Source: Chlorobiota bacterium (GTDB lineage: Bacteria; Bacteroidota; Ignavibacteria; Kapaibacteriales; UBA961). Taken from it: 54,725 bases of DNA. The stretch is taken from contig BJGZ01000015.1 in the NCBI GenBank assembly GCA_014191195.1, positions 1 to 54,725 of the forward strand, given 5' to 3'. The notes below the pieces were generated by a model. That model searched no databases. It saw nothing but the letters and a program-made list of their open reading frames with translations, and was not told where the DNA came from. Below, in pieces: positions 1 to 54,725 of the stretch; within the stretch, counting starts at the first letter, position 1; every line of letters begins with the position of its first letter. The position numbers and the translations under genes are program-made.

Positions 1-170
1 CTTTTATGAATCAAGTGCCTCTCAAATGGGAATACAAATCTAGTATTCTTTTAACTCATGAACAAATTGTTTTTTATTTTGTTCTCATCTCAAACCAATT
101 ATCTATACTTTTTATAATCAATTAATTACTTTTGTATTCTTTTAAATTGTTCATCTAAATTATATACACA

Positions 171-1940
171 ATGACTACTTACATTAATCTATTCATATTC
201 CTTTTCATATATTCCTTTACATTTTATACTCCTGAAAATATTTTTTCCATCGAACCAAAATGGGTGGTATATTCTCCAATTTATGCCATGAATTCACCAT
301 ATGATGATTATGCTCCTTCAGTTTTTAAGAATGTTGTTACCTTTTCAAGGAATATACATAGGAACCCTTCTTTCTTTACTATTTTCAAAGATTTCACAGA
401 TAATTCTATCCAATCAATAAAATCTGAAATCGATAATAAGGTTATTTCATATTTAGTAAATACAGAGATACATTCAAGTTCATATAAGTTTTTTACCACA
501 CCAATTCAATTTTCAGACAGATCTTTTCTTCAAATCTATTGTATCCCAAATAATCAAAATGCTAGCCCACTTGAATCAGAACCTCACCCTTCATTTAATT
601 CACATCCCTGCCCTTCTCCAGATGGGAAGCATCTATATTTCATTTCTGATAGGCCAGGTGGTATAGGTGGTACTGATATATGGTTTTATACTTTACAAGA
701 TAATTTAACGTGGACAGGACCCGAACATTTAGAAGGTGATATGAATTCTCCCGGAGATGAGATTACACCTTTCATGAATAATGAAGACACCCTGTATTTC
801 GCATCAAATGGTCATGGAGGTAAAGGAAACTTTGATATTTATATGACATATTTTGAAAATGGAGAGTGGCAAGCGCCTATTCCTTTGTCTGAAATTAACT
901 CAGCATATGATGACACAGATTTTATTATCAGCGATTCTAATACTGCTATATTTTGCTCTGATAGGCCAGGTGGAAAAGGTAAATTGGATTTTTATAAAGC
1001 AAGATTACTAAATTCGAATGAACCAACTCCACATAAAAATCCACTTATTGTTAAGCCTTTAGATAATCAGATTTTTCAAACCATCGAAACCACAGAGAAT
1101 GCCCTTCCCTTTAGAACCGTATTTTTTCCTGTTCAAGACAGATTAAATACTGATGATTTGCATGTGATTAATACTTTAGCAATGCGATTATCCCAAAATA
1201 CTAATGATACGATATTTATCTCTCAACATCCTATTACAGAATCAGTTAAAGAGCTTCTTGTTTCCAAAGGGGCAAGTCCATTTCAAATATTTGTAACCGA
1301 AGACTATTATGATAATAGAATTGATATTAGCGGAGGTAATTCATCTCTTTTTGCTCCACTATCAACTATTTCTATAATAAATCAGCCTTCAGTAATAAAT
1401 TTATTGATTCAAAAAGATGATATCGATACAATATCGCAATGGGAATTAAGATTTAACGATTCAACAATATGCGAAGGTTTCGATTTACCAATTACAAAAA
1501 CATTTAGTATTCAAAATCTTGTAAATGAGAAAGATACTGCTTTAACGTTAACTAGTATTTGTTCAAATTATTTGGGTGTTCATTCTGGAACTATACAGAT
1601 CCCGATACAAAAAAATTATAAAACAACGATGAGTGTGAACTCCAATCTTACTAATGTGATACTAACATATTTTGCAATTGATCAAACACAACAAGAGTCC
1701 ATTTTTAGGATTATTAAAAATACCAAGCCAAATGGTGGAAATATTACTTTATATACTTCACGTAATAATGAAGCCTTAGCAAAATTATTCATGGAATCTT
1801 TTAATAGAAATACAAAGTATAAAGGTTATAATATGATAAGTAAACCAATACATAATTCTTTGAATCAGGTATGTTTACAGTCATTATCTCTAATTCCTAA
1901 AGATCAGCAAGAATTTATTATTCCGATATCGATTGAATAA
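171..1940 (+). CDS. PD40 beta-propeller / OmpA-like envelope protein
   Basis: The 589-residue protein starts with a hydrophobic export signal (about residues 5-26). It carries at least three PD40 (WD40-like) repeats at about 145-172, 199-226 and 248-277, recognisable by the SPDGKHLYFISDRPGG motif and its variants (SDRPGGKGKLD). The C-terminal half (about 308-395 and 490-585) looks like two diverged OmpA-like modules (for example LPFRTVFFPVQDRLNTDD), but the usual peptidoglycan-binding residues are not evident. In Bacteroidota, PD40-OmpA proteins are periplasmic or outer-membrane components that bind peptidoglycan; some, such as PorE, belong to the T9SS machinery. A specific role here is inference. 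The next gene starts only 5 nt downstream, so the two are probably co-transcribed. Family call fairly sure, function unknown. Confidence 0.72.
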   Translation: MTTYINLFIFLFIYSFTFYTPENIFSIEPKWVVYSPIYAMNSPYDDYAPSVFKNVVTFSRNIHRNPSFFTIFKDFTDNSIQSIKSEIDNKVISYLVNTEIHSSSYKFFTTPIQFSDRSFLQIYCIPNNQNASPLESEPHPSFNSHPCPSPDGKHLYFISDRPGGIGGTDIWFYTLQDNLTWTGPEHLEGDMNSPGDEITPFMNNEDTLYFASNGHGGKGNFDIYMTYFENGEWQAPIPLSEINSAYDDTDFIISDSNTAIFCSDRPGGKGKLDFYKARLLNSNEPTPHKNPLIVKPLDNQIFQTIETTENALPFRTVFFPVQDRLNTDDLHVINTLAMRLSQNTNDTIFISQHPITESVKELLVSKGASPFQIFVTEDYYDNRIDISGGNSSLFAPLSTISIINQPSVINLLIQKDDIDTISQWELRFNDSTICEGFDLPITKTFSIQNLVNEKDTALTLTSICSNYLGVHSGTIQIPIQKNYKTTMSVNSNLTNVILTYFAIDQTQQESIFRIIKNTKPNGGNITLYTSRNNEALAKLFMESFNRNTKYKGYNMISKPIHNSLNQVCLQSLSLIPKDQQEFIIPISIE

Positions 1941-1945
1941 TAAGC

Positions 1946-2674
1946 ATGAGAAATAAGAATTTTTTTGATTTTAAGAAATTTAGGATATTGCAAAGTAATT
2001 CTGCTATGAAAGTAAGCTCCGATGCATGCGTTTTTGGTGCATTGATCAATGTAGATCATACAAGTTCTATTTTGGATATTGGGGCAGGAACTGGACTTCT
2101 TTCCTTAATCTTAGCTCAGAAATCTAACGATTCATCTACGATTACTGCTTTAGAAATAGATGTAGATTCAATTATTGATTCTACAATCAATCTCAAATCT
2201 TCTCCATGGCAACATCGGATTTCTTTAATTCATTCTAGTTTGCAGTTGTTTGCTGAAAATGCTAATCAAACATTTGATATCATCATTAGCAATCCTCCCT
2301 TTTTTAAAAATTCTTCCAAGCCCAATTCTTCTTCTAAACACATCGCTCGGCATTCTGATCATTCTTTATCTTTTAATGACTTAATCTCATGTTCAAAACT
2401 TCTATCTACCCAGGATACTAAGTTTTGGTTCATTCTACCAGTAGAAGAAATGAAATATTTTACAGAATTAGCTATTAAAAGTGGTCTTTTTCCCTTCTAC
2501 CAATATACATTACAAGATTACCCCTTAGCAAAACCCAAAAGAATGATAAAAGCTTTTTGTTATGATGATTCTACGAAGTGTAATCAAGAACTTTTTTTAT
2601 ACAAAGAAGATGTACTTGGGCCATATACAGAACAATTTAGCAAGGCAATGAATCCTTATTATTTATTTCTTTAA
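1946..2674 (+). CDS. trmN6: tRNA1(Val) (adenine(37)-N6)-methyltransferase TrmN6
   Basis: A 242-residue class I SAM-dependent methyltransferase. The N-terminus FRILQSNSAMKVSSDACVFG matches the conserved opening of the YfiC/TrmN6 family. The SAM-binding glycine motif DIGAGTG is at 44-50 and the adenine N6-methylase motif NPPF at 116-119. The known family member methylates N6 of A37 in tRNA(Val). The length fits the family (about 235-245 aa). It lies 5 nt after the PD40 gene on the same strand, and its last 12 nt overlap the 3' end of the convergent hydrolase gene. A related YfiC-like methylase with another target cannot be excluded. Confidence 0.85.
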   Translation: MRNKNFFDFKKFRILQSNSAMKVSSDACVFGALINVDHTSSILDIGAGTGLLSLILAQKSNDSSTITALEIDVDSIIDSTINLKSSPWQHRISLIHSSLQLFAENANQTFDIIISNPPFFKNSSKPNSSSKHIARHSDHSLSFNDLISCSKLLSTQDTKFWFILPVEEMKYFTELAIKSGLFPFYQYTLQDYPLAKPKRMIKAFCYDDSTKCNQELFLYKEDVLGPYTEQFSKAMNPYYLFL

Positions 2675-4054
2675 ATAGAGTTCTAGCCAGCCTGTAATTT
2701 CTTGCAATACTTTAGGTTCTATAGTTTGTTCTATCAGATTATATTCATTTATTTGTCCTGTTTTACAGGTTTGGAAGAGATGATTCACAGAATCAATTTT
2801 CTTGATAGTGAAATGCTTGTTATGTGCAATTTCTAATCCAATTTTAATAGCATCTAGATTTCTGTCAGCTTGTACTTGTATGTCAAGAGAACCATTTAAT
2901 GCCAATACCGGACAAACAATCTTAGAAAGATTATCCAAGGGATTATAGGATATAAAACATTTAAACCAAGGACTCATAATTTGTTTTAGTTTAGCCTTGG
3001 TTTCAGGTGAATTTACTATAAGAATTTCCTTTTTTTTCACTGCCCAATGTCCAAGACTATCTATTATTTGCTGTTCTGCTTTTAAAGAGTCTTTTTCATT
3101 AATTACAATGTTCATCATATTGTTTTGTTGTTGCACTGCTTCTGCTGCTTCATAGGGCGTCATAGAGAGTGAAGCTAATGTTTGAGTTTGAGTTTCGATG
3201 ATTTGTGCACCAGAAATTCCAGGGCCAGCCATAGACACCATACAAGAAATATCATTAGGGTATTTTGCTGCAAGTATTTGAGCAATCATTGCACCTTCGC
3301 TATGGCCTATTAGACCAATTTTTTTGGGATTTATACTTTTATGCTTTTTTAAAAAGTTGATACCTGCTAAGATATCATTAGAAAAGTCTTGAGTAGTTGC
3401 AAATTCTGCGGACCCACCAGACATTCCAATACCTCGATCATCTAGCCTTAATACTGCAAATCCTTGTTTTGTTAAAGCATCTGCAATGACAAGAAATGGT
3501 TTATGTCCTAAGATAGTTTCATCTCTATCTTGTAATCCAGAGCCTGTAATTAAAATCAATGCAGGAAATGGTCCTTGTGTATCAGGATATGTTATAGTAC
3601 CAGCCAAAATACCTGAAGGCCCAGGAAAAGATATATCTTCTGTCATATAAGGATATGGGCTTTTGGGTGTTTGTGGTCTAAGTAAAGCAGGCCTAATTGT
3701 ATCATTTTTTGTAAGTATCAATGGAAAAGCTCCACCACCTTGTCTCCATAAACCTTCTAATGTAATACTATCTTTGAATTCACCTTCAAATCTTCCCTGA
3801 ATAGATTCTACGATAAATTTCATTGTTTTCACTTTTTGCTCTATGGTTATTGGTATTCCTTTAGCATTTTGTGCTGGAACATCTAATGTTCCAGTTAAGA
3901 TAAAGGGTCCTTTAACCGTAAATATCATTTGCAGAGTAGCCCCAACATGTAAATCTCCAATCCAAGTACCAATAATTGAATGAGAGGAATTTTGGCTAAA
4001 AACAGTTAAGACACTTGAAAACACAATACATAAATAAATAAAGAGAGATTTCAT
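2663..4054 (-). CDS. Secreted alpha/beta hydrolase (esterase/peptidase-like)
   Basis: The 463-residue protein has a Sec signal peptide (residues 1-20, ending VFSQ). An N-terminal beta-rich domain (about 25-115, IIGTWIGDLHVG...) is typical of Bacteroidota exported hydrolases. It is followed by an alpha/beta-hydrolase domain (about 138-463). The catalytic triad can be assigned: nucleophile S252 in GHSEG (250-254), D391 in NGSLDIQ, and H425 in VNHLFQ; the oxyanion region is ITGSGLQDRDE. The organisation is that of secreted EstA/BAAT-type hydrolases acting on small esters or peptides; the substrate is unknown. It is a single-gene unit whose 3' end overlaps trmN6 by 12 nt. Confidence 0.82.
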   Translation of the reverse strand: MKSLFIYLCIVFSSVLTVFSQNSSHSIIGTWIGDLHVGATLQMIFTVKGPFILTGTLDVPAQNAKGIPITIEQKVKTMKFIVESIQGRFEGEFKDSITLEGLWRQGGGAFPLILTKNDTIRPALLRPQTPKSPYPYMTEDISFPGPSGILAGTITYPDTQGPFPALILITGSGLQDRDETILGHKPFLVIADALTKQGFAVLRLDDRGIGMSGGSAEFATTQDFSNDILAGINFLKKHKSINPKKIGLIGHSEGAMIAQILAAKYPNDISCMVSMAGPGISGAQIIETQTQTLASLSMTPYEAAEAVQQQNNMMNIVINEKDSLKAEQQIIDSLGHWAVKKKEILIVNSPETKAKLKQIMSPWFKCFISYNPLDNLSKIVCPVLALNGSLDIQVQADRNLDAIKIGLEIAHNKHFTIKKIDSVNHLFQTCKTGQINEYNLIEQTIEPKVLQEITGWLELYLKK

Positions 4055-4116
4055 GATATGTATATAATTGAGAAGATAATGTTGTTCAATGTTAGAATTT
4101 TGATAGCTAAAAACAA

Positions 4117-4150
4117 AAAGGCGTTAAAGGATTTCTCCAATAACGCCTTT
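4117..4150 (-). terminator. Rho-independent terminator of the repeat-protein gene
   Basis: A perfect 10-bp inverted repeat (AAAGGCGTTA at 4117-4126, TAACGCCTTT at 4141-4150) with a 14-nt loop. Read on the minus strand it is followed by TTGTTTTTAG, a U-rich tail. It sits 19 nt beyond the stop of the 2317-aa gene and ends the receptor/repeat-protein unit. Confidence 0.85.
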
Positions 4151-4168
4151 GTCTATGTGTGTGTGTAG

Positions 4169-7100
4169 TTAGCGTATAACGCTGACTGCTTTTGTGATTG
4201 TTCCATGTTGAGTTATTATTTGTACATAATACACTCCAGAAGGAACATCTTGTAAATTCAATGAGAATTCATAGAAACCTGGTAATTGCTGTTGATTGTT
4301 GATGAAAGAACTAGCAATAGTACCAGAAGCATTATATACTTTAATACTTACAATTTCTGATGTTTTTAATTCATATTGAACTTTAGCAATATCATTAGTT
4401 GGATTTGGAGAAATGCTCATTCCCATTGAAGTAGAATACAGAACATCTTCTATATTACTTGGTTTTTGCGCTTTATAGTCTGTATTGATTGGATCATAAT
4501 TAGACCAAGGTAAATCCCATCTGTTTAAGCCCATTGCGCCACGATATGCAACTTTTTCGAAGAATGCATCATCTATAGCAACTACACCTGATTTTGTAAA
4601 AGATGCACCTGTTAAAACAGGCGAGCCAGCTTTAGGAGCAGGATTAAAAGTTGGATCTTCTATAAATGGATTTTGTAAAGAAGCAGCAGAAGTACTACCT
4701 TTTTCTAAAGAATTACCAAATTCTGCCTTTGAAATCCATGTTGGATCGATTCCTGCAGGAGGAGTACCACCTGCTAAATTCAACCATGTACCTTTTATAC
4801 CAAACCAGCTATTATTGCGTACTTGTAAAGAATCTACAAGTGCAGCATTCATAGTTGCTACTTGTGCAATTTCTATACCGCGAGGCCAACCAATAAACAA
4901 TGAGTTCATGATAGACTGACGTGAATTTCTACGAATTTGTGCAGCCGCACCAAAACGAGCATTTGGAGTAGCAGAAGTATCTGCTAATGGCCCTATAGAA
5001 GTTACATTAGAAAAGATTGCAGATGTAAATGGAGTGTTAAATGTTGCAGTAGCATCATTATCTGATTCAAACGCTTGTGAGGTAGATTGGTCTGCTCTGG
5101 TTTTAAATCTTTGGCTAACAGCAAATTGAACTCTGCCACTAAAACCATTATCTGTATCAAAGTCATCATCTAAAGCACCAGTAACAATTAAATGTTTTGC
5201 ATCTACAGAACCACCAAACCATTCAATACCATCATCATTTGCATAACTAACTTGAATATTATCCATAGAAGTACCACGGCCCACAGCACCAAGTGTTAAA
5301 CCGTTTAGTTCTTGATTTGGTTGAAGAGCAATACCACCAAATTCTATACGGACATATTGCAATGAACCACTATTATCATTATCAGCTGTTCCACCATAGT
5401 ACCATTTAGTTTTATCATTTGAATTAGCTACTCCACCTTCTTGGGCAGCTTCACCACCAGGATTATTAATGCGTGCTTTACCATAGATTAATAAACCGCC
5501 CCAATCACCAGCACGACGTTGTCCTGGAGGTGCAGATGAAGTCATAATGATAGGTAGTGTAGCAGTACCATTAGCAATAATTTTCGCACCACGATTAATA
5601 ACAAGAGCGGAATTATTACCTACTGTATCACCAAGAATAATTGTCCCTGCTTGAATTGTTAATGTAGCAGGTTCAACTACATGAACAAAGCCTCGAAGAC
5701 CATATATCTTCGTATTGGTTAAAAACACATTAGATGTTATAGTACCAGTTAAAACAGAATCTACTTGTGAAGGACTTGGTCTATCAATCTTGAAAGGATT
5801 TATTGATACAGCTGTTTTAGTAGTATCACTTAGATTAACCATGCGAATATAGCCTGTTGAAGTTTCGATAGAAGGTGCTCTAAATCCACCGATGAATCTA
5901 CCTCTACGAATAGTACCACTTGCATTACTATCTATTATGCTTGTTGCACCTGGTAAATCTATCCATGGTCCAGTTGCAGAAGTTCCAAATTGGAATTTAT
6001 GTTTAGTAGCAAGAGTAGTTGTTGTGGTATCCCACACGATATCATAGGATGAACCTGCTCTATATGTTTCATTAGCAGCAGCACCTGGAGATAATAATTT
6101 CATTGCTACAACTGGCAATTGGGCTTTATAATTGGTATTAATTGGGTCATAATTTGCCCATGGTAAATCCCAACGTTTAGTATCCATTGCGCCACGATAT
6201 GCAACTTTTTCGAAGAATGAATCATCGATAGCAACTACACCAGATTTTGTAAATGAAGCGCCAGTAAGAACAGGTGAATTAGATTTAGCAACTGGATTAA
6301 AAGAAATATCTTCTGCGAAAATATTTTCTAGACCACAACTTGCAGGATTTCCTTTATCTAGAACATTATTAAACTCTGTTTTAGCAATCCAATTAGCATC
6401 CATTCCTGTTGGTGGTGTTCCACCAGCAAGATTTAGCCATGTATTTTTGACACCATACCAACTATTATTTCTGATTTGAACTGTATCTGAATATGCAGCA
6501 ATCATTGTATTTGCCTGAGCAATTTCAATACCGCGAGGCCAACCAACAAAAACGGAATTGAAAATAGATTGATGCGTATTTCTGCGAATTTGCGCCGCTG
6601 CACCAAATCGTGCATTTGGAACTTGAGCAGTATCTGATAATGGGCCAATAGACGTTACATTAGAGAATATTGCGCTCGTGTAAGGTTGATTATATGTAGA
6701 AGTTGCATCATTATCAGATTCAAATGTTTGAGAAGTAGATTGATCTGCTCTGGTTTTAAAACGTTGAGCAATTGCGAATTGTACTCTACCACTATATCCA
6801 TTATCTGTATCAAAATCATCATCAAGAGCATTTGTTACGATTAAATGTTTAGCATCAACAGTTCCACCGAACCATTCAATACCATCATCATTTGCATAGC
6901 TTGATTGCACATGATCGATAATTGTACCACGACCAACACCACCTAAAGTAATACCATTAAGTTCTTGATTTGGCTGTAAAGCTATACCACCAAATTCAAC
7001 TCGAACATAACGAAGAATACCACTATTATCGTCATCTAAACCACCGCCATAGTACCATTTTGTCTTATCATTTGCATTAGCAACACCACCCTCTTGAGCG

Positions 7101-10100
7101 GCTTCACTTCCAGGATTATTGATGCGCGCTTTACCATAGATAAGTAATCCACCCCAATCGCCAGAACGACGTTGTCCTGCAGGAGCAGATGATGTCATAA
7201 CGATTGGCAGATTTGGTTTTCCATCAGCAATAATCTTAGCACCACGATTAATAACTAAAGCAGAATTAACACCTACTGTATCACCAACTATGATTGTTCC
7301 CGCTTGAATTGTTAATACTGCTGGTGACACTACATGTACATAGCCTCTTAAACCATATATTTTAGTATTTGACAAGTACACATTCTTTGTAAGTGTTCCA
7401 CTTAGTACAGAATCTACATTTGTTGGTGATGGTCTATCAATTGTTGTAGGATTAACAGATACAGTAAATAAAGCACTATCTTTTAAGCTAATCATTCTTA
7501 TATAACCAGTTGTAGTTTCTATACTTGGCGCACGGAAACCTCCAACAAAATTGCCTCTTTTTATTTGACTGCTAACATTACTATCTTTTACAGATGTAGC
7601 ACCAACCAAATCTATCCATGGACCAGTTTTAGAAGTACCAAACTGGAATTTATAGGATTGTCCTAAAACAGTTGTTGTGGTATCATATTTTAGATCATAA
7701 TTTATACCTGCTCTGTATACTTCATTTATTGTTCCACCAGGTGAAGTAATCTTAGGAGCAATTGCAGATTGAGCTTTATAAACTGCATTTACTGGATCAT
7801 AATTTGCCCAAGGAATATCCCATCTATTTGCATCCATTGCACCACGAAAAGCTACTTTATCAAAAAATGGATCATCTATAGCAACAACTGATGTTTTTGT
7901 AAATGAAGCACCAGAAATCAATGGAGAATTAGCCACAATAGACGGATTAAATGTTGCATCATAAGAAAAAGGATTTTGTATTCCTGAGGCAATAATATTA
8001 GCTTTTTCTAAGAAATTATTTGATCCTGCTTTAGCTAACCAATTAGCATCCATTCCTGCTGGTGGAGTACCACTAGCAAGATTTAACCATGTAGATTTTA
8101 CACCAAACCATGAAGAGTTTTTAACTTGTAGAGAATCTACATTTGCGGCAGCCATTGTATTAGCTTGTGCAATTTCCATTCCTCTTGGCCAGCCAATAAA
8201 TGCTGAATTAAAAATAGACAAACGAGAATTTCTACGGATTTGTGCTGCTGCACCAAAACGTGCATTTGGTGTTTGGGAAGTATCAGATAGTGGACCTATT
8301 GCAGTTACATTGGAGAATATAGCTGTGGTATAAGGTGTATTATAGGTTGCAGTTGCATCATTATCTGATTCAAATGCTTGTGAAGTAGATTGATCTGCTT
8401 TTGTACTAAATCTTTGGCTTATAGCATATTGAATACGACCACTAAAGCCATTATCAGTATCAAAATCATCATCTAAAGAACCAGTTACTATTAGATGTTT
8501 GGCATCTACAGAACCACCAAACCATTCAATACCATCATCATTAGCATAACTTGATTGTACATAATCAATAGTGGTTCCGCGGCCTACACCACCCATAGTA
8601 ATTCCATTTAATTCTTGATTTGGCTGCAATGCAATACCACCAAATTCAACACGAACATATTTTAGAACACCACTATTATCATTAAAATCAGTTCCGCCAT
8701 AATACCATTTTGTTTTATCATTAATATTAGCAACTCCACCTTCTTGAGCAGCTTCGCCACCAGGATTATTGATGAGAGCTTTACCATAGATAAGTAAACC
8801 ACCCCAATCACCAGCACGACGTTGTCCTGGAGGTGCTGAAGATGTCATAATAATTGGCAAAGAAGCAGTACCATTTGCGATAATTTTTGCACCACGATTA
8901 ATCACTAATGCAGAATTTACTCCTACTGTATCACCAACTATGATAGTTCCTGCTTGAATTGTTAGAATGGCAGGTTCTACAACATGTACATATCCACTTA
9001 AACCATAAATTTTAGTATTAGAAAGATACATATTAGTAGAAATTGTACCTTTAATAATTGAGTCAACTTTTGTTGGAATTGGTCTTTCGATAGTAAATGG
9101 TAAACTTGTTACACCAGCTAAAACTGTATCAGCAATATTGACCATTCTTAAATAGCCAGTAGTAGTAGATAAAGAAGGAGCTCTGAATCCACCAATGAAT
9201 AAACCACGTTTTACTGTGCTACTTACATTACTATCTTTAACTGCAGTTGCCCCAACCAAATCTATCCATGGTCCTTTATTAGAAGTACCGTATTGAAATT
9301 TATAGACTTGTCCCAATTTAGTAGTTAATGTATCATATTTTATGTCAGAAGAAACACCTGCTCTATATACTTCACCAGATGCTATTCCAATATTTGTAAT
9401 TTTTGGTGAAGGAGGTAATTGAGCTTTATATTCTGTATTAATAGGATCATAATTTGCCCATGGATAATCCCAGCGTGTTGTTCCCATTGCTCCACGATAA
9501 TCCACTTTATCAAAAAATGCATCATCTATAGCAATGACTCCATTTTTAACAAATGTTGATCCTGTTAATAATGGTGATGTTGCTTGAAGTGCAGGACTAA
9601 AAGTACTACCATCTGCAAAAGGATTTTCTAACATTGCAGCAGTTGTGCTTCCTTTATCTGAATTATTACTAAATGCTGATTTAGAAATCCAGTTAATATC
9701 CATACCACTTGGAGGTGTACCACCTGCAAGATTTAACCAAGTTGTTTTATAGCCATACCATGCAGTATTTCTGATATGAACAGAATCTACATTTGCTGCA
9801 TTCATTGTATTTGTTTGAGCAATTTCTATACCTCTTGGCCAACCAAGAAATACTGAATTATAAATTGCTTGTCGTGAATTTCTACGTATTTGAGCACCCG
9901 CACCAAATCTTGCATTTGGAATTGCGGATGTATCATAAAGTGGACCAATAGCAGTTACATTTGAAAATATTGCGCTTGTTAAAGGCTGATTAAATGTTGC
10001 TGTAGCATCATTATCTGATTCAAATGTTTGAGAGGTAGATTGATCTGCTCTGCTTACTGATCTTTGGCTAATAGCGTATTGAATACGGCCACTAAAACCA

Positions 10101-11122
10101 TTATCAGTATCAAAATCATCATCTAATGCTGAATTAGAAATAATATGTTTTGCATCTACAGAACCACCGAACCATTCAAAACCGTCATCATTTGCATAAC
10201 TTGATTGTACATAATCAATTGTGGTTCCGCGGCCAACTCCACCCATTGTAATACCATTCAATTCTTGATTTGGCTGTAATGCAATACCACCAAATTCAAC
10301 ACGAACATATTTTAGAACGCCACTATTATCATTAAAGTCAGTTCCGCCATAATACCATTTTGTTTTATCATTAATATCAGCTACTCCGCCCTCTTGAGCA
10401 GCTTCTCCACCAGGATTATTAATTTGCGATTTACCATAAATAAGTAAACCACCCCAATCGCCAGAACGGCGTTGTCCTGGTGAGGCTGATGATGTCATGA
10501 TAATCGGTAAAGTAGGTGTTCCAATAGCGATAATTTTAGCACCACGATTAATCACTAATGCAGAATTAACACCAACAGTATCACCTACAATAACGGTACC
10601 TGCTTGTATTGTTAATGTAGCAGGAGAAACTACATGAACATATCCACGTAATCCATAAATCTTAGTATTCGATAAATAAACATTATTCGTAATTGTTCCT
10701 GATAGAATTGAATCAATTTTAGAAGGATTTGGTCTATCTACTGAAAAAGGTACTAGCGATACCCCTACTTTAGTAGTATCTGCTAAATTGATCATTCTGA
10801 TATAACCAGTTGAAGTTACAACTGAAGGACATCTGAATCCGCCATTAAATCTACCTCTTCTATTCGGAGTGCTAGCATTTGAATCCAAAACATTTGTTGC
10901 ACCAATGCAATCTGACCATGGCCCTAAAGCACTTGCTGCAAATTGAAATTTGAATCTTTGGCCTAGCAAAGTAGTTGTTGTGTCCCAGATTAGATCATAA
11001 GAAGTACCTGCTCTATAGCTTTCAAAAGCAGTACCACCTGGTGAGAGTAATTTAGGATTTTGAGCCATTGCTTCTACCGATAATCCGCAGATTATCAGAA
11101 ACAGTACAAACATTTTTTTCAT
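4169..11122 (-). CDS. Giant secreted four-repeat beta-helix-like protein with T9SS sorting domain
   Basis: The 2317-residue protein has a signal peptide (1-20, ending AMAQ), four consecutive ~550-residue units, and a T9SS type-A sorting domain over roughly the last 80 residues (SISPNPTNDIAKVQYELK ... GVYYVQI). Each unit has an Ig-like N-part (YRAG..YDL..DTTTT..G..FKFQF) followed by a probable right-handed parallel beta-helix (TLTIQAGT..VGDTVG, ALVINRGAKIIA, QRR.GDWGGLLIYGKA, QPNQELNG, ANDDG.EWFGG.VDAKH, DDDFDTDNG). Aspartate-rich loops suggest bound Ca2+ (inference). Single-unit relatives of ~450-550 aa are common in Bacteroidota and often sit beside a TonB receptor, as here (receptor 60 nt upstream, same strand). 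A surface or secreted partner for ligand capture is plausible, but no function is established. The fourfold architecture is unusual. Confidence 0.85.
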   Translation of the reverse strand: MKKMFVLFLIICGLSVEAMAQNPKLLSPGGTAFESYRAGTSYDLIWDTTTTLLGQRFKFQFAASALGPWSDCIGATNVLDSNASTPNRRGRFNGGFRCPSVVTSTGYIRMINLADTTKVGVSLVPFSVDRPNPSKIDSILSGTITNNVYLSNTKIYGLRGYVHVVSPATLTIQAGTVIVGDTVGVNSALVINRGAKIIAIGTPTLPIIMTSSASPGQRRSGDWGGLLIYGKSQINNPGGEAAQEGGVADINDKTKWYYGGTDFNDNSGVLKYVRVEFGGIALQPNQELNGITMGGVGRGTTIDYVQSSYANDDGFEWFGGSVDAKHIISNSALDDDFDTDNGFSGRIQYAISQRSVSRADQSTSQTFESDNDATATFNQPLTSAIFSNVTAIGPLYDTSAIPNARFGAGAQIRRNSRQAIYNSVFLGWPRGIEIAQTNTMNAANVDSVHIRNTAWYGYKTTWLNLAGGTPPSGMDINWISKSAFSNNSDKGSTTAAMLENPFADGSTFSPALQATSPLLTGSTFVKNGVIAIDDAFFDKVDYRGAMGTTRWDYPWANYDPINTEYKAQLPPSPKITNIGIASGEVYRAGVSSDIKYDTLTTKLGQVYKFQYGTSNKGPWIDLVGATAVKDSNVSSTVKRGLFIGGFRAPSLSTTTGYLRMVNIADTVLAGVTSLPFTIERPIPTKVDSIIKGTISTNMYLSNTKIYGLSGYVHVVEPAILTIQAGTIIVGDTVGVNSALVINRGAKIIANGTASLPIIMTSSAPPGQRRAGDWGGLLIYGKALINNPGGEAAQEGGVANINDKTKWYYGGTDFNDNSGVLKYVRVEFGGIALQPNQELNGITMGGVGRGTTIDYVQSSYANDDGIEWFGGSVDAKHLIVTGSLDDDFDTDNGFSGRIQYAISQRFSTKADQSTSQAFESDNDATATYNTPYTTAIFSNVTAIGPLSDTSQTPNARFGAAAQIRRNSRLSIFNSAFIGWPRGMEIAQANTMAAANVDSLQVKNSSWFGVKSTWLNLASGTPPAGMDANWLAKAGSNNFLEKANIIASGIQNPFSYDATFNPSIVANSPLISGASFTKTSVVAIDDPFFDKVAFRGAMDANRWDIPWANYDPVNAVYKAQSAIAPKITSPGGTINEVYRAGINYDLKYDTTTTVLGQSYKFQFGTSKTGPWIDLVGATSVKDSNVSSQIKRGNFVGGFRAPSIETTTGYIRMISLKDSALFTVSVNPTTIDRPSPTNVDSVLSGTLTKNVYLSNTKIYGLRGYVHVVSPAVLTIQAGTIIVGDTVGVNSALVINRGAKIIADGKPNLPIVMTSSAPAGQRRSGDWGGLLIYGKARINNPGSEAAQEGGVANANDKTKWYYGGGLDDDNSGILRYVRVEFGGIALQPNQELNGITLGGVGRGTIIDHVQSSYANDDGIEWFGGTVDAKHLIVTNALDDDFDTDNGYSGRVQFAIAQRFKTRADQSTSQTFESDNDATSTYNQPYTSAIFSNVTSIGPLSDTAQVPNARFGAAAQIRRNTHQSIFNSVFVGWPRGIEIAQANTMIAAYSDTVQIRNNSWYGVKNTWLNLAGGTPPTGMDANWIAKTEFNNVLDKGNPASCGLENIFAEDISFNPVAKSNSPVLTGASFTKSGVVAIDDSFFEKVAYRGAMDTKRWDLPWANYDPINTNYKAQLPVVAMKLLSPGAAANETYRAGSSYDIVWDTTTTTLATKHKFQFGTSATGPWIDLPGATSIIDSNASGTIRRGRFIGGFRAPSIETSTGYIRMVNLSDTTKTAVSINPFKIDRPSPSQVDSVLTGTITSNVFLTNTKIYGLRGFVHVVEPATLTIQAGTIILGDTVGNNSALVINRGAKIIANGTATLPIIMTSSAPPGQRRAGDWGGLLIYGKARINNPGGEAAQEGGVANSNDKTKWYYGGTADNDNSGSLQYVRIEFGGIALQPNQELNGLTLGAVGRGTSMDNIQVSYANDDGIEWFGGSVDAKHLIVTGALDDDFDTDNGFSGRVQFAVSQRFKTRADQSTSQAFESDNDATATFNTPFTSAIFSNVTSIGPLADTSATPNARFGAAAQIRRNSRQSIMNSLFIGWPRGIEIAQVATMNAALVDSLQVRNNSWFGIKGTWLNLAGGTPPAGIDPTWISKAEFGNSLEKGSTSAASLQNPFIEDPTFNPAPKAGSPVLTGASFTKSGVVAIDDAFFEKVAYRGAMGLNRWDLPWSNYDPINTDYKAQKPSNIEDVLYSTSMGMSISPNPTNDIAKVQYELKTSEIVSIKVYNASGTIASSFINNQQQLPGFYEFSLNLQDVPSGVYYVQIITQHGTITKAVSVIR
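4471..11065 (-). repeat. Four tandem ~1650-bp intragenic repeats
   Basis: Using the conserved YKAQ junction (ctttata on the plus strand) as a ruler, junctions fall at 4471, 6124, 7774 and 9424. This gives units U4 4471-6123 (1653 bp), U3 6124-7773 (1650 bp), U2 7774-9423 (1650 bp) and U1 9424 to about 11065. Almost no length drift has occurred. U1 and U2 are close to identical over long stretches (compare about 10200-10380 with 8560-8740), while U3 and U4 are more diverged. This pattern fits recent duplication or gene conversion between U1 and U2. Confidence 0.9.
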
Positions 11123-11182
11123 AGTTTAACGATTAATATGAATAATATATATTATCAATTATAGATTCTTATATAAGAGGAT

Positions 11183-14065
11183 TTATTTCCATCTATAGGA
11201 AAGATTCATTGAAATAGTGGTTCCAAAGACATTTGACTGAACTATATTATCGCCTTGATTCCAGTATAGTTTTTGATTTAATAGATCTTTCACAACTAGC
11301 TTTACTGTAAAATCTGATGCAATTGGCTGAGATATAGATATATCGATTAAATCTCTTGGTTCTTCATACCAGTGAGGTGATTTTCCTTCCGCCTCTAATC
11401 CTGGGAAGCGACCTATTTGAGCAACAGATACAATCTTTCTTCCCGATCTATTATATGCTAGATTAACAGATGTGCCAGTTTCAGGATTCATATAATATAA
11501 GGCTGCATTTAAAGAATATGGTGATTGACCCCACATAGAACGTGTTTCTTGGCTATTCCCTTGGCTAATTGTTATCGAAGAAGTAACAAAACACAGATTA
11601 GAACTGAACATAAAATTGCTTAATGCATTATCGATAAATCCTAAAGATTTTCTTAATTCTAATTCTACCCCATAATTAGTTGCTTGTCCATCACTAATTA
11701 TTGCACCTGTAGAATCTCTTTTTGCTCCACCATTTTCCCAAGTACGATCAGGCTTTCCACCGGTTTCACCGCTTAATGTTTCTTCTATTGGATTTACGAA
11801 GTTTTTATAAAATCCACTGATAGATGCTACTTCGCCAGGACCAAAAAAGCTTTCTAGACGTAAGTCAAAATTCTGAACCAAGGTACGCTTAAGATTAGTA
11901 TTACCACGAACTACCACTAAATCGTTAAAATTATAGAATTCAAAAGGCGCTAGTTCTCTAAAAGAAGGGCGTGTTAGCGTTTGAGAAGCAGAAGTTCTAA
12001 TATTGGTTATAGTATTTAATTTATAAACAATATTCAAAGATGGTAAGAAGTCTAAAGTATGATAGTCAATTACTGATTTAAGACCATTTGAATAAAATCC
12101 GTCTAATTGAACCCTATTATCTTCTGCTCTTAATCCTGTAATTACTCTGAAATCAGCCCCTGCTATTGAAACAGGTGCATCAATCAATGCATAACCTGAA
12201 TATAAATTTTCTGTTCCAGAATATCCATCACTTGCCTTTGAATCTTCACGAACATAGAGAGTATCACCACGCTTATCAAAGTTTTTAGCATCAAATATTT
12301 TATCTGGTGATCCAGAGAAATAATCTGTACCTAATAATCCACTAATATCATTAGAAGCAATAGCAAATGATCTTGCTGTAAAAGATCTATCTCGAGATTC
12401 TAATAAAGCACCTGTTTTAATCTTAATTTCTGCAGAAATTGGAATTGTAAGATTAAAACTTGCATTACTGATTTTGTCTTTTAGATTAGAAAAGAATCTA
12501 CCAGCTAAAGTACCATCACCCATTGGCTGAATATCAGCTATAAATGGTGCATCTGGACTTGTGGATTGCCTAGAATAACGTAAACGACGAAAATCAGGTT
12601 CATCTCTACTTGATTCAGACATACCTGCGCGCCAATCAAGTAGCATATTTTCTATTGGTAATGTATGTTCACCACTAACTTGAGTGGAAAACAATTCTTT
12701 TTGAACAAATTGAGAGCTGAATTGTCTAAAATCAATACCTTGAGCAGAATCTGACCCTTGTAATAACAAGGTTTCATCATCCATAGAACTATTATAAATA
12801 TTTTTAAAACTTAAAGATGTAGTTGTGCCTATCTTATATGCCAGGTTTAACATACCACCAACACCTGCTGAACGATTGGAAAGACTTCCTTGGCTTATAC
12901 GCTCGTAAGAACCATTGTTTAATAAAGTATTTCTATCAGAGGCTGTTTTGATTGTAAAACTATTTCCATATGATAAAGATGCGATTACACCAAAATCATT
13001 ATCGGCTATATTGAAAATATTTGAGTAAGACAGATTGACACTTGAATTTGGATTTGCACTTGAGGAATCTCTTTTCCAAGATGAAGATTTAAGATCTTGT
13101 CCAAATTGTTGCAATTTATTTTGAGCATCTTCAACACCTGCATATGCATCTCTTATAATTTTATCCATTTCTTTTCTTGTTGCAGGTGCACTAGATGGCA
13201 ATGATCTAGCTCCATCATCATAACCCAACCAGTCTGTACCACTAGAAGGAGTACTTAAAAAAGCATTTTCTTTTAATGTAGTATTTGTATTAAATGAACT
13301 TGTTACAGATGCTTTTAAAGCAAAACCCTCTGGGAAATCAACTGTATTTAATTGTACTAAACCACCAACAAAATTTCCGGGTAAGTCTGGTGTAAAGGAT
13401 TTTGCAACATTTGCACTTTGAAGGAATTCAGATGGGAACATATCAAAAGCAAATGATCTTTTGTCTGGCTCTGTAGTTGCAAGGGCAGAACCATTTAAAG
13501 TTGTATTATTATAGCGATCACTTACTCCACGCACATATACAAATTTATCCCCTACCAATGTAACACCAGAAACACGCTTTAAAGCTTGCCCAGCATCTCC
13601 ATCTGGAGTTTTTGAAATCTCTTCCTGAGAAATCCCATCACTAACTTGAGCAGCATTTTTTCTCTGGGCAAGAATAGCGGCTTGATTATCATTTATTCTA
13701 CGAGCTTCAATCACAACTTCATCTGTTTTTCTAGATTCTGGTTGTAGATTAACATTAATTGTTACTGTTTGTCCTGCAGTAACTTCTATATTAGAAACTG
13801 TTTTAGAAGTATAACCTACATAAGTACATATTAAAGAATATGTTCCTGAAGCAATTCCCTTAATATTGAATTTCCCTTTTACATCGGTAAAACCACCTTT
13901 CTTGGTATCTTTAATACGTACAGTCACACTACGCATTAATTCACCTGACTCTCCATCTTTAACTGTACCAGTTATATTTCCAGTCTCTTGAGCAGAAACT
14001 GGTATAAACGCCAACAATATCACAAGTAAAGTGACAAAGCAAACTAAAACTTTGTTAAAACGCAT
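11183..14065 (-). CDS. TonB-dependent receptor with carboxypeptidase-regulatory-like N-domain
   Basis: The 960-residue outer-membrane receptor has a signal peptide (1-25, ending VSAQ). A carboxypeptidase-regulatory-like/CNA-B fold domain follows at about 28-110 (GNITGTVKDGESGELM), then a TonB-box-like DEVVIEA at about 114-120. The plug is at about 135-245 (LKRVSGVTLVGDKFVYVRG, DRYNNTTLNG) and the 22-strand barrel runs to the C-terminus (SYRWK). These receptors import large substrates with energy from TonB-ExbBD. The substrate is not deducible. The four-repeat T9SS protein follows 60 nt downstream on the same strand, so the two probably form one transcription unit and one function. A candidate Bacteroidota -7 box (TAATTTTG, minus strand) lies 45-52 nt upstream of the start. 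Confidence 0.88.
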   Translation of the reverse strand: MRFNKVLVCFVTLLVILLAFIPVSAQETGNITGTVKDGESGELMRSVTVRIKDTKKGGFTDVKGKFNIKGIASGTYSLICTYVGYTSKTVSNIEVTAGQTVTINVNLQPESRKTDEVVIEARRINDNQAAILAQRKNAAQVSDGISQEEISKTPDGDAGQALKRVSGVTLVGDKFVYVRGVSDRYNNTTLNGSALATTEPDKRSFAFDMFPSEFLQSANVAKSFTPDLPGNFVGGLVQLNTVDFPEGFALKASVTSSFNTNTTLKENAFLSTPSSGTDWLGYDDGARSLPSSAPATRKEMDKIIRDAYAGVEDAQNKLQQFGQDLKSSSWKRDSSSANPNSSVNLSYSNIFNIADNDFGVIASLSYGNSFTIKTASDRNTLLNNGSYERISQGSLSNRSAGVGGMLNLAYKIGTTTSLSFKNIYNSSMDDETLLLQGSDSAQGIDFRQFSSQFVQKELFSTQVSGEHTLPIENMLLDWRAGMSESSRDEPDFRRLRYSRQSTSPDAPFIADIQPMGDGTLAGRFFSNLKDKISNASFNLTIPISAEIKIKTGALLESRDRSFTARSFAIASNDISGLLGTDYFSGSPDKIFDAKNFDKRGDTLYVREDSKASDGYSGTENLYSGYALIDAPVSIAGADFRVITGLRAEDNRVQLDGFYSNGLKSVIDYHTLDFLPSLNIVYKLNTITNIRTSASQTLTRPSFRELAPFEFYNFNDLVVVRGNTNLKRTLVQNFDLRLESFFGPGEVASISGFYKNFVNPIEETLSGETGGKPDRTWENGGAKRDSTGAIISDGQATNYGVELELRKSLGFIDNALSNFMFSSNLCFVTSSITISQGNSQETRSMWGQSPYSLNAALYYMNPETGTSVNLAYNRSGRKIVSVAQIGRFPGLEAEGKSPHWYEEPRDLIDISISQPIASDFTVKLVVKDLLNQKLYWNQGDNIVQSNVFGTTISMNLSYRWK

Positions 14066-14109
14066 TGAATTTTACAATAATCTGTTATAAAACACACAAA
14101 AGAACATTG

Positions 14110-14117
14110 CAAAATTA
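14110..14117 (-). promoter_or_regulatory. Candidate -7 promoter element for the TonB receptor unit
   Basis: Minus-strand TAATTTTG fits the Bacteroidota sigma-factor -7 consensus TAnnTTTG and lies 45-52 nt before the receptor start codon. The nearest TTG (-33 half, around 14144-14146) is about 25 nt further upstream, a little far from the usual 19-21 nt spacing, so the call is tentative. Confidence 0.35.
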
Positions 14118-14386
14118 CATTTCACCCTTTACTTCAGTTTTACCAAATCATTATCAATTGATAACATTAGTATCTCGAAATATATTTTAAAAAAAATTTT
14201 TGATTTATTGATTTTTTTTAAACAATTTTACAATTATTAAGTAAATGAATTCTAATTCAATTTGTTTAAGCACCTTTTATATCTCTGTGTCATATATAAT
14301 GTTTAGAGATTAATACTCTCATTATAATTTATTATCGCAAGTATCTAATACTTCTTCTGAAGTTTTTATTTTCAATTATTCCAAAT

Positions 14387-14393
14387 AAAAGGA
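14387..14393 (+). promoter_or_regulatory. Ribosome binding site of the rhodopsin gene
   Basis: AAAAGGA is followed by six T and the ATG at 14400. It is a good Shine-Dalgarno match and fixes the start. It is more canonical than the leaders of most genes in this window, which suggests efficient translation. Confidence 0.55.
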
Positions 14394-14399
14394 TTTTTT

Positions 14400-15128
14400 A
14401 TGGGACATGAAGTTACTTCGATTGCTGCCGGAAATTACGTAGCATTTACGTTTTTTATCGGTACTATGGCCATGATGGCTGCATCTGTATTTTTCTTTTT
14501 TGAATTGAGTACTACCTCATCAAAATGGAGAACTTCAGTGTTGGTGTCTGGAATTATTACATTTATAGCTGCAGTACATTATTATTATATGCGAAGCTAT
14601 AATTTAGAGACAGGCACTTCTCCTACATTCTTTAGATATGTAGATTGGTTGTTGACAGTTCCTTTAATGTGTGTTGAGTTTTATTTAATTACAAAGAAAG
14701 CAGGTGCAAAACTTAGCTTACTTTGGAAATTAATCGCAGCATCGGTATTCATGCTAGTTACCGGTTATATCGGTGAAGCTCTAAACGGTACCAATGAGTC
14801 AAGCTGGATTTGGGGTACAATTTCATCAATCGGATATGCCTATATTGTATGGCTTGTATGGTTTGGTGATGTAGCAAATCTTGCAAAATCAAGTTCCGCA
14901 GCTGTTGCTAAAGCAAATAGAACATTAGGCTGGTTTGTTTTAGTTGGTTGGGCAATATATCCTTTAGGATATATTTTAGGTACTAAAGGCGGTTTATTTG
15001 GTACTCCAATGGTAACAGATCCTGCAGCAGCTTCCTATGCTATGGATATAATTTATAATATTGGTGATGCTGTTAATAAAATTGGTTTTGGCTTAGTTAT
15101 CTATGCTTTAAGTAGAAGCGAAGAATAA
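14400..15128 (+). CDS. Light-driven proton-pump rhodopsin (proteorhodopsin/xanthorhodopsin type)
   Basis: A 242-residue, seven-helix type-1 microbial rhodopsin. Helix C reads RYVDWLLTVPLMCVE: R79, counter-ion and proton acceptor D82, T86 and proton donor E93, the DTE pattern of outward proton pumps. H60 in AAVHYYYMR corresponds to the proteorhodopsin histidine that pairs with the counter-ion. Helix G has D223 and Schiff-base lysine K227 (GDAVNKIGFG). M90 sits at the spectral-tuning site (105 in proteorhodopsin numbering) and predicts green absorption. G139 in WIWGTISS aligns with bacteriorhodopsin W138 and xanthorhodopsin G156, the glycine that opens a fenestration for a carotenoid antenna. 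It is transcribed alone, with its own terminator. No retinal- or carotenoid-synthesis gene is in the window. The pump call is strong; antenna binding is inference. Confidence 0.95.
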   Translation: MGHEVTSIAAGNYVAFTFFIGTMAMMAASVFFFFELSTTSSKWRTSVLVSGIITFIAAVHYYYMRSYNLETGTSPTFFRYVDWLLTVPLMCVEFYLITKKAGAKLSLLWKLIAASVFMLVTGYIGEALNGTNESSWIWGTISSIGYAYIVWLVWFGDVANLAKSSSAAVAKANRTLGWFVLVGWAIYPLGYILGTKGGLFGTPMVTDPAAASYAMDIIYNIGDAVNKIGFGLVIYALSRSEE

Positions 15129-15158
15129 TTATTATCATATATCGACCCTTTTTAAGAC

Positions 15159-15192
15159 CTCGCATATTTAGTATATGTGAGGTTTTTTTTTG
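15159..15192 (+). terminator. Rho-independent terminator after the rhodopsin gene
   Basis: The inverted repeat CCTCGCATAT (15159-15168) / ATATGTGAGG (15174-15183) has one G-T pair and a 5-nt loop, followed directly by a run of nine T. It separates the rhodopsin from the downstream peptidase. Confidence 0.9.
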
Positions 15193-15263
15193 TGTCTTTA
15201 ACAGTGCTCTAAAACAAATTGTAATTTTACAGTATTATTTGTGTAATTATTTGTGAATGTACG

Positions 15264-16304
15264 ATGTCATTTGAATTATTACGTACCCTCTGTTCAACGC
15301 CTGGAATACCTGGACGTGAAGAAGCATTTAGAGAAGTTGTTAAACAGGAATTATCACCTATAAGTGATGAATCATTAAGAACAGATTCTATGGGAAATCT
15401 TTTTGCAATGAGAAAAGGAGGTTCATCTAATGCCAGAAAAATAATGCTTGCAGCACATATGGATGAAATTGGATTTGTTGTCAGATTTATTAGCAAAGAA
15501 GGATTTATTTATGTGCATCCTTTGGGTGGATTCGATCCAAGAGTATTGGTAGCTCAAAGAGTAAAAGTATATACATCTTCTGGTGTTTTAGATGGAGTTT
15601 TTGGCATTAAACCAACGCATTTTACAACTGCAGAAGAAAGAAATAAAGTTGTTCCTTTATCTGAAATGTTTATTGATATAGGATTATCCGCAGAAGAAGT
15701 AAAGGGAAAAGTAAAGATTGGTAATCCAGTTACGATGGAAAGAGACTTAATTCAAATGGGACATTTCTACACTGGAAAAACATTAGATGATAGAGTTGGA
15801 GTATATGTAATGTTAGAGGCTTTTAAACGATTTAAAAGTAGTTCTGATGATATTTATGCTGTAGCAACAGTTCAAGAGGAAATTGGTGTTCGTGGTGCAA
15901 GAACTGCAACTTTTGGCTTGGTTCCTGATTTTGGTATTGCTTTAGATATAACAATTGCTGCAGATATTCCAGGAGTAGATGAGCGTGATCATTGTGTTAA
16001 AATGGGTGCAGGAGTAGGCATTAAAGTACTAGATAGTTTATCTGTATCTCATTCTGGCATGGTTGACTTTTTGTGCTATCTAGCAGAAAAATACTCAATA
16101 CCTTATCAATTAGAAGTATTACCAAGCGGAGGCACAGATGCAGGTGCAATGCAAGCATCCAGAGCCGGCATGCCCGTTTGTACTTTGTCTATACCATGTA
16201 GATATACCCATTCTGTAGCTGAATCAGTACATAAAACTGATATTGAATCTACAATAAGATTACTTATAGCTTTTTTAGAACATTCCTCAGAATTTACCTA
16301 TTAA
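15264..16304 (+). CDS. M42 family metallo-aminopeptidase
   Basis: A 346-residue cytosolic M42 peptidase (glutamyl aminopeptidase/TET family; older annotations call it endoglucanase CelM). Metal-binding and catalytic residues are all present: H65 in AAHMDEIG, bridging D175 in TLDDRVG, catalytic E205 and ligand E206 in VQEEIGVRGA, D228 in ALDIT, and H316 in CRYTHS. The GGTDAGAMQ motif lies at 289-297. Such enzymes form dodecameric tetrahedral particles that remove N-terminal residues from peptides left by the proteasome or Clp/Lon. There is no signal peptide. It is separated from the rhodopsin by a terminator, so it is probably its own unit. Confidence 0.92.
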   Translation: MSFELLRTLCSTPGIPGREEAFREVVKQELSPISDESLRTDSMGNLFAMRKGGSSNARKIMLAAHMDEIGFVVRFISKEGFIYVHPLGGFDPRVLVAQRVKVYTSSGVLDGVFGIKPTHFTTAEERNKVVPLSEMFIDIGLSAEEVKGKVKIGNPVTMERDLIQMGHFYTGKTLDDRVGVYVMLEAFKRFKSSSDDIYAVATVQEEIGVRGARTATFGLVPDFGIALDITIAADIPGVDERDHCVKMGAGVGIKVLDSLSVSHSGMVDFLCYLAEKYSIPYQLEVLPSGGTDAGAMQASRAGMPVCTLSIPCRYTHSVAESVHKTDIESTIRLLIAFLEHSSEFTY

Positions 16305-16320
16305 ATAATACAGAATGAGA

Positions 16321-16815
16321 CTAAAACTTTAGTGTTAATATTCCTGTAGTAGGATTGTAAGAAGAAGGAATTTCTCTTAGTGTTTGAGATGGTTGGCCAC
16401 TAATAACATTACCAAAAGATGTATCATCTGTAGAGTATGTAGCTTTCATTGGACAAGTTTCGCAGATTATCTGTTTGGAAATTGGATTTCCTAATTCTGG
16501 AGCTTTGGGTTTCTTTTCACAATTTTTGGGACAAGAGGCTGAAATACAACGATAAACGCCTTCGAATGTTTTTATGATAATTATTGGATCTCCATTATTA
16601 TTTGAACCATATGTTCTACGAAGGAATCCATCTACATTATTAAGTGCAGATTCATCCGTAACTTTAAGATCTACAGCATTGCTGGAAGGCTCCGATGTTG
16701 AAGAACATCCCGAAAGGCTAGCATTCAAAAGAATACTTCCTGTTGCTAAAGGAAATAAACCTAAAGCTTTTAGCACAATTCTTCTTTGATTTACATTAAG
16801 CAATTCTTTTTCCAT
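16321..16815 (-). CDS. Rieske-like Tat lipoprotein with a four/five-cysteine cluster site
   Basis: The 164-residue protein is a clear paralogue of the Rieske protein at 19143-19616. Both share the order RRxxxxK signal, lipobox, hydrophobic strand, LRRTYGSNNNGDPIIIIKT, cluster loops, and a C-terminal YNPTTGIL strand. The signal QRRIVLKALG is Tat-like and LSGC (C37) is a lipobox. In place of the Rieske ligands C-x-H...C-x-x-H it has CPKNC (C95, C99; H replaced by K97) and CETC (C118, C121; H replaced by Cys), plus C90. It may hold an all-cysteine [2Fe-2S] cluster or zinc, or have lost the cofactor. It is the last gene of a minus-strand cluster, 92 nt after the cyclase. Family relation sure, cofactor unknown. 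Confidence 0.75.
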   Translation of the reverse strand: MEKELLNVNQRRIVLKALGLFPLATGSILLNASLSGCSSTSEPSSNAVDLKVTDESALNNVDGFLRRTYGSNNNGDPIIIIKTFEGVYRCISASCPKNCEKKPKAPELGNPISKQIICETCPMKATYSTDDTSFGNVISGQPSQTLREIPSSYNPTTGILTLKF

Positions 16816-16907
16816 GGTTCTGGCTCCTAAAAAAGATAAAACACTACATATATTACTAAAAAAAATCTATTTTTTCTAGTAATATTATTAATTTTCGAAC
16901 AAATATT

Positions 16908-19130
16908 TTATTCTTTAAATAATGTTAAAAAATAAGTATGCATTTTACCCTTACCTTTTATGTCAATTAAGCCTCTTTGATGAATAGAAATGATACCAAA
17001 AGAAAATTCTTTTGTTTCGGGTATTTCTTCATCAATAGAAATTGAACATAATTCCCTTAGAAATGGGTCACTTACATGTACCTGTTCTCTTTGGCCATGT
17101 GATTCCATTCTTGAGGCAGTATTAACTGTATCTCCCCAGAGATCATATGTAAATTTATGTCCTCCGATTACACCTGCAATTACAGATCCACAATGAAGCC
17201 CTACTCTTACTTTAATTTCTTGTTGTCCGGGAAACTTATGTTTTTTTGCAGTATCAATAGCTTTAAAAGCAAATTCGGTTATTAATTCAGTATGATTTTC
17301 TTTTGCAGACGGAATTCCACATGCTGCCATATAGGCATCACCCAGAGTTTTTATTTTCTCTATTCCTAATTCTAAAGCTAATGCATCAAAATCAATAAAT
17401 AAATCATTTAATGTTCCAACAACTTCCTCAGGATTTAAATGTATTACTATTTTTGTAAACTCAACTATATCTACAAAAATGATACTTACATGTTCATGTT
17501 TTTCTGCTATCGTAGTTTCGCCTGATACGATTCTATTTGCTATTTCTATTGGTAAAATATCATGTAAGATTTTTTCTTTTTCTTGAAATCGAATTATTGT
17601 TTCCTTATTACTTCTTTCTATTTTTTCTATTTGCCTAATTAAATCTAATTCCACTGCTTGTTTTTTTGCAGATTCATTGTGTACTTGCTTTTCTAACTCA
17701 TAAAATTCTTTAAAATGAAGATATGCTTTATTTATATTTCCATGGTTTTCATATAATGTAGAAAGATATTTATGCAATTCATATTGTTGTTGCTTGATTT
17801 TATATTTTTTTTGAATGGCTAGTGCTTTGAGTAAATATGATTCTGCTTTTTCAATGGAATAATGTTCAAATTCTGTGTGTGAATATAATTCTCCAATTTT
17901 CCCCAACCAACTAGCATATCCTACCTCTATACCCAATTCCTTGTCTAGCATCATTGCTTTTTGATAATGATCCAGAGCATTATTCCATTGTTCTAATCGT
18001 AAATAGACATCTCCAATATTTCCAGTCATTCTTGCAATTTGGGCTTTAATTTCAATTTTAACAGCAATTTCTAAAGTTCTTTTAAAATACCTTAACGCTT
18101 GATTAAAATCATCCATTTCATAATAAATTGATCCAAGTGTTCCATTTACAGTTGCTTCTAATTCTAATTGCGGATTATTTAATAGAATTTCTAAAGCCTG
18201 ATTATTATACAATATTGCTTTTTCAAATTCATTCAGATCTTTGTAGATCTCCCCGATATTAGAAAGATGTCTAATTACACCGAAGATATTACCATGTTCT
18301 TCATCAATACTTAATGCTTTTCTGTAATATTCTAATGCTTTTTGCAAATCTGATAATGAACTATAGACAACTCCGATATTACCATAGTGTTTAGATAAAT
18401 TATTTCGATTTCCAAGTTCTTCATCTATTTGTAAAGCTTTATTATAATATTCCAATGCTTTAGGAAAATTAGAAATATTACTGTAAATCACTCCAATATT
18501 ACCATTTATATCTGCAATTCTATATGGATTTCCAAGTTCTACTTGAAGTTCTAGAGCTAGCTCATAGTAAGTAAGTGCTTTAGGATAATTAGACATAGTA
18601 ACGTACGATATTCCAATATTTACCATGCAATTAGCCATAATTGGCTTGTTTTGAAGCTTTTTTGCTAGTTTAAGTCCTTCTTTATAAAATATCAGAGCCT
18701 TTTTTATTTCGCTTAATGCATTATAAACCACTCCTAAATTTATATTATATTTTGCAATGCTTAAGTAATCGTCGTTCTCTTTTGAATAACTTAATGCTTC
18801 TAATAAATAGATTATTGATTCATGATAACATTTCTTTTGTATTAATATTGCCCCTTCATTTCCCTGAATCATAGACTTGCATTTTGCTGATAGATCTTTA
18901 TGTTTATCAATATATGACATTGCAATAATGGAATATTTTTCGGCTTCAAGTATATCAGCCATTCTCCAATATGCCTGAGATAAAAACACATATAATTGGG
19001 CTTTAATTTCAATATTGATATCTATATCATTGTGCAATATTTTCAAACAATATTCTTCTGCTTCTTCAAATTTTCCAAATTGAAGTAATGATTCTACAAT
19101 TCCCAAATACTCTGCTTCTAATAGTAACAT
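16908..19130 (-). CDS. TPR-repeat class III adenylate cyclase
   Basis: A 740-residue cytoplasmic protein with no signal peptide. Residues ~1-480 hold about eleven tetratricopeptide repeats (recurring NIGVVYSSLSDLQKALEYY-type units), a short coiled coil covers ~485-520, and a class III nucleotidyl cyclase domain spans ~522-740. The catalytic set is complete: metal ligands D554 (FVDIVEF) and D598 (TLGDAYM), adenine-selecting K594 (EKIKT) and D663 (YDLWGD), and transition-state N670 and R674 (NTASRMES). It should make cAMP from ATP, with the TPR part sensing a protein or peptide partner. The gene starts 12 nt after the Rieske lipoprotein gene and is followed by its cysteine-rich paralogue, a probable operon. 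Confidence 0.9.
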   Translation of the reverse strand: MLLLEAEYLGIVESLLQFGKFEEAEEYCLKILHNDIDINIEIKAQLYVFLSQAYWRMADILEAEKYSIIAMSYIDKHKDLSAKCKSMIQGNEGAILIQKKCYHESIIYLLEALSYSKENDDYLSIAKYNINLGVVYNALSEIKKALIFYKEGLKLAKKLQNKPIMANCMVNIGISYVTMSNYPKALTYYELALELQVELGNPYRIADINGNIGVIYSNISNFPKALEYYNKALQIDEELGNRNNLSKHYGNIGVVYSSLSDLQKALEYYRKALSIDEEHGNIFGVIRHLSNIGEIYKDLNEFEKAILYNNQALEILLNNPQLELEATVNGTLGSIYYEMDDFNQALRYFKRTLEIAVKIEIKAQIARMTGNIGDVYLRLEQWNNALDHYQKAMMLDKELGIEVGYASWLGKIGELYSHTEFEHYSIEKAESYLLKALAIQKKYKIKQQQYELHKYLSTLYENHGNINKAYLHFKEFYELEKQVHNESAKKQAVELDLIRQIEKIERSNKETIIRFQEKEKILHDILPIEIANRIVSGETTIAEKHEHVSIIFVDIVEFTKIVIHLNPEEVVGTLNDLFIDFDALALELGIEKIKTLGDAYMAACGIPSAKENHTELITEFAFKAIDTAKKHKFPGQQEIKVRVGLHCGSVIAGVIGGHKFTYDLWGDTVNTASRMESHGQREQVHVSDPFLRELCSISIDEEIPETKEFSFGIISIHQRGLIDIKGKGKMHTYFLTLFKE

Positions 19131-19142
19131 ATAGTAATTACT

Positions 19143-19616
19143 TTATATTGAAATAGAGATAATTCCTGTTGATGAATTATAGGTAGTTATGAATTCTTGT
19201 AAACTACTTGTACTTTCACCACCAATATTCTGAGCAAAATTTCCTTCTGAGGTGCCAAATTGAGCACCATGTTTAGAGCATATTGCTTTGCCACCAGATG
19301 GCGATGCTACAGAGCCTCCTTCATGTGGACAATATGATGACATTGTCCTAAATTTATCTTGCGCTGTTCTTATAACTATTACAGGCAATCCATTATTATT
19401 ATTTCCAAAAGTTCTACGGATTGAACCTCCTATACTTTGTAAGCTTGATTCATTAGCTAATGTTATAGTAATTGTTTCACCCGATAATGTAGAAGTTGGA
19501 GAGTCTGAACACCCTTGGCAAAGTGCCACAATTGCAGCACCTGAAACTACTGGCAAAATCCCAATAGTTTTCATAAAATTTCTTCGATTTACAATTGAAG
19601 ATTCTTTCGTTTTCAT
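19143..19616 (-). CDS. Rieske [2Fe-2S] Tat lipoprotein
   Basis: A 157-residue Rieske-fold protein with intact cluster ligands: C96 and H98 in YCPHEGG, C113 and H116 in CSKHGAQF, and the glycine-rich Pro-loop (SPSGGKA) between them. The N-terminus VNRRNFMKTIG is a twin-arginine signal, expected for a cofactor-bearing export protein, and CQGC at 33-36 is a lipobox, so it is probably a membrane-anchored electron carrier. Isolated small Rieske lipoproteins of this kind occur in Bacteroidota and may donate or accept electrons for a quinol or oxygenase system; none is present here. It lies 38 nt after the metalloprotease and 12 nt before the cyclase. Confidence 0.85.
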   Translation of the reverse strand: MKTKESSIVNRRNFMKTIGILPVVSGAAIVALCQGCSDSPTSTLSGETITITLANESSLQSIGGSIRRTFGNNNNGLPVIVIRTAQDKFRTMSSYCPHEGGSVASPSGGKAICSKHGAQFGTSEGNFAQNIGGESTSSLQEFITTYNSSTGIISISI

Positions 19617-19654
19617 AAAATTTCCTAAATATTAGATATCTATTAGCATATACA

Positions 19655-21790
19655 TTACTGTGATTTAATCAATGTATGAATAAACTGTTTCATTCCATAT
19701 CTATTGTGAATTACAATACAATATACTCCTGAATTGATATCTACAGTTGATAATTCTACAGTATTTCCATTAATACTAGTTGATAATATTCTTTCTCCTG
19801 TTATACTATACACAACGATATTTCCACCGATACATTCTGAATCATGAATCTTAATAGTACAATTTCCATTTGTAGGATTGGGATATATATCAAATGATAT
19901 GTGATCTTTTGTTTCAGTTACAGATAATGGAACATCACATGGAGCACCAGCAATGATTGCTTCATTTGGCTTTTCATTGTATTGATATTCTAATAATCTA
20001 CAGCCATTTTTTGATGATACTGAAACTTTCATCCATCCATAATAGAAATTATTTCCAGCCTGCGTTCTAAAGCCAATATATCCTTGTTTATCATCTAAAT
20101 CTGTATATAATGATGAGTATAAAATCCCTTGATTGCCACCTGCTCTCCATAAACTCGAAGATCCAATTTCTGTTCCAGGTTCTACAAATACTATATTGTC
20201 ATTGGATTGATTTTGAGTAATAATTGCTCTACCATAATTCTCTAAATAATACACTGAGTCTTTACGTAGCAATCCATAAAATCTATTGATTGGCCCAGAT
20301 AATTCGAATGAATTCCATGATGTATCTTTATTTGCTACTGCATAAACTTGCTCACAGGTTTTTTTCCATGGATCTAAAAATGTTAGTGAAAATGTTTTTT
20401 CTCTATTTTTTATTGATTCTGCATCTCCATTTGTAAAAGCTGGGTCTTTTAGGATAAAAGACAATTGAACAGAATTATTTTGATTATGATATACTGCTTT
20501 GCCTTTAAAAGAGCATGTTATTATCTCTCCAGATTCATCTACTTCTAATTGTTCTGTTAAACCTTGTGGAACTCCTTGTAGTATATAATGAATACCTGGC
20601 TCCAGATTTCTTCCTGCTTCTGTAAATTTCACTCCTGCTGATGCATATATTTTAATTGGATTTCCACCTAAAGATCCATCATTTATTTCACTTTCTTTTA
20701 CAAAGTTCTTAGAATAGCTTATAAATGGATATTCATTAACACATGGATTATTTGAATTATAAGATAATAATCCTGTTGCTACAGCATTATCATATTGCCA
20801 TAATGATTTTCTGGATGGAGTTAATAAAGCTGCTTCCATTCTTTTATTCTGATCAGCTGTAAAATTTTTATAACAAGAGGTATTATAATCCATATAATTT
20901 TCTCCATTTATCAATCCACCGCATTGAATTGCTTCGCATCCTTTACCAGCTCCATCTGTTGGTGGGGTATCGGCACAAAAGTCTCCAGCACCGGTACAGC
21001 TATTTCCTTCAAAAGTATGACGTAAATCCAGATAATGTCCACATTCATGAGTAAAGGTTTGATTGAATTCAAGATAATTGTATGAAGATCCACCTTTTCC
21101 TAAATACACATAATTATATACCATTCTGGCTAATCTATTATCACTTTGCCAAGTGGAAGGATAAAAACAATAACCAGAATTATTTACAGCATTATTTGCA
21201 AAAAGATCGTTTTGAACATAGACATTAAAATATTTATAATTATCCCATGCACATGATTGAATTTGCTTATCCCACGATGTACCACTATTACCAAAGCCTG
21301 GTTGCTTATCTTGATAATAGACAATGCCTTCGGTTATATTTCCCTCTGGGTCAATCAATGCTCTGGCAAAACGAATAGAAGTATAAGACTTTATAGAGTC
21401 GAATGCTTTATTGACTGTTTCGAAGTCTTCATTAGTACCTGCAAATGTTTTATTTAAGTCATCAATAGCAAAATCTAATTGAGATACTGGAACACCTGAT
21501 TTTCCGGCAGGATGAAAAACATGAAATACAATTGGTATAATTTTAACACAAGAAGTATCAGGCATTGATTGCTTAGAAACATTATTTTTTGCCAGATATT
21601 CTTGTATTATGGTCAATGTATTATTGTAAGAAGGATCTTTTCTTTTTTGTTCTTCTAAATGATTAATTTCTTCTTGAAGCCCTTTGTCTGGAGATTGAAT
21701 ACCTCCAAAAATTGGCATTGGTAGTTTTACCTGTGCATACAGCATACCAACACTGCAAAGTGCCGAACACATATATATTAAATATTTCAT
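19655..21790 (-). CDS. Secreted M43 (cytophagalysin-like) metalloprotease with T9SS sorting domain
   Basis: The 711-residue secreted protease has a signal peptide (1-20, MLYAQ) and a short propeptide-like segment. The metzincin catalytic domain has the zinc motif HECGHYLDLRH (H248, E249, H252, H258), the cysteine-rich CADTPPTD loop and the Met-turn NYMDY (M300), as in the pappalysin/cytophagalysin family M43. A beta-rich region follows, and the T9SS type-A tail begins around residue 630 (FDIYPNPTNGNCTIKI). It is predicted to degrade extracellular proteins. It is the first gene of the minus-strand cluster with the Rieske and cyclase genes, though a direct functional link is unclear. Confidence 0.9.
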   Translation of the reverse strand: MKYLIYMCSALCSVGMLYAQVKLPMPIFGGIQSPDKGLQEEINHLEEQKRKDPSYNNTLTIIQEYLAKNNVSKQSMPDTSCVKIIPIVFHVFHPAGKSGVPVSQLDFAIDDLNKTFAGTNEDFETVNKAFDSIKSYTSIRFARALIDPEGNITEGIVYYQDKQPGFGNSGTSWDKQIQSCAWDNYKYFNVYVQNDLFANNAVNNSGYCFYPSTWQSDNRLARMVYNYVYLGKGGSSYNYLEFNQTFTHECGHYLDLRHTFEGNSCTGAGDFCADTPPTDGAGKGCEAIQCGGLINGENYMDYNTSCYKNFTADQNKRMEAALLTPSRKSLWQYDNAVATGLLSYNSNNPCVNEYPFISYSKNFVKESEINDGSLGGNPIKIYASAGVKFTEAGRNLEPGIHYILQGVPQGLTEQLEVDESGEIITCSFKGKAVYHNQNNSVQLSFILKDPAFTNGDAESIKNREKTFSLTFLDPWKKTCEQVYAVANKDTSWNSFELSGPINRFYGLLRKDSVYYLENYGRAIITQNQSNDNIVFVEPGTEIGSSSLWRAGGNQGILYSSLYTDLDDKQGYIGFRTQAGNNFYYGWMKVSVSSKNGCRLLEYQYNEKPNEAIIAGAPCDVPLSVTETKDHISFDIYPNPTNGNCTIKIHDSECIGGNIVVYSITGERILSTSINGNTVELSTVDINSGVYCIVIHNRYGMKQFIHTLIKSQ

Positions 21791-21906
21791 AGTATATCAC
21801 TTGTTAGTTAATGAATCTACATACAAAATAGTAAAAATGTTTGTATAGTCGGACGAGTATTCACTCAAACAGGAACCACATAATATGATAATATGTTCTT
21901 CTACAC

Positions 21907-22503
21907 ATGAATGATTCTACGCTTGCAGAAAATCTTTTACCATATGATGGTATAGCATTATATATCCCCAATTTTATTGAACAACATGAAGCGTCAATAT
22001 TATATGATATTCTTCTAGATTCTATTGAATGGCAAAGAGATATTGTAAAAATGTTTGGTAAGACACATATCCTAAATAGAAAAATGGCTTGGTATGGTGA
22101 TTCGGATAAAAAGTATTCATATTCTGGTATAAGTAGAAGCCCCATTTCTTGGACACCTGAACTGATCAAAATTAAGCTGCTATGCGAGTCATTATGTCTA
22201 CATTCATTTAATTCTTGCCTTTTAAACTATTATCAAGATGGCATTCAAGGTATGGGTTGGCATGCAGATAATGAAAAAGAATTAGGTAATAATCCCATTA
22301 TTGCTTCGGTTTCTCTTGGTGCAGTTAGAACATTTAGATGCAAACATCGCATATCACATCATACAATAGATATTGCACTTGAATCTGGAAGTTTATTAAT
22401 AATGAAAGGTTCTATGCAGCATAATTGGGTGCATTCATTGCCAATTTCAAGAAGAGTCAAGGATGCTAGAATCAATTGCACATTTAGAACAATAATAGAA
22501 TAA
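21907..22503 (+). CDS. alkB: AlkB-like 2-oxoglutarate/Fe(II) DNA repair dioxygenase
   Basis: A 198-residue AlkB-family protein. Iron ligands H119 and D121 (GWHADNEKELG) and H176 (HNWVHSLP) are present, as are the 2-oxoglutarate- and substrate-binding arginines R188 and R194 in the C-terminal RINCTFR. The N-terminal nucleotide-recognition lid has the usual MAWYGD motif (60-65). The enzyme removes methyl lesions (1-methyladenine, 3-methylcytosine) from DNA by oxidation. It is the first gene of a plus-strand DNA-damage cluster with umuD and umuC (82-nt gap to umuD). Confidence 0.93.
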   Translation: MNDSTLAENLLPYDGIALYIPNFIEQHEASILYDILLDSIEWQRDIVKMFGKTHILNRKMAWYGDSDKKYSYSGISRSPISWTPELIKIKLLCESLCLHSFNSCLLNYYQDGIQGMGWHADNEKELGNNPIIASVSLGAVRTFRCKHRISHHTIDIALESGSLLIMKGSMQHNWVHSLPISRRVKDARINCTFRTIIE

Positions 22504-22513
22504 ACAATTCTGA

Positions 22514-22523
22514 TAGTATACTA
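22514..22523. promoter_or_regulatory. Candidate LexA-type operator upstream of umuDC
   Basis: TAGTATACTA is a perfect 10-bp palindrome 62 nt before umuD. A second, imperfect palindrome (AATGT-GT-ACATT) lies at 22534-22545, 40 nt before umuD. LexA boxes differ between phyla and the one used here is unknown. The location upstream of umuD makes a damage-regulated operator plausible but not proven. Confidence 0.35.
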
Positions 22524-22585
22524 AAAGTTGTCAAATGTGTACATTGCATTGAAGTAATACCAATAAAAAATACCCCTAAAATAGA

Positions 22586-23029
22586 ATGAAATCGTCGTCT
22601 AATATCCAAGCTATCATGGGATTTAAAGAATCCCCTCCAGACAGTGCATATCCCCTATTCCTTTCTGGCGTTAGTGCTGGATTTCCTTCACCAGCAGAAG
22701 ATTATATAGATAAAAAACTATCTTTAGATGAGCATTTAATACAAAATAAGACAGCTACTTTTTTTGTACAGGTTAGCGGTAATTCTATGATAAATGCTGG
22801 TATCAATGATGGAGCCTTAGTAGTTGTAGATAGATCACTCAATGCTCAATCTGGCGATATTGTAGTTGCAATTGTGCAGAATGAGTTCTTGATTAAAAGA
22901 CTTCATATCCATAATGGTTTATGCCATTTATTGGCAGAGAATAAAGAATATCAATCTGTAATTATGGATGAAAATTCAGGCGATTGTATTTGGGGCGTTG
23001 TCACTTCCTGTATTCAAAAATTTAGATAA
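22586..23029 (+). CDS. umuD: UmuD-like SOS mutagenesis protein (S24 self-cleaving)
   Basis: A 147-residue LexA/UmuD-fold protein without a DNA-binding domain. The cleavage site is A31-G32 in SAGFPSPAEDY, the canonical UmuD context. The Ser-Lys dyad is S67 (VSGNSMINAG) and K104 (EFLIKRL). RecA-stimulated self-cleavage yields UmuD', the accessory subunit of the translesion polymerase encoded 24 nt downstream. The length matches E. coli UmuD (139 aa). Confidence 0.94.
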   Translation: MKSSSNIQAIMGFKESPPDSAYPLFLSGVSAGFPSPAEDYIDKKLSLDEHLIQNKTATFFVQVSGNSMINAGINDGALVVVDRSLNAQSGDIVVAIVQNEFLIKRLHIHNGLCHLLAENKEYQSVIMDENSGDCIWGVVTSCIQKFR

Positions 23030-23053
23030 TATTATACTTCACTTATATTCACT

Positions 23054-24352
23054 ATGACCTTTGCATTAGTAGATGGGAATAATTTTTATGTAAGCTGCGA
23101 AAGAGTATTTCAACCAAAGCTCCGCAAGCTTCCCATTATTGTTTTATCTAATAATGATGGTTGTGCTGTTGCTAGATCGGATGAAGCAAAAGCCTTAGGT
23201 ATTAAGATGGGGGAACCACTCTTTAAAATAAAGGATATTGTCCAAAAGCATAATGTACAGGTATTTTCTTCTAATTATGAATTATATGGAGACATGAGCC
23301 ATAGAGTAGTAGAAACACTTTCAATGTTTTCACCAGAAATAGAAGTATACTCGATAGATGAATCATTTTTAGGTTTAGACCATATTCCTTTAGAACACAG
23401 AGAAGAATATTGTAGGAAAATGAAGAATACAGTTTTCAAGTGGACAGGTATTCCAGTTGGTATTGGCGTTGGCCCTACCAAAACACTATCAAAACTCGCC
23501 AATAGAATTGCAAAAAAATGGAAAGAATTCGATGGTGTTTTTATTCTGCCAGAATCATTAGAAGAACAAGATGAATGGCTTGATAGAATTGCTGTAGAGG
23601 ATATATGGGGCATTGGATATCGTACAGCTCCCAAATTTAAACAACAAGGAATTAAAACAGCAAAAGACGTTAAATATGCTCCTCAGGATTTGATAAAAAA
23701 ACAATTTACTGTTGTAGGGCTTCGAATGGTGCAAGAATTAAATGGTATTTCTTGTTTAAAACTAGAAGATCATCATCCACCACAAAAAACAATTATCTGC
23801 TCCAGAAGTTTTGGTGATTATGTAACTTCATTTGCTGATTTAAGCGAAGCAATTGCAAAGCATGCAGAAAGTGCGTCTGTTAAATTACGTAAGCAACATT
23901 CTGTTTGTGCTGCAATTACTGTTTTTATAAGAACTAATTATTTTTCTCCAAAATATCCTCAATATTCTAATTCTTGTACTGTGCAATTTGAACTTCCTAC
24001 TCAATTTACTCCATCTTTAGTAGAGACAGCTATTCAGGGACTTGAAAGAATTTTCAAAGATGGTTTTCATTATAAAAAGTGTGGCATTATGCTTCATGAT
24101 CTTTGCAATGCGGATGCCGTTCAACAAACATTTTTTACACCAGAATATGTTGTTAGAGATGCATCTCTTATGCAAGCCATGGATAGCATAAATCAAAAAT
24201 ATGGAAGACGTACAGTACATAGTGCTGCTTCTGGAGGGAATAATTCTGGAAAGAGTACATGGTCTATGCGGAGAGATAAAAAATCTCCATCTTGGACAAC
24301 TAGATGGAGCGATATCCCCTATTTAAATACTGATTTGCCAATCATCATATGA
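23054..24352 (+). CDS. umuC: UmuC, catalytic subunit of DNA polymerase V
   Basis: A 432-residue Y-family DNA polymerase. Metal ligands D7 (ALVDGNNFY) and D102/E103 (YSIDESF) are present, as is the steric-gate Y12 and the [15 protein letters not shown] palm/finger motif. The C-terminus (about 380-432, [16 protein letters not shown] ... SPSWTTRW) is the DUF4113 domain typical of UmuC. It copies past abasic sites and UV lesions in an error-prone way. It is co-transcribed with umuD. The last 34 nt overlap the 3' end of the convergent TPR gene; the stop codon is TGA. Confidence 0.95.
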
Positions 24353-25350
24353 TTAACTTTAGCTGGGGGCTGATGGGAACCAATCCAAGATTGTAATGAT
24401 TGCATTTTTCCTTGATTTGTTCTTATCCATACTTCAATAGCTGGGGAAGCATTTGGACGAGATATTACATAAGAAAATGACTCACAATGACCTGATTTAT
24501 ACAAATCATGAAATGTTGATGCATATAAGTCAGACCAAATAGGAAAATTATTTTCTACAATTGATTCTAATTCAGAAAATAGATGACATTCCATTTCTGC
24601 AAATAATGCTTCCTGATTTGTTGTATCAGATATAGTATATTTTTTAACTAATTGCTTTTGTGCCTTTATAAATACATCGCTGTTTTCAATAGAGTCGTTT
24701 TCTGTCAAAGATGTACATGCTACTTTTATTGTTTGATGTAATAAATCTGATATTTCGGCAGAACGATTCGATTGTGAATCTAAATATAAAATATAATTTA
24801 AGCTTAATAGTGCTTTAATATATTGCTGCTTAATCATCATAATTTTAGCCAAAAGGATATGACTATTTACATGATTTGGTTTCATTTTTAAAGAGTGCAT
24901 CAGAGTTTCTTCAGACTTCACCAAATTGTCTGCTTCAAAATATGAAAGAGCTAAATTATAATGTAATTGATGCAAGCCCCTAAACTTCATCATGGCTTCT
25001 AAATAGACTTTAACAGCTTCCTGTGGCTTGCCTCCTAAATTTAATGCACTTCCCCATAAAAGATATGCTCCCTGTTGTTGCTTACTATCAGAATTAATTA
25101 CTTTTTTACAATATTCTGATGCTTCGTCATACTTCTGCATCGCTAATAATGTATAAGTAATTTCATAATGAACTATACCAGATACTGAATCAGATTTCAA
25201 TGCTTTTTTATATTGCTCTAATGCCTGTTCATATTGTCCATTATCATGATAAGAATTTCCTTTTCTTATCAAATCAGCAAATGATGCACTTTGAGCTAAT
25301 ACAGAAAATGATCTTATAAGAACTATGAAAATGGTGATGATGAGCTTCAT
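24319..25350 (-). CDS. Exported TPR-repeat protein
   Basis: A 343-residue protein with a signal peptide (1-19, SVLAQ) and four or five tetratricopeptide repeats over ~25-190 (for example [22 protein letters not shown]). A conserved-looking C-terminal domain follows (~225-343) in which [18 protein letters not shown] and [16 protein letters not shown] are distinctive. TPR proteins of this kind act as periplasmic scaffolds; no partner is evident. Its 3' end overlaps umuC by 34 nt tail to tail, which may allow transcriptional interference with the SOS operon. Confidence 0.65.
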
Positions 25351-25537
25351 GCTTTTAGGAATAGTGGTGTGTTCTATCAGCAGAGAGTAGAAAAATGCTA
25401 AGATGTTACATTGTATTTTTAATTATGTATATAATGTCTTTATTAATAGCATAGACCTTATCTTTTGATTCAATAATATATGATTGAGCGTTACATAACA
25501 TTGTATTGTACATGATAAATCAATTGCAAAAAGTATC

Positions 25538-25580
25538 TTGACATATACTCGATTGAACATATAAAATTTTTGTATTTTGT
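25538..25580 (+). promoter_or_regulatory. Promoter/regulatory element upstream of the marR gene
   Basis: TTGACATA (25538-25545) is followed 16 nt after its TTGACA by TATAAA, a sigma70-like pair. The block ends with TGTATTTTGT (25571-25580). The same two blocks, with a GATTG between them, recur before the next gene (26080-26126). Confidence 0.5.
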
Positions 25581-25601
25581 TATGTATGTGATTAATCGTA
25601 A

Positions 25602-26072
25602 ATGAGAAATAATATGAGTCAGCATTCTACTTCAACTCCAGCACATTTTAAATATCCTGCTTTAGAGGCTATTATTCAGATTAGTATTGCTTCCGAGCAT
25701 TTAAAGCAATTACTAGATAAAACTATAGAGCCTCTAGGTATTAATGGTGGACATTATTCCATTTTAAGAATTTTAAAAAGATCATATCCAGAAGGATTAT
25801 CTAGAATAGATATTGTGAAGCAAATGATTGAAAAGACTTCTGATACTACAAGGCTTATAGATGGTTTAGAAAAAAAGGGATTTGTTGAAAGAATTCGTAC
25901 AAGTAAGGATAGAAGACTTTCTCTTACCAAAATTACAAGTGGTGGAATGAAAAAATTAGAAGATATTGATCCGTTATTTATGGACTTATTAAAAAACATA
26001 TCATCTGTCCTTTCTGAAGAAGAATGTAAACAATTATCAAGCTTATGTAAAAAGCTATATTCTAGCTCTTGA
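25602..26072 (+). CDS. MarR-family transcriptional regulator
   Basis: A 156-residue winged-helix repressor. The helix-turn-helix and wing lie at about 60-115 (YSILRILKRSYPEG ... DTTRLIDGLEKKGFVERIRTSKDRR), with the conserved wing sequence ERIRTSKDRR. Dimerising helices flank it. MarR proteins bind palindromic promoter sites and are released by small phenolic or oxidant ligands. An alternative ATG lies four codons downstream. The stop is TGA. It is followed at 91 nt by the deoxyhypusine-synthase-like gene, which shares its promoter blocks. Confidence 0.92.
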   Translation: MRNNMSQHSTSTPAHFKYPALEAIIQISIASEHLKQLLDKTIEPLGINGGHYSILRILKRSYPEGLSRIDIVKQMIEKTSDTTRLIDGLEKKGFVERIRTSKDRRLSLTKITSGGMKKLEDIDPLFMDLLKNISSVLSEEECKQLSSLCKKLYSSS

Positions 26073-26079
26073 AGAGATC

Positions 26080-26126
26080 TTGACATAATAACAAGATTGT
26101 GAAGTCTATCAAATACTGTATTTTGT
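26080..26126 (+). promoter_or_regulatory. Promoter/regulatory element upstream of the DHS-like gene
   Basis: TTGACATA (26080-26087), GATTG (26096-26100) and TGTATTTTGT (26117-26126) repeat the arrangement in front of marR with slightly longer spacing (37 instead of 33 nt between first and last block). Its presence in the 91-nt gap suggests that the gene has its own promoter. Confidence 0.45.
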
Positions 26127-26163
26127 ATCATAAATTATTCTTATCACTTTTTCTTCGAGTTGT

Positions 26164-27138
26164 ATGGAACGTGGTCCTATTTCAAATTTTATAGAGCAGA
26201 ATTATCTGCATTTTAATGCGGCTGCACTAATGGATGCTGCCAAAGGCTATGAATTACATTTAGCCGAAGGTGGTAAAATGATGATTACCCTGGCTGGTGC
26301 TATGAGTACTGCCGAATTAGGTAAAACTTTAGCTGAAATGATTAGACAAGATAAAGTACAAATCATCTCTTGTACTGGTGCAAACCTTGAAGAAGATATC
26401 ATGAATTTGGTGGCTCATTCTCATTATAAAAGAGTTCCTAATTATAGAGATCTTTCTCCACAAGATGAATGGGATCTTCTAGAAAATCATTATAATAGAG
26501 TTACTGATACATGTATTCCCGAAGAAGAAGCCTTTAGACGTCTACAAAAACATTTATATCGTGTTTGGAATGAAGCAGATAGCAATAATAATCGATTTTT
26601 TCCGCATGAGTTTATGTATCAAATGCTTCTCTCAGGCGAAATAGAACAATATTATGAAATCGATCCCAAAGATTCTTGGATGCTTGCAGCTGCAGAAAGA
26701 AACTTACCAATTATTGTTCCAGGATGGGAAGATTCAACCATGGGCAATATTTTTGCTTCATATTGTATTAAAGGACAACTTAAACCCGCAACCATGAAAT
26801 CTGGAATAGAATACATGATGTGGTTAGCTGATTGGTATGTAAAACATTCTGATGGTAAAGGACTTGGCTTCTTTCAAATTGGAGGAGGTATTGCTGGTGA
26901 TTTCCCAATTTGTGTTGTTCCGATGCTTTATCAAGATATGGAAATGCAAGATATTCCTTTTTGGAGCTATTTTTGTCAGATTTCAGACTCAACAACTAGT
27001 TATGGATCTTATTCCGGAGCTGTTCCAAATGAAAAGATTACATGGGGTAAATTAGATATTAATACGCCAAAGTTCATTGTAGAGTCAGATGCTACTATTG
27101 TTGCTCCTCTCATCTTTGCTTGGCTACTTAAGATGTAA
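26164..27138 (+). CDS. Deoxyhypusine-synthase-family enzyme (bacterial polyamine aminobutyl transferase)
   Basis: A 324-residue deoxyhypusine synthase fold. NAD-binding segments include CTGANLEEDI (70-79) and GWEDSTMGN. The catalytic lysine corresponds to K296 in SGAVPNEKITWGK, with E290 and W294 matching the human spermidine-binding E323 and W327. Human H288 in GGGVVKHH is replaced by D246 (GGGIAGD). Bacteria lack eIF5A, so the acceptor is not a hypusine protein. Relatives are reported to use spermidine as aminobutyl donor to make homospermidine or guanidino polyamines; which applies here is unknown. It has its own promoter and is followed by a terminator. Confidence 0.85.
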   Translation: MERGPISNFIEQNYLHFNAAALMDAAKGYELHLAEGGKMMITLAGAMSTAELGKTLAEMIRQDKVQIISCTGANLEEDIMNLVAHSHYKRVPNYRDLSPQDEWDLLENHYNRVTDTCIPEEEAFRRLQKHLYRVWNEADSNNNRFFPHEFMYQMLLSGEIEQYYEIDPKDSWMLAAAERNLPIIVPGWEDSTMGNIFASYCIKGQLKPATMKSGIEYMMWLADWYVKHSDGKGLGFFQIGGGIAGDFPICVVPMLYQDMEMQDIPFWSYFCQISDSTTSYGSYSGAVPNEKITWGKLDINTPKFIVESDATIVAPLIFAWLLKM

Positions 27139-27158
27139 AATCATCACATAATTATACT

Positions 27159-27191
27159 AAACCCGATAAGAAATTATTCGGGTTTTTTTTT
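27159..27191 (+). terminator. Rho-independent terminator after the DHS-like gene
   Basis: AAACCCGATAA pairs with TTATTCGGGTTT (one bulged T) across a short loop, followed by a run of T to 27191. Confidence 0.85.
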
Positions 27192-27254
27192 GCTATAAAA
27201 TTGCGTTTGATTTACCGTTTATCAATATTTGTAAAGGATAATTTAGGATGTATC

Positions 27255-27359
27255 ATGTTAATAAAGATAAGTATCAGTATAAGCACTTATCTATGTTTTA
27301 CGCTTTCTCAAGCTTTCATAGCTCAGTTTGCTAATCAAGGGCTTATTGTTCCTCTCTGA
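27255..27359 (+). pseudogene. Short signal-peptide-like ORF, possible remnant of an exported protein gene
   Basis: An ATG at 27255 opens 34 codons that end at TGA (27357-27359). The peptide begins MLIKISISISTYLCF and continues with LSQAFIAQFANQG, resembling a Sec signal peptide with a cleavage site after AQ and hardly any mature part. Beyond the stop, other frames stay open only briefly (SESNYFSV...). It may be the 5' remnant of a lost secreted-protein gene, or a chance reading frame in AT-rich DNA. Confidence 0.3.
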
Positions 27360-27543
27360 AAGTAATTATTTCAGCGTATTATAATGATTCTGTCAATTAC
27401 TAGTAGAATTACTTTTTATCTTCATTACATTGTATACTGTTCCAACTTATGATAACAGGATCGTAATACAACGTGATGATTTTAAATGAGCTCCTGCAAC
27501 TAAAATAATAATATTTCGTGTCTGTTTTTGGTTTTACGTATTA

Positions 27544-27837
27544 ATGTATATGAATAATAATCCTAAGCATATTAAATCAATTATAGATGAATTTATATCA
27601 TCTCATCGCTGGGAAGAACAAATTCTAATTGAATCTATACCAACAGTTTGGGAAGCAGTAATAGGTGTCAAGATTTCTACTATTAGTACATTTCAGCGTT
27701 ATGAAAATGGGATTATTTATATAAGAGTTCCACTTGCTCCTTGGAGAAATGAACTTATCCTTAGAAGGCAAGACTTTATACAGTTAATCAATGATAAACT
27801 AGGAAAACCAATAGTAACTGATATAATATTTAGATAG
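27544..27837 (+). CDS. dciA: DciA-like DUF721 protein
   Basis: A 97-residue protein matching the short Bacteroidota form of DUF721: IKSIIDEFISSHRWEEQ, then the tryptophan motif IPTVWEAVIGVKI, a beta-strand pair (NGIIYIRVPLAPWRNEL) and the C-terminal INDKLGKPIVTDIIFR. DciA loads or operates the replicative helicase DnaB in bacteria that lack DnaC. A second ATG lies two codons downstream. The gene stands alone between a degenerate gap and two terminators. Confidence 0.8.
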   Translation: MYMNNNPKHIKSIIDEFISSHRWEEQILIESIPTVWEAVIGVKISTISTFQRYENGIIYIRVPLAPWRNELILRRQDFIQLINDKLGKPIVTDIIFR

Positions 27838-27844
27838 CATAAAT

Positions 27845-27880
27845 AAAAAGACCCCAATTTATTAAAATTAGGGTCTTTTT
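27845..27880. terminator. Bidirectional terminator after dciA
   Basis: AAAAAGACCC (27845-27854) pairs with GGGTCTTTTT (27871-27880), extended inside by AATTT/AAATT. The A- and T-rich ends allow termination from either side. Confidence 0.88.
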
Positions 27881-27890
27881 TATTTAAAAT

Positions 27891-27926
27891 AACAAGAGCC
27901 GATTTCAAACGAAATCGGCTCTTGTT
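27891..27926. terminator. Terminator of the GEVED/Ig protein gene
   Basis: A perfect 16-bp stem (AACAAGAGCCGATTTC at 27891-27906, its complement at 27911-27926) with a 4-nt loop, 20 nt beyond the stop of the minus-strand gene. Together with the preceding hairpin it forms a double terminator between convergent genes. Confidence 0.85.
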
Positions 27927-27946
27927 ATATATATATCTATTAAGAA

Positions 27947-30900
27947 TTACTTAACAAATAGCATCTTTTGTGTTAATGATGTTCCACTTGTTGTAAGAGT
28001 ATAGTAGTATACACCATTTGACAAGCTAAACTCAGAAGGTACAAAGTTAACTGTATGCATACCTGCTTCAAATTGTGATGATGCTAAACTTGCAACTTCA
28101 CGACCGAAGATATCAGATACTGTTAAATTAACTAATGCTGTTTTTGGTAATTCAAAACGAATTGCTGTTCCAGTTGCGAATGGGTTTGGTTCATTATTGA
28201 ACAACTTAAGACCTTCCGCAATGATTGCTTCATTAACGCTAGTTGATGGAGTGATAAGAACATCAATATTTTCTGATATTGTTGTACCGCACTCATTTGT
28301 AACTTCACAACGATATTTACCAGCATCAGCTGCTGTAACATCATATTTTACAAAGTTTCTATTAATTGTATCGTTAGTTACTTCTTTTGATCCAAAGAAC
28401 CAACGGAAAGTTGTGCTTCCTGTTGTATTAACAGATACACCTAATTCTAATTTAGAACCTTGTTTGATACTTGTTGATTTTGTGCTAACTACGATAACTG
28501 GTTTTGTTAAGAATGAAATGTCAGCTGTAGATGTTACAGACCCACATGAACCTGTTACAGTTACATCGTATTTACCTGCAGAAGCTGCATCCATTTTAGC
28601 AATATCTAAACTGCTTGATGTATTTGCAATTGCTGCTCCATCTTTTGTCCAAGCATATGATAAAGTACCTTCACCAGTAGCTACTACAGACATAGTATGT
28701 TTAGTACCTTCACAAACTGTTTTGTTGTCTAAAGATGTCCCAATAACTGTAGGAGCATTTAGAGTAACATCAATGTTTGCAGATGTAGCTTTAACATCAA
28801 CTGCTGGAGTTGCTGCTACTTTAACATTATAATTTGAAGCTGCATCAGATGCAGAAACATTGTTTATCATTAACTTAGCAGTGTTTGTACCAGTGTACTT
28901 TAAACCTTCAACAAGTTTATTTGTACCTTTATACCATGCATATTCTACACCTAAACCAGGTACACTTGGAGTTGCAACAGCAGAAAGTGTTGTTGATGAA
29001 CCTTCGCATGCTTTAACATTTGCAGAAGCTACATTTACAGAAACTGTACCAAGAGATAAAGTAAAGATTTGTGAAGAAGCTTCACCGCATGCACCAATGA
29101 TTTTAACAGAGTAGTTACCTGCATCTGCATTTGAAACACGAGCAATTTTTAATACTGGTGAATTTGCGCCGCTATAACGTGTATTATCTGTGATCAATGT
29201 ATTATTTCTAAACCATTGATACTGAACTGGAGTGATACCATAACCGGTTGTTGCTTCTGCTGCTGCTATTTCAAATTTTGCAGTTGCGCCAGTTGCTACA
29301 ACTTGGCTGATTGGTTCTTTATCGATTTGAGTTCCTTTAGCTACATATACTACTGCTTCTAATGTTGATATCACACTGTCTGCTGTAATTGCACCGCAAG
29401 CAGTTTTAATTTTACACATATAACGGCCAGAAGCTGTAAAGTCTACACTACGAAGAATCAATACATAGTTATTTGCGCCTTCTACTGAAGAAGCGAATGG
29501 ATAGTTTACACCTGGACGAATTTTCTCGCCATCTTTAAACCATTCATAACCTAATGTTGTACCACGCTTTGTAGTAAAATTAAGAACTACATCTTTTCCT
29601 TTACATACAACTTGTGATATTGGATGACGTTGAATTTCAACTGGTTGATTGACCTTTAAATCAATTTTGTAAACAGAAACTGTTGGATCTACACCGTTTG
29701 ACTCTAATGCACCATCCATATTACGACCAGTACATGTATAAGTACCTTGATCGAATTCGTCAGTATTATTGATTGTTAAGATTGATGTTCTGAAGCCCAC
29801 AAATTTAACAGGAGTTGCAAGATCTCTAGTTGTTGTAGATGTCCACTCATAAGAAATAAATGAACTACCATTAGCTATAGCTGTACCTGGAACTGGTTTA
29901 TTTGTTGTAACAGTCGGATTTGCATTTAACACTGTTGTACGATTAAAACATGTTGAATCAAATGCAGGTGCTGCATAAGATACAATAGGTACTAATTCGT
30001 GTGCACCTTTAAGTGGTGGATTACGACGTAATGTATTATCAATATCAATATTAGTATTACCAGAAGCAATATTATTAATTGTCTGTGTACCACGTAATGT
30101 TGTGTTAATTGAATTAATATATGCAGTACCAGGGAAGAATACCACAGGTGAAGCGGTAGAGCTTAATTCTTTAGAACCAATGATTGATCTAAATGCTGAC
30201 AATGTTGCCGATGGAGCAAAATTAGCATAGGCCAAATTGGTTGAAGAAAATGCACTTAGAGTTGTACTATTCCATAAATTATTGAAGTCAGTATTTAATG
30301 GTGCTGAACCTGAAGTTATAGAGTATGCATAACCTGCTCCAGTATTGTGGAATAAGTTATTGACAACTCTTGTGCCAGTAGCACTTGCATTAGAACAATT
30401 GAAAGCAGCTGCTAGAGTTGTAACTGGTGCATTTACGATAAATGTATTATAGTAAATATTAGTATTTTGGAATGAACTAGCAGTTAAACCAAAAGTTGTA
30501 TTTGCAGTACCATTTCCAACAATAACCATATTATTGAAAATTTGTGTTGGGCTTCCGATATCAGCAAAGTTAGTATTCAAACGGATACCAGTACCAGTTC
30601 TATTAAATGAAATACGATTGTTATTTATTTGTCCACCAATTCTAGAATATTCTGAATTGATACCAAATACTGGAATAGCATTAACAGAATTTGTTGTGAT
30701 AGTATTTCCATTTGTAATCTGATCATTAATACCACGTAGGAATAAACCTTGAGAATAGAAATTTGTAACGGTATTGCCTGTGAAAGTCAATCCAGATGCA
30801 CCTGGAACATTAAAGCCTGCATCTAAAAACAATGCATTATCGCCATTATCAAAGTTGTTGTTAATAAAGCTGATTTGTTGGAATTGATTACCTGATTCTG

Positions 30901-32326
30901 AATGAACTAATGTATTTCCAACACCAGTATTAATATTATTAAGACCTGTAAATTGACAAGATGTGAATTTTAAAGATCTAGTTGTGCTCTTCATCCAAAT
31001 TAAACGAGAATTTGTTTGTAGTGGATTTGCTTGGAAAGTTATACCGATAAAATCTGTATATACATTACCTTGAGCAAGTACTATATAATTTGTATCAGGT
31101 ACTGCATATGCTCCATTATTATTTGCCTGAAATACAATAGTACCTGGATTTGCAGGATCTGCTTTGAATACAACTTTATTTGTAGGAGATGCACCTGGAA
31201 TACCATTTACTGTCTGGCTAACTTGACCCAAATTCATTTGTGTATTGTTATATGCACCTGGTCGTGTATTAAATGTAACTGGACCAAGAACTCCTCCATA
31301 TGTTACCGCAACAGCAGCATCATTGGGATTACTAAACCAATTTGTAGGTGTTGGTGTACCGCCAATATAATATGCACCAGAATCTAAAGCTGGTCCAACA
31401 AAAGCATCTAAAACATTATTATTGTTATTATTATCGCCTACAGCAAAAGCACTTTCTACATTCTTTACAGTTACTCTAACACGTAGAGGAGCTAAAGGAT
31501 TATTAACAGGTACTCCTGTTGTAAGTACTAAATTTACTGAAGCTCCAGATCCCAAAGGACCTATATATTGTTTGTTAACACCTGAAGCAAGAATAGAACC
31601 ATCAGAAACTTTAGAAACTGTAAAATCATATTGACATTTTGTCATAGGTACAGCTGATAAAGATGCTAATGTAAAACCTAAATCATATATACCAGATCTA
31701 GCTGGTAGTGCAGCAGCATTTCCAGTATTAGGATCAATCAAAGCAACTGCTGTTGGTGAACCGTCTGCCAATGGAGGAAGAACCATAATATTATATTCTT
31801 CGGTCTCACCATAGGTATAACCGCAAGGATCGCCACCATCATTATAATAATTGGTTTTGACACGCATTCTTCTTAAACCTGGTGTCAAATTTGTTGCCAG
31901 AGTTAAATTAGTTGATAAATTAACTGGAGTAGTTGCTATTTGACCTTGAAGCACTACTTCTGAGGCTTCATACACATTATTCATGTTTAAGTCAATCCAG
32001 CAATACATATATCCCGGTCCACCAACCCCAATCCAATATGGACCATTAGGAAATCCTACTTGAATTGTAAGTGTAGTAGGTGAGCCACCAATAATTTGAA
32101 ACTGTGGCGTAGTATAGTATGTAAAAATACCAGTACAAGCTGTAGCATTACTCAAAGATCCCAAAGTTACATTAAAAACAGCAGTATTGTAATCATAACC
32201 AACACAAGATCCAAACGATCCTGGATAACAATATTGTGCATTTGCTTCTTGAGCACCAAAAGATGCCAAGAATCCAATTACGGCCGCAGACAGTGCCAAT
32301 ACATAAGGGCGTACTGTGTTGAGCAT
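27947..32326 (-). CDS. Secreted GEVED / beta-helix / Ig-repeat protein with T9SS sorting domain
   Basis: The 1459-residue protein has a signal peptide ending EANA|Q at about residue 30. A GEVED domain lies at about 90-190 (WIDLNMNNVYEASEV ... YGETEEYNIMVLP). A parallel beta-helix spans ~330-780 (repeated SFINNNFDNGDNALFLD-like turns). At least five Ig-like domains follow (~780-1370; RHPISQVVCKGKDVVLNF, DKEPISQVVATGATAKF), each with a Y-x-C or related core. The T9SS type-A tail is at about 1375-1459 (NNEPNPFATGTAIRFELP ... SNGVYYYTLTTSG). It is probably a cell-surface adhesin; the ligand is unknown. It is a single-gene unit on the minus strand. Confidence 0.85.
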   Translation of the reverse strand: MLNTVRPYVLALSAAVIGFLASFGAQEANAQYCYPGSFGSCVGYDYNTAVFNVTLGSLSNATACTGIFTYYTTPQFQIIGGSPTTLTIQVGFPNGPYWIGVGGPGYMYCWIDLNMNNVYEASEVVLQGQIATTPVNLSTNLTLATNLTPGLRRMRVKTNYYNDGGDPCGYTYGETEEYNIMVLPPLADGSPTAVALIDPNTGNAAALPARSGIYDLGFTLASLSAVPMTKCQYDFTVSKVSDGSILASGVNKQYIGPLGSGASVNLVLTTGVPVNNPLAPLRVRVTVKNVESAFAVGDNNNNNNVLDAFVGPALDSGAYYIGGTPTPTNWFSNPNDAAVAVTYGGVLGPVTFNTRPGAYNNTQMNLGQVSQTVNGIPGASPTNKVVFKADPANPGTIVFQANNNGAYAVPDTNYIVLAQGNVYTDFIGITFQANPLQTNSRLIWMKSTTRSLKFTSCQFTGLNNINTGVGNTLVHSESGNQFQQISFINNNFDNGDNALFLDAGFNVPGASGLTFTGNTVTNFYSQGLFLRGINDQITNGNTITTNSVNAIPVFGINSEYSRIGGQINNNRISFNRTGTGIRLNTNFADIGSPTQIFNNMVIVGNGTANTTFGLTASSFQNTNIYYNTFIVNAPVTTLAAAFNCSNASATGTRVVNNLFHNTGAGYAYSITSGSAPLNTDFNNLWNSTTLSAFSSTNLAYANFAPSATLSAFRSIIGSKELSSTASPVVFFPGTAYINSINTTLRGTQTINNIASGNTNIDIDNTLRRNPPLKGAHELVPIVSYAAPAFDSTCFNRTTVLNANPTVTTNKPVPGTAIANGSSFISYEWTSTTTRDLATPVKFVGFRTSILTINNTDEFDQGTYTCTGRNMDGALESNGVDPTVSVYKIDLKVNQPVEIQRHPISQVVCKGKDVVLNFTTKRGTTLGYEWFKDGEKIRPGVNYPFASSVEGANNYVLILRSVDFTASGRYMCKIKTACGAITADSVISTLEAVVYVAKGTQIDKEPISQVVATGATAKFEIAAAEATTGYGITPVQYQWFRNNTLITDNTRYSGANSPVLKIARVSNADAGNYSVKIIGACGEASSQIFTLSLGTVSVNVASANVKACEGSSTTLSAVATPSVPGLGVEYAWYKGTNKLVEGLKYTGTNTAKLMINNVSASDAASNYNVKVAATPAVDVKATSANIDVTLNAPTVIGTSLDNKTVCEGTKHTMSVVATGEGTLSYAWTKDGAAIANTSSSLDIAKMDAASAGKYDVTVTGSCGSVTSTADISFLTKPVIVVSTKSTSIKQGSKLELGVSVNTTGSTTFRWFFGSKEVTNDTINRNFVKYDVTAADAGKYRCEVTNECGTTISENIDVLITPSTSVNEAIIAEGLKLFNNEPNPFATGTAIRFELPKTALVNLTVSDIFGREVASLASSQFEAGMHTVNFVPSEFSLSNGVYYYTLTTSGTSLTQKMLFVK

Positions 32327-32529
32327 AAAAACCTCTTTAATTAGAAGTAAAAATAAATTATAAGTAAGTAATTTAATATCAATGATTTACGAAATGTATA
32401 TGTATAAAAATTAGACTCTAAGCCCAATTAGATATTACATTTCAATGGGCAATATACTAACAAATTTTAAAAATCAATGCTATTGTTAAAGTTTTTTTTT
32501 ATTGTCTCATGATTTTCTAAAATAAACAG

Positions 32530-32880
32530 TTATTTAATTCCTTGTGGAACCATGTTATTTTTCTGATTCATTGGCATTCCAAAAGAAAAACCTCCACATT
32601 CTTCTGTCAACTTAAACATCTCTTTATCCATAGAAAGTTTATACTCTTTTAAAGTATCCATGGATATGTTTTTTTCTTCGATCTCTTTCCATTTTTTCAT
32701 AAATATCACATTCATGTCTTTAATTGCTAGTGCATCACAATCTTTCAAGGCAACGGGTTCATTTTCAACTGATTTTATACAATCACACCAAGATGCAGCA
32801 ATCTTTTTTGTTGATATAGGAGTTGAACATGATTGTATAAAAGCTAACGATAATAAAAGTAGAAGACAGATTGATTTCAT
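32530..32880 (-). CDS. Small lipoprotein of unknown function
   Basis: A 116-residue protein with a lipoprotein signal (lipobox FIQSC, C18). The mature part is short, charged and helical, with a WCDC pair and further cysteines in DCDALA and EECGG, so disulfides are possible. I recognise no family. It starts 1 nt after the stop of the 1201-aa CRTAC1-like gene, so the two are translationally linked and may work together. Confidence 0.7.
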   Translation of the reverse strand: MKSICLLLLLSLAFIQSCSTPISTKKIAASWCDCIKSVENEPVALKDCDALAIKDMNVIFMKKWKEIEEKNISMDTLKEYKLSMDKEMFKLTEECGGFSFGMPMNQKNNMVPQGIK

Positions 32881-32881
32881 A

Positions 32882-35800
32882 TTAATATTTGAGTGTTGAT
32901 ATTATTGTTTCGCCATTCATAAATGTAATCTCTTTTACATCTTTATTAACTAGTACATATTGTGATGATTGAGAATAATAACCAGAACCCATATAAAATT
33001 CTGCCAATCTTTTTTGTCCATTTTTAAACTGAACAATAGCTTTATTTATCTTCTTTTTGGGGTCTATACCTATAATTTTAGAACCGTTTGATAATCGTTT
33101 CTGAAATGTTTGAACTTTATTTTTACATGAAGCAATGATCAAATGAACTTCATTCTTGTCTTTCAATGGAACAGTTAAGGCGGCTCTGGCTTCGCCAGGA
33201 ACATAGAACCCACTTTCCAATACACTTAAAGGGGAAAATTCGCCTTTGCCATTTCCAAGTAAGACTTGTCCAACTCCAGCATCAAAACGCCACATTTCTC
33301 TATCTGGACCATAAAAGTTTCCAGCATGAATAATATCAAGATTTCCATCTTCATTGATGTCTTCTAATATTGTTCCAAAAACAGGTGAGATTTGTGATAT
33401 AATTGGTAAATCCTTCCAAGTAAATTTTCCATTACCATTATTTATCAAAACAATGCTTCGTCCATGTGCAGCTTTAGAATACAATGCATTTTTTAAAACA
33501 GAGTCTCCACCAACTAGAACACTAAGGCTTGCAGGTGCTATATCATCAAAATTGACAAATTTTCTGCGCAATGTTGGCATTTGTCCTATAATACTATTTG
33601 AAACCCTAGAAGGATATAATATGCCATTTTCATAATATCCTTGAATATATTCTGTGCTTCCATTATCATCAAAATCAGCAGTATATAATACGAAAGGATT
33701 TTGTTCATTTGGTTCATTATAGCGAGTATTAGTACCTACATTTCCTACTATATAGTCTATATCGCCATCATTATCTATATCTCCGCCATTAATGCTGTTC
33801 CACATTCCAGATGATGTATCTATTCCTGCTGAAAGGGATTTATCAGAGAAAACACCAGAATTATTTTGCAGCACAAGGATTTTCATCCAATCACCAACTA
33901 CAAGCAAATCTGGGTCACCATCTTTATCATAATCAGACCACAAAGCAGATTTAACATGTCCTGGATTTAACAAAGGAAAAGCCAAAACTTCGGTTACATC
34001 TGTAAAAAATCCTTGATTATTGAGTAATAGATAACTTCTTGTCTGTTTAGCAAAGTTCCCAGCAATATTTCTACCACCAATAAATAGGTCAATATCTCCA
34101 TCTTTATCAAAATCAGAACCTATTACACAAGATTTAGATACTGGCATTTCAGGAAGAATTCCTTTTGTAAAGCTTCCTTTTCCATCATTTAGATATAATC
34201 TATCAAACATTAATGATGGATTTTGTGCAGCATCCTCATTTCCTCCACTTGCTACATACATATCAATATCACCATCATTTTCAACATCAAAAAGCAGAAT
34301 AGACTGATCTTCATACATTGAATCATTGGCAAAAATATTTTGCACTTTTGCTTGTGAAAAAACGCCTTCTTTGTTTTGATAAAAAATCTGTAATGGAAAT
34401 CCTTGAGGGCCACCAATAACAATATCATCTAAACCATTGCCATCTATGTCTGCCGAGGCTAATGAGGGGCCATTTACAGACAATTGATTTGGTAAAAGTC
34501 TTTCATTATAAAAATCATCAAAATCATTTTCTTTATGAAGGAGAGAGATTGCACCTGAATCTTTGGCAGTAATTTCTTTTAATAATGGTGTAATGTCTAA
34601 AGGTTTTTGTTCAACTTTACTTGCATCTGCTTGTTTAAGAATTAATGTTTGATCGGCTTTGATTTTTTGTAGGGTTTGTTGAGCACCACCTGGCCATATA
34701 ATTGTTAATTCATCTGCAATTACATTTACGCCAAGCCCAAAATGTGCAATTGCAGCAATACCCGAAGCAAAGCCTCTAGTAGAAGTTAATTGAACTGTTT
34801 GGACAGTATTTCCAGTTTTAACAATAATCTTAGCACCGATACCTTTTGTATTAGGAGTATTGCCTATACATTGAACCTGTAGATAATGATGATTACCAGA
34901 TTCCATCATTGTGTTTTTATATAAAACAGCAGTAGAATCAATAGTATTTAGAATCATATCTAAATCACCATCATTATCAAAATCAGCATAAGCTGATGAA
35001 CACGTATTATAAGGAATATCCATTCCCCATTCATCTGATACTTTTTTAAATGTCAAATCACCATTATTACGGAAAAGATAATTAGGTACTCGAGTTCTGT
35101 TTACTTGGCGAATAAGATTACCAATATCGAAGGTTTCGGCCATGGCCCTAATATCACCTTTAATTTGGGCTGAATCGGAAGCTGCTTTCATAGCTTCTTT
35201 GCTGATTTGCTCCATTTTATCATGGGTAATGCCCAATCTATTGAAGTCTTTATCCATCACATCCCATTTTAATCCATTAGCGACAAAGATGTCTTTATTA
35301 CCATCTAAATCGAAATCAGCAAAAAATACACTCCAACTCCATTCTGTAGCATCAATTCCAGACATCTGAGCAATATCGCTAAACCTTCCATTACCGCGAT
35401 TTAATTGCAGCGTATTTTGAATAAATTGAGAAGAGTCAAAAGTGGAATTAAAAGTGGTGAAATTGTCGAATTGTGTATTTAAACGAACATGGGTTTCGGG
35501 CAACATATCTACGGCAATGATATCCATCAAACCATCATTATTAAAATCTGCAATATCATTTCCCATTCCAAACATTACAGTATGAGGTAACTGTGCCTTG
35601 GTCATTCTTTCGAATGTTCCATTTTTCTTATTGATATATAGATAGTCTTTTTCTTCAAAATCATTTGCTATATAGATATCTGGCCATCCATCATTATTGA
35701 TATCAGATGAAGTGGCACTTAAGCCAAATCCTTTATGGTCTATGCCACAAGAATCAGAAAAATCAGAAAATGTATTATTACCATTATTTCGCATCATCAT

Positions 35801-36487
35801 TGGTTGAACACCAACATGCTTATAGCCAGCTCTTTGAATACCATTATTTACTAGAAGAACATCTAGATCTCCGTCTAAATCATAATCTAAAAAGGTTGAT
35901 TGAATGCCATTTGCAATTATTTGCAAACCAAATTCTTTGGCTTTATCTATAAAGATACCTTTGCCATCATTGATATATAATTTATTGGTATCAAAATTAT
36001 ATTTGGTGACATAAATATCTAAATCTCCATCTCCATCAATATCAACCATCGTAGAACCAAAGCATGAACCTGCAGAATCAGTAACTCCAGCAGATTCAGG
36101 AGCTTTTTCAAAGGTTAAGTTTCCTTTATTGATAAAGAGAGTATTATACCCTTTAAATGAGGTTAAATAAATATCTAATAAACCATCACCATTAATATCC
36201 CCAACAGAAGTACCGCCGCTTGCTATTGTAAACAGACGACTTTGCTTTTTCATTTCAGAAGGCCCAGGTGTCAAATTCAAAAAATGAATTCCTGATATAT
36301 CGGGAGAAATTTCTTGAAATACTTTGATATGTTCTTTTTTTAGGGGTGTCTTTGTAACAGTTGGCGATTTAGCTTTGCTTTGGGCAAATGCGTTAAATGT
36401 GAAAGAATTGATAAGTATTAAAATGAAACATGCGCACAACAATGTGCTAATTACATTTTTTTCTACTCTGTGTTCAAATTGAATCAT
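32882..36487 (-). CDS. CRTAC1-family FG-GAP/VCBS repeat protein with ASPIC/UnbV domain
   Basis: A 1201-residue exported protein (signal about 1-36, ending FAQS). Two sets of FG-GAP/VCBS beta-propeller repeats flank a central ASPIC/UnbV domain. Ca2+-binding loops of the type DINGDGLLDIY recur throughout (DIDGDGDLDIY, DYDLDGDLDVL, DFDNDGDLDMI, DKDGDIDLFIGG). The ASPIC domain is at about 545-625 (GIGAKIIVKTGN ... WPGGAQQTLQ). A shorter C-terminal strand region closes the protein. No T9SS tail was recognised. Such proteins are common in the FCB group and are thought to be surface adhesins or scaffolds. A small lipoprotein gene follows at 1 nt. Confidence 0.9.
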   Translation of the reverse strand: MIQFEHRVEKNVISTLLCACFILILINSFTFNAFAQSKAKSPTVTKTPLKKEHIKVFQEISPDISGIHFLNLTPGPSEMKKQSRLFTIASGGTSVGDINGDGLLDIYLTSFKGYNTLFINKGNLTFEKAPESAGVTDSAGSCFGSTMVDIDGDGDLDIYVTKYNFDTNKLYINDGKGIFIDKAKEFGLQIIANGIQSTFLDYDLDGDLDVLLVNNGIQRAGYKHVGVQPMMMRNNGNNTFSDFSDSCGIDHKGFGLSATSSDINNDGWPDIYIANDFEEKDYLYINKKNGTFERMTKAQLPHTVMFGMGNDIADFNNDGLMDIIAVDMLPETHVRLNTQFDNFTTFNSTFDSSQFIQNTLQLNRGNGRFSDIAQMSGIDATEWSWSVFFADFDLDGNKDIFVANGLKWDVMDKDFNRLGITHDKMEQISKEAMKAASDSAQIKGDIRAMAETFDIGNLIRQVNRTRVPNYLFRNNGDLTFKKVSDEWGMDIPYNTCSSAYADFDNDGDLDMILNTIDSTAVLYKNTMMESGNHHYLQVQCIGNTPNTKGIGAKIIVKTGNTVQTVQLTSTRGFASGIAAIAHFGLGVNVIADELTIIWPGGAQQTLQKIKADQTLILKQADASKVEQKPLDITPLLKEITAKDSGAISLLHKENDFDDFYNERLLPNQLSVNGPSLASADIDGNGLDDIVIGGPQGFPLQIFYQNKEGVFSQAKVQNIFANDSMYEDQSILLFDVENDGDIDMYVASGGNEDAAQNPSLMFDRLYLNDGKGSFTKGILPEMPVSKSCVIGSDFDKDGDIDLFIGGRNIAGNFAKQTRSYLLLNNQGFFTDVTEVLAFPLLNPGHVKSALWSDYDKDGDPDLLVVGDWMKILVLQNNSGVFSDKSLSAGIDTSSGMWNSINGGDIDNDGDIDYIVGNVGTNTRYNEPNEQNPFVLYTADFDDNGSTEYIQGYYENGILYPSRVSNSIIGQMPTLRRKFVNFDDIAPASLSVLVGGDSVLKNALYSKAAHGRSIVLINNGNGKFTWKDLPIISQISPVFGTILEDINEDGNLDIIHAGNFYGPDREMWRFDAGVGQVLLGNGKGEFSPLSVLESGFYVPGEARAALTVPLKDKNEVHLIIASCKNKVQTFQKRLSNGSKIIGIDPKKKINKAIVQFKNGQKRLAEFYMGSGYYSQSSQYVLVNKDVKEITFMNGETIISTLKY

Positions 36488-36568
36488 TGTATTGTTTTAT
36501 AGGTATAGAATTTTGAAGAAGCGAAAACTAATAATATTTTTAAGCTCATCAAAATGTAATTGTATAAC

Positions 36569-38194
36569 TTATTCTAAATCAATTTTAGTTCCAAAAACCT
36601 GTGGTTTCGAATAAGCATGTCTTTTAATCAAATCAAATGAATAATTGGTTGATAGTACTATCCCATTGCCTGATATATTATGAGTATTAATAGCATATTC
36701 TAGTCTTAATAATGGTAAATCATATCGTAAACGAGAAAATGCTGGCAGCACAATTATCCCGGCTCCAATTGAGTTTGACCATGTAGATAAAAACAGAGAA
36801 TTACCTTTATCCCATACAGTTCCAGCATCACAAAACAAAGTAAAACCAAATTCGAAACCATATAAAGATTCTTGTAGAAGATGTCTTAATTCCAAAGAAC
36901 TTATAATTCGATTATCGCCTATTCTACTATTTGCTTTTAAACCACGTATTCCAATATCATTATCTAATATTTGTTGTCTAAATGCATCCCAATTCCACAC
37001 TGATGTTTGTTGTATCCTTGCAGCTAATAAAACCCCTTGATTGATCATAAAATGAGCCAATCCTTCAAATTCTAATGCTGTATTTATAGCCAAACCAGTA
37101 TTGAGTCCACTACCTGCGGAAAGTTTACCATACATATATAATTTATCATTAAGCATTAAACTAGACTGTTCAACAGAACCACCTACATAATAATATCCCT
37201 CTTGATTTTTAGGAATAACTCTACCCAAAATTGCAGATCCCCATGCTCCTAAGGGTATGTCAACTCCATCAATATGTTTAGTTTTATCAGCCAAAGAGGA
37301 AAAGGAAATAAGCAATTCAGAAGTATTATCGAAAGCTCTTTTCATATATGCTGCATCTTGTCTATCAGCAAATTGATAAGCACCTTTTACGGTAAAATAT
37401 AAATTATCTTGTCTAGGTAAAAGCCAAGTGGTCCAGCCCTCTAATGAATAGGAAGAAAAACCCTTTTTTACAGCAGTTTCATTGGTAAATACAAAATCAC
37501 TTCCATGTGAATAATCATAGGACATACCATAGCCAAGACCACCTTGTGGATATATATTTTTTTGCAAAGAAACACCAATACTGGAAACTACGCTATGGGT
37601 TAATACATTTGTTTCTAGAGTAAAGTTATCGAGTATATCATTCCATTTTCCCCAAAAAGCAAGTTCATTTCCGATAGAATTTTCTGTTCTATGCCTTACT
37701 CTTAGATAGCTTTGAATAAAATCACCCAAAATCACATTTGTTTTGGAGAATGGTCCAAAAGATAGAATTCCTCCACCATATTGAGCATCTAATCCAACTG
37801 AATTCACATCTGGAACTTGCTTAGCTTTTATATAAAGCTGTATGTATCTTTGATCGAAGGTATCTGTTTCAATTGCTATTGATGAAAATAGTGAAGTTGC
37901 TCTAAGTGCTTTTTCTGCTCTAGACCATTCTAACTCAGAAGAATTATCCCCGATTTGTAATCCACCAATTGTAGAAAAATGTGCATCGGACAAAGTACTA
38001 GAAAACATAGATCGCCATTCGGGAATGTAACCTGTCTTTTGTATACTTGTTCTTTCTATAATTATTGAATCTATCATGAGTTGTCCAAAAGCAGTGTTGT
38101 TTTGTATTAAGCACAAAGCACAGAGCATTGGAAACCAAATCACTTTTTTTATGTTATTAAGCATTATATAGTATTTCATAAATAAGAATTGCAT
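36569..38194 (-). CDS. Omp85/BamA-like outer-membrane barrel protein with one POTRA-like domain
   Basis: A 541-residue protein with an export signal (about 14-38; alternative ATGs at M6 and M11). A single POTRA-like domain is at about 50-130 (IGGLQIGDNSSELEWSRAEKALRATSLF). A beta-barrel follows with Omp85-like signatures: GDNRIISSLELRHLLQ and the FCDAGTVWD strand near the C-terminus. It is much shorter than BamA (five POTRA domains), so a TamA- or patatin/FhaC-like accessory barrel is more likely. It lies 81 nt upstream of the CRTAC1 gene on the same strand and may export or insert that product (inference). Confidence 0.65.
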   Translation of the reverse strand: MQFLFMKYYIMLNNIKKVIWFPMLCALCLIQNNTAFGQLMIDSIIIERTSIQKTGYIPEWRSMFSSTLSDAHFSTIGGLQIGDNSSELEWSRAEKALRATSLFSSIAIETDTFDQRYIQLYIKAKQVPDVNSVGLDAQYGGGILSFGPFSKTNVILGDFIQSYLRVRHRTENSIGNELAFWGKWNDILDNFTLETNVLTHSVVSSIGVSLQKNIYPQGGLGYGMSYDYSHGSDFVFTNETAVKKGFSSYSLEGWTTWLLPRQDNLYFTVKGAYQFADRQDAAYMKRAFDNTSELLISFSSLADKTKHIDGVDIPLGAWGSAILGRVIPKNQEGYYYVGGSVEQSSLMLNDKLYMYGKLSAGSGLNTGLAINTALEFEGLAHFMINQGVLLAARIQQTSVWNWDAFRQQILDNDIGIRGLKANSRIGDNRIISSLELRHLLQESLYGFEFGFTLFCDAGTVWDKGNSLFLSTWSNSIGAGIIVLPAFSRLRYDLPLLRLEYAINTHNISGNGIVLSTNYSFDLIKRHAYSKPQVFGTKIDLE

Positions 38195-38292
38195 AGGTTT
38201 TCACTACTTTGCAATAAGTAAAAGTAATAAACTTTTTTTAGCATTATACGTCTCAGACTTCTATTAATTTTTACTAAACTAATCTTGAACCT

Positions 38293-41200
38293 TTGAAATT
38301 TACCCGTTTACATATTGTTTTTAGATGTTTAGCTATTATTCTGTGTTGTTTTATTCAGAATTATACTACGCTTTCACAAGTAGCTGGAAGCAGCAAGGGC
38401 AAAGATTTTTGGTTAACTTTTATGCCAAATGTCCATAGAGGCGTAGGAGCAGCACCAGGGACACAAGAAGAAGCAGAAAGAAAGACTGATTCTTTATATA
38501 TATTTATTGCTTCAGAAATTCCCACCAAGGGATCTATTGTCTATCGAGATATTAATCGACGCGAATTTACACGCAGTTTTACGATTAACAATCCTAATGA
38601 GATTTATACATTTAGCGTTTTATGGGAGAACTTTGAGTTACAGGGTTTTAATACAAGCAATCAATTATTAGCAAATGGCGGGCAAACAGAGAAAATTGCA
38701 GCTCAATATTTTCATATTATAAGTGAACAAGATATTACAGTGTATGCTCTTAATCAAGCTTGGACAACTAGCGATGCATTTTTGGTATTGCCACGTCCAG
38801 CTTTAGAAAGAGATTATATGATAATGAGTTATCCTACAGATAATGTTTTAGATGATAGAAGAGGAGGGCTTTCTGCCGGAACAACGCCTTCCCAATGTGC
38901 TATTATTGCAGTAGAAGATAATACCCGCATTACTATCGATCCATCTGCTCCATTATTATTATCCGGATTAAATCCTTCTCCTATAGTGCTAAATAAGGGT
39001 GATGTCTATCTAATTCAAGCATTACCTTCTTTATCTAAAGATTATGATTTAACAGGCACAAGTATTAACTCTTCAAAACCAATAGCTGTTTTTGCAGGAC
39101 ATCAAAGAGCCAGAATTCCATGGGAAGCAAGTGATCAATTAAATTCTAGGGATTGTCTTGTAGAACAAATGGTACCAACTGCAAATTTTGGAAAAAGTGC
39201 CTTTTTAACTCCATATCCATTACCTTCTGGGGCCTCTCCTATTGGATGGGATGTATATAGAGTATTAGCTGCCTTAGACAGCACAGCTATTTTTGTGGAT
39301 TCCATTAAAGTTGCTACTTTGAATCAGGGACAGTATTTCACAGGAGTTTTATCAAGAGCTGCTGAAATTTATAGTAATAAACCATTTATGGTGGCTCAGT
39401 ATAAAAAAACTTCAAGCACATCAAATACTGGGCTTGCTAATAGCGATCCTTTTATGATGATTATTCCTCCTTTCGAGCAATTCCTTACTAATTATAGATT
39501 TGTTAGTGCCCAAGCTGTTCAATTAAATGGTGATGGCCGGCCTTCTAAGGTGTATAATTATCAATATGTCAATGTTGTGGCCCCTCAGAATGCAATAAAT
39601 TCGGCTGTTTTAGATGGTACTTTAATTCCTTCTACTTCTTTTTCAAGAATTGCTAAAACTAATTTTTATTATGCCACTATTAATATTAGTGATGGTGTGC
39701 ATTCTATTAGTGCAAAAGAACCAATTGGCATTTATGTATATGGATATGGTCCTGCCAATTCTTATGGATATATCGGTGGAATGAGTTTTACACTCTTTGA
39801 TTTTCATTCTCCATCATATAATTCTAGAAGAGAATGTTCTTTTATCAAGGGGATGGTATTTGACACATTAGCTGGTGATTCTCGAATTGCTTCTGTAGTT
39901 AATATTGCAGATTCTCAAATTAATACTTCTGTTTCTATTGCTCCTTTTACAAAATATGCCGATTCTGTCTCATTTGATGCTAGTTTAATAGACCCATTTA
40001 AAGATGGTTATTTTGTGATAGCAGCCCAAGATTCTGCTGGTTATAATTCCATTAAAAAGTTTGCTATTCCTGGTTTTACTGTTAGACTAGCTGGCAATGG
40101 CATCCCATTAATAATCGATCAGGAAATTCCTGTTAAAAAGTCTTTTTGCTTTCCCATTACATTAATTAATGAAGGGAATTTCTCTCAAACAATAAGTTCG
40201 GCTGATTTTTTAGGTTTAGATAAGAATTTTACAATATCAGGAACAAGCTTCCCTATCAATTTACAAAGCGGTGGTACAAAAGAAATTCTTATTTGTTATA
40301 AAGCAGACAGTACAGGTGATTATAAACAGACCTTATCTCTAGGTGATACTTGTAGAAGCCGTACAATTGCTGATATTACTTTTCGGGCTAAGGCAGATTC
40401 AAAACCACCTGTAATTATTTCATCTGCAGCCGATTGTGGCTTGCCTGCTATTATTACAATAAAAGATGATGGAATTACAGATTCAGGATTAGAATTTGTA
40501 GGTTTTATAGATTCACTTACAGAAAATTGTGATTATACTATTAAAGGAAATGGTTCTTCATCCACAGTTTCTATCAATGTTAAAGACCCCTATCAAGATG
40601 CTAATTATACATTAATGGTTAAAGATTCAATTGGAAATATATCTATCATCAGTGATACTATTCCAGGTTTAACTATTAGCATCTCATTGAAAAATGGTAC
40701 TCTAGCAGATGATTTAATTTATGATACCACTTTATTAGGTAATACGATATGTGATACTATCATCATATTAAATTATGGTAGATATGGAATTAATTTTCCA
40801 AGTTTATTTATGATGAATAATATTGCTTTTTCTATCCCACCAGAGCAATTACCTATTAGATTATCTCCTTTAACTGAAACAAGAATTGCAGTGTGCTACC
40901 ATCCAATAGAGGCAATATCTGCTTTAGATACAATTGATAGAGACACCTTAGCATTTTATTATTCTTGTGCTTCTAAATTTCTTCCATTATCTGGCAAAGG
41001 AATATCAATTCAATCCGAGAATACATCGCAATGTGATATACAATTAAAATTTAATATTGCGAAGTTGCCCGGATTAATGTCTTTACCCAATCCTCATCCA
41101 ATTATTGATATTAGCAAAGTAGATTTTGGGATTCTTACAGCTGGTAAAACAGTATTACAAATTCGTTCTGTATTTAATAATACTCATCCTATAGTTTTGG

Positions 41201-41331
41201 CACATGGTGTTATGGAAAGTGGTCATTATCAAGCTTCATTCTCTTCTCAAGATCTTCATCCTGGGATATATCTATTAGAATTATTATCTGCAGATGGATA
41301 TTTTCATATGCCGATAATCATTAATCCTTAA
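38293..41331 (+). CDS. Secreted IgGFc-binding-domain protein with degenerate T9SS-like tail
   Basis: A 1012-residue protein translated from a TTG start. The first ATG is out of frame, and the hydrophobic signal begins at once (LHIVFRCLAIILCCF). An IgGFc-binding-like N-terminal domain spans ~30-510 (GKDFWLTFMPN, IIAVEDNTRITID, GHQRARIPWEASDQL). Two related beta-sandwich modules follow at about 510-600 and 705-800, separated by choice-of-anchor-D-like strands. The C-terminal ~80 residues resemble a T9SS tail (QASFSSQDLHPGIYLLEL) but are less typical. The 3' end overlaps the next, convergent gene by 11 nt. It is probably a surface or secreted adhesion protein; function unknown. Confidence 0.8.
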   Translation: MKFTRLHIVFRCLAIILCCFIQNYTTLSQVAGSSKGKDFWLTFMPNVHRGVGAAPGTQEEAERKTDSLYIFIASEIPTKGSIVYRDINRREFTRSFTINNPNEIYTFSVLWENFELQGFNTSNQLLANGGQTEKIAAQYFHIISEQDITVYALNQAWTTSDAFLVLPRPALERDYMIMSYPTDNVLDDRRGGLSAGTTPSQCAIIAVEDNTRITIDPSAPLLLSGLNPSPIVLNKGDVYLIQALPSLSKDYDLTGTSINSSKPIAVFAGHQRARIPWEASDQLNSRDCLVEQMVPTANFGKSAFLTPYPLPSGASPIGWDVYRVLAALDSTAIFVDSIKVATLNQGQYFTGVLSRAAEIYSNKPFMVAQYKKTSSTSNTGLANSDPFMMIIPPFEQFLTNYRFVSAQAVQLNGDGRPSKVYNYQYVNVVAPQNAINSAVLDGTLIPSTSFSRIAKTNFYYATINISDGVHSISAKEPIGIYVYGYGPANSYGYIGGMSFTLFDFHSPSYNSRRECSFIKGMVFDTLAGDSRIASVVNIADSQINTSVSIAPFTKYADSVSFDASLIDPFKDGYFVIAAQDSAGYNSIKKFAIPGFTVRLAGNGIPLIIDQEIPVKKSFCFPITLINEGNFSQTISSADFLGLDKNFTISGTSFPINLQSGGTKEILICYKADSTGDYKQTLSLGDTCRSRTIADITFRAKADSKPPVIISSAADCGLPAIITIKDDGITDSGLEFVGFIDSLTENCDYTIKGNGSSSTVSINVKDPYQDANYTLMVKDSIGNISIISDTIPGLTISISLKNGTLADDLIYDTTLLGNTICDTIIILNYGRYGINFPSLFMMNNIAFSIPPEQLPIRLSPLTETRIAVCYHPIEAISALDTIDRDTLAFYYSCASKFLPLSGKGISIQSENTSQCDIQLKFNIAKLPGLMSLPNPHPIIDISKVDFGILTAGKTVLQIRSVFNNTHPIVLAHGVMESGHYQASFSSQDLHPGIYLLELLSADGYFHMPIIINP

Positions 41332-41860
41332 TTGTTATTTCTTTACCAGAAATAATTAATATAGATATATGATATAATGTAAGTCCCAAGCCTAAACCTG
41401 CTGCTATCAATGCAGTTGCTGAATAATATCTGTGATATTGTCTAAATTGTTGAATAATAGCCTTTTCATTTTCTAAAATAGTATCAAAACTAGTTATTGA
41501 TTGGGTAAGAGTGAACATTGTATTATGAATATATATTCCATAAAAAAGAAATAGAATCATAATAAAACTGATAAATGCTATATGTATATTTCTTTCTTTA
41601 GAAATTAATTTATTCTTGCATATAATAAAGCCACCGAGCATCATTAAAATAGATATACCTTGCAATATTCTAAATTTAATCAGGATAGCTTGATTTACCA
41701 TTCCTGCTAAATCTTTGCTTGGTAATATTGTAAATAATGTAGGCGCAACACAATAACCAAACATTATTAAGCTTCCAACAAAAATGGCAATGCCACAAAT
41801 TAAAAAAAATGAACCTATAATGAATTTCTTTATTTCTGTTTTATTTTCAATTAATATCAT
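41321..41860 (-). CDS. DUF4149-like integral membrane protein
   Basis: A 179-residue protein with four transmembrane helices (~15-38, 62-80, 92-112, 143-165). The segment GYCVAPTLFTILPSKDLAGMVNQ between helices 1 and 2 and the following ILIKFRILQGIS are reminiscent of DUF4149/TMEM205-type proteins. Function unknown. Its start codon lies 13 nt from that of the divergent DsbA-family gene, and its 3' end overlaps the IgGFc-domain gene by 11 nt. Confidence 0.6.
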   Translation of the reverse strand: MILIENKTEIKKFIIGSFFLICGIAIFVGSLIMFGYCVAPTLFTILPSKDLAGMVNQAILIKFRILQGISILMMLGGFIICKNKLISKERNIHIAFISFIMILFLFYGIYIHNTMFTLTQSITSFDTILENEKAIIQQFRQYHRYYSATALIAAGLGLGLTLYHISILIISGKEITIKD

Positions 41861-41873
41861 TTTTTAATTTTAT

Positions 41874-42587
41874 ATGAATTTCTTTATTCTGTTATTTATT
41901 TCTTTATTGTTTTTTACAAGCAATATAAATATATCTCTTGCTCAGAACTCTAGTAAAAAACCGACACTAATATATGTATTCGATCCTTTATGTGGATGGT
42001 GTTATGGGTTTTCTCCAGTAATTTCCAAAATTGCTTCATCCTATAAAGATGTACTATCAATTGAGACCGTGTGTGGTGGTATGATCACTGACGATCAGAT
42101 AGGTTTTATCAAACAAAAAGCTCCTTTCTTAAAAAAGGCAATAGCATTAGTTACTCAACATACAGGGGCAAAATTTAGCCGATATTTTATCGATACTGTG
42201 ATGCTTGATTCTTCTAGAATTATGACTTCTGTACAAAGTTCTATTGCAATAATGATTTGCAAAGAAATGAAGCCTGAATCCTTATTATCATTTATAGAAG
42301 AATTACATAAATACATATATGTAAAAGGAATAGACATGGCTAAAGATGAATCATATCTAGAATTAGCAAAACAATTTTTAATTCCTGAAAAAGAATTTTT
42401 ATTAAAGATGAAAAATATAAAATATAAAAATGCAGCAATTAAAGAATTTAATAAAGCAGAACAATTAGGGATTTCATCATTCCCTGCTTTATTGTTAAAC
42501 AATAATGGAAAAGTTACAGTCATTTCTAATGGTTATAAATCATTTCAAGAAATAGAATTGTCTTTACAATTAGAAATGAAAGAATAA
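41874..42587 (+). CDS. Exported DsbA-family thiol:disulfide oxidoreductase
   Basis: A 237-residue thioredoxin-fold protein of the DsbA/FrnE type. It has a signal peptide (1-24, ISLAQ), the active site DPLCGWCYGF (C40-G-W-C43) and the cis-proline loop SSFPALLLN near 205. The helical insertion between them fits the DsbA fold. The protein should act in the periplasm in disulfide formation or reduction of exported proteins. No DsbB is nearby. It is divergent, at 13 nt, from the DUF4149-like gene, so promoter elements must overlap coding sequence. Confidence 0.88.
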   Translation: MNFFILLFISLLFFTSNINISLAQNSSKKPTLIYVFDPLCGWCYGFSPVISKIASSYKDVLSIETVCGGMITDDQIGFIKQKAPFLKKAIALVTQHTGAKFSRYFIDTVMLDSSRIMTSVQSSIAIMICKEMKPESLLSFIEELHKYIYVKGIDMAKDESYLELAKQFLIPEKEFLLKMKNIKYKNAAIKEFNKAEQLGISSFPALLLNNNGKVTVISNGYKSFQEIELSLQLEMKE

Positions 42588-42680
42588 ATCAGGGTATAAG
42601 CGTACTAAGTATATAATATGTAATATCTATCATATTTATATAGTGTAATTTGTTGGAACTACACATTATGAGGGATAATT

Positions 42681-43613
42681 ATGATATTAAGATTATTACT
42701 ATTGTTTATATCACTGATATTACTGGGATCTTGTGATAAAGTGATTCATAAAAATGGTGCTAGGGCAGAGAATGCATTAGATTCTATGATAGAACAATAC
42801 TCTTATCCAGAAAACGATAATTTTACTTCAAAAAGAGTCAATAATAAAGAGGATATTATAGGAAATTGGGTAGGCTCATTTAATGTCCCACAACCGTATA
42901 TGAATGCTTATATATTTGATGATGGCAGACAACCTTGGCATATTGAAGATAAGATAAATATATCGATACAGAATATAGAAGAAAATAGAGTAGATGGAAT
43001 AAGTATAATTGCAGGCACTGTCAGACCATTAAAAGGGACAATTCAAGAGACAGAAAATGGCTTTGAAATAATATTGGTAGAGCCTGGCAGGGAGCAATAT
43101 GACGGTACATATCATTTATTTCTAGATAGCAGAACATCGATGATCAGGGGTACTTGGCTTGCATATAAAGACATCGTATTAAAGGAAAGAAATCTATCAT
43201 TAAAGAAAAGATTTTTTAATTATAATCCATTAATACCAATGGAAAGAGTTTCTATAAGAAATGATATTTCATTATTTAGAAATATAAGAATGAGGTCTGA
43301 ATACAGAGAGTTATATCATGCAATTAAGAGTCATTCACAGCAAGTATATGAAATTAACCCAAGTATATCAATAATCGACCCATATGAGGCTGAAAGTTTA
43401 TCCGGAAATGATTTAATGTTATTAAGAAATATCATTTTTGCAAAGCATGGATATGCATTTAAGAAAAGGCCATTACGCATTTATTTTGAGTCTCAGCCAT
43501 GGTATATACCAGTTTCTACAAATGTTAAAAATGAATTAACATATATAGAAAAAGAGAATATCAAGACAATATTACGATATGAGAAGTATAATGAATATCA
43601 TTCTGATTACTAA
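42681..43613 (+). CDS. YARHG-domain lipoprotein
   Basis: A 310-residue lipoprotein (lipobox LLGSC, C18). A beta-rich region covers ~50-170 (IIGNWVGSFNVPQPYMNAYI), resembling the lipid- or sugar-binding sandwich that often precedes YARHG domains. The C-terminal YARHG domain at about 235-305 has LSGNDLMLLRNIIFAKHGYAF and ESQPWY. YARHG is an extracellular domain of unknown function. A possible Shine-Dalgarno (GAGGG) precedes the ATG. It stands at the edge of the AT-rich lipoprotein cluster but on the opposite strand. Confidence 0.85.
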   Translation: MILRLLLLFISLILLGSCDKVIHKNGARAENALDSMIEQYSYPENDNFTSKRVNNKEDIIGNWVGSFNVPQPYMNAYIFDDGRQPWHIEDKINISIQNIEENRVDGISIIAGTVRPLKGTIQETENGFEIILVEPGREQYDGTYHLFLDSRTSMIRGTWLAYKDIVLKERNLSLKKRFFNYNPLIPMERVSIRNDISLFRNIRMRSEYRELYHAIKSHSQQVYEINPSISIIDPYEAESLSGNDLMLLRNIIFAKHGYAFKKRPLRIYFESQPWYIPVSTNVKNELTYIEKENIKTILRYEKYNEYHSDY

Positions 43614-43692
43614 AGATAAATCAGAATTATAAATCTCAAATCGAAATTATCCTCATCAGATAATTATATCAAGTTATCAATATTTGTTTATA

Positions 43693-45948
43693 TCATCTTT
43701 TGCTAATATATGATTTAAAATACCCACATTCTTTTATTACTTGTTTATAGAATGACGTATGTGAATATTCATTTTTTAGCTTAACAAAACCATTCCATGC
43801 TAAATAATTTGTGTCTTGATTGTAAGAATCTCTTAAAAAACCATCTTCATAATATCTTTCTGTATAGAAAGTATTCCTTTCACATTTAGACATCATATAT
43901 ACACAAAGTGCTTTCTGCTCATTATTGTTAGCTACTTGTAATGCATTATTAAAATATGTATTGGCTATTGTTGAATTCAAAAGCCAAGATTTATATAATG
44001 GATCTATATATATTCCATAATTATTGATAATAGCATTAAAGTAAAACTCTCGAGAATTCCCGAAATAAGTAATATTATAGAATGCATTTCCTAATGCAAG
44101 ATAATGTTCATAGGTTCTTTCTCCCTTCGCAATCAATAATTGAAGATCCTTCATCCTTCTTAATAAGTCAAGTTTTGTAAATCTGATATTTGGTATATTC
44201 CCTTCAGTACATTCACAGATATCTTTTATTCTACCTAGAAAAGGATCACAATCTAATGTATCATTGGAGTGCTGAGATAATTCCATGTAATATATAGCCT
44301 TATCCAGATTTTCAGGATATATATATGTATTCTTAATGGATACATAATCATATAAATCAGACAAAGTAAATGCATATTGTCCTATAATAATACTATCCCA
44401 ACTAGACATATCTTTTTTAGTAAAATATTCAATCATATTATCAATATTATTCTGATTGATATAATAGTTTGTAGATGGACTTAATATCTCGCTAAATACA
44501 TGATTTCCTTGCGACTTATATAAAGATGACAAATAATATTTACTCCAAGAAACAGTATGATTATATCTAAATGATTTTATACTATCATTCGGACATTTAT
44601 TATAAAGCCAATCTAGTTCAGAAACTAGTTTTTCTTCATGTTGCTTAGTAATACTATCAATTCTTAGAATATTATTTACCAATTGTAAAAGTCTAATCTG
44701 ATTTACTGCTAGAGGTTTATTTGATATTAGTTTTGATGATTTTTCTAAATATATATCAGCTAATTTGTAATTACCAGCTAATATCTGAAAATAACCTGCC
44801 CCCATATACCAAAGAAAAGGTCTGCTTGTATTCTCTTGTCTAGCAATAGAATCAATTAATAAAACTGCTTCTGGATTTACATTTTCTTTTAACACATTTT
44901 TATACTCTACAGCATTTTTGAGTTCTGCTTCAGAGTTTAATCGCTTTTCTTCATTATTAATAAAGTGTGCCAGTAAGAAATCTATATGTTCATTCTTAGT
45001 ATCCAATTTAGAAATCTCTCTGATGGCTTTTAAATCGTCTGCATAGTAACCGTATAATGTCCACAAAGCAATTTTCTCATTATTATTCGAAGCTAATTGT
45101 AATGAACTATCAAAATCGCTTTGTTCTTGAGGATGGAAATTATATGCTGCAATTGAGCGCATTTCTTTACAATTATAATATACAATACTGTATAGATAAT
45201 TAGATAGTGTATAATTACGCTGTTTATAATGTGCTCCAGCAACATAAGATAAAGCCCTATAGTATAAATTATTTTTTTTGACTGTTTCTTTTGTTTTATC
45301 AAAGAATGATATAATACTACTCTTATCTATACTATAGTATTTTGCTTTTGCTACTTGAAACCAATATCTATTTTTTAAAAAAGGATCTGATTCTATATGA
45401 TATCGATTTTCAAGTTCCGCTATAATCTCTGGGCTAGCATAATTCCTTTTCATGCCCTGTTCTATATCCCAAACATCCAATTGCTGCAATGATATTACTT
45501 CAATCTGTTTGGCATAATACAAGAATTGAATGAATCCTTTTACCTTAGAATCAATTACAGAAAACCTACTGTTCAATATTCCAGATTTATTAGAATTTTG
45601 CACATTAGCATATAGTTCATTTATTTCTTTTGTCGAATTATTATCTAATAAGAAGTATTCTATTTCTTTAATAGGTATTCTATCTTCTAAATATACACTC
45701 CATTCATCAATAATATTAGTATTGAATCTCTGTGAATAATATTCAAAATGAGAATAATTATAGAAAAGATCTTCTGAAATAAACATAGGTTCAAAAGAAG
45801 AATCTATATCTGAAACTTCAGGTGAAAAATGAGAATAGTAAGTAAAGTCTATATCACTACATGCAATGATTATGACAATACATGAAGTAATAAATACACT
45901 AAAAAGTATTACACATTTTTTGAAATACTGGCCCATAATTATACTCAT
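43693..45948 (-). CDS. Large helical-repeat lipoprotein
   Basis: A 751-residue lipoprotein (lipobox IIIAC, C30) almost entirely made of alpha-helical, TPR/SEL1-like repeats (for example YYRALSYVAGAHYKQRNYTLSNYLY and FLWYMGAGYFQILAGNYKLADIYLEKSS). The sequence is rich in Asn, Ile and Tyr and in AT codons. I know no function. It overlaps the 3' end of the upstream TIM-barrel lipoprotein gene by 50 nt (38 nt if the internal M5 is the start), so the two are translationally coupled and probably form a complex on the membrane. Confidence 0.7.
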   Translation of the reverse strand: MSIIMGQYFKKCVILFSVFITSCIVIIIACSDIDFTYYSHFSPEVSDIDSSFEPMFISEDLFYNYSHFEYYSQRFNTNIIDEWSVYLEDRIPIKEIEYFLLDNNSTKEINELYANVQNSNKSGILNSRFSVIDSKVKGFIQFLYYAKQIEVISLQQLDVWDIEQGMKRNYASPEIIAELENRYHIESDPFLKNRYWFQVAKAKYYSIDKSSIISFFDKTKETVKKNNLYYRALSYVAGAHYKQRNYTLSNYLYSIVYYNCKEMRSIAAYNFHPQEQSDFDSSLQLASNNNEKIALWTLYGYYADDLKAIREISKLDTKNEHIDFLLAHFINNEEKRLNSEAELKNAVEYKNVLKENVNPEAVLLIDSIARQENTSRPFLWYMGAGYFQILAGNYKLADIYLEKSSKLISNKPLAVNQIRLLQLVNNILRIDSITKQHEEKLVSELDWLYNKCPNDSIKSFRYNHTVSWSKYYLSSLYKSQGNHVFSEILSPSTNYYINQNNIDNMIEYFTKKDMSSWDSIIIGQYAFTLSDLYDYVSIKNTYIYPENLDKAIYYMELSQHSNDTLDCDPFLGRIKDICECTEGNIPNIRFTKLDLLRRMKDLQLLIAKGERTYEHYLALGNAFYNITYFGNSREFYFNAIINNYGIYIDPLYKSWLLNSTIANTYFNNALQVANNNEQKALCVYMMSKCERNTFYTERYYEDGFLRDSYNQDTNYLAWNGFVKLKNEYSHTSFYKQVIKECGYFKSYISKR

Positions 45949-46936
45949 CTACATTATTATCATCAAGGTCAAAAAATATTATTTCTTTAGGCGGAGTTTT
46001 TACATGATCTGATAAATCACCAATCATTTTCTCTATATCTATTGTACTTACTGATTCAATCTTTATTCTATCCCCTTTTTTGAAAAAGAATCCTGATTTC
46101 AGAATACTAGTTTTAGTTAATAGAATATTATGTTGTATCAATGTAAAGTTTGTGTCTGAGATAAAACTTTTCTTTTTAATCTTATTAATTAATCCAATTA
46201 CTCTATTATTCCTGATATGAATTCCCCAAGAATAAATTGGCAATGCTATATTAAGTTCTAAAGGGTACTGTGATAGTTTTTTTATGTATCGAATCGCTAT
46301 ATCTCTTTCATAAATTGAATTTAATGTATCAGCACTTATTTTTCCCATATTGTAATACATAAGCACACCTTTATCTACATTTGGTATACCTGTTCTAGAG
46401 GAAAACTTTACCTGATGTAATCTAATTGTGCTTGATATTGTCTTATTACTTAACTTTTTACAAAGATTTATCAGTTTAAAGTAATTGAATTTGCTTTCTA
46501 AGGTCCAGTCACAATCTAATTGAATTTCTTTATATGTAAGTTTATGATAATTCGATATGTTTTGTATCAATTTTATGATGTCTAGTGATAGTTTTTGTAC
46601 ATTTACCGATGAAACAAGTACTTCATTTTTAATATAGACAACTGGTACAATTTGAATCTCAGGTTTTTGAATAAAATGTATTGGCGCAATTGGAATTGGT
46701 GTATTATCTTTTAATCCTATATCAAAGTATCGTATATATAATGTTTCAACATGATTATTTTTTATGACTTCCCTCTCTACTTTTGATAGCTTAAATTCTG
46801 TTTTCCAATAATAAAATGAAACTTTTGGAGAATCATGATTATTACTACAAGAGCTAAAACAAATAAAAACTACTAAAATTAGTATTGTTCTATATATCTG
46901 TTTTAATGAGATAAAATATTGGGAATATCTTAACAT
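45899..46936 (-). CDS. TIM-barrel-like lipoprotein (DUF3142-like), possible glycosidase relative
   Basis: A 345-residue lipoprotein (lipobox FSSC, C30). The remainder is an alternating alpha/beta fold: YYWKTEF near the start, TLYIRYFDIGL, EIQLDCDWT (a conserved acidic strand end), TIRLHQVKF, KGVLMYYNMG and LNIALPIYSWG. These strand-end acids and aromatics are typical of a TIM-barrel glycoside-hydrolase-like domain, and the pattern recalls DUF3142. No catalytic pair can be assigned with confidence. It lies between a small lipoprotein gene (42 nt upstream) and the large helical lipoprotein (overlapping). Confidence 0.6.
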   Translation of the reverse strand: MLRYSQYFISLKQIYRTILILVVFICFSSCSNNHDSPKVSFYYWKTEFKLSKVEREVIKNNHVETLYIRYFDIGLKDNTPIPIAPIHFIQKPEIQIVPVVYIKNEVLVSSVNVQKLSLDIIKLIQNISNYHKLTYKEIQLDCDWTLESKFNYFKLINLCKKLSNKTISSTIRLHQVKFSSRTGIPNVDKGVLMYYNMGKISADTLNSIYERDIAIRYIKKLSQYPLELNIALPIYSWGIHIRNNRVIGLINKIKKKSFISDTNFTLIQHNILLTKTSILKSGFFFKKGDRIKIESVSTIDIEKMIGDLSDHVKTPPKEIIFFDLDDNNVDEYNYGPVFQKMCNTF

Positions 46937-46978
46937 AAATGTATCATAACAATATACATATCCTGGATTTGCGTCATT

Positions 46979-47509
46979 TTACTCCTTAAACAATGTTATT
47001 TCTCCAGAAGAGCCTGCAAAATCGACTGCCCATCTTTTATTGGCATTTTTCCATAATCTTCCAACTTGTACATAGCCTGTTTCATCCATTAATTTATTTC
47101 CATCTACAGTTCCTGATGAATACATTGCCTGTTCTTCATCATAAGATTCCCCAAAACCTGTATATAATGTCAATGTACTCATCCATGTATTCCCTGTAAT
47201 TCTTAACTCTTGCTTGCCACCCATATTTCCAGCTTTTTTATATATATATGTTCCAGAAGGATCATCATCTTCATTATGTAATGATTCTTCATTTATCATT
47301 GATTTTGTTTCTTCTATTACTTGTGATTCTCTTGAGTTTTGTATTTCTTCAGAATTCTTCATTTCATGTTGTTCTTCATTTTGCAAATCCGCAAGTACAG
47401 AATCAATCGCTTCGTAATTTTTGTCTTGTTTTGAACTATAGTCATGTTCACAAGCAGATACTAATAAAATCATTAATAAACATAAATTTTTGATTGTATT
47501 TTTTATCAT
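46979..47509 (-). CDS. Small charged lipoprotein
   Basis: I place the start at the ATG of MIKNTIKNLCLLMIL (47509) instead of the ATG 54 nt upstream, because this puts a lipoprotein signal at the very N-terminus (lipobox LVSAC). The 176-residue protein then has a glutamate-rich, probably disordered linker (~25-85) and a C-terminal beta-barrel-like domain (~85-176: PSGTYIYKKAG, QELRITGNTWMSTLTLYTGF, GEITLF). No family is recognised. It is the first gene of a three-lipoprotein minus-strand unit. Confidence 0.62.
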   Translation of the reverse strand: MIKNTIKNLCLLMILLVSACEHDYSSKQDKNYEAIDSVLADLQNEEQHEMKNSEEIQNSRESQVIEETKSMINEESLHNEDDDPSGTYIYKKAGNMGGKQELRITGNTWMSTLTLYTGFGESYDEEQAMYSSGTVDGNKLMDETGYVQVGRLWKNANKRWAVDFAGSSGEITLFKE

Positions 47510-47687
47510 ATGTGTATTCTCATTATAATTAAACATATGATCTAAAATTAGTCTATAAGTCATTAAAATACTCTACACATTTTATACTTATGTTTAATAA
47601 TTACATCTTGAGAGTACTTTTCAAATAATTAAGTGTTCATATTGCAATTACATTTAATACGGGATTTATATTTTTTGGAGTATATAT

Positions 47688-48356
47688 ATGTGTTTTTCGG
47701 CAATTTCACGTTTTAGTGCTTCTATTATTATTGGCGGAATAGGTGTTTCTACAGTTAAGAAAACTACTGCTAAAAAAGATACTTCTTTGCTTAAATTCCT
47801 ATAATTTTTACAATTCAGCAAATATGTGAAGGATGAATTTGACTTAGTTTTTCAAATCTATCCTTTGCTGAATTTCAATCATTTTTCTTATACATTTTTA
47901 TTCTTTGCTTGGAGTGTATGGCCTGCACTTTTACCTTATTCATTATATGCTATGGAAGAAAATGAACAGAGAAAGAAATTTATCTATTATCTTTATATCA
48001 TTGGTTTAGGAATTGGAAGTGCATCTTTATATACTTTGTATTCTGGACAACCCTTCGCATATATTTCTAGTTTTCATATTGATTATCCTCTTGCTTCCCC
48101 ACAAAGCAATAATGCTTTTGTATCGATGTATGAGATATTCTATGTATTATGTACTTTGGCCCCTATGTTTATTTCTTCAGTTAAAAATATGAAAGTATTT
48201 GGAATACTAAATGTTATGGCATTATGTATTTCTTATATATTTTTTACAAATTCAATACCTAGTACTTGGTGTTTTTTTACTGCAATATTAAGTGGATGCA
48301 TTTATTGGATAATAGTAAAGGCACATTCATTATCAACTAAAACAGTACATATATAG
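47688..48356 (+). pseudogene. Disrupted DUF6629 family membrane protein gene
   Basis: An ATG at 47688, behind a good GGAG ribosome site (47677-47680), opens MCFSAISRFSASIIIGG, the hallmark N-terminus of DUF6629, but frame 0 ends at TAA (47802-47804 region). The family then continues in the -1 frame as PIIFTIQQICEG (47798-47833), where PLLFGIQQLxEG is expected. Two TGA codons follow (47834, 47840), the second exactly where the family has Trp (EGxxWL). Frame 0 resumes with HFSYTFLFFAWSVWP and stays open for 176 residues with helices and the C-terminal TWCFFTAILSG motif. A deletion of ~10 nt plus two TGG-to-TGA changes explain this. Family recalled from memory. Confidence 0.7.
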
Positions 48357-48370
48357 TGTACATGTTTATC

Positions 48371-48416
48371 ATATGAAAAGAGGCCCTCTTTGTATAAAGA
48401 AGGCCTCTTTTCATAT
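48371..48416. terminator. Bidirectional terminator between the DUF6629 remnant and aconitase
   Basis: A perfect 15-bp inverted repeat (ATATGAAAAGAGGCC 48371-48385, its complement 48402-48416) with a 16-nt centre that can itself pair. It lies between convergent genes and has A/T-rich flanks on both sides. Confidence 0.88.
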
Positions 48417-48431
48417 TTGTATGTATAGTAT

Positions 48432-50672
48432 TTATGATTTAGCAGCAATAAGGTTTAAAGCGCTACCAGCAAAGAACCAACCTATTTGTTGTTCATTCAT
48501 AGAATGATTCAATGAAATAGTATCTGTGCTGCCATTAGCATGAACAATATTCATAGTTATCTGCTTGCCAGGCATTAAAGTATTGATATCAATACTGATC
48601 ATATCGTCTTCTTTAAATAAGTCATAATCAGCAGTATTTGAGAATGTTAAAGGCAACATTCCTTGTTTTTTTAAATTGGTTTCGTGAATTCTAGCAAATG
48701 ATTTTACGACAATAATTTTACCACCTAAAAAGCGAGGCTCCATGGCAGCATGTTCGCGTGAAGAACCTTCACCATAATTTTCTTCGCCAACAACAATCCA
48801 AGAAGCACCTCTTGATTTATAGTCTCTTGCTACTGCTGGAACTTCACCATAATCACCAGTAAACATATTCTTTATACTATTGGCTTTATCATTTACATAA
48901 TTAATGGCACCAATAAGCATATTATTAGAGATATTATCTAAATGACCCCGAAAGCGCAACCATGGTCCAGCCATAGAAATATGATCTGTAGTACATTTAC
49001 CTTTTACTTTTAATAATAATGGCATATTATGATAATCTTCAGCTTTAGGAGCTTTAAAAGCTTGTAAAGATTGTAATCTTTGTGATTCAGAAGCAATAAC
49101 AACAGATAAAGAAGTACCATCTGCAGCTGGAGCAACAAAACCGTGTTCATCTGGAACAAATCCACCTTCAGGTAATTCTTGACCACGTGGAGGATTTAAT
49201 TGGACGCCATCGATAGATTCTTTGGTAAAGTCAATAGTTAAATCACCAGTTAATGCAAAGCCAATTACAGTTTCTGGAGATGACACAAAAGCATGTGTTT
49301 CTGGATTACCATCATTTCTAGAAGTAAAATTTCTGTTAAAAGAAGTAATAATAGAATTTTTATCACCCTTTTGTACATCATGGCGCTTCCATTGTCCGAT
49401 ACAAGGACCACATGCATTGGCTAAAACAGTACCACCTACAGATTCCATAGCAGCTAAAAGACCATCTCTTTCGATTGTTGCTCTAACTTGTTCTGAACCT
49501 GGCGTGATTGTAAATTCTGCTTTTGTTTTTAAGCCTTTAGCTGCTGCATAAGCACAAATCTCAGCTACTCTGCTCATATCCTCATAACTTGAATTTGTAC
49601 AAGAACCTATCAAGCCAACTCTTAATTGTGAAGGCCAATTATGTGTTTTAACAGCTTGAACAAATTCACTAATTGGCATCGCTCTATCAGGAGTAAATGG
49701 ACCATTGATATGAGGCTCTAATACATTTAAGTCAATATGAATTACTTGATCATAATAATTTTCAGGTTTTTCGAATACAGTATCGTCTGCTCTTAAATGC
49801 TCTGCTACAGACAATGCCATTGCTGCTATATCAGCTCTATCTGAAGCATGTAAATATCGAACAATAGAATCATCAAAAGGAAATATTGAAGTTGTTGCAC
49901 CAATTTCTGCACCCATATTACAGATTGTACCTTTTCCTGTAGCACTAAATGATGAACATCCATCACCAAAATATTCGACAATAGCTCCAGTTCCACCTTT
50001 TACAGTTAAAATACCAGCAAGTTTTAAGATTACATCTTTTGCAGATGTCCAACCACTCATTTTACCTGTAAGTTTTACTCCAATCAATTTTGGCATTTGA
50101 AGTTCCCATGGCATACCAGACATAACATCAACGGCATCTGCGCCACCAACTCCAATTGCTATCATTCCTAAGCCACCTGCATTTGGTGTATGGGAATCAG
50201 TACCAATCATCATCCCGCCAGGGAAAGCATAGTTTTCTAATACAACTTGATGAATAATACCTGCACCGGGTTTCCAAAAACCAATACCATATTTTTGAGA
50301 TACAGAACCTAAAAAAGCAAAAACCTCATCATTTTCTATTAATGAGTCTGCCAAATCTTTATTTGCACCATGCTCTGCAAGAATAAGATGATCGCAATGA
50401 ACTGTAGATGGAACTGCTACTTTTGGAATTCCTGCACTCATAAATTGTAATAATGCCATTTGTGCTGTTGCATCTTGCATTGCAACACGATCTGGATTAA
50501 AATCTACATAAGAACCACCACGAATATGGGGTTCAGATGGAATATCAACCATATGTGAATACAATATCTTTTCTGCTAAAGTAAGGGGTCTTCCAAGTAA
50601 TGTTCTTGCCTTTTGTACACGTTCAGGCAAACCTGCATATACTCTACGAATCATTTCAATATCGAAAGCCAT
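48432..50672 (-). CDS. acn: Aconitate hydratase (mitochondrial-type aconitase)
   Basis: A 746-residue [4Fe-4S] enzyme that interconverts citrate and isocitrate in the TCA cycle. Cluster cysteines lie in GSCTNSS and in ACGPCIG. Substrate-binding motifs include [24 protein letters not shown] and the C-terminal swivel-domain [12 protein letters not shown]. The N-terminal start [21 protein letters not shown] and the length match the mitochondrial/Bacteroidota class, not the ~890-aa AcnA. Cytosolic. It is a single-gene unit. The enzyme is complete and shows no anomaly. Confidence 0.96.
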
Positions 50673-50749
50673 TGTTCTATTACCGAATATGGTGAAACAT
50701 GAATATTTTTATTTTAGAATCTTAGGAATACAAATATCGTGAAAATACA

Positions 50750-50782
50750 AATCCCCCGAGAGTATAAACTTCTCGAGGGATT
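50750..50782 (-). terminator. Terminator of the choice-of-anchor-D protein gene
   Basis: AATCCCCCGAGA (50750-50761) pairs with TCTCGAGGGATT (50771-50782) with one mismatch and a 9-nt loop. Read on the minus strand it is followed by TGTATTTTC. It lies 26 nt beyond the stop of the right-hand gene and upstream of the aconitase promoter. Confidence 0.75.
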
Positions 50783-50807
50783 ATTTTTTATACAGTATTT
50801 ACAACAA

Positions 50808-53800
50808 TTATTTAGTAATAATCAATTGCTCTGAATGTGTAAATATACTTGTTTCTAATCTGCATGTATAAGAACCAGAAGGTAAATTCATTGAATCTAC
50901 ATCTAATTCTAATTCATATTCGCCAGCTTTCATTTGGCCCTCAACTAATGTTGCAACTTTTTGTCCCATAGAATTATAAAGACTAATTGCAGCATAACCA
51001 TCAAATCCTGTGCTGAAAGATATTGCTACTTTGCCAGCAGATGGATTTGGATAGATATCTTTTAATGAATATCCTGTTGAAGCGAAACGTACACCACGCA
51101 TATTTGCAGCGCAATTGATTTCTAAGATAATTTTACCTGGACGATTTTGTATTCTGACATAACCTTGTTGTGTATTATCTAGAATTGTAAGATTTGTTCC
51201 TAATGGAGAATTCTTATTTGTATCTAGATAACCTTTCATTTTGAATTTGAATAAATTGCCTGTTCCACGAAGTGGATTTGCACCAGACATTGTAACAACA
51301 AATTCACCTGGTTTTACGATATCTGCACTTAATACATTCCATGTTGATGCAATACCAGCTGTTTGAATATTTTGAATTCCAGCAAGTGGTTCAACTACAG
51401 TAGGAACATAATTAATTGTTGCTTTGAAAGATGTAATATCTGCTCTATCAAAATTTTCCAAACGAGCTATACCTAATTTAGCTTCTGTTGTTAATTCAAA
51501 ATCTAACCAATCACTAACTTTTCCAGGAGAAGAAGAATAATCTTCTCTAGGAATTCTAACAGCGGCAACTATTTCATCTGGAGTACCAGTTAAAGTTGAT
51601 ATAAATTCACCCGCATTAGTTGTGAATGTGATTGTAGCAATATCTTTAAGTACAGAACCATTTTGATCTGTGCTGAATACAGTTGGGCTATATACAAGAT
51701 CTACAGATAATTTCTCACCTGGTTTTACAGATGCAGGCAATGTTGCAGATACAGATCTTGTCCAAGACACTGCGCCATTTCCTTGTGGCTTACTAATAGA
51801 AGTTACAATCAGTGGAAGTGTACCATTATTTGCTAATTCTACTGTACCATTTGATTTTAGAGTAATGAATTGCTTTAATTCAATATCTGTTGTTTTACCT
51901 TCTGGTTTACCTTGCTCTTCAACTAAACCAATAAGTGTTGTTTGAACTGCTTCTGGCGCATCTGATTCAATTACTAAAACAGCTTGATATGGAGTTGCTC
52001 TTGCAATTGATGCATTAAAAATGATTGGAACTTGTAATACATTATTATTTGAAGTTGCATCATTTGTTAAAAACAAAGGATATGTGCTGTTTTGAGCAAT
52101 AAAAGCTGGGTCGATACTGAAATAATCTTTATCTGCACCTTCTATTCTTATACCACCAACATTATTTAATAATGATAATTTCATGCTTCCATTACTTGTA
52201 ATATCTGTGTTCATTGTTTTGGTATTGCCTGGAGCAAAAGTACCAAAATCAATTGATGGGGTCATTGCTATATGTGGTTGAACACCAATACCTTGTATAA
52301 TAGCTGATGTTGATTTATCAATACCATTATCCTTACCAGCAAGTGTAACTGTATATGTATATGGACGCTCTCCATTACGTGTTCCAGAGATCCATTCTGG
52401 CATGAAACTAATATTTAATGTCTTTGTTTCATTTGCTTCTAAACGATTTACAACTCTATCGGTTGGAACAGTAAAATTCTTTCCATCTGTACCGCTTACT
52501 GTCATTACAATATCAGTAAGTGCAGTAGAACCAGAATTTCCATATTCAATAGTTGCAGCATATCCATTAGACTTAACAGTTGGAGTAACAAAGTTATCTA
52601 GTACTCTGCGCTCATTCCAATTATAGCCTTGAATGATTGGTCCAGCTTCTACAGCCATACCTTGCCAATCTGAATATACTTTTAATTCATCAGTATTGCA
52701 TGAAAGTACAGCACGTGATTTACGAAGAATATTTGATTCGCTACCTGGAGTAAATACTACTTTAAATGGGAATTCTTCACCGCTCTTTAATGTAAGAGGG
52801 AAATTCTCAATTAAACCTTCTACTCTAGGGAAATATACTTTATCTGCATCTGGCCAATTAATACTTGTGATTTCAATATCTACATTTAATAGATTTCTAA
52901 TTAATACATCAAGTTTTCTTTCTGAATTAACCGGCACTTTACCAAAATCAGCATCGCCAGTGTGAACTTGTGGTTTAACAGAGCGAATTCTTACTTCTGC
53001 TAATGATACATCAACACAGCTTAATTCTGCAACGATAGAGTCAACTAAAACTCCAGAACGTACTTGTAAACTTGTTGCTGCTATTTCTATAGTTCTTGAC
53101 TCCTGAGGAGCTAATGTCATAGGAAATGAAGCTGAAGGAAGAATAAATTCTTGATTCTTAAACTTCAATTTCAAGTTTTTAACGATTGTTGGAGTTGTTT
53201 TTGAAGGATTTGTTATAGTTAATGTTATTCTTGACGTATCACCTACACCAACACTTCCAAAGTTCAGAAGCACCGGTGTAGCAGTAATTTCTTCTGGGAA
53301 ATAAGTATAGGTACGCTCTACATATTTACCAGAACGTGTTGTTGCTCTAATAACAGCAGTAGCTGCTTTTTTTAAATCTTTTACTTGAATTGTAAAGTCA
53401 ACTTGCTTCATTCCCATTGTAAAATCATTTGGGAAACTAAGAATAACATTTGAGCTTTGCTGAACATCTAAGCGTACATTTAATAGACTAGCACATTCAC
53501 TTTCTAAAGGTAATACGCTTGCTTTACCATTAATAGTACCGCAATTAGGATCTCCAGATAATAATACCGAATCTTCACAAGGAAGAGTTGCATTTACAGA
53601 AACTGGATATGCATAAGCAAAGTTTTTGTATCCACCTGATGGGTCATCCCAATGTCCATAAGAATAAGCACCACATGGAGCACCTTCCATTACATGGGTT
53701 CCAATACCCACTTCTTTAGCTGCATAACTAAATGAAGTACCGGCATATTCTTTGATTTTTGTTCCAAAAAAAGCTTGAAAACTCTTTCCATCAATCTTCA

Positions 53801-54725
53801 ATTTGTCTAAGTCTTCTGTACGGAATGTAACATTTACATAATTATTATTTTCAGTTGGAGAATAGAAAATTGCACTAGAAGGCCATGAAGCTAAAGGAGT
53901 AATTGTAGTTAATTCACCTGTACCTGCCAATACATGTCCAAGAGTACCTTCGCCACCTTTTGTTTCATATGTATGTGCTAACCAAGCTTTCATATATTGG
54001 CCAACAACAATAGGCTTATTAGAGGTAAAATGTCCGGCATCTGTCAAACTGATAATTTCATAGAATTCACCAGCACGCAAAGGAACTGAAATTTGTTTTG
54101 CGCCAGATCCATCTAATCGCATTTGTTTAATAATTGTATTATCTTCAGTAGCTACGAATCTTAATAATTCACCTTCTTCTGAAGGTCCAGTGAATTTTCT
54201 ATTTCCAGTAAGTATACGTGGTACAGACATAAATTCAGTACCAGCAGCACTTACCGGCATTAACATTTCTACATAAGCATTACGAACCATATCAGTTCTC
54301 ATACCATGGAAATTCTCTTCGAAGCGGCCATAAGCACCTTTTGTATGACCACTAATAACACCAATTTTTTTATTAGACTCTACCAATGAACCTGTTAAAT
54401 CGCCTTTTGAATTATGATGATACAATGCATTTGTATCTGCTAAAATCAAAAATACTTCACCCTTATTTAGTATTGCACTACCAAAACCTTTTTCTGTTCT
54501 AGCATTTGTCTTATAAGTAATTTTAGTATTGTCTTCAGCAGCTATAACTAAAATTTGGCCTGGATGACGAAAATCATCATTGTCTTGAAAATTATTAAGT
54601 GTACGATAAGATGTTCCCCATAATTCTACAGGTAAAGCCTTATATACAGCGCCAGATGAACGCCAATTTGTTGCTACTGTAACCGAAAATGGATCATTTG
54701 CATATACATGAACTCCATTTGGGCG
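50808..54725 (-). CDS. Secreted choice-of-anchor-D / IgGFc-like protein with T9SS domain (5' end outside window)
   Basis: The reading frame is open through the right edge (codon 1 at 54723-54725 reads RPNGVHVYANDPFSVTV), so at least 1305 residues are encoded. A start at the TTG near 54449 would be spurious, because homologous sequence continues upstream. In order: an IgGFc-binding-like N-part (ELWGTSYRTL, LVIAAEDNTKITYKT, GHTKGAYGRF); several choice-of-anchor-D/HYDIN-like Ig modules (VLLNFGSVGVGDTSRITLTI, DADFGKVPVNSERKLDVLI, IDFGTFAPGNTKTMNTDI); a cohesin-like module (FKATINYVP); and a T9SS type-A tail (DIYPNPSAGKVAISF ... SGSYTCRL). It is a large cell-surface protein, related in its N-part to the gene at 38293-41331. 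Confidence 0.88.
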   Translation of the reverse strand, partial: RPNGVHVYANDPFSVTVATNWRSSGAVYKALPVELWGTSYRTLNNFQDNDDFRHPGQILVIAAEDNTKITYKTNARTEKGFGSAILNKGEVFLILADTNALYHHNSKGDLTGSLVESNKKIGVISGHTKGAYGRFEENFHGMRTDMVRNAYVEMLMPVSAAGTEFMSVPRILTGNRKFTGPSEEGELLRFVATEDNTIIKQMRLDGSGAKQISVPLRAGEFYEIISLTDAGHFTSNKPIVVGQYMKAWLAHTYETKGGEGTLGHVLAGTGELTTITPLASWPSSAIFYSPTENNNYVNVTFRTEDLDKLKIDGKSFQAFFGTKIKEYAGTSFSYAAKEVGIGTHVMEGAPCGAYSYGHWDDPSGGYKNFAYAYPVSVNATLPCEDSVLLSGDPNCGTINGKASVLPLESECASLLNVRLDVQQSSNVILSFPNDFTMGMKQVDFTIQVKDLKKAATAVIRATTRSGKYVERTYTYFPEEITATPVLLNFGSVGVGDTSRITLTITNPSKTTPTIVKNLKLKFKNQEFILPSASFPMTLAPQESRTIEIAATSLQVRSGVLVDSIVAELSCVDVSLAEVRIRSVKPQVHTGDADFGKVPVNSERKLDVLIRNLLNVDIEITSINWPDADKVYFPRVEGLIENFPLTLKSGEEFPFKVVFTPGSESNILRKSRAVLSCNTDELKVYSDWQGMAVEAGPIIQGYNWNERRVLDNFVTPTVKSNGYAATIEYGNSGSTALTDIVMTVSGTDGKNFTVPTDRVVNRLEANETKTLNISFMPEWISGTRNGERPYTYTVTLAGKDNGIDKSTSAIIQGIGVQPHIAMTPSIDFGTFAPGNTKTMNTDITSNGSMKLSLLNNVGGIRIEGADKDYFSIDPAFIAQNSTYPLFLTNDATSNNNVLQVPIIFNASIARATPYQAVLVIESDAPEAVQTTLIGLVEEQGKPEGKTTDIELKQFITLKSNGTVELANNGTLPLIVTSISKPQGNGAVSWTRSVSATLPASVKPGEKLSVDLVYSPTVFSTDQNGSVLKDIATITFTTNAGEFISTLTGTPDEIVAAVRIPREDYSSSPGKVSDWLDFELTTEAKLGIARLENFDRADITSFKATINYVPTVVEPLAGIQNIQTAGIASTWNVLSADIVKPGEFVVTMSGANPLRGTGNLFKFKMKGYLDTNKNSPLGTNLTILDNTQQGYVRIQNRPGKIILEINCAANMRGVRFASTGYSLKDIYPNPSAGKVAISFSTGFDGYAAISLYNSMGQKVATLVEGQMKAGEYELELDVDSMNLPSGSYTCRLETSIFTHSEQLIITK

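Follow-up and report, generated by a model that had tools for sequence, protein, structure and literature searches.

A conserved Rieske-fold lipoprotein with cysteines, and no histidine, in its cluster loops

The locus and its genes

The window, that is, the whole 54,725-nucleotide stretch of DNA analysed here (contig BJGZ01000015.1 of a Chlorobiota bacterium of the order Kapaibacteriales), encodes at positions 16321-16815 of the reverse strand a Rieske-fold lipoprotein that we call the Cys variant. Its reading frame is intact, with an ATG start and 164 codons followed by a stop. The protein carries a twin-arginine motif (QRRIVLK, with R11R12) and a lipobox (LSGC37), and beyond the lipobox cysteine its mature domain has five cysteines (C90, C95, C99, C118, and C121) and no histidine. 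The C-x-H ... C-x2-H ligands of a Rieske cluster are missing, and CPKNC and CETC stand in their place, as an earlier note on this DNA had read, counting four loop cysteines plus C90; all of them can be read directly from the 164-residue frame. With coordinates counted from the ORF start at 16815, the codons of loop 1 (C95-P-K-N-C99-E-K-K102) lie at 16510-16533 and those of loop 2 (I116-I-C118-E-T-C121-P-M-K-A125) at 16441-16470, both on the reverse strand.

The earlier note also pointed to a paralogue 2.3 kb away that retains C-x-H / C-x-x-H. This is P0002, a canonical Rieske lipoprotein encoded at 19143-19616 (reverse strand), with the motifs CPH and CSKH and a match to PF00355 (1.6e-06). Between the two Rieske-type genes, genus-wide where contigs allow, lies a gene for a protein with a class III adenylate/guanylate cyclase domain (PF00211) behind TPR repeats (16908-19130, reverse strand). 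Upstream on the same strand, an M43 (pappalysin-type) protease with a T9SS sorting tail is encoded at 19655-21790. The order M43 protease, canonical Rieske, TPR-cyclase, Cys variant, on one strand and with short gaps or overlaps, is found in the window and in loci L020 and L022; in the remaining genomes of the genus, the parts that can be reached on short contigs agree with the order Rieske, TPR-cyclase, Cys variant. Given this spacing and synteny, we infer an operon. In this genus a TPR-class III cyclase is co-encoded with two genes for exported Rieske-type (envelope redox) lipoproteins; beside the canonical Rieske genes of sister genera, no TPR-cyclase was found within the roughly 1.5 kb fetched.

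Other genes of the window also deserve mention. A microbial rhodopsin gene (14400-15128, forward strand; PF01036, 4.1e-41) lies between genes for an M42 peptidase and a TonB receptor. In L020 and L022 the corresponding junction has gaps of about 90-130 bases, too short for a rhodopsin gene, so it was either gained in the genome of the window or lost in the other two. At 4169-11122 (reverse strand) is encoded a protein of 2317 residues with four long near-repeats and a T9SS sorting tail.

The genome encodes TatC (1.2e-65) and, together with the invariant R11R12 and C37, this gives the Cys variant the sequence features of a Tat lipoprotein. It is thus predicted to be exported by Tat and lipid-anchored, folding first in the cytoplasm; the invariant twin arginine and the presence of TatC are compatible with export in a folded and perhaps metallated state. 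DsbA-family proteins are also encoded in the genome, which makes disulfides in the Cys variant possible. One of them, within the window (41874-42587, forward strand), has a CGWC motif, an apparent signal peptide, and a PF01323 match. Searches of the genome revealed neither VKOR nor a rubredoxin-family protein.

Kinship, distribution, and selection

The Cys variant and P0002 are 29% identical over nearly their full length (BLASTP, E 2e-25). The homology to canonical relatives does not come from the signal peptide, since the last 125 residues alone align with them at 99.6-99.7% probability in hhalign. In maximum-likelihood trees, the Cys variants come together as a single, fully supported group whose stem is very long, at 1.0-1.3 changes per column. 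When the loop columns are left out, this group falls with the family's own Rieske lipoproteins at a support of 99/98. The three lines of evidence agree with the Rieske homology proposed in the earlier note. The tree does not separate a position of the Cys variant within the Rieske lipoproteins of the family from one as their sister (p-AU 0.416).

Family profiles pass over this kinship. The PF00355 model matches P0002 and not the Cys variant, and no Pfam or NCBIfam family was matched by the Cys variant, even when it was searched with all its orthologues, in line with the statement of the earlier note that no described family is known to show this exact pattern. Searches with the Cys variant against PHROGs and against PDB sequences returned nothing meaningful, while the PDB sequence search with the canonical set gave 59 matches, nearly all of them Rieske proteins.

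Orthologues are present in five more genomes within the genus, with about 61-65% identity to the protein of the window; the public records bearing them are titled Ignavibacteria, Bacteroidota, or Candidatus Kapaibacterium metagenome-assembled genomes. One genome of the seven in the genus (G012) gave no match, but as it is 85% complete, it may still carry the gene. We scanned with a profile of the Cys variant 123 genomes of the order and samples of the class (391 genomes) and of the phylum (395 genomes), these sets overlapping. Among the matches with loops read, which are those whose locus was fetched and thus leave out weaker matches, no Cys variant was seen outside the genus, and every one retains both histidines. 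Further Rieske domains detected in the genome of the window, namely P0002, L003, and three others, are all canonical. Two profile scans and one loop pattern revealed no relative of the Cys variant in viral contigs. As judged from these sequences, the Cys variant arose once, by duplication of a Rieske lipoprotein, in one genus of uncultured Kapaibacteria-type bacteria.

Within the genus, the protein is strongly constrained. The earlier note had proposed cysteine conservation as a check, and the protein passes it: all five mature cysteines, as well as the lipobox cysteine and the twin arginine (in keeping with the Tat export and lipid anchor named there), are invariant in six of six genomes, and no mature domain among them contains a histidine. 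Invariance reaches 100% for residues 95-102 and 116-125, to be compared with 49-56% in segments 38-87, 103-113, and 128-164. Where dS is measurable, dN/dS is mostly 0.04-0.06, and these ratios are rough because synonymous sites are saturated in most of the distant pairs. For the same genome pair, dN is 0.088 for the Cys variant and 0.216 for its canonical paralogue. At the divergence of the orthologues, invariance of the cysteines by itself would arise by chance with a probability of about 0.07, and the weight of the argument therefore comes from the conservation of whole loops, the systematic absence of histidines from the mature domain, and the low dN/dS. The Cys variant is thus a real, conserved gene under strong purifying selection. 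Since this selection follows the loss of the histidines, it is very likely a working protein that is not a Rieske [2Fe-2S] protein, and this lineage-specific form has very probably taken a new function.

The two loops and the lost histidines

The spacing of the cysteines is C-x3-C in loop 1 and C-x2-C in loop 2. The position of the first cluster histidine is occupied by Lys97 under either reading of the alignment, and a cysteine (C99) follows two residues later. The second loop can be read in two ways. Counted from C118, C121 sits at the position of the second Rieske histidine (+3). Counted back from the conserved A125, C121 lies two residues earlier and the histidine position is taken by Met123. 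The HH alignment with wider relatives adopts the reading based on A125, and aligns C99 and C121 with the cysteines that form the disulfide in respiratory-type Rieske proteins. This reading also fits a canonical relative with an elongated second loop (L034, CDQPGCGHGS), in which the disulfide cysteine is placed like C121 and Met123 falls at the place of the histidine. C99 and C121 may thus be the counterparts of the disulfide-forming cysteines in respiratory Rieske proteins.

The earlier note described both histidines as replaced and cysteines as added. The loss of both histidines and the conservation of extra cysteines hold, but the first histidine position is a lysine. Because both loops carry insertions and Lys97 sits at the first position, a replacement of histidine by cysteine is literally true at most for C121. 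Histidines were thus lost and cysteines are present, and the loop alignments do not imply a one-for-one exchange.

Two canonical proteins, L032 and L034 (from genomes G133 and G202), have elongated second loops (CSFADNKCGHEA and CDQPGCGHGS, respectively) that resemble a step toward the CETC loop.

AlphaFold2 models had a mean pLDDT of 49 when built on the six orthologues and of 48 when built on ten rows that included paralogues but not the homologues known through genome searches alone. Such confidence is too low to provide usable cysteine distances or metal geometry. Searched with these models, Foldseek returned Rieske proteins for all of its eight best matches, each at E 0.07 or worse, and VIA-align gave a top Z of 3.8, for the Rieske protein 9rk4.

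What the cysteines may hold

By its composition, the Cys variant is excluded from binding a Rieske [2Fe-2S] cluster with two histidine ligands. The notion that an ordinary Rieske protein had been misread can be rejected in the same way, since the mature domain offers no histidine as a ligand. In place of the usual cluster the protein probably has another kind of metal site, or disulfides.

The reading that we rank highest, tentatively and at somewhat less than an even chance, is a mononuclear tetrathiolate site binding zinc or rubredoxin-like iron. The four cysteines that it would use, C95, C99, C118, and C121, are conserved and distributed over two loops. According to a review (PMC2946596), Rieske loops have a geometry similar to that of rubredoxin and zinc ribbons, and in the archaeal Rieske-type protein ARF of S. 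solfataricus the mutant H44I/K45C/H64C formed a mononuclear rubredoxin-like Fe(Cys)4 site, which the figure legend of the review describes as a mononuclear (Fe/Zn) center (PMC2946596). This precedent is the reason for our ranking because the natural loops follow the same logic: in loop 1 the histidine gave way to a lysine and a cysteine comes two residues later, one residue more than in the mutant. Against a mononuclear site count the C-x3-C spacing of loop 1, where rubredoxin and the engineered ARF have C-x2-C, and the possible homology of C99 and C121 with Rieske disulfide cysteines, and the search of the genome, which found no rubredoxin-family protein, does not help the case for iron.

The possible homology with disulfide cysteines leads to a second explanation, which we regard as rather unlikely though worth serious attention: a Rieske fold that lost both the cluster and the histidines, with disulfides C99-C121 and C95-C118 formed in the envelope and C90 left free. 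The Cys variant would then be a structural, binding, or thiol-redox partner and not an electron carrier. The hhalign placement of C99 on the loop-1 and C121 on the loop-2 disulfide cysteine, the similar placement in the elongated loop of L034, and the DsbA-family proteins of the genome all speak for it. The nearest canonical relatives within the family, however, lack the disulfide cysteines. The Cys variant could have kept these cysteines if it is sister to those relatives, and the AU test leaves the placement either way. Moreover, the twin arginine was kept, though a protein without cofactor would not need Tat, and no VKOR was found in the genome.

An all-cysteine [2Fe-2S] cluster, in which C95 and C118 would bind one iron and C99 (or C90) and C121 the other, seems doubtful; its potential would be far below that of a Rieske cluster. 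There are four or five invariant cysteines available for it, the longer rebuilt loops could bring cysteines closer than histidines need to be, and the H64C mutation alone gave ARF a low-potential cluster held by three cysteines and one histidine (PMC2946596). Yet ARF H44C/H64C largely failed at cluster assembly (PMC2946596), the AlphaFold2 models are of no use here, and in the open-access literature we found neither a natural precedent for such a cluster nor a description of a natural all-cysteine Rieske protein. The earlier note had offered an all-cysteine [2Fe-2S] or a zinc site; the ARF precedent favours the mononuclear site and disfavours the cluster (PMC2946596). Finally, a decaying gene or an assembly error mimicking a change of cofactor would fit the very long stem and the lost Pfam match, but we rejected it as extremely improbable because six separately assembled genomes agree without frame breaks, dN/dS is low, and the loops are invariant.

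If the mononuclear site is correct, a duplicated Rieske lipoprotein would have lost both cluster histidines and gained or kept extra cysteines, and a single metal ion held between C95, C99, C118, and C121 would have replaced the Rieske cluster, with C90 as a spare ligand or tuning residue. The metal would be zinc, with a structural role, or iron, as a rubredoxin-like one-electron centre. The Cys variant would then work in the cell envelope alongside the canonical Rieske lipoprotein encoded with it; with iron it would be a second electron carrier, and with zinc a structural or partner module. In broader terms, we lean slightly towards the view that, in one bacterial genus, duplication led once to the natural conversion of the Rieske scaffold of an exported lipoprotein into an all-cysteine metal site of some kind (rubredoxin-like iron, zinc, or [2Fe-2S]), which would make the Cys variant the natural equivalent of an engineered protein.

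Should the four cysteines bind a metal, evolution would have achieved what had so far been reached by design, the change of a His2Cys2 Rieske site to a tetrathiolate one in the same fold; with the canonical paralogue still encoded two genes away, the pair would be a ready natural experiment on the way in which the type of ligand and the spacing of the loops set cluster type and potential. If they form disulfides, the protein is a clear example of a Rieske fold retained after the loss of its cofactor. The Cys variant also shows that profile-based annotation overlooks such proteins.

Among known systems, the canonical Rieske [2Fe-2S] lipoproteins of the phylum (PF00355, such as P0002) share homology with the Cys variant along nearly its full length, as well as the twin arginine and the lipobox, and their two cluster cysteines align with C95 and C118. 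The Cys variant differs from them by the absence of both cluster histidines, by three more cysteines, and by escaping detection by Pfam; relative to P0002, its loop 1 is longer by six residues and its loop 2 by two. Respiratory-type Rieske proteins with the loop disulfide motif (L003, L053-L060) have an extra cysteine per loop at about the places of C99 and C121 but, unlike the Cys variant, retain the two histidines together with the [2Fe-2S] cluster motif. The engineered ARF H44I/K45C/H64C shares with it a Rieske scaffold in which the first histidine became a non-ligand with a cysteine soon after, and two cysteines per loop; it is man-made, has the spacing C-x2-C / C-x2-C, and its metal has been shown, whereas the Cys variant has C-x3-C / C-x2-C and a metal that is putative. 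The knuckles of rubredoxins and zinc ribbons likewise present four cysteines on two loops, but we found no sequence relation between them and the Cys variant, which has a different overall fold and C-x3-C in loop 1.
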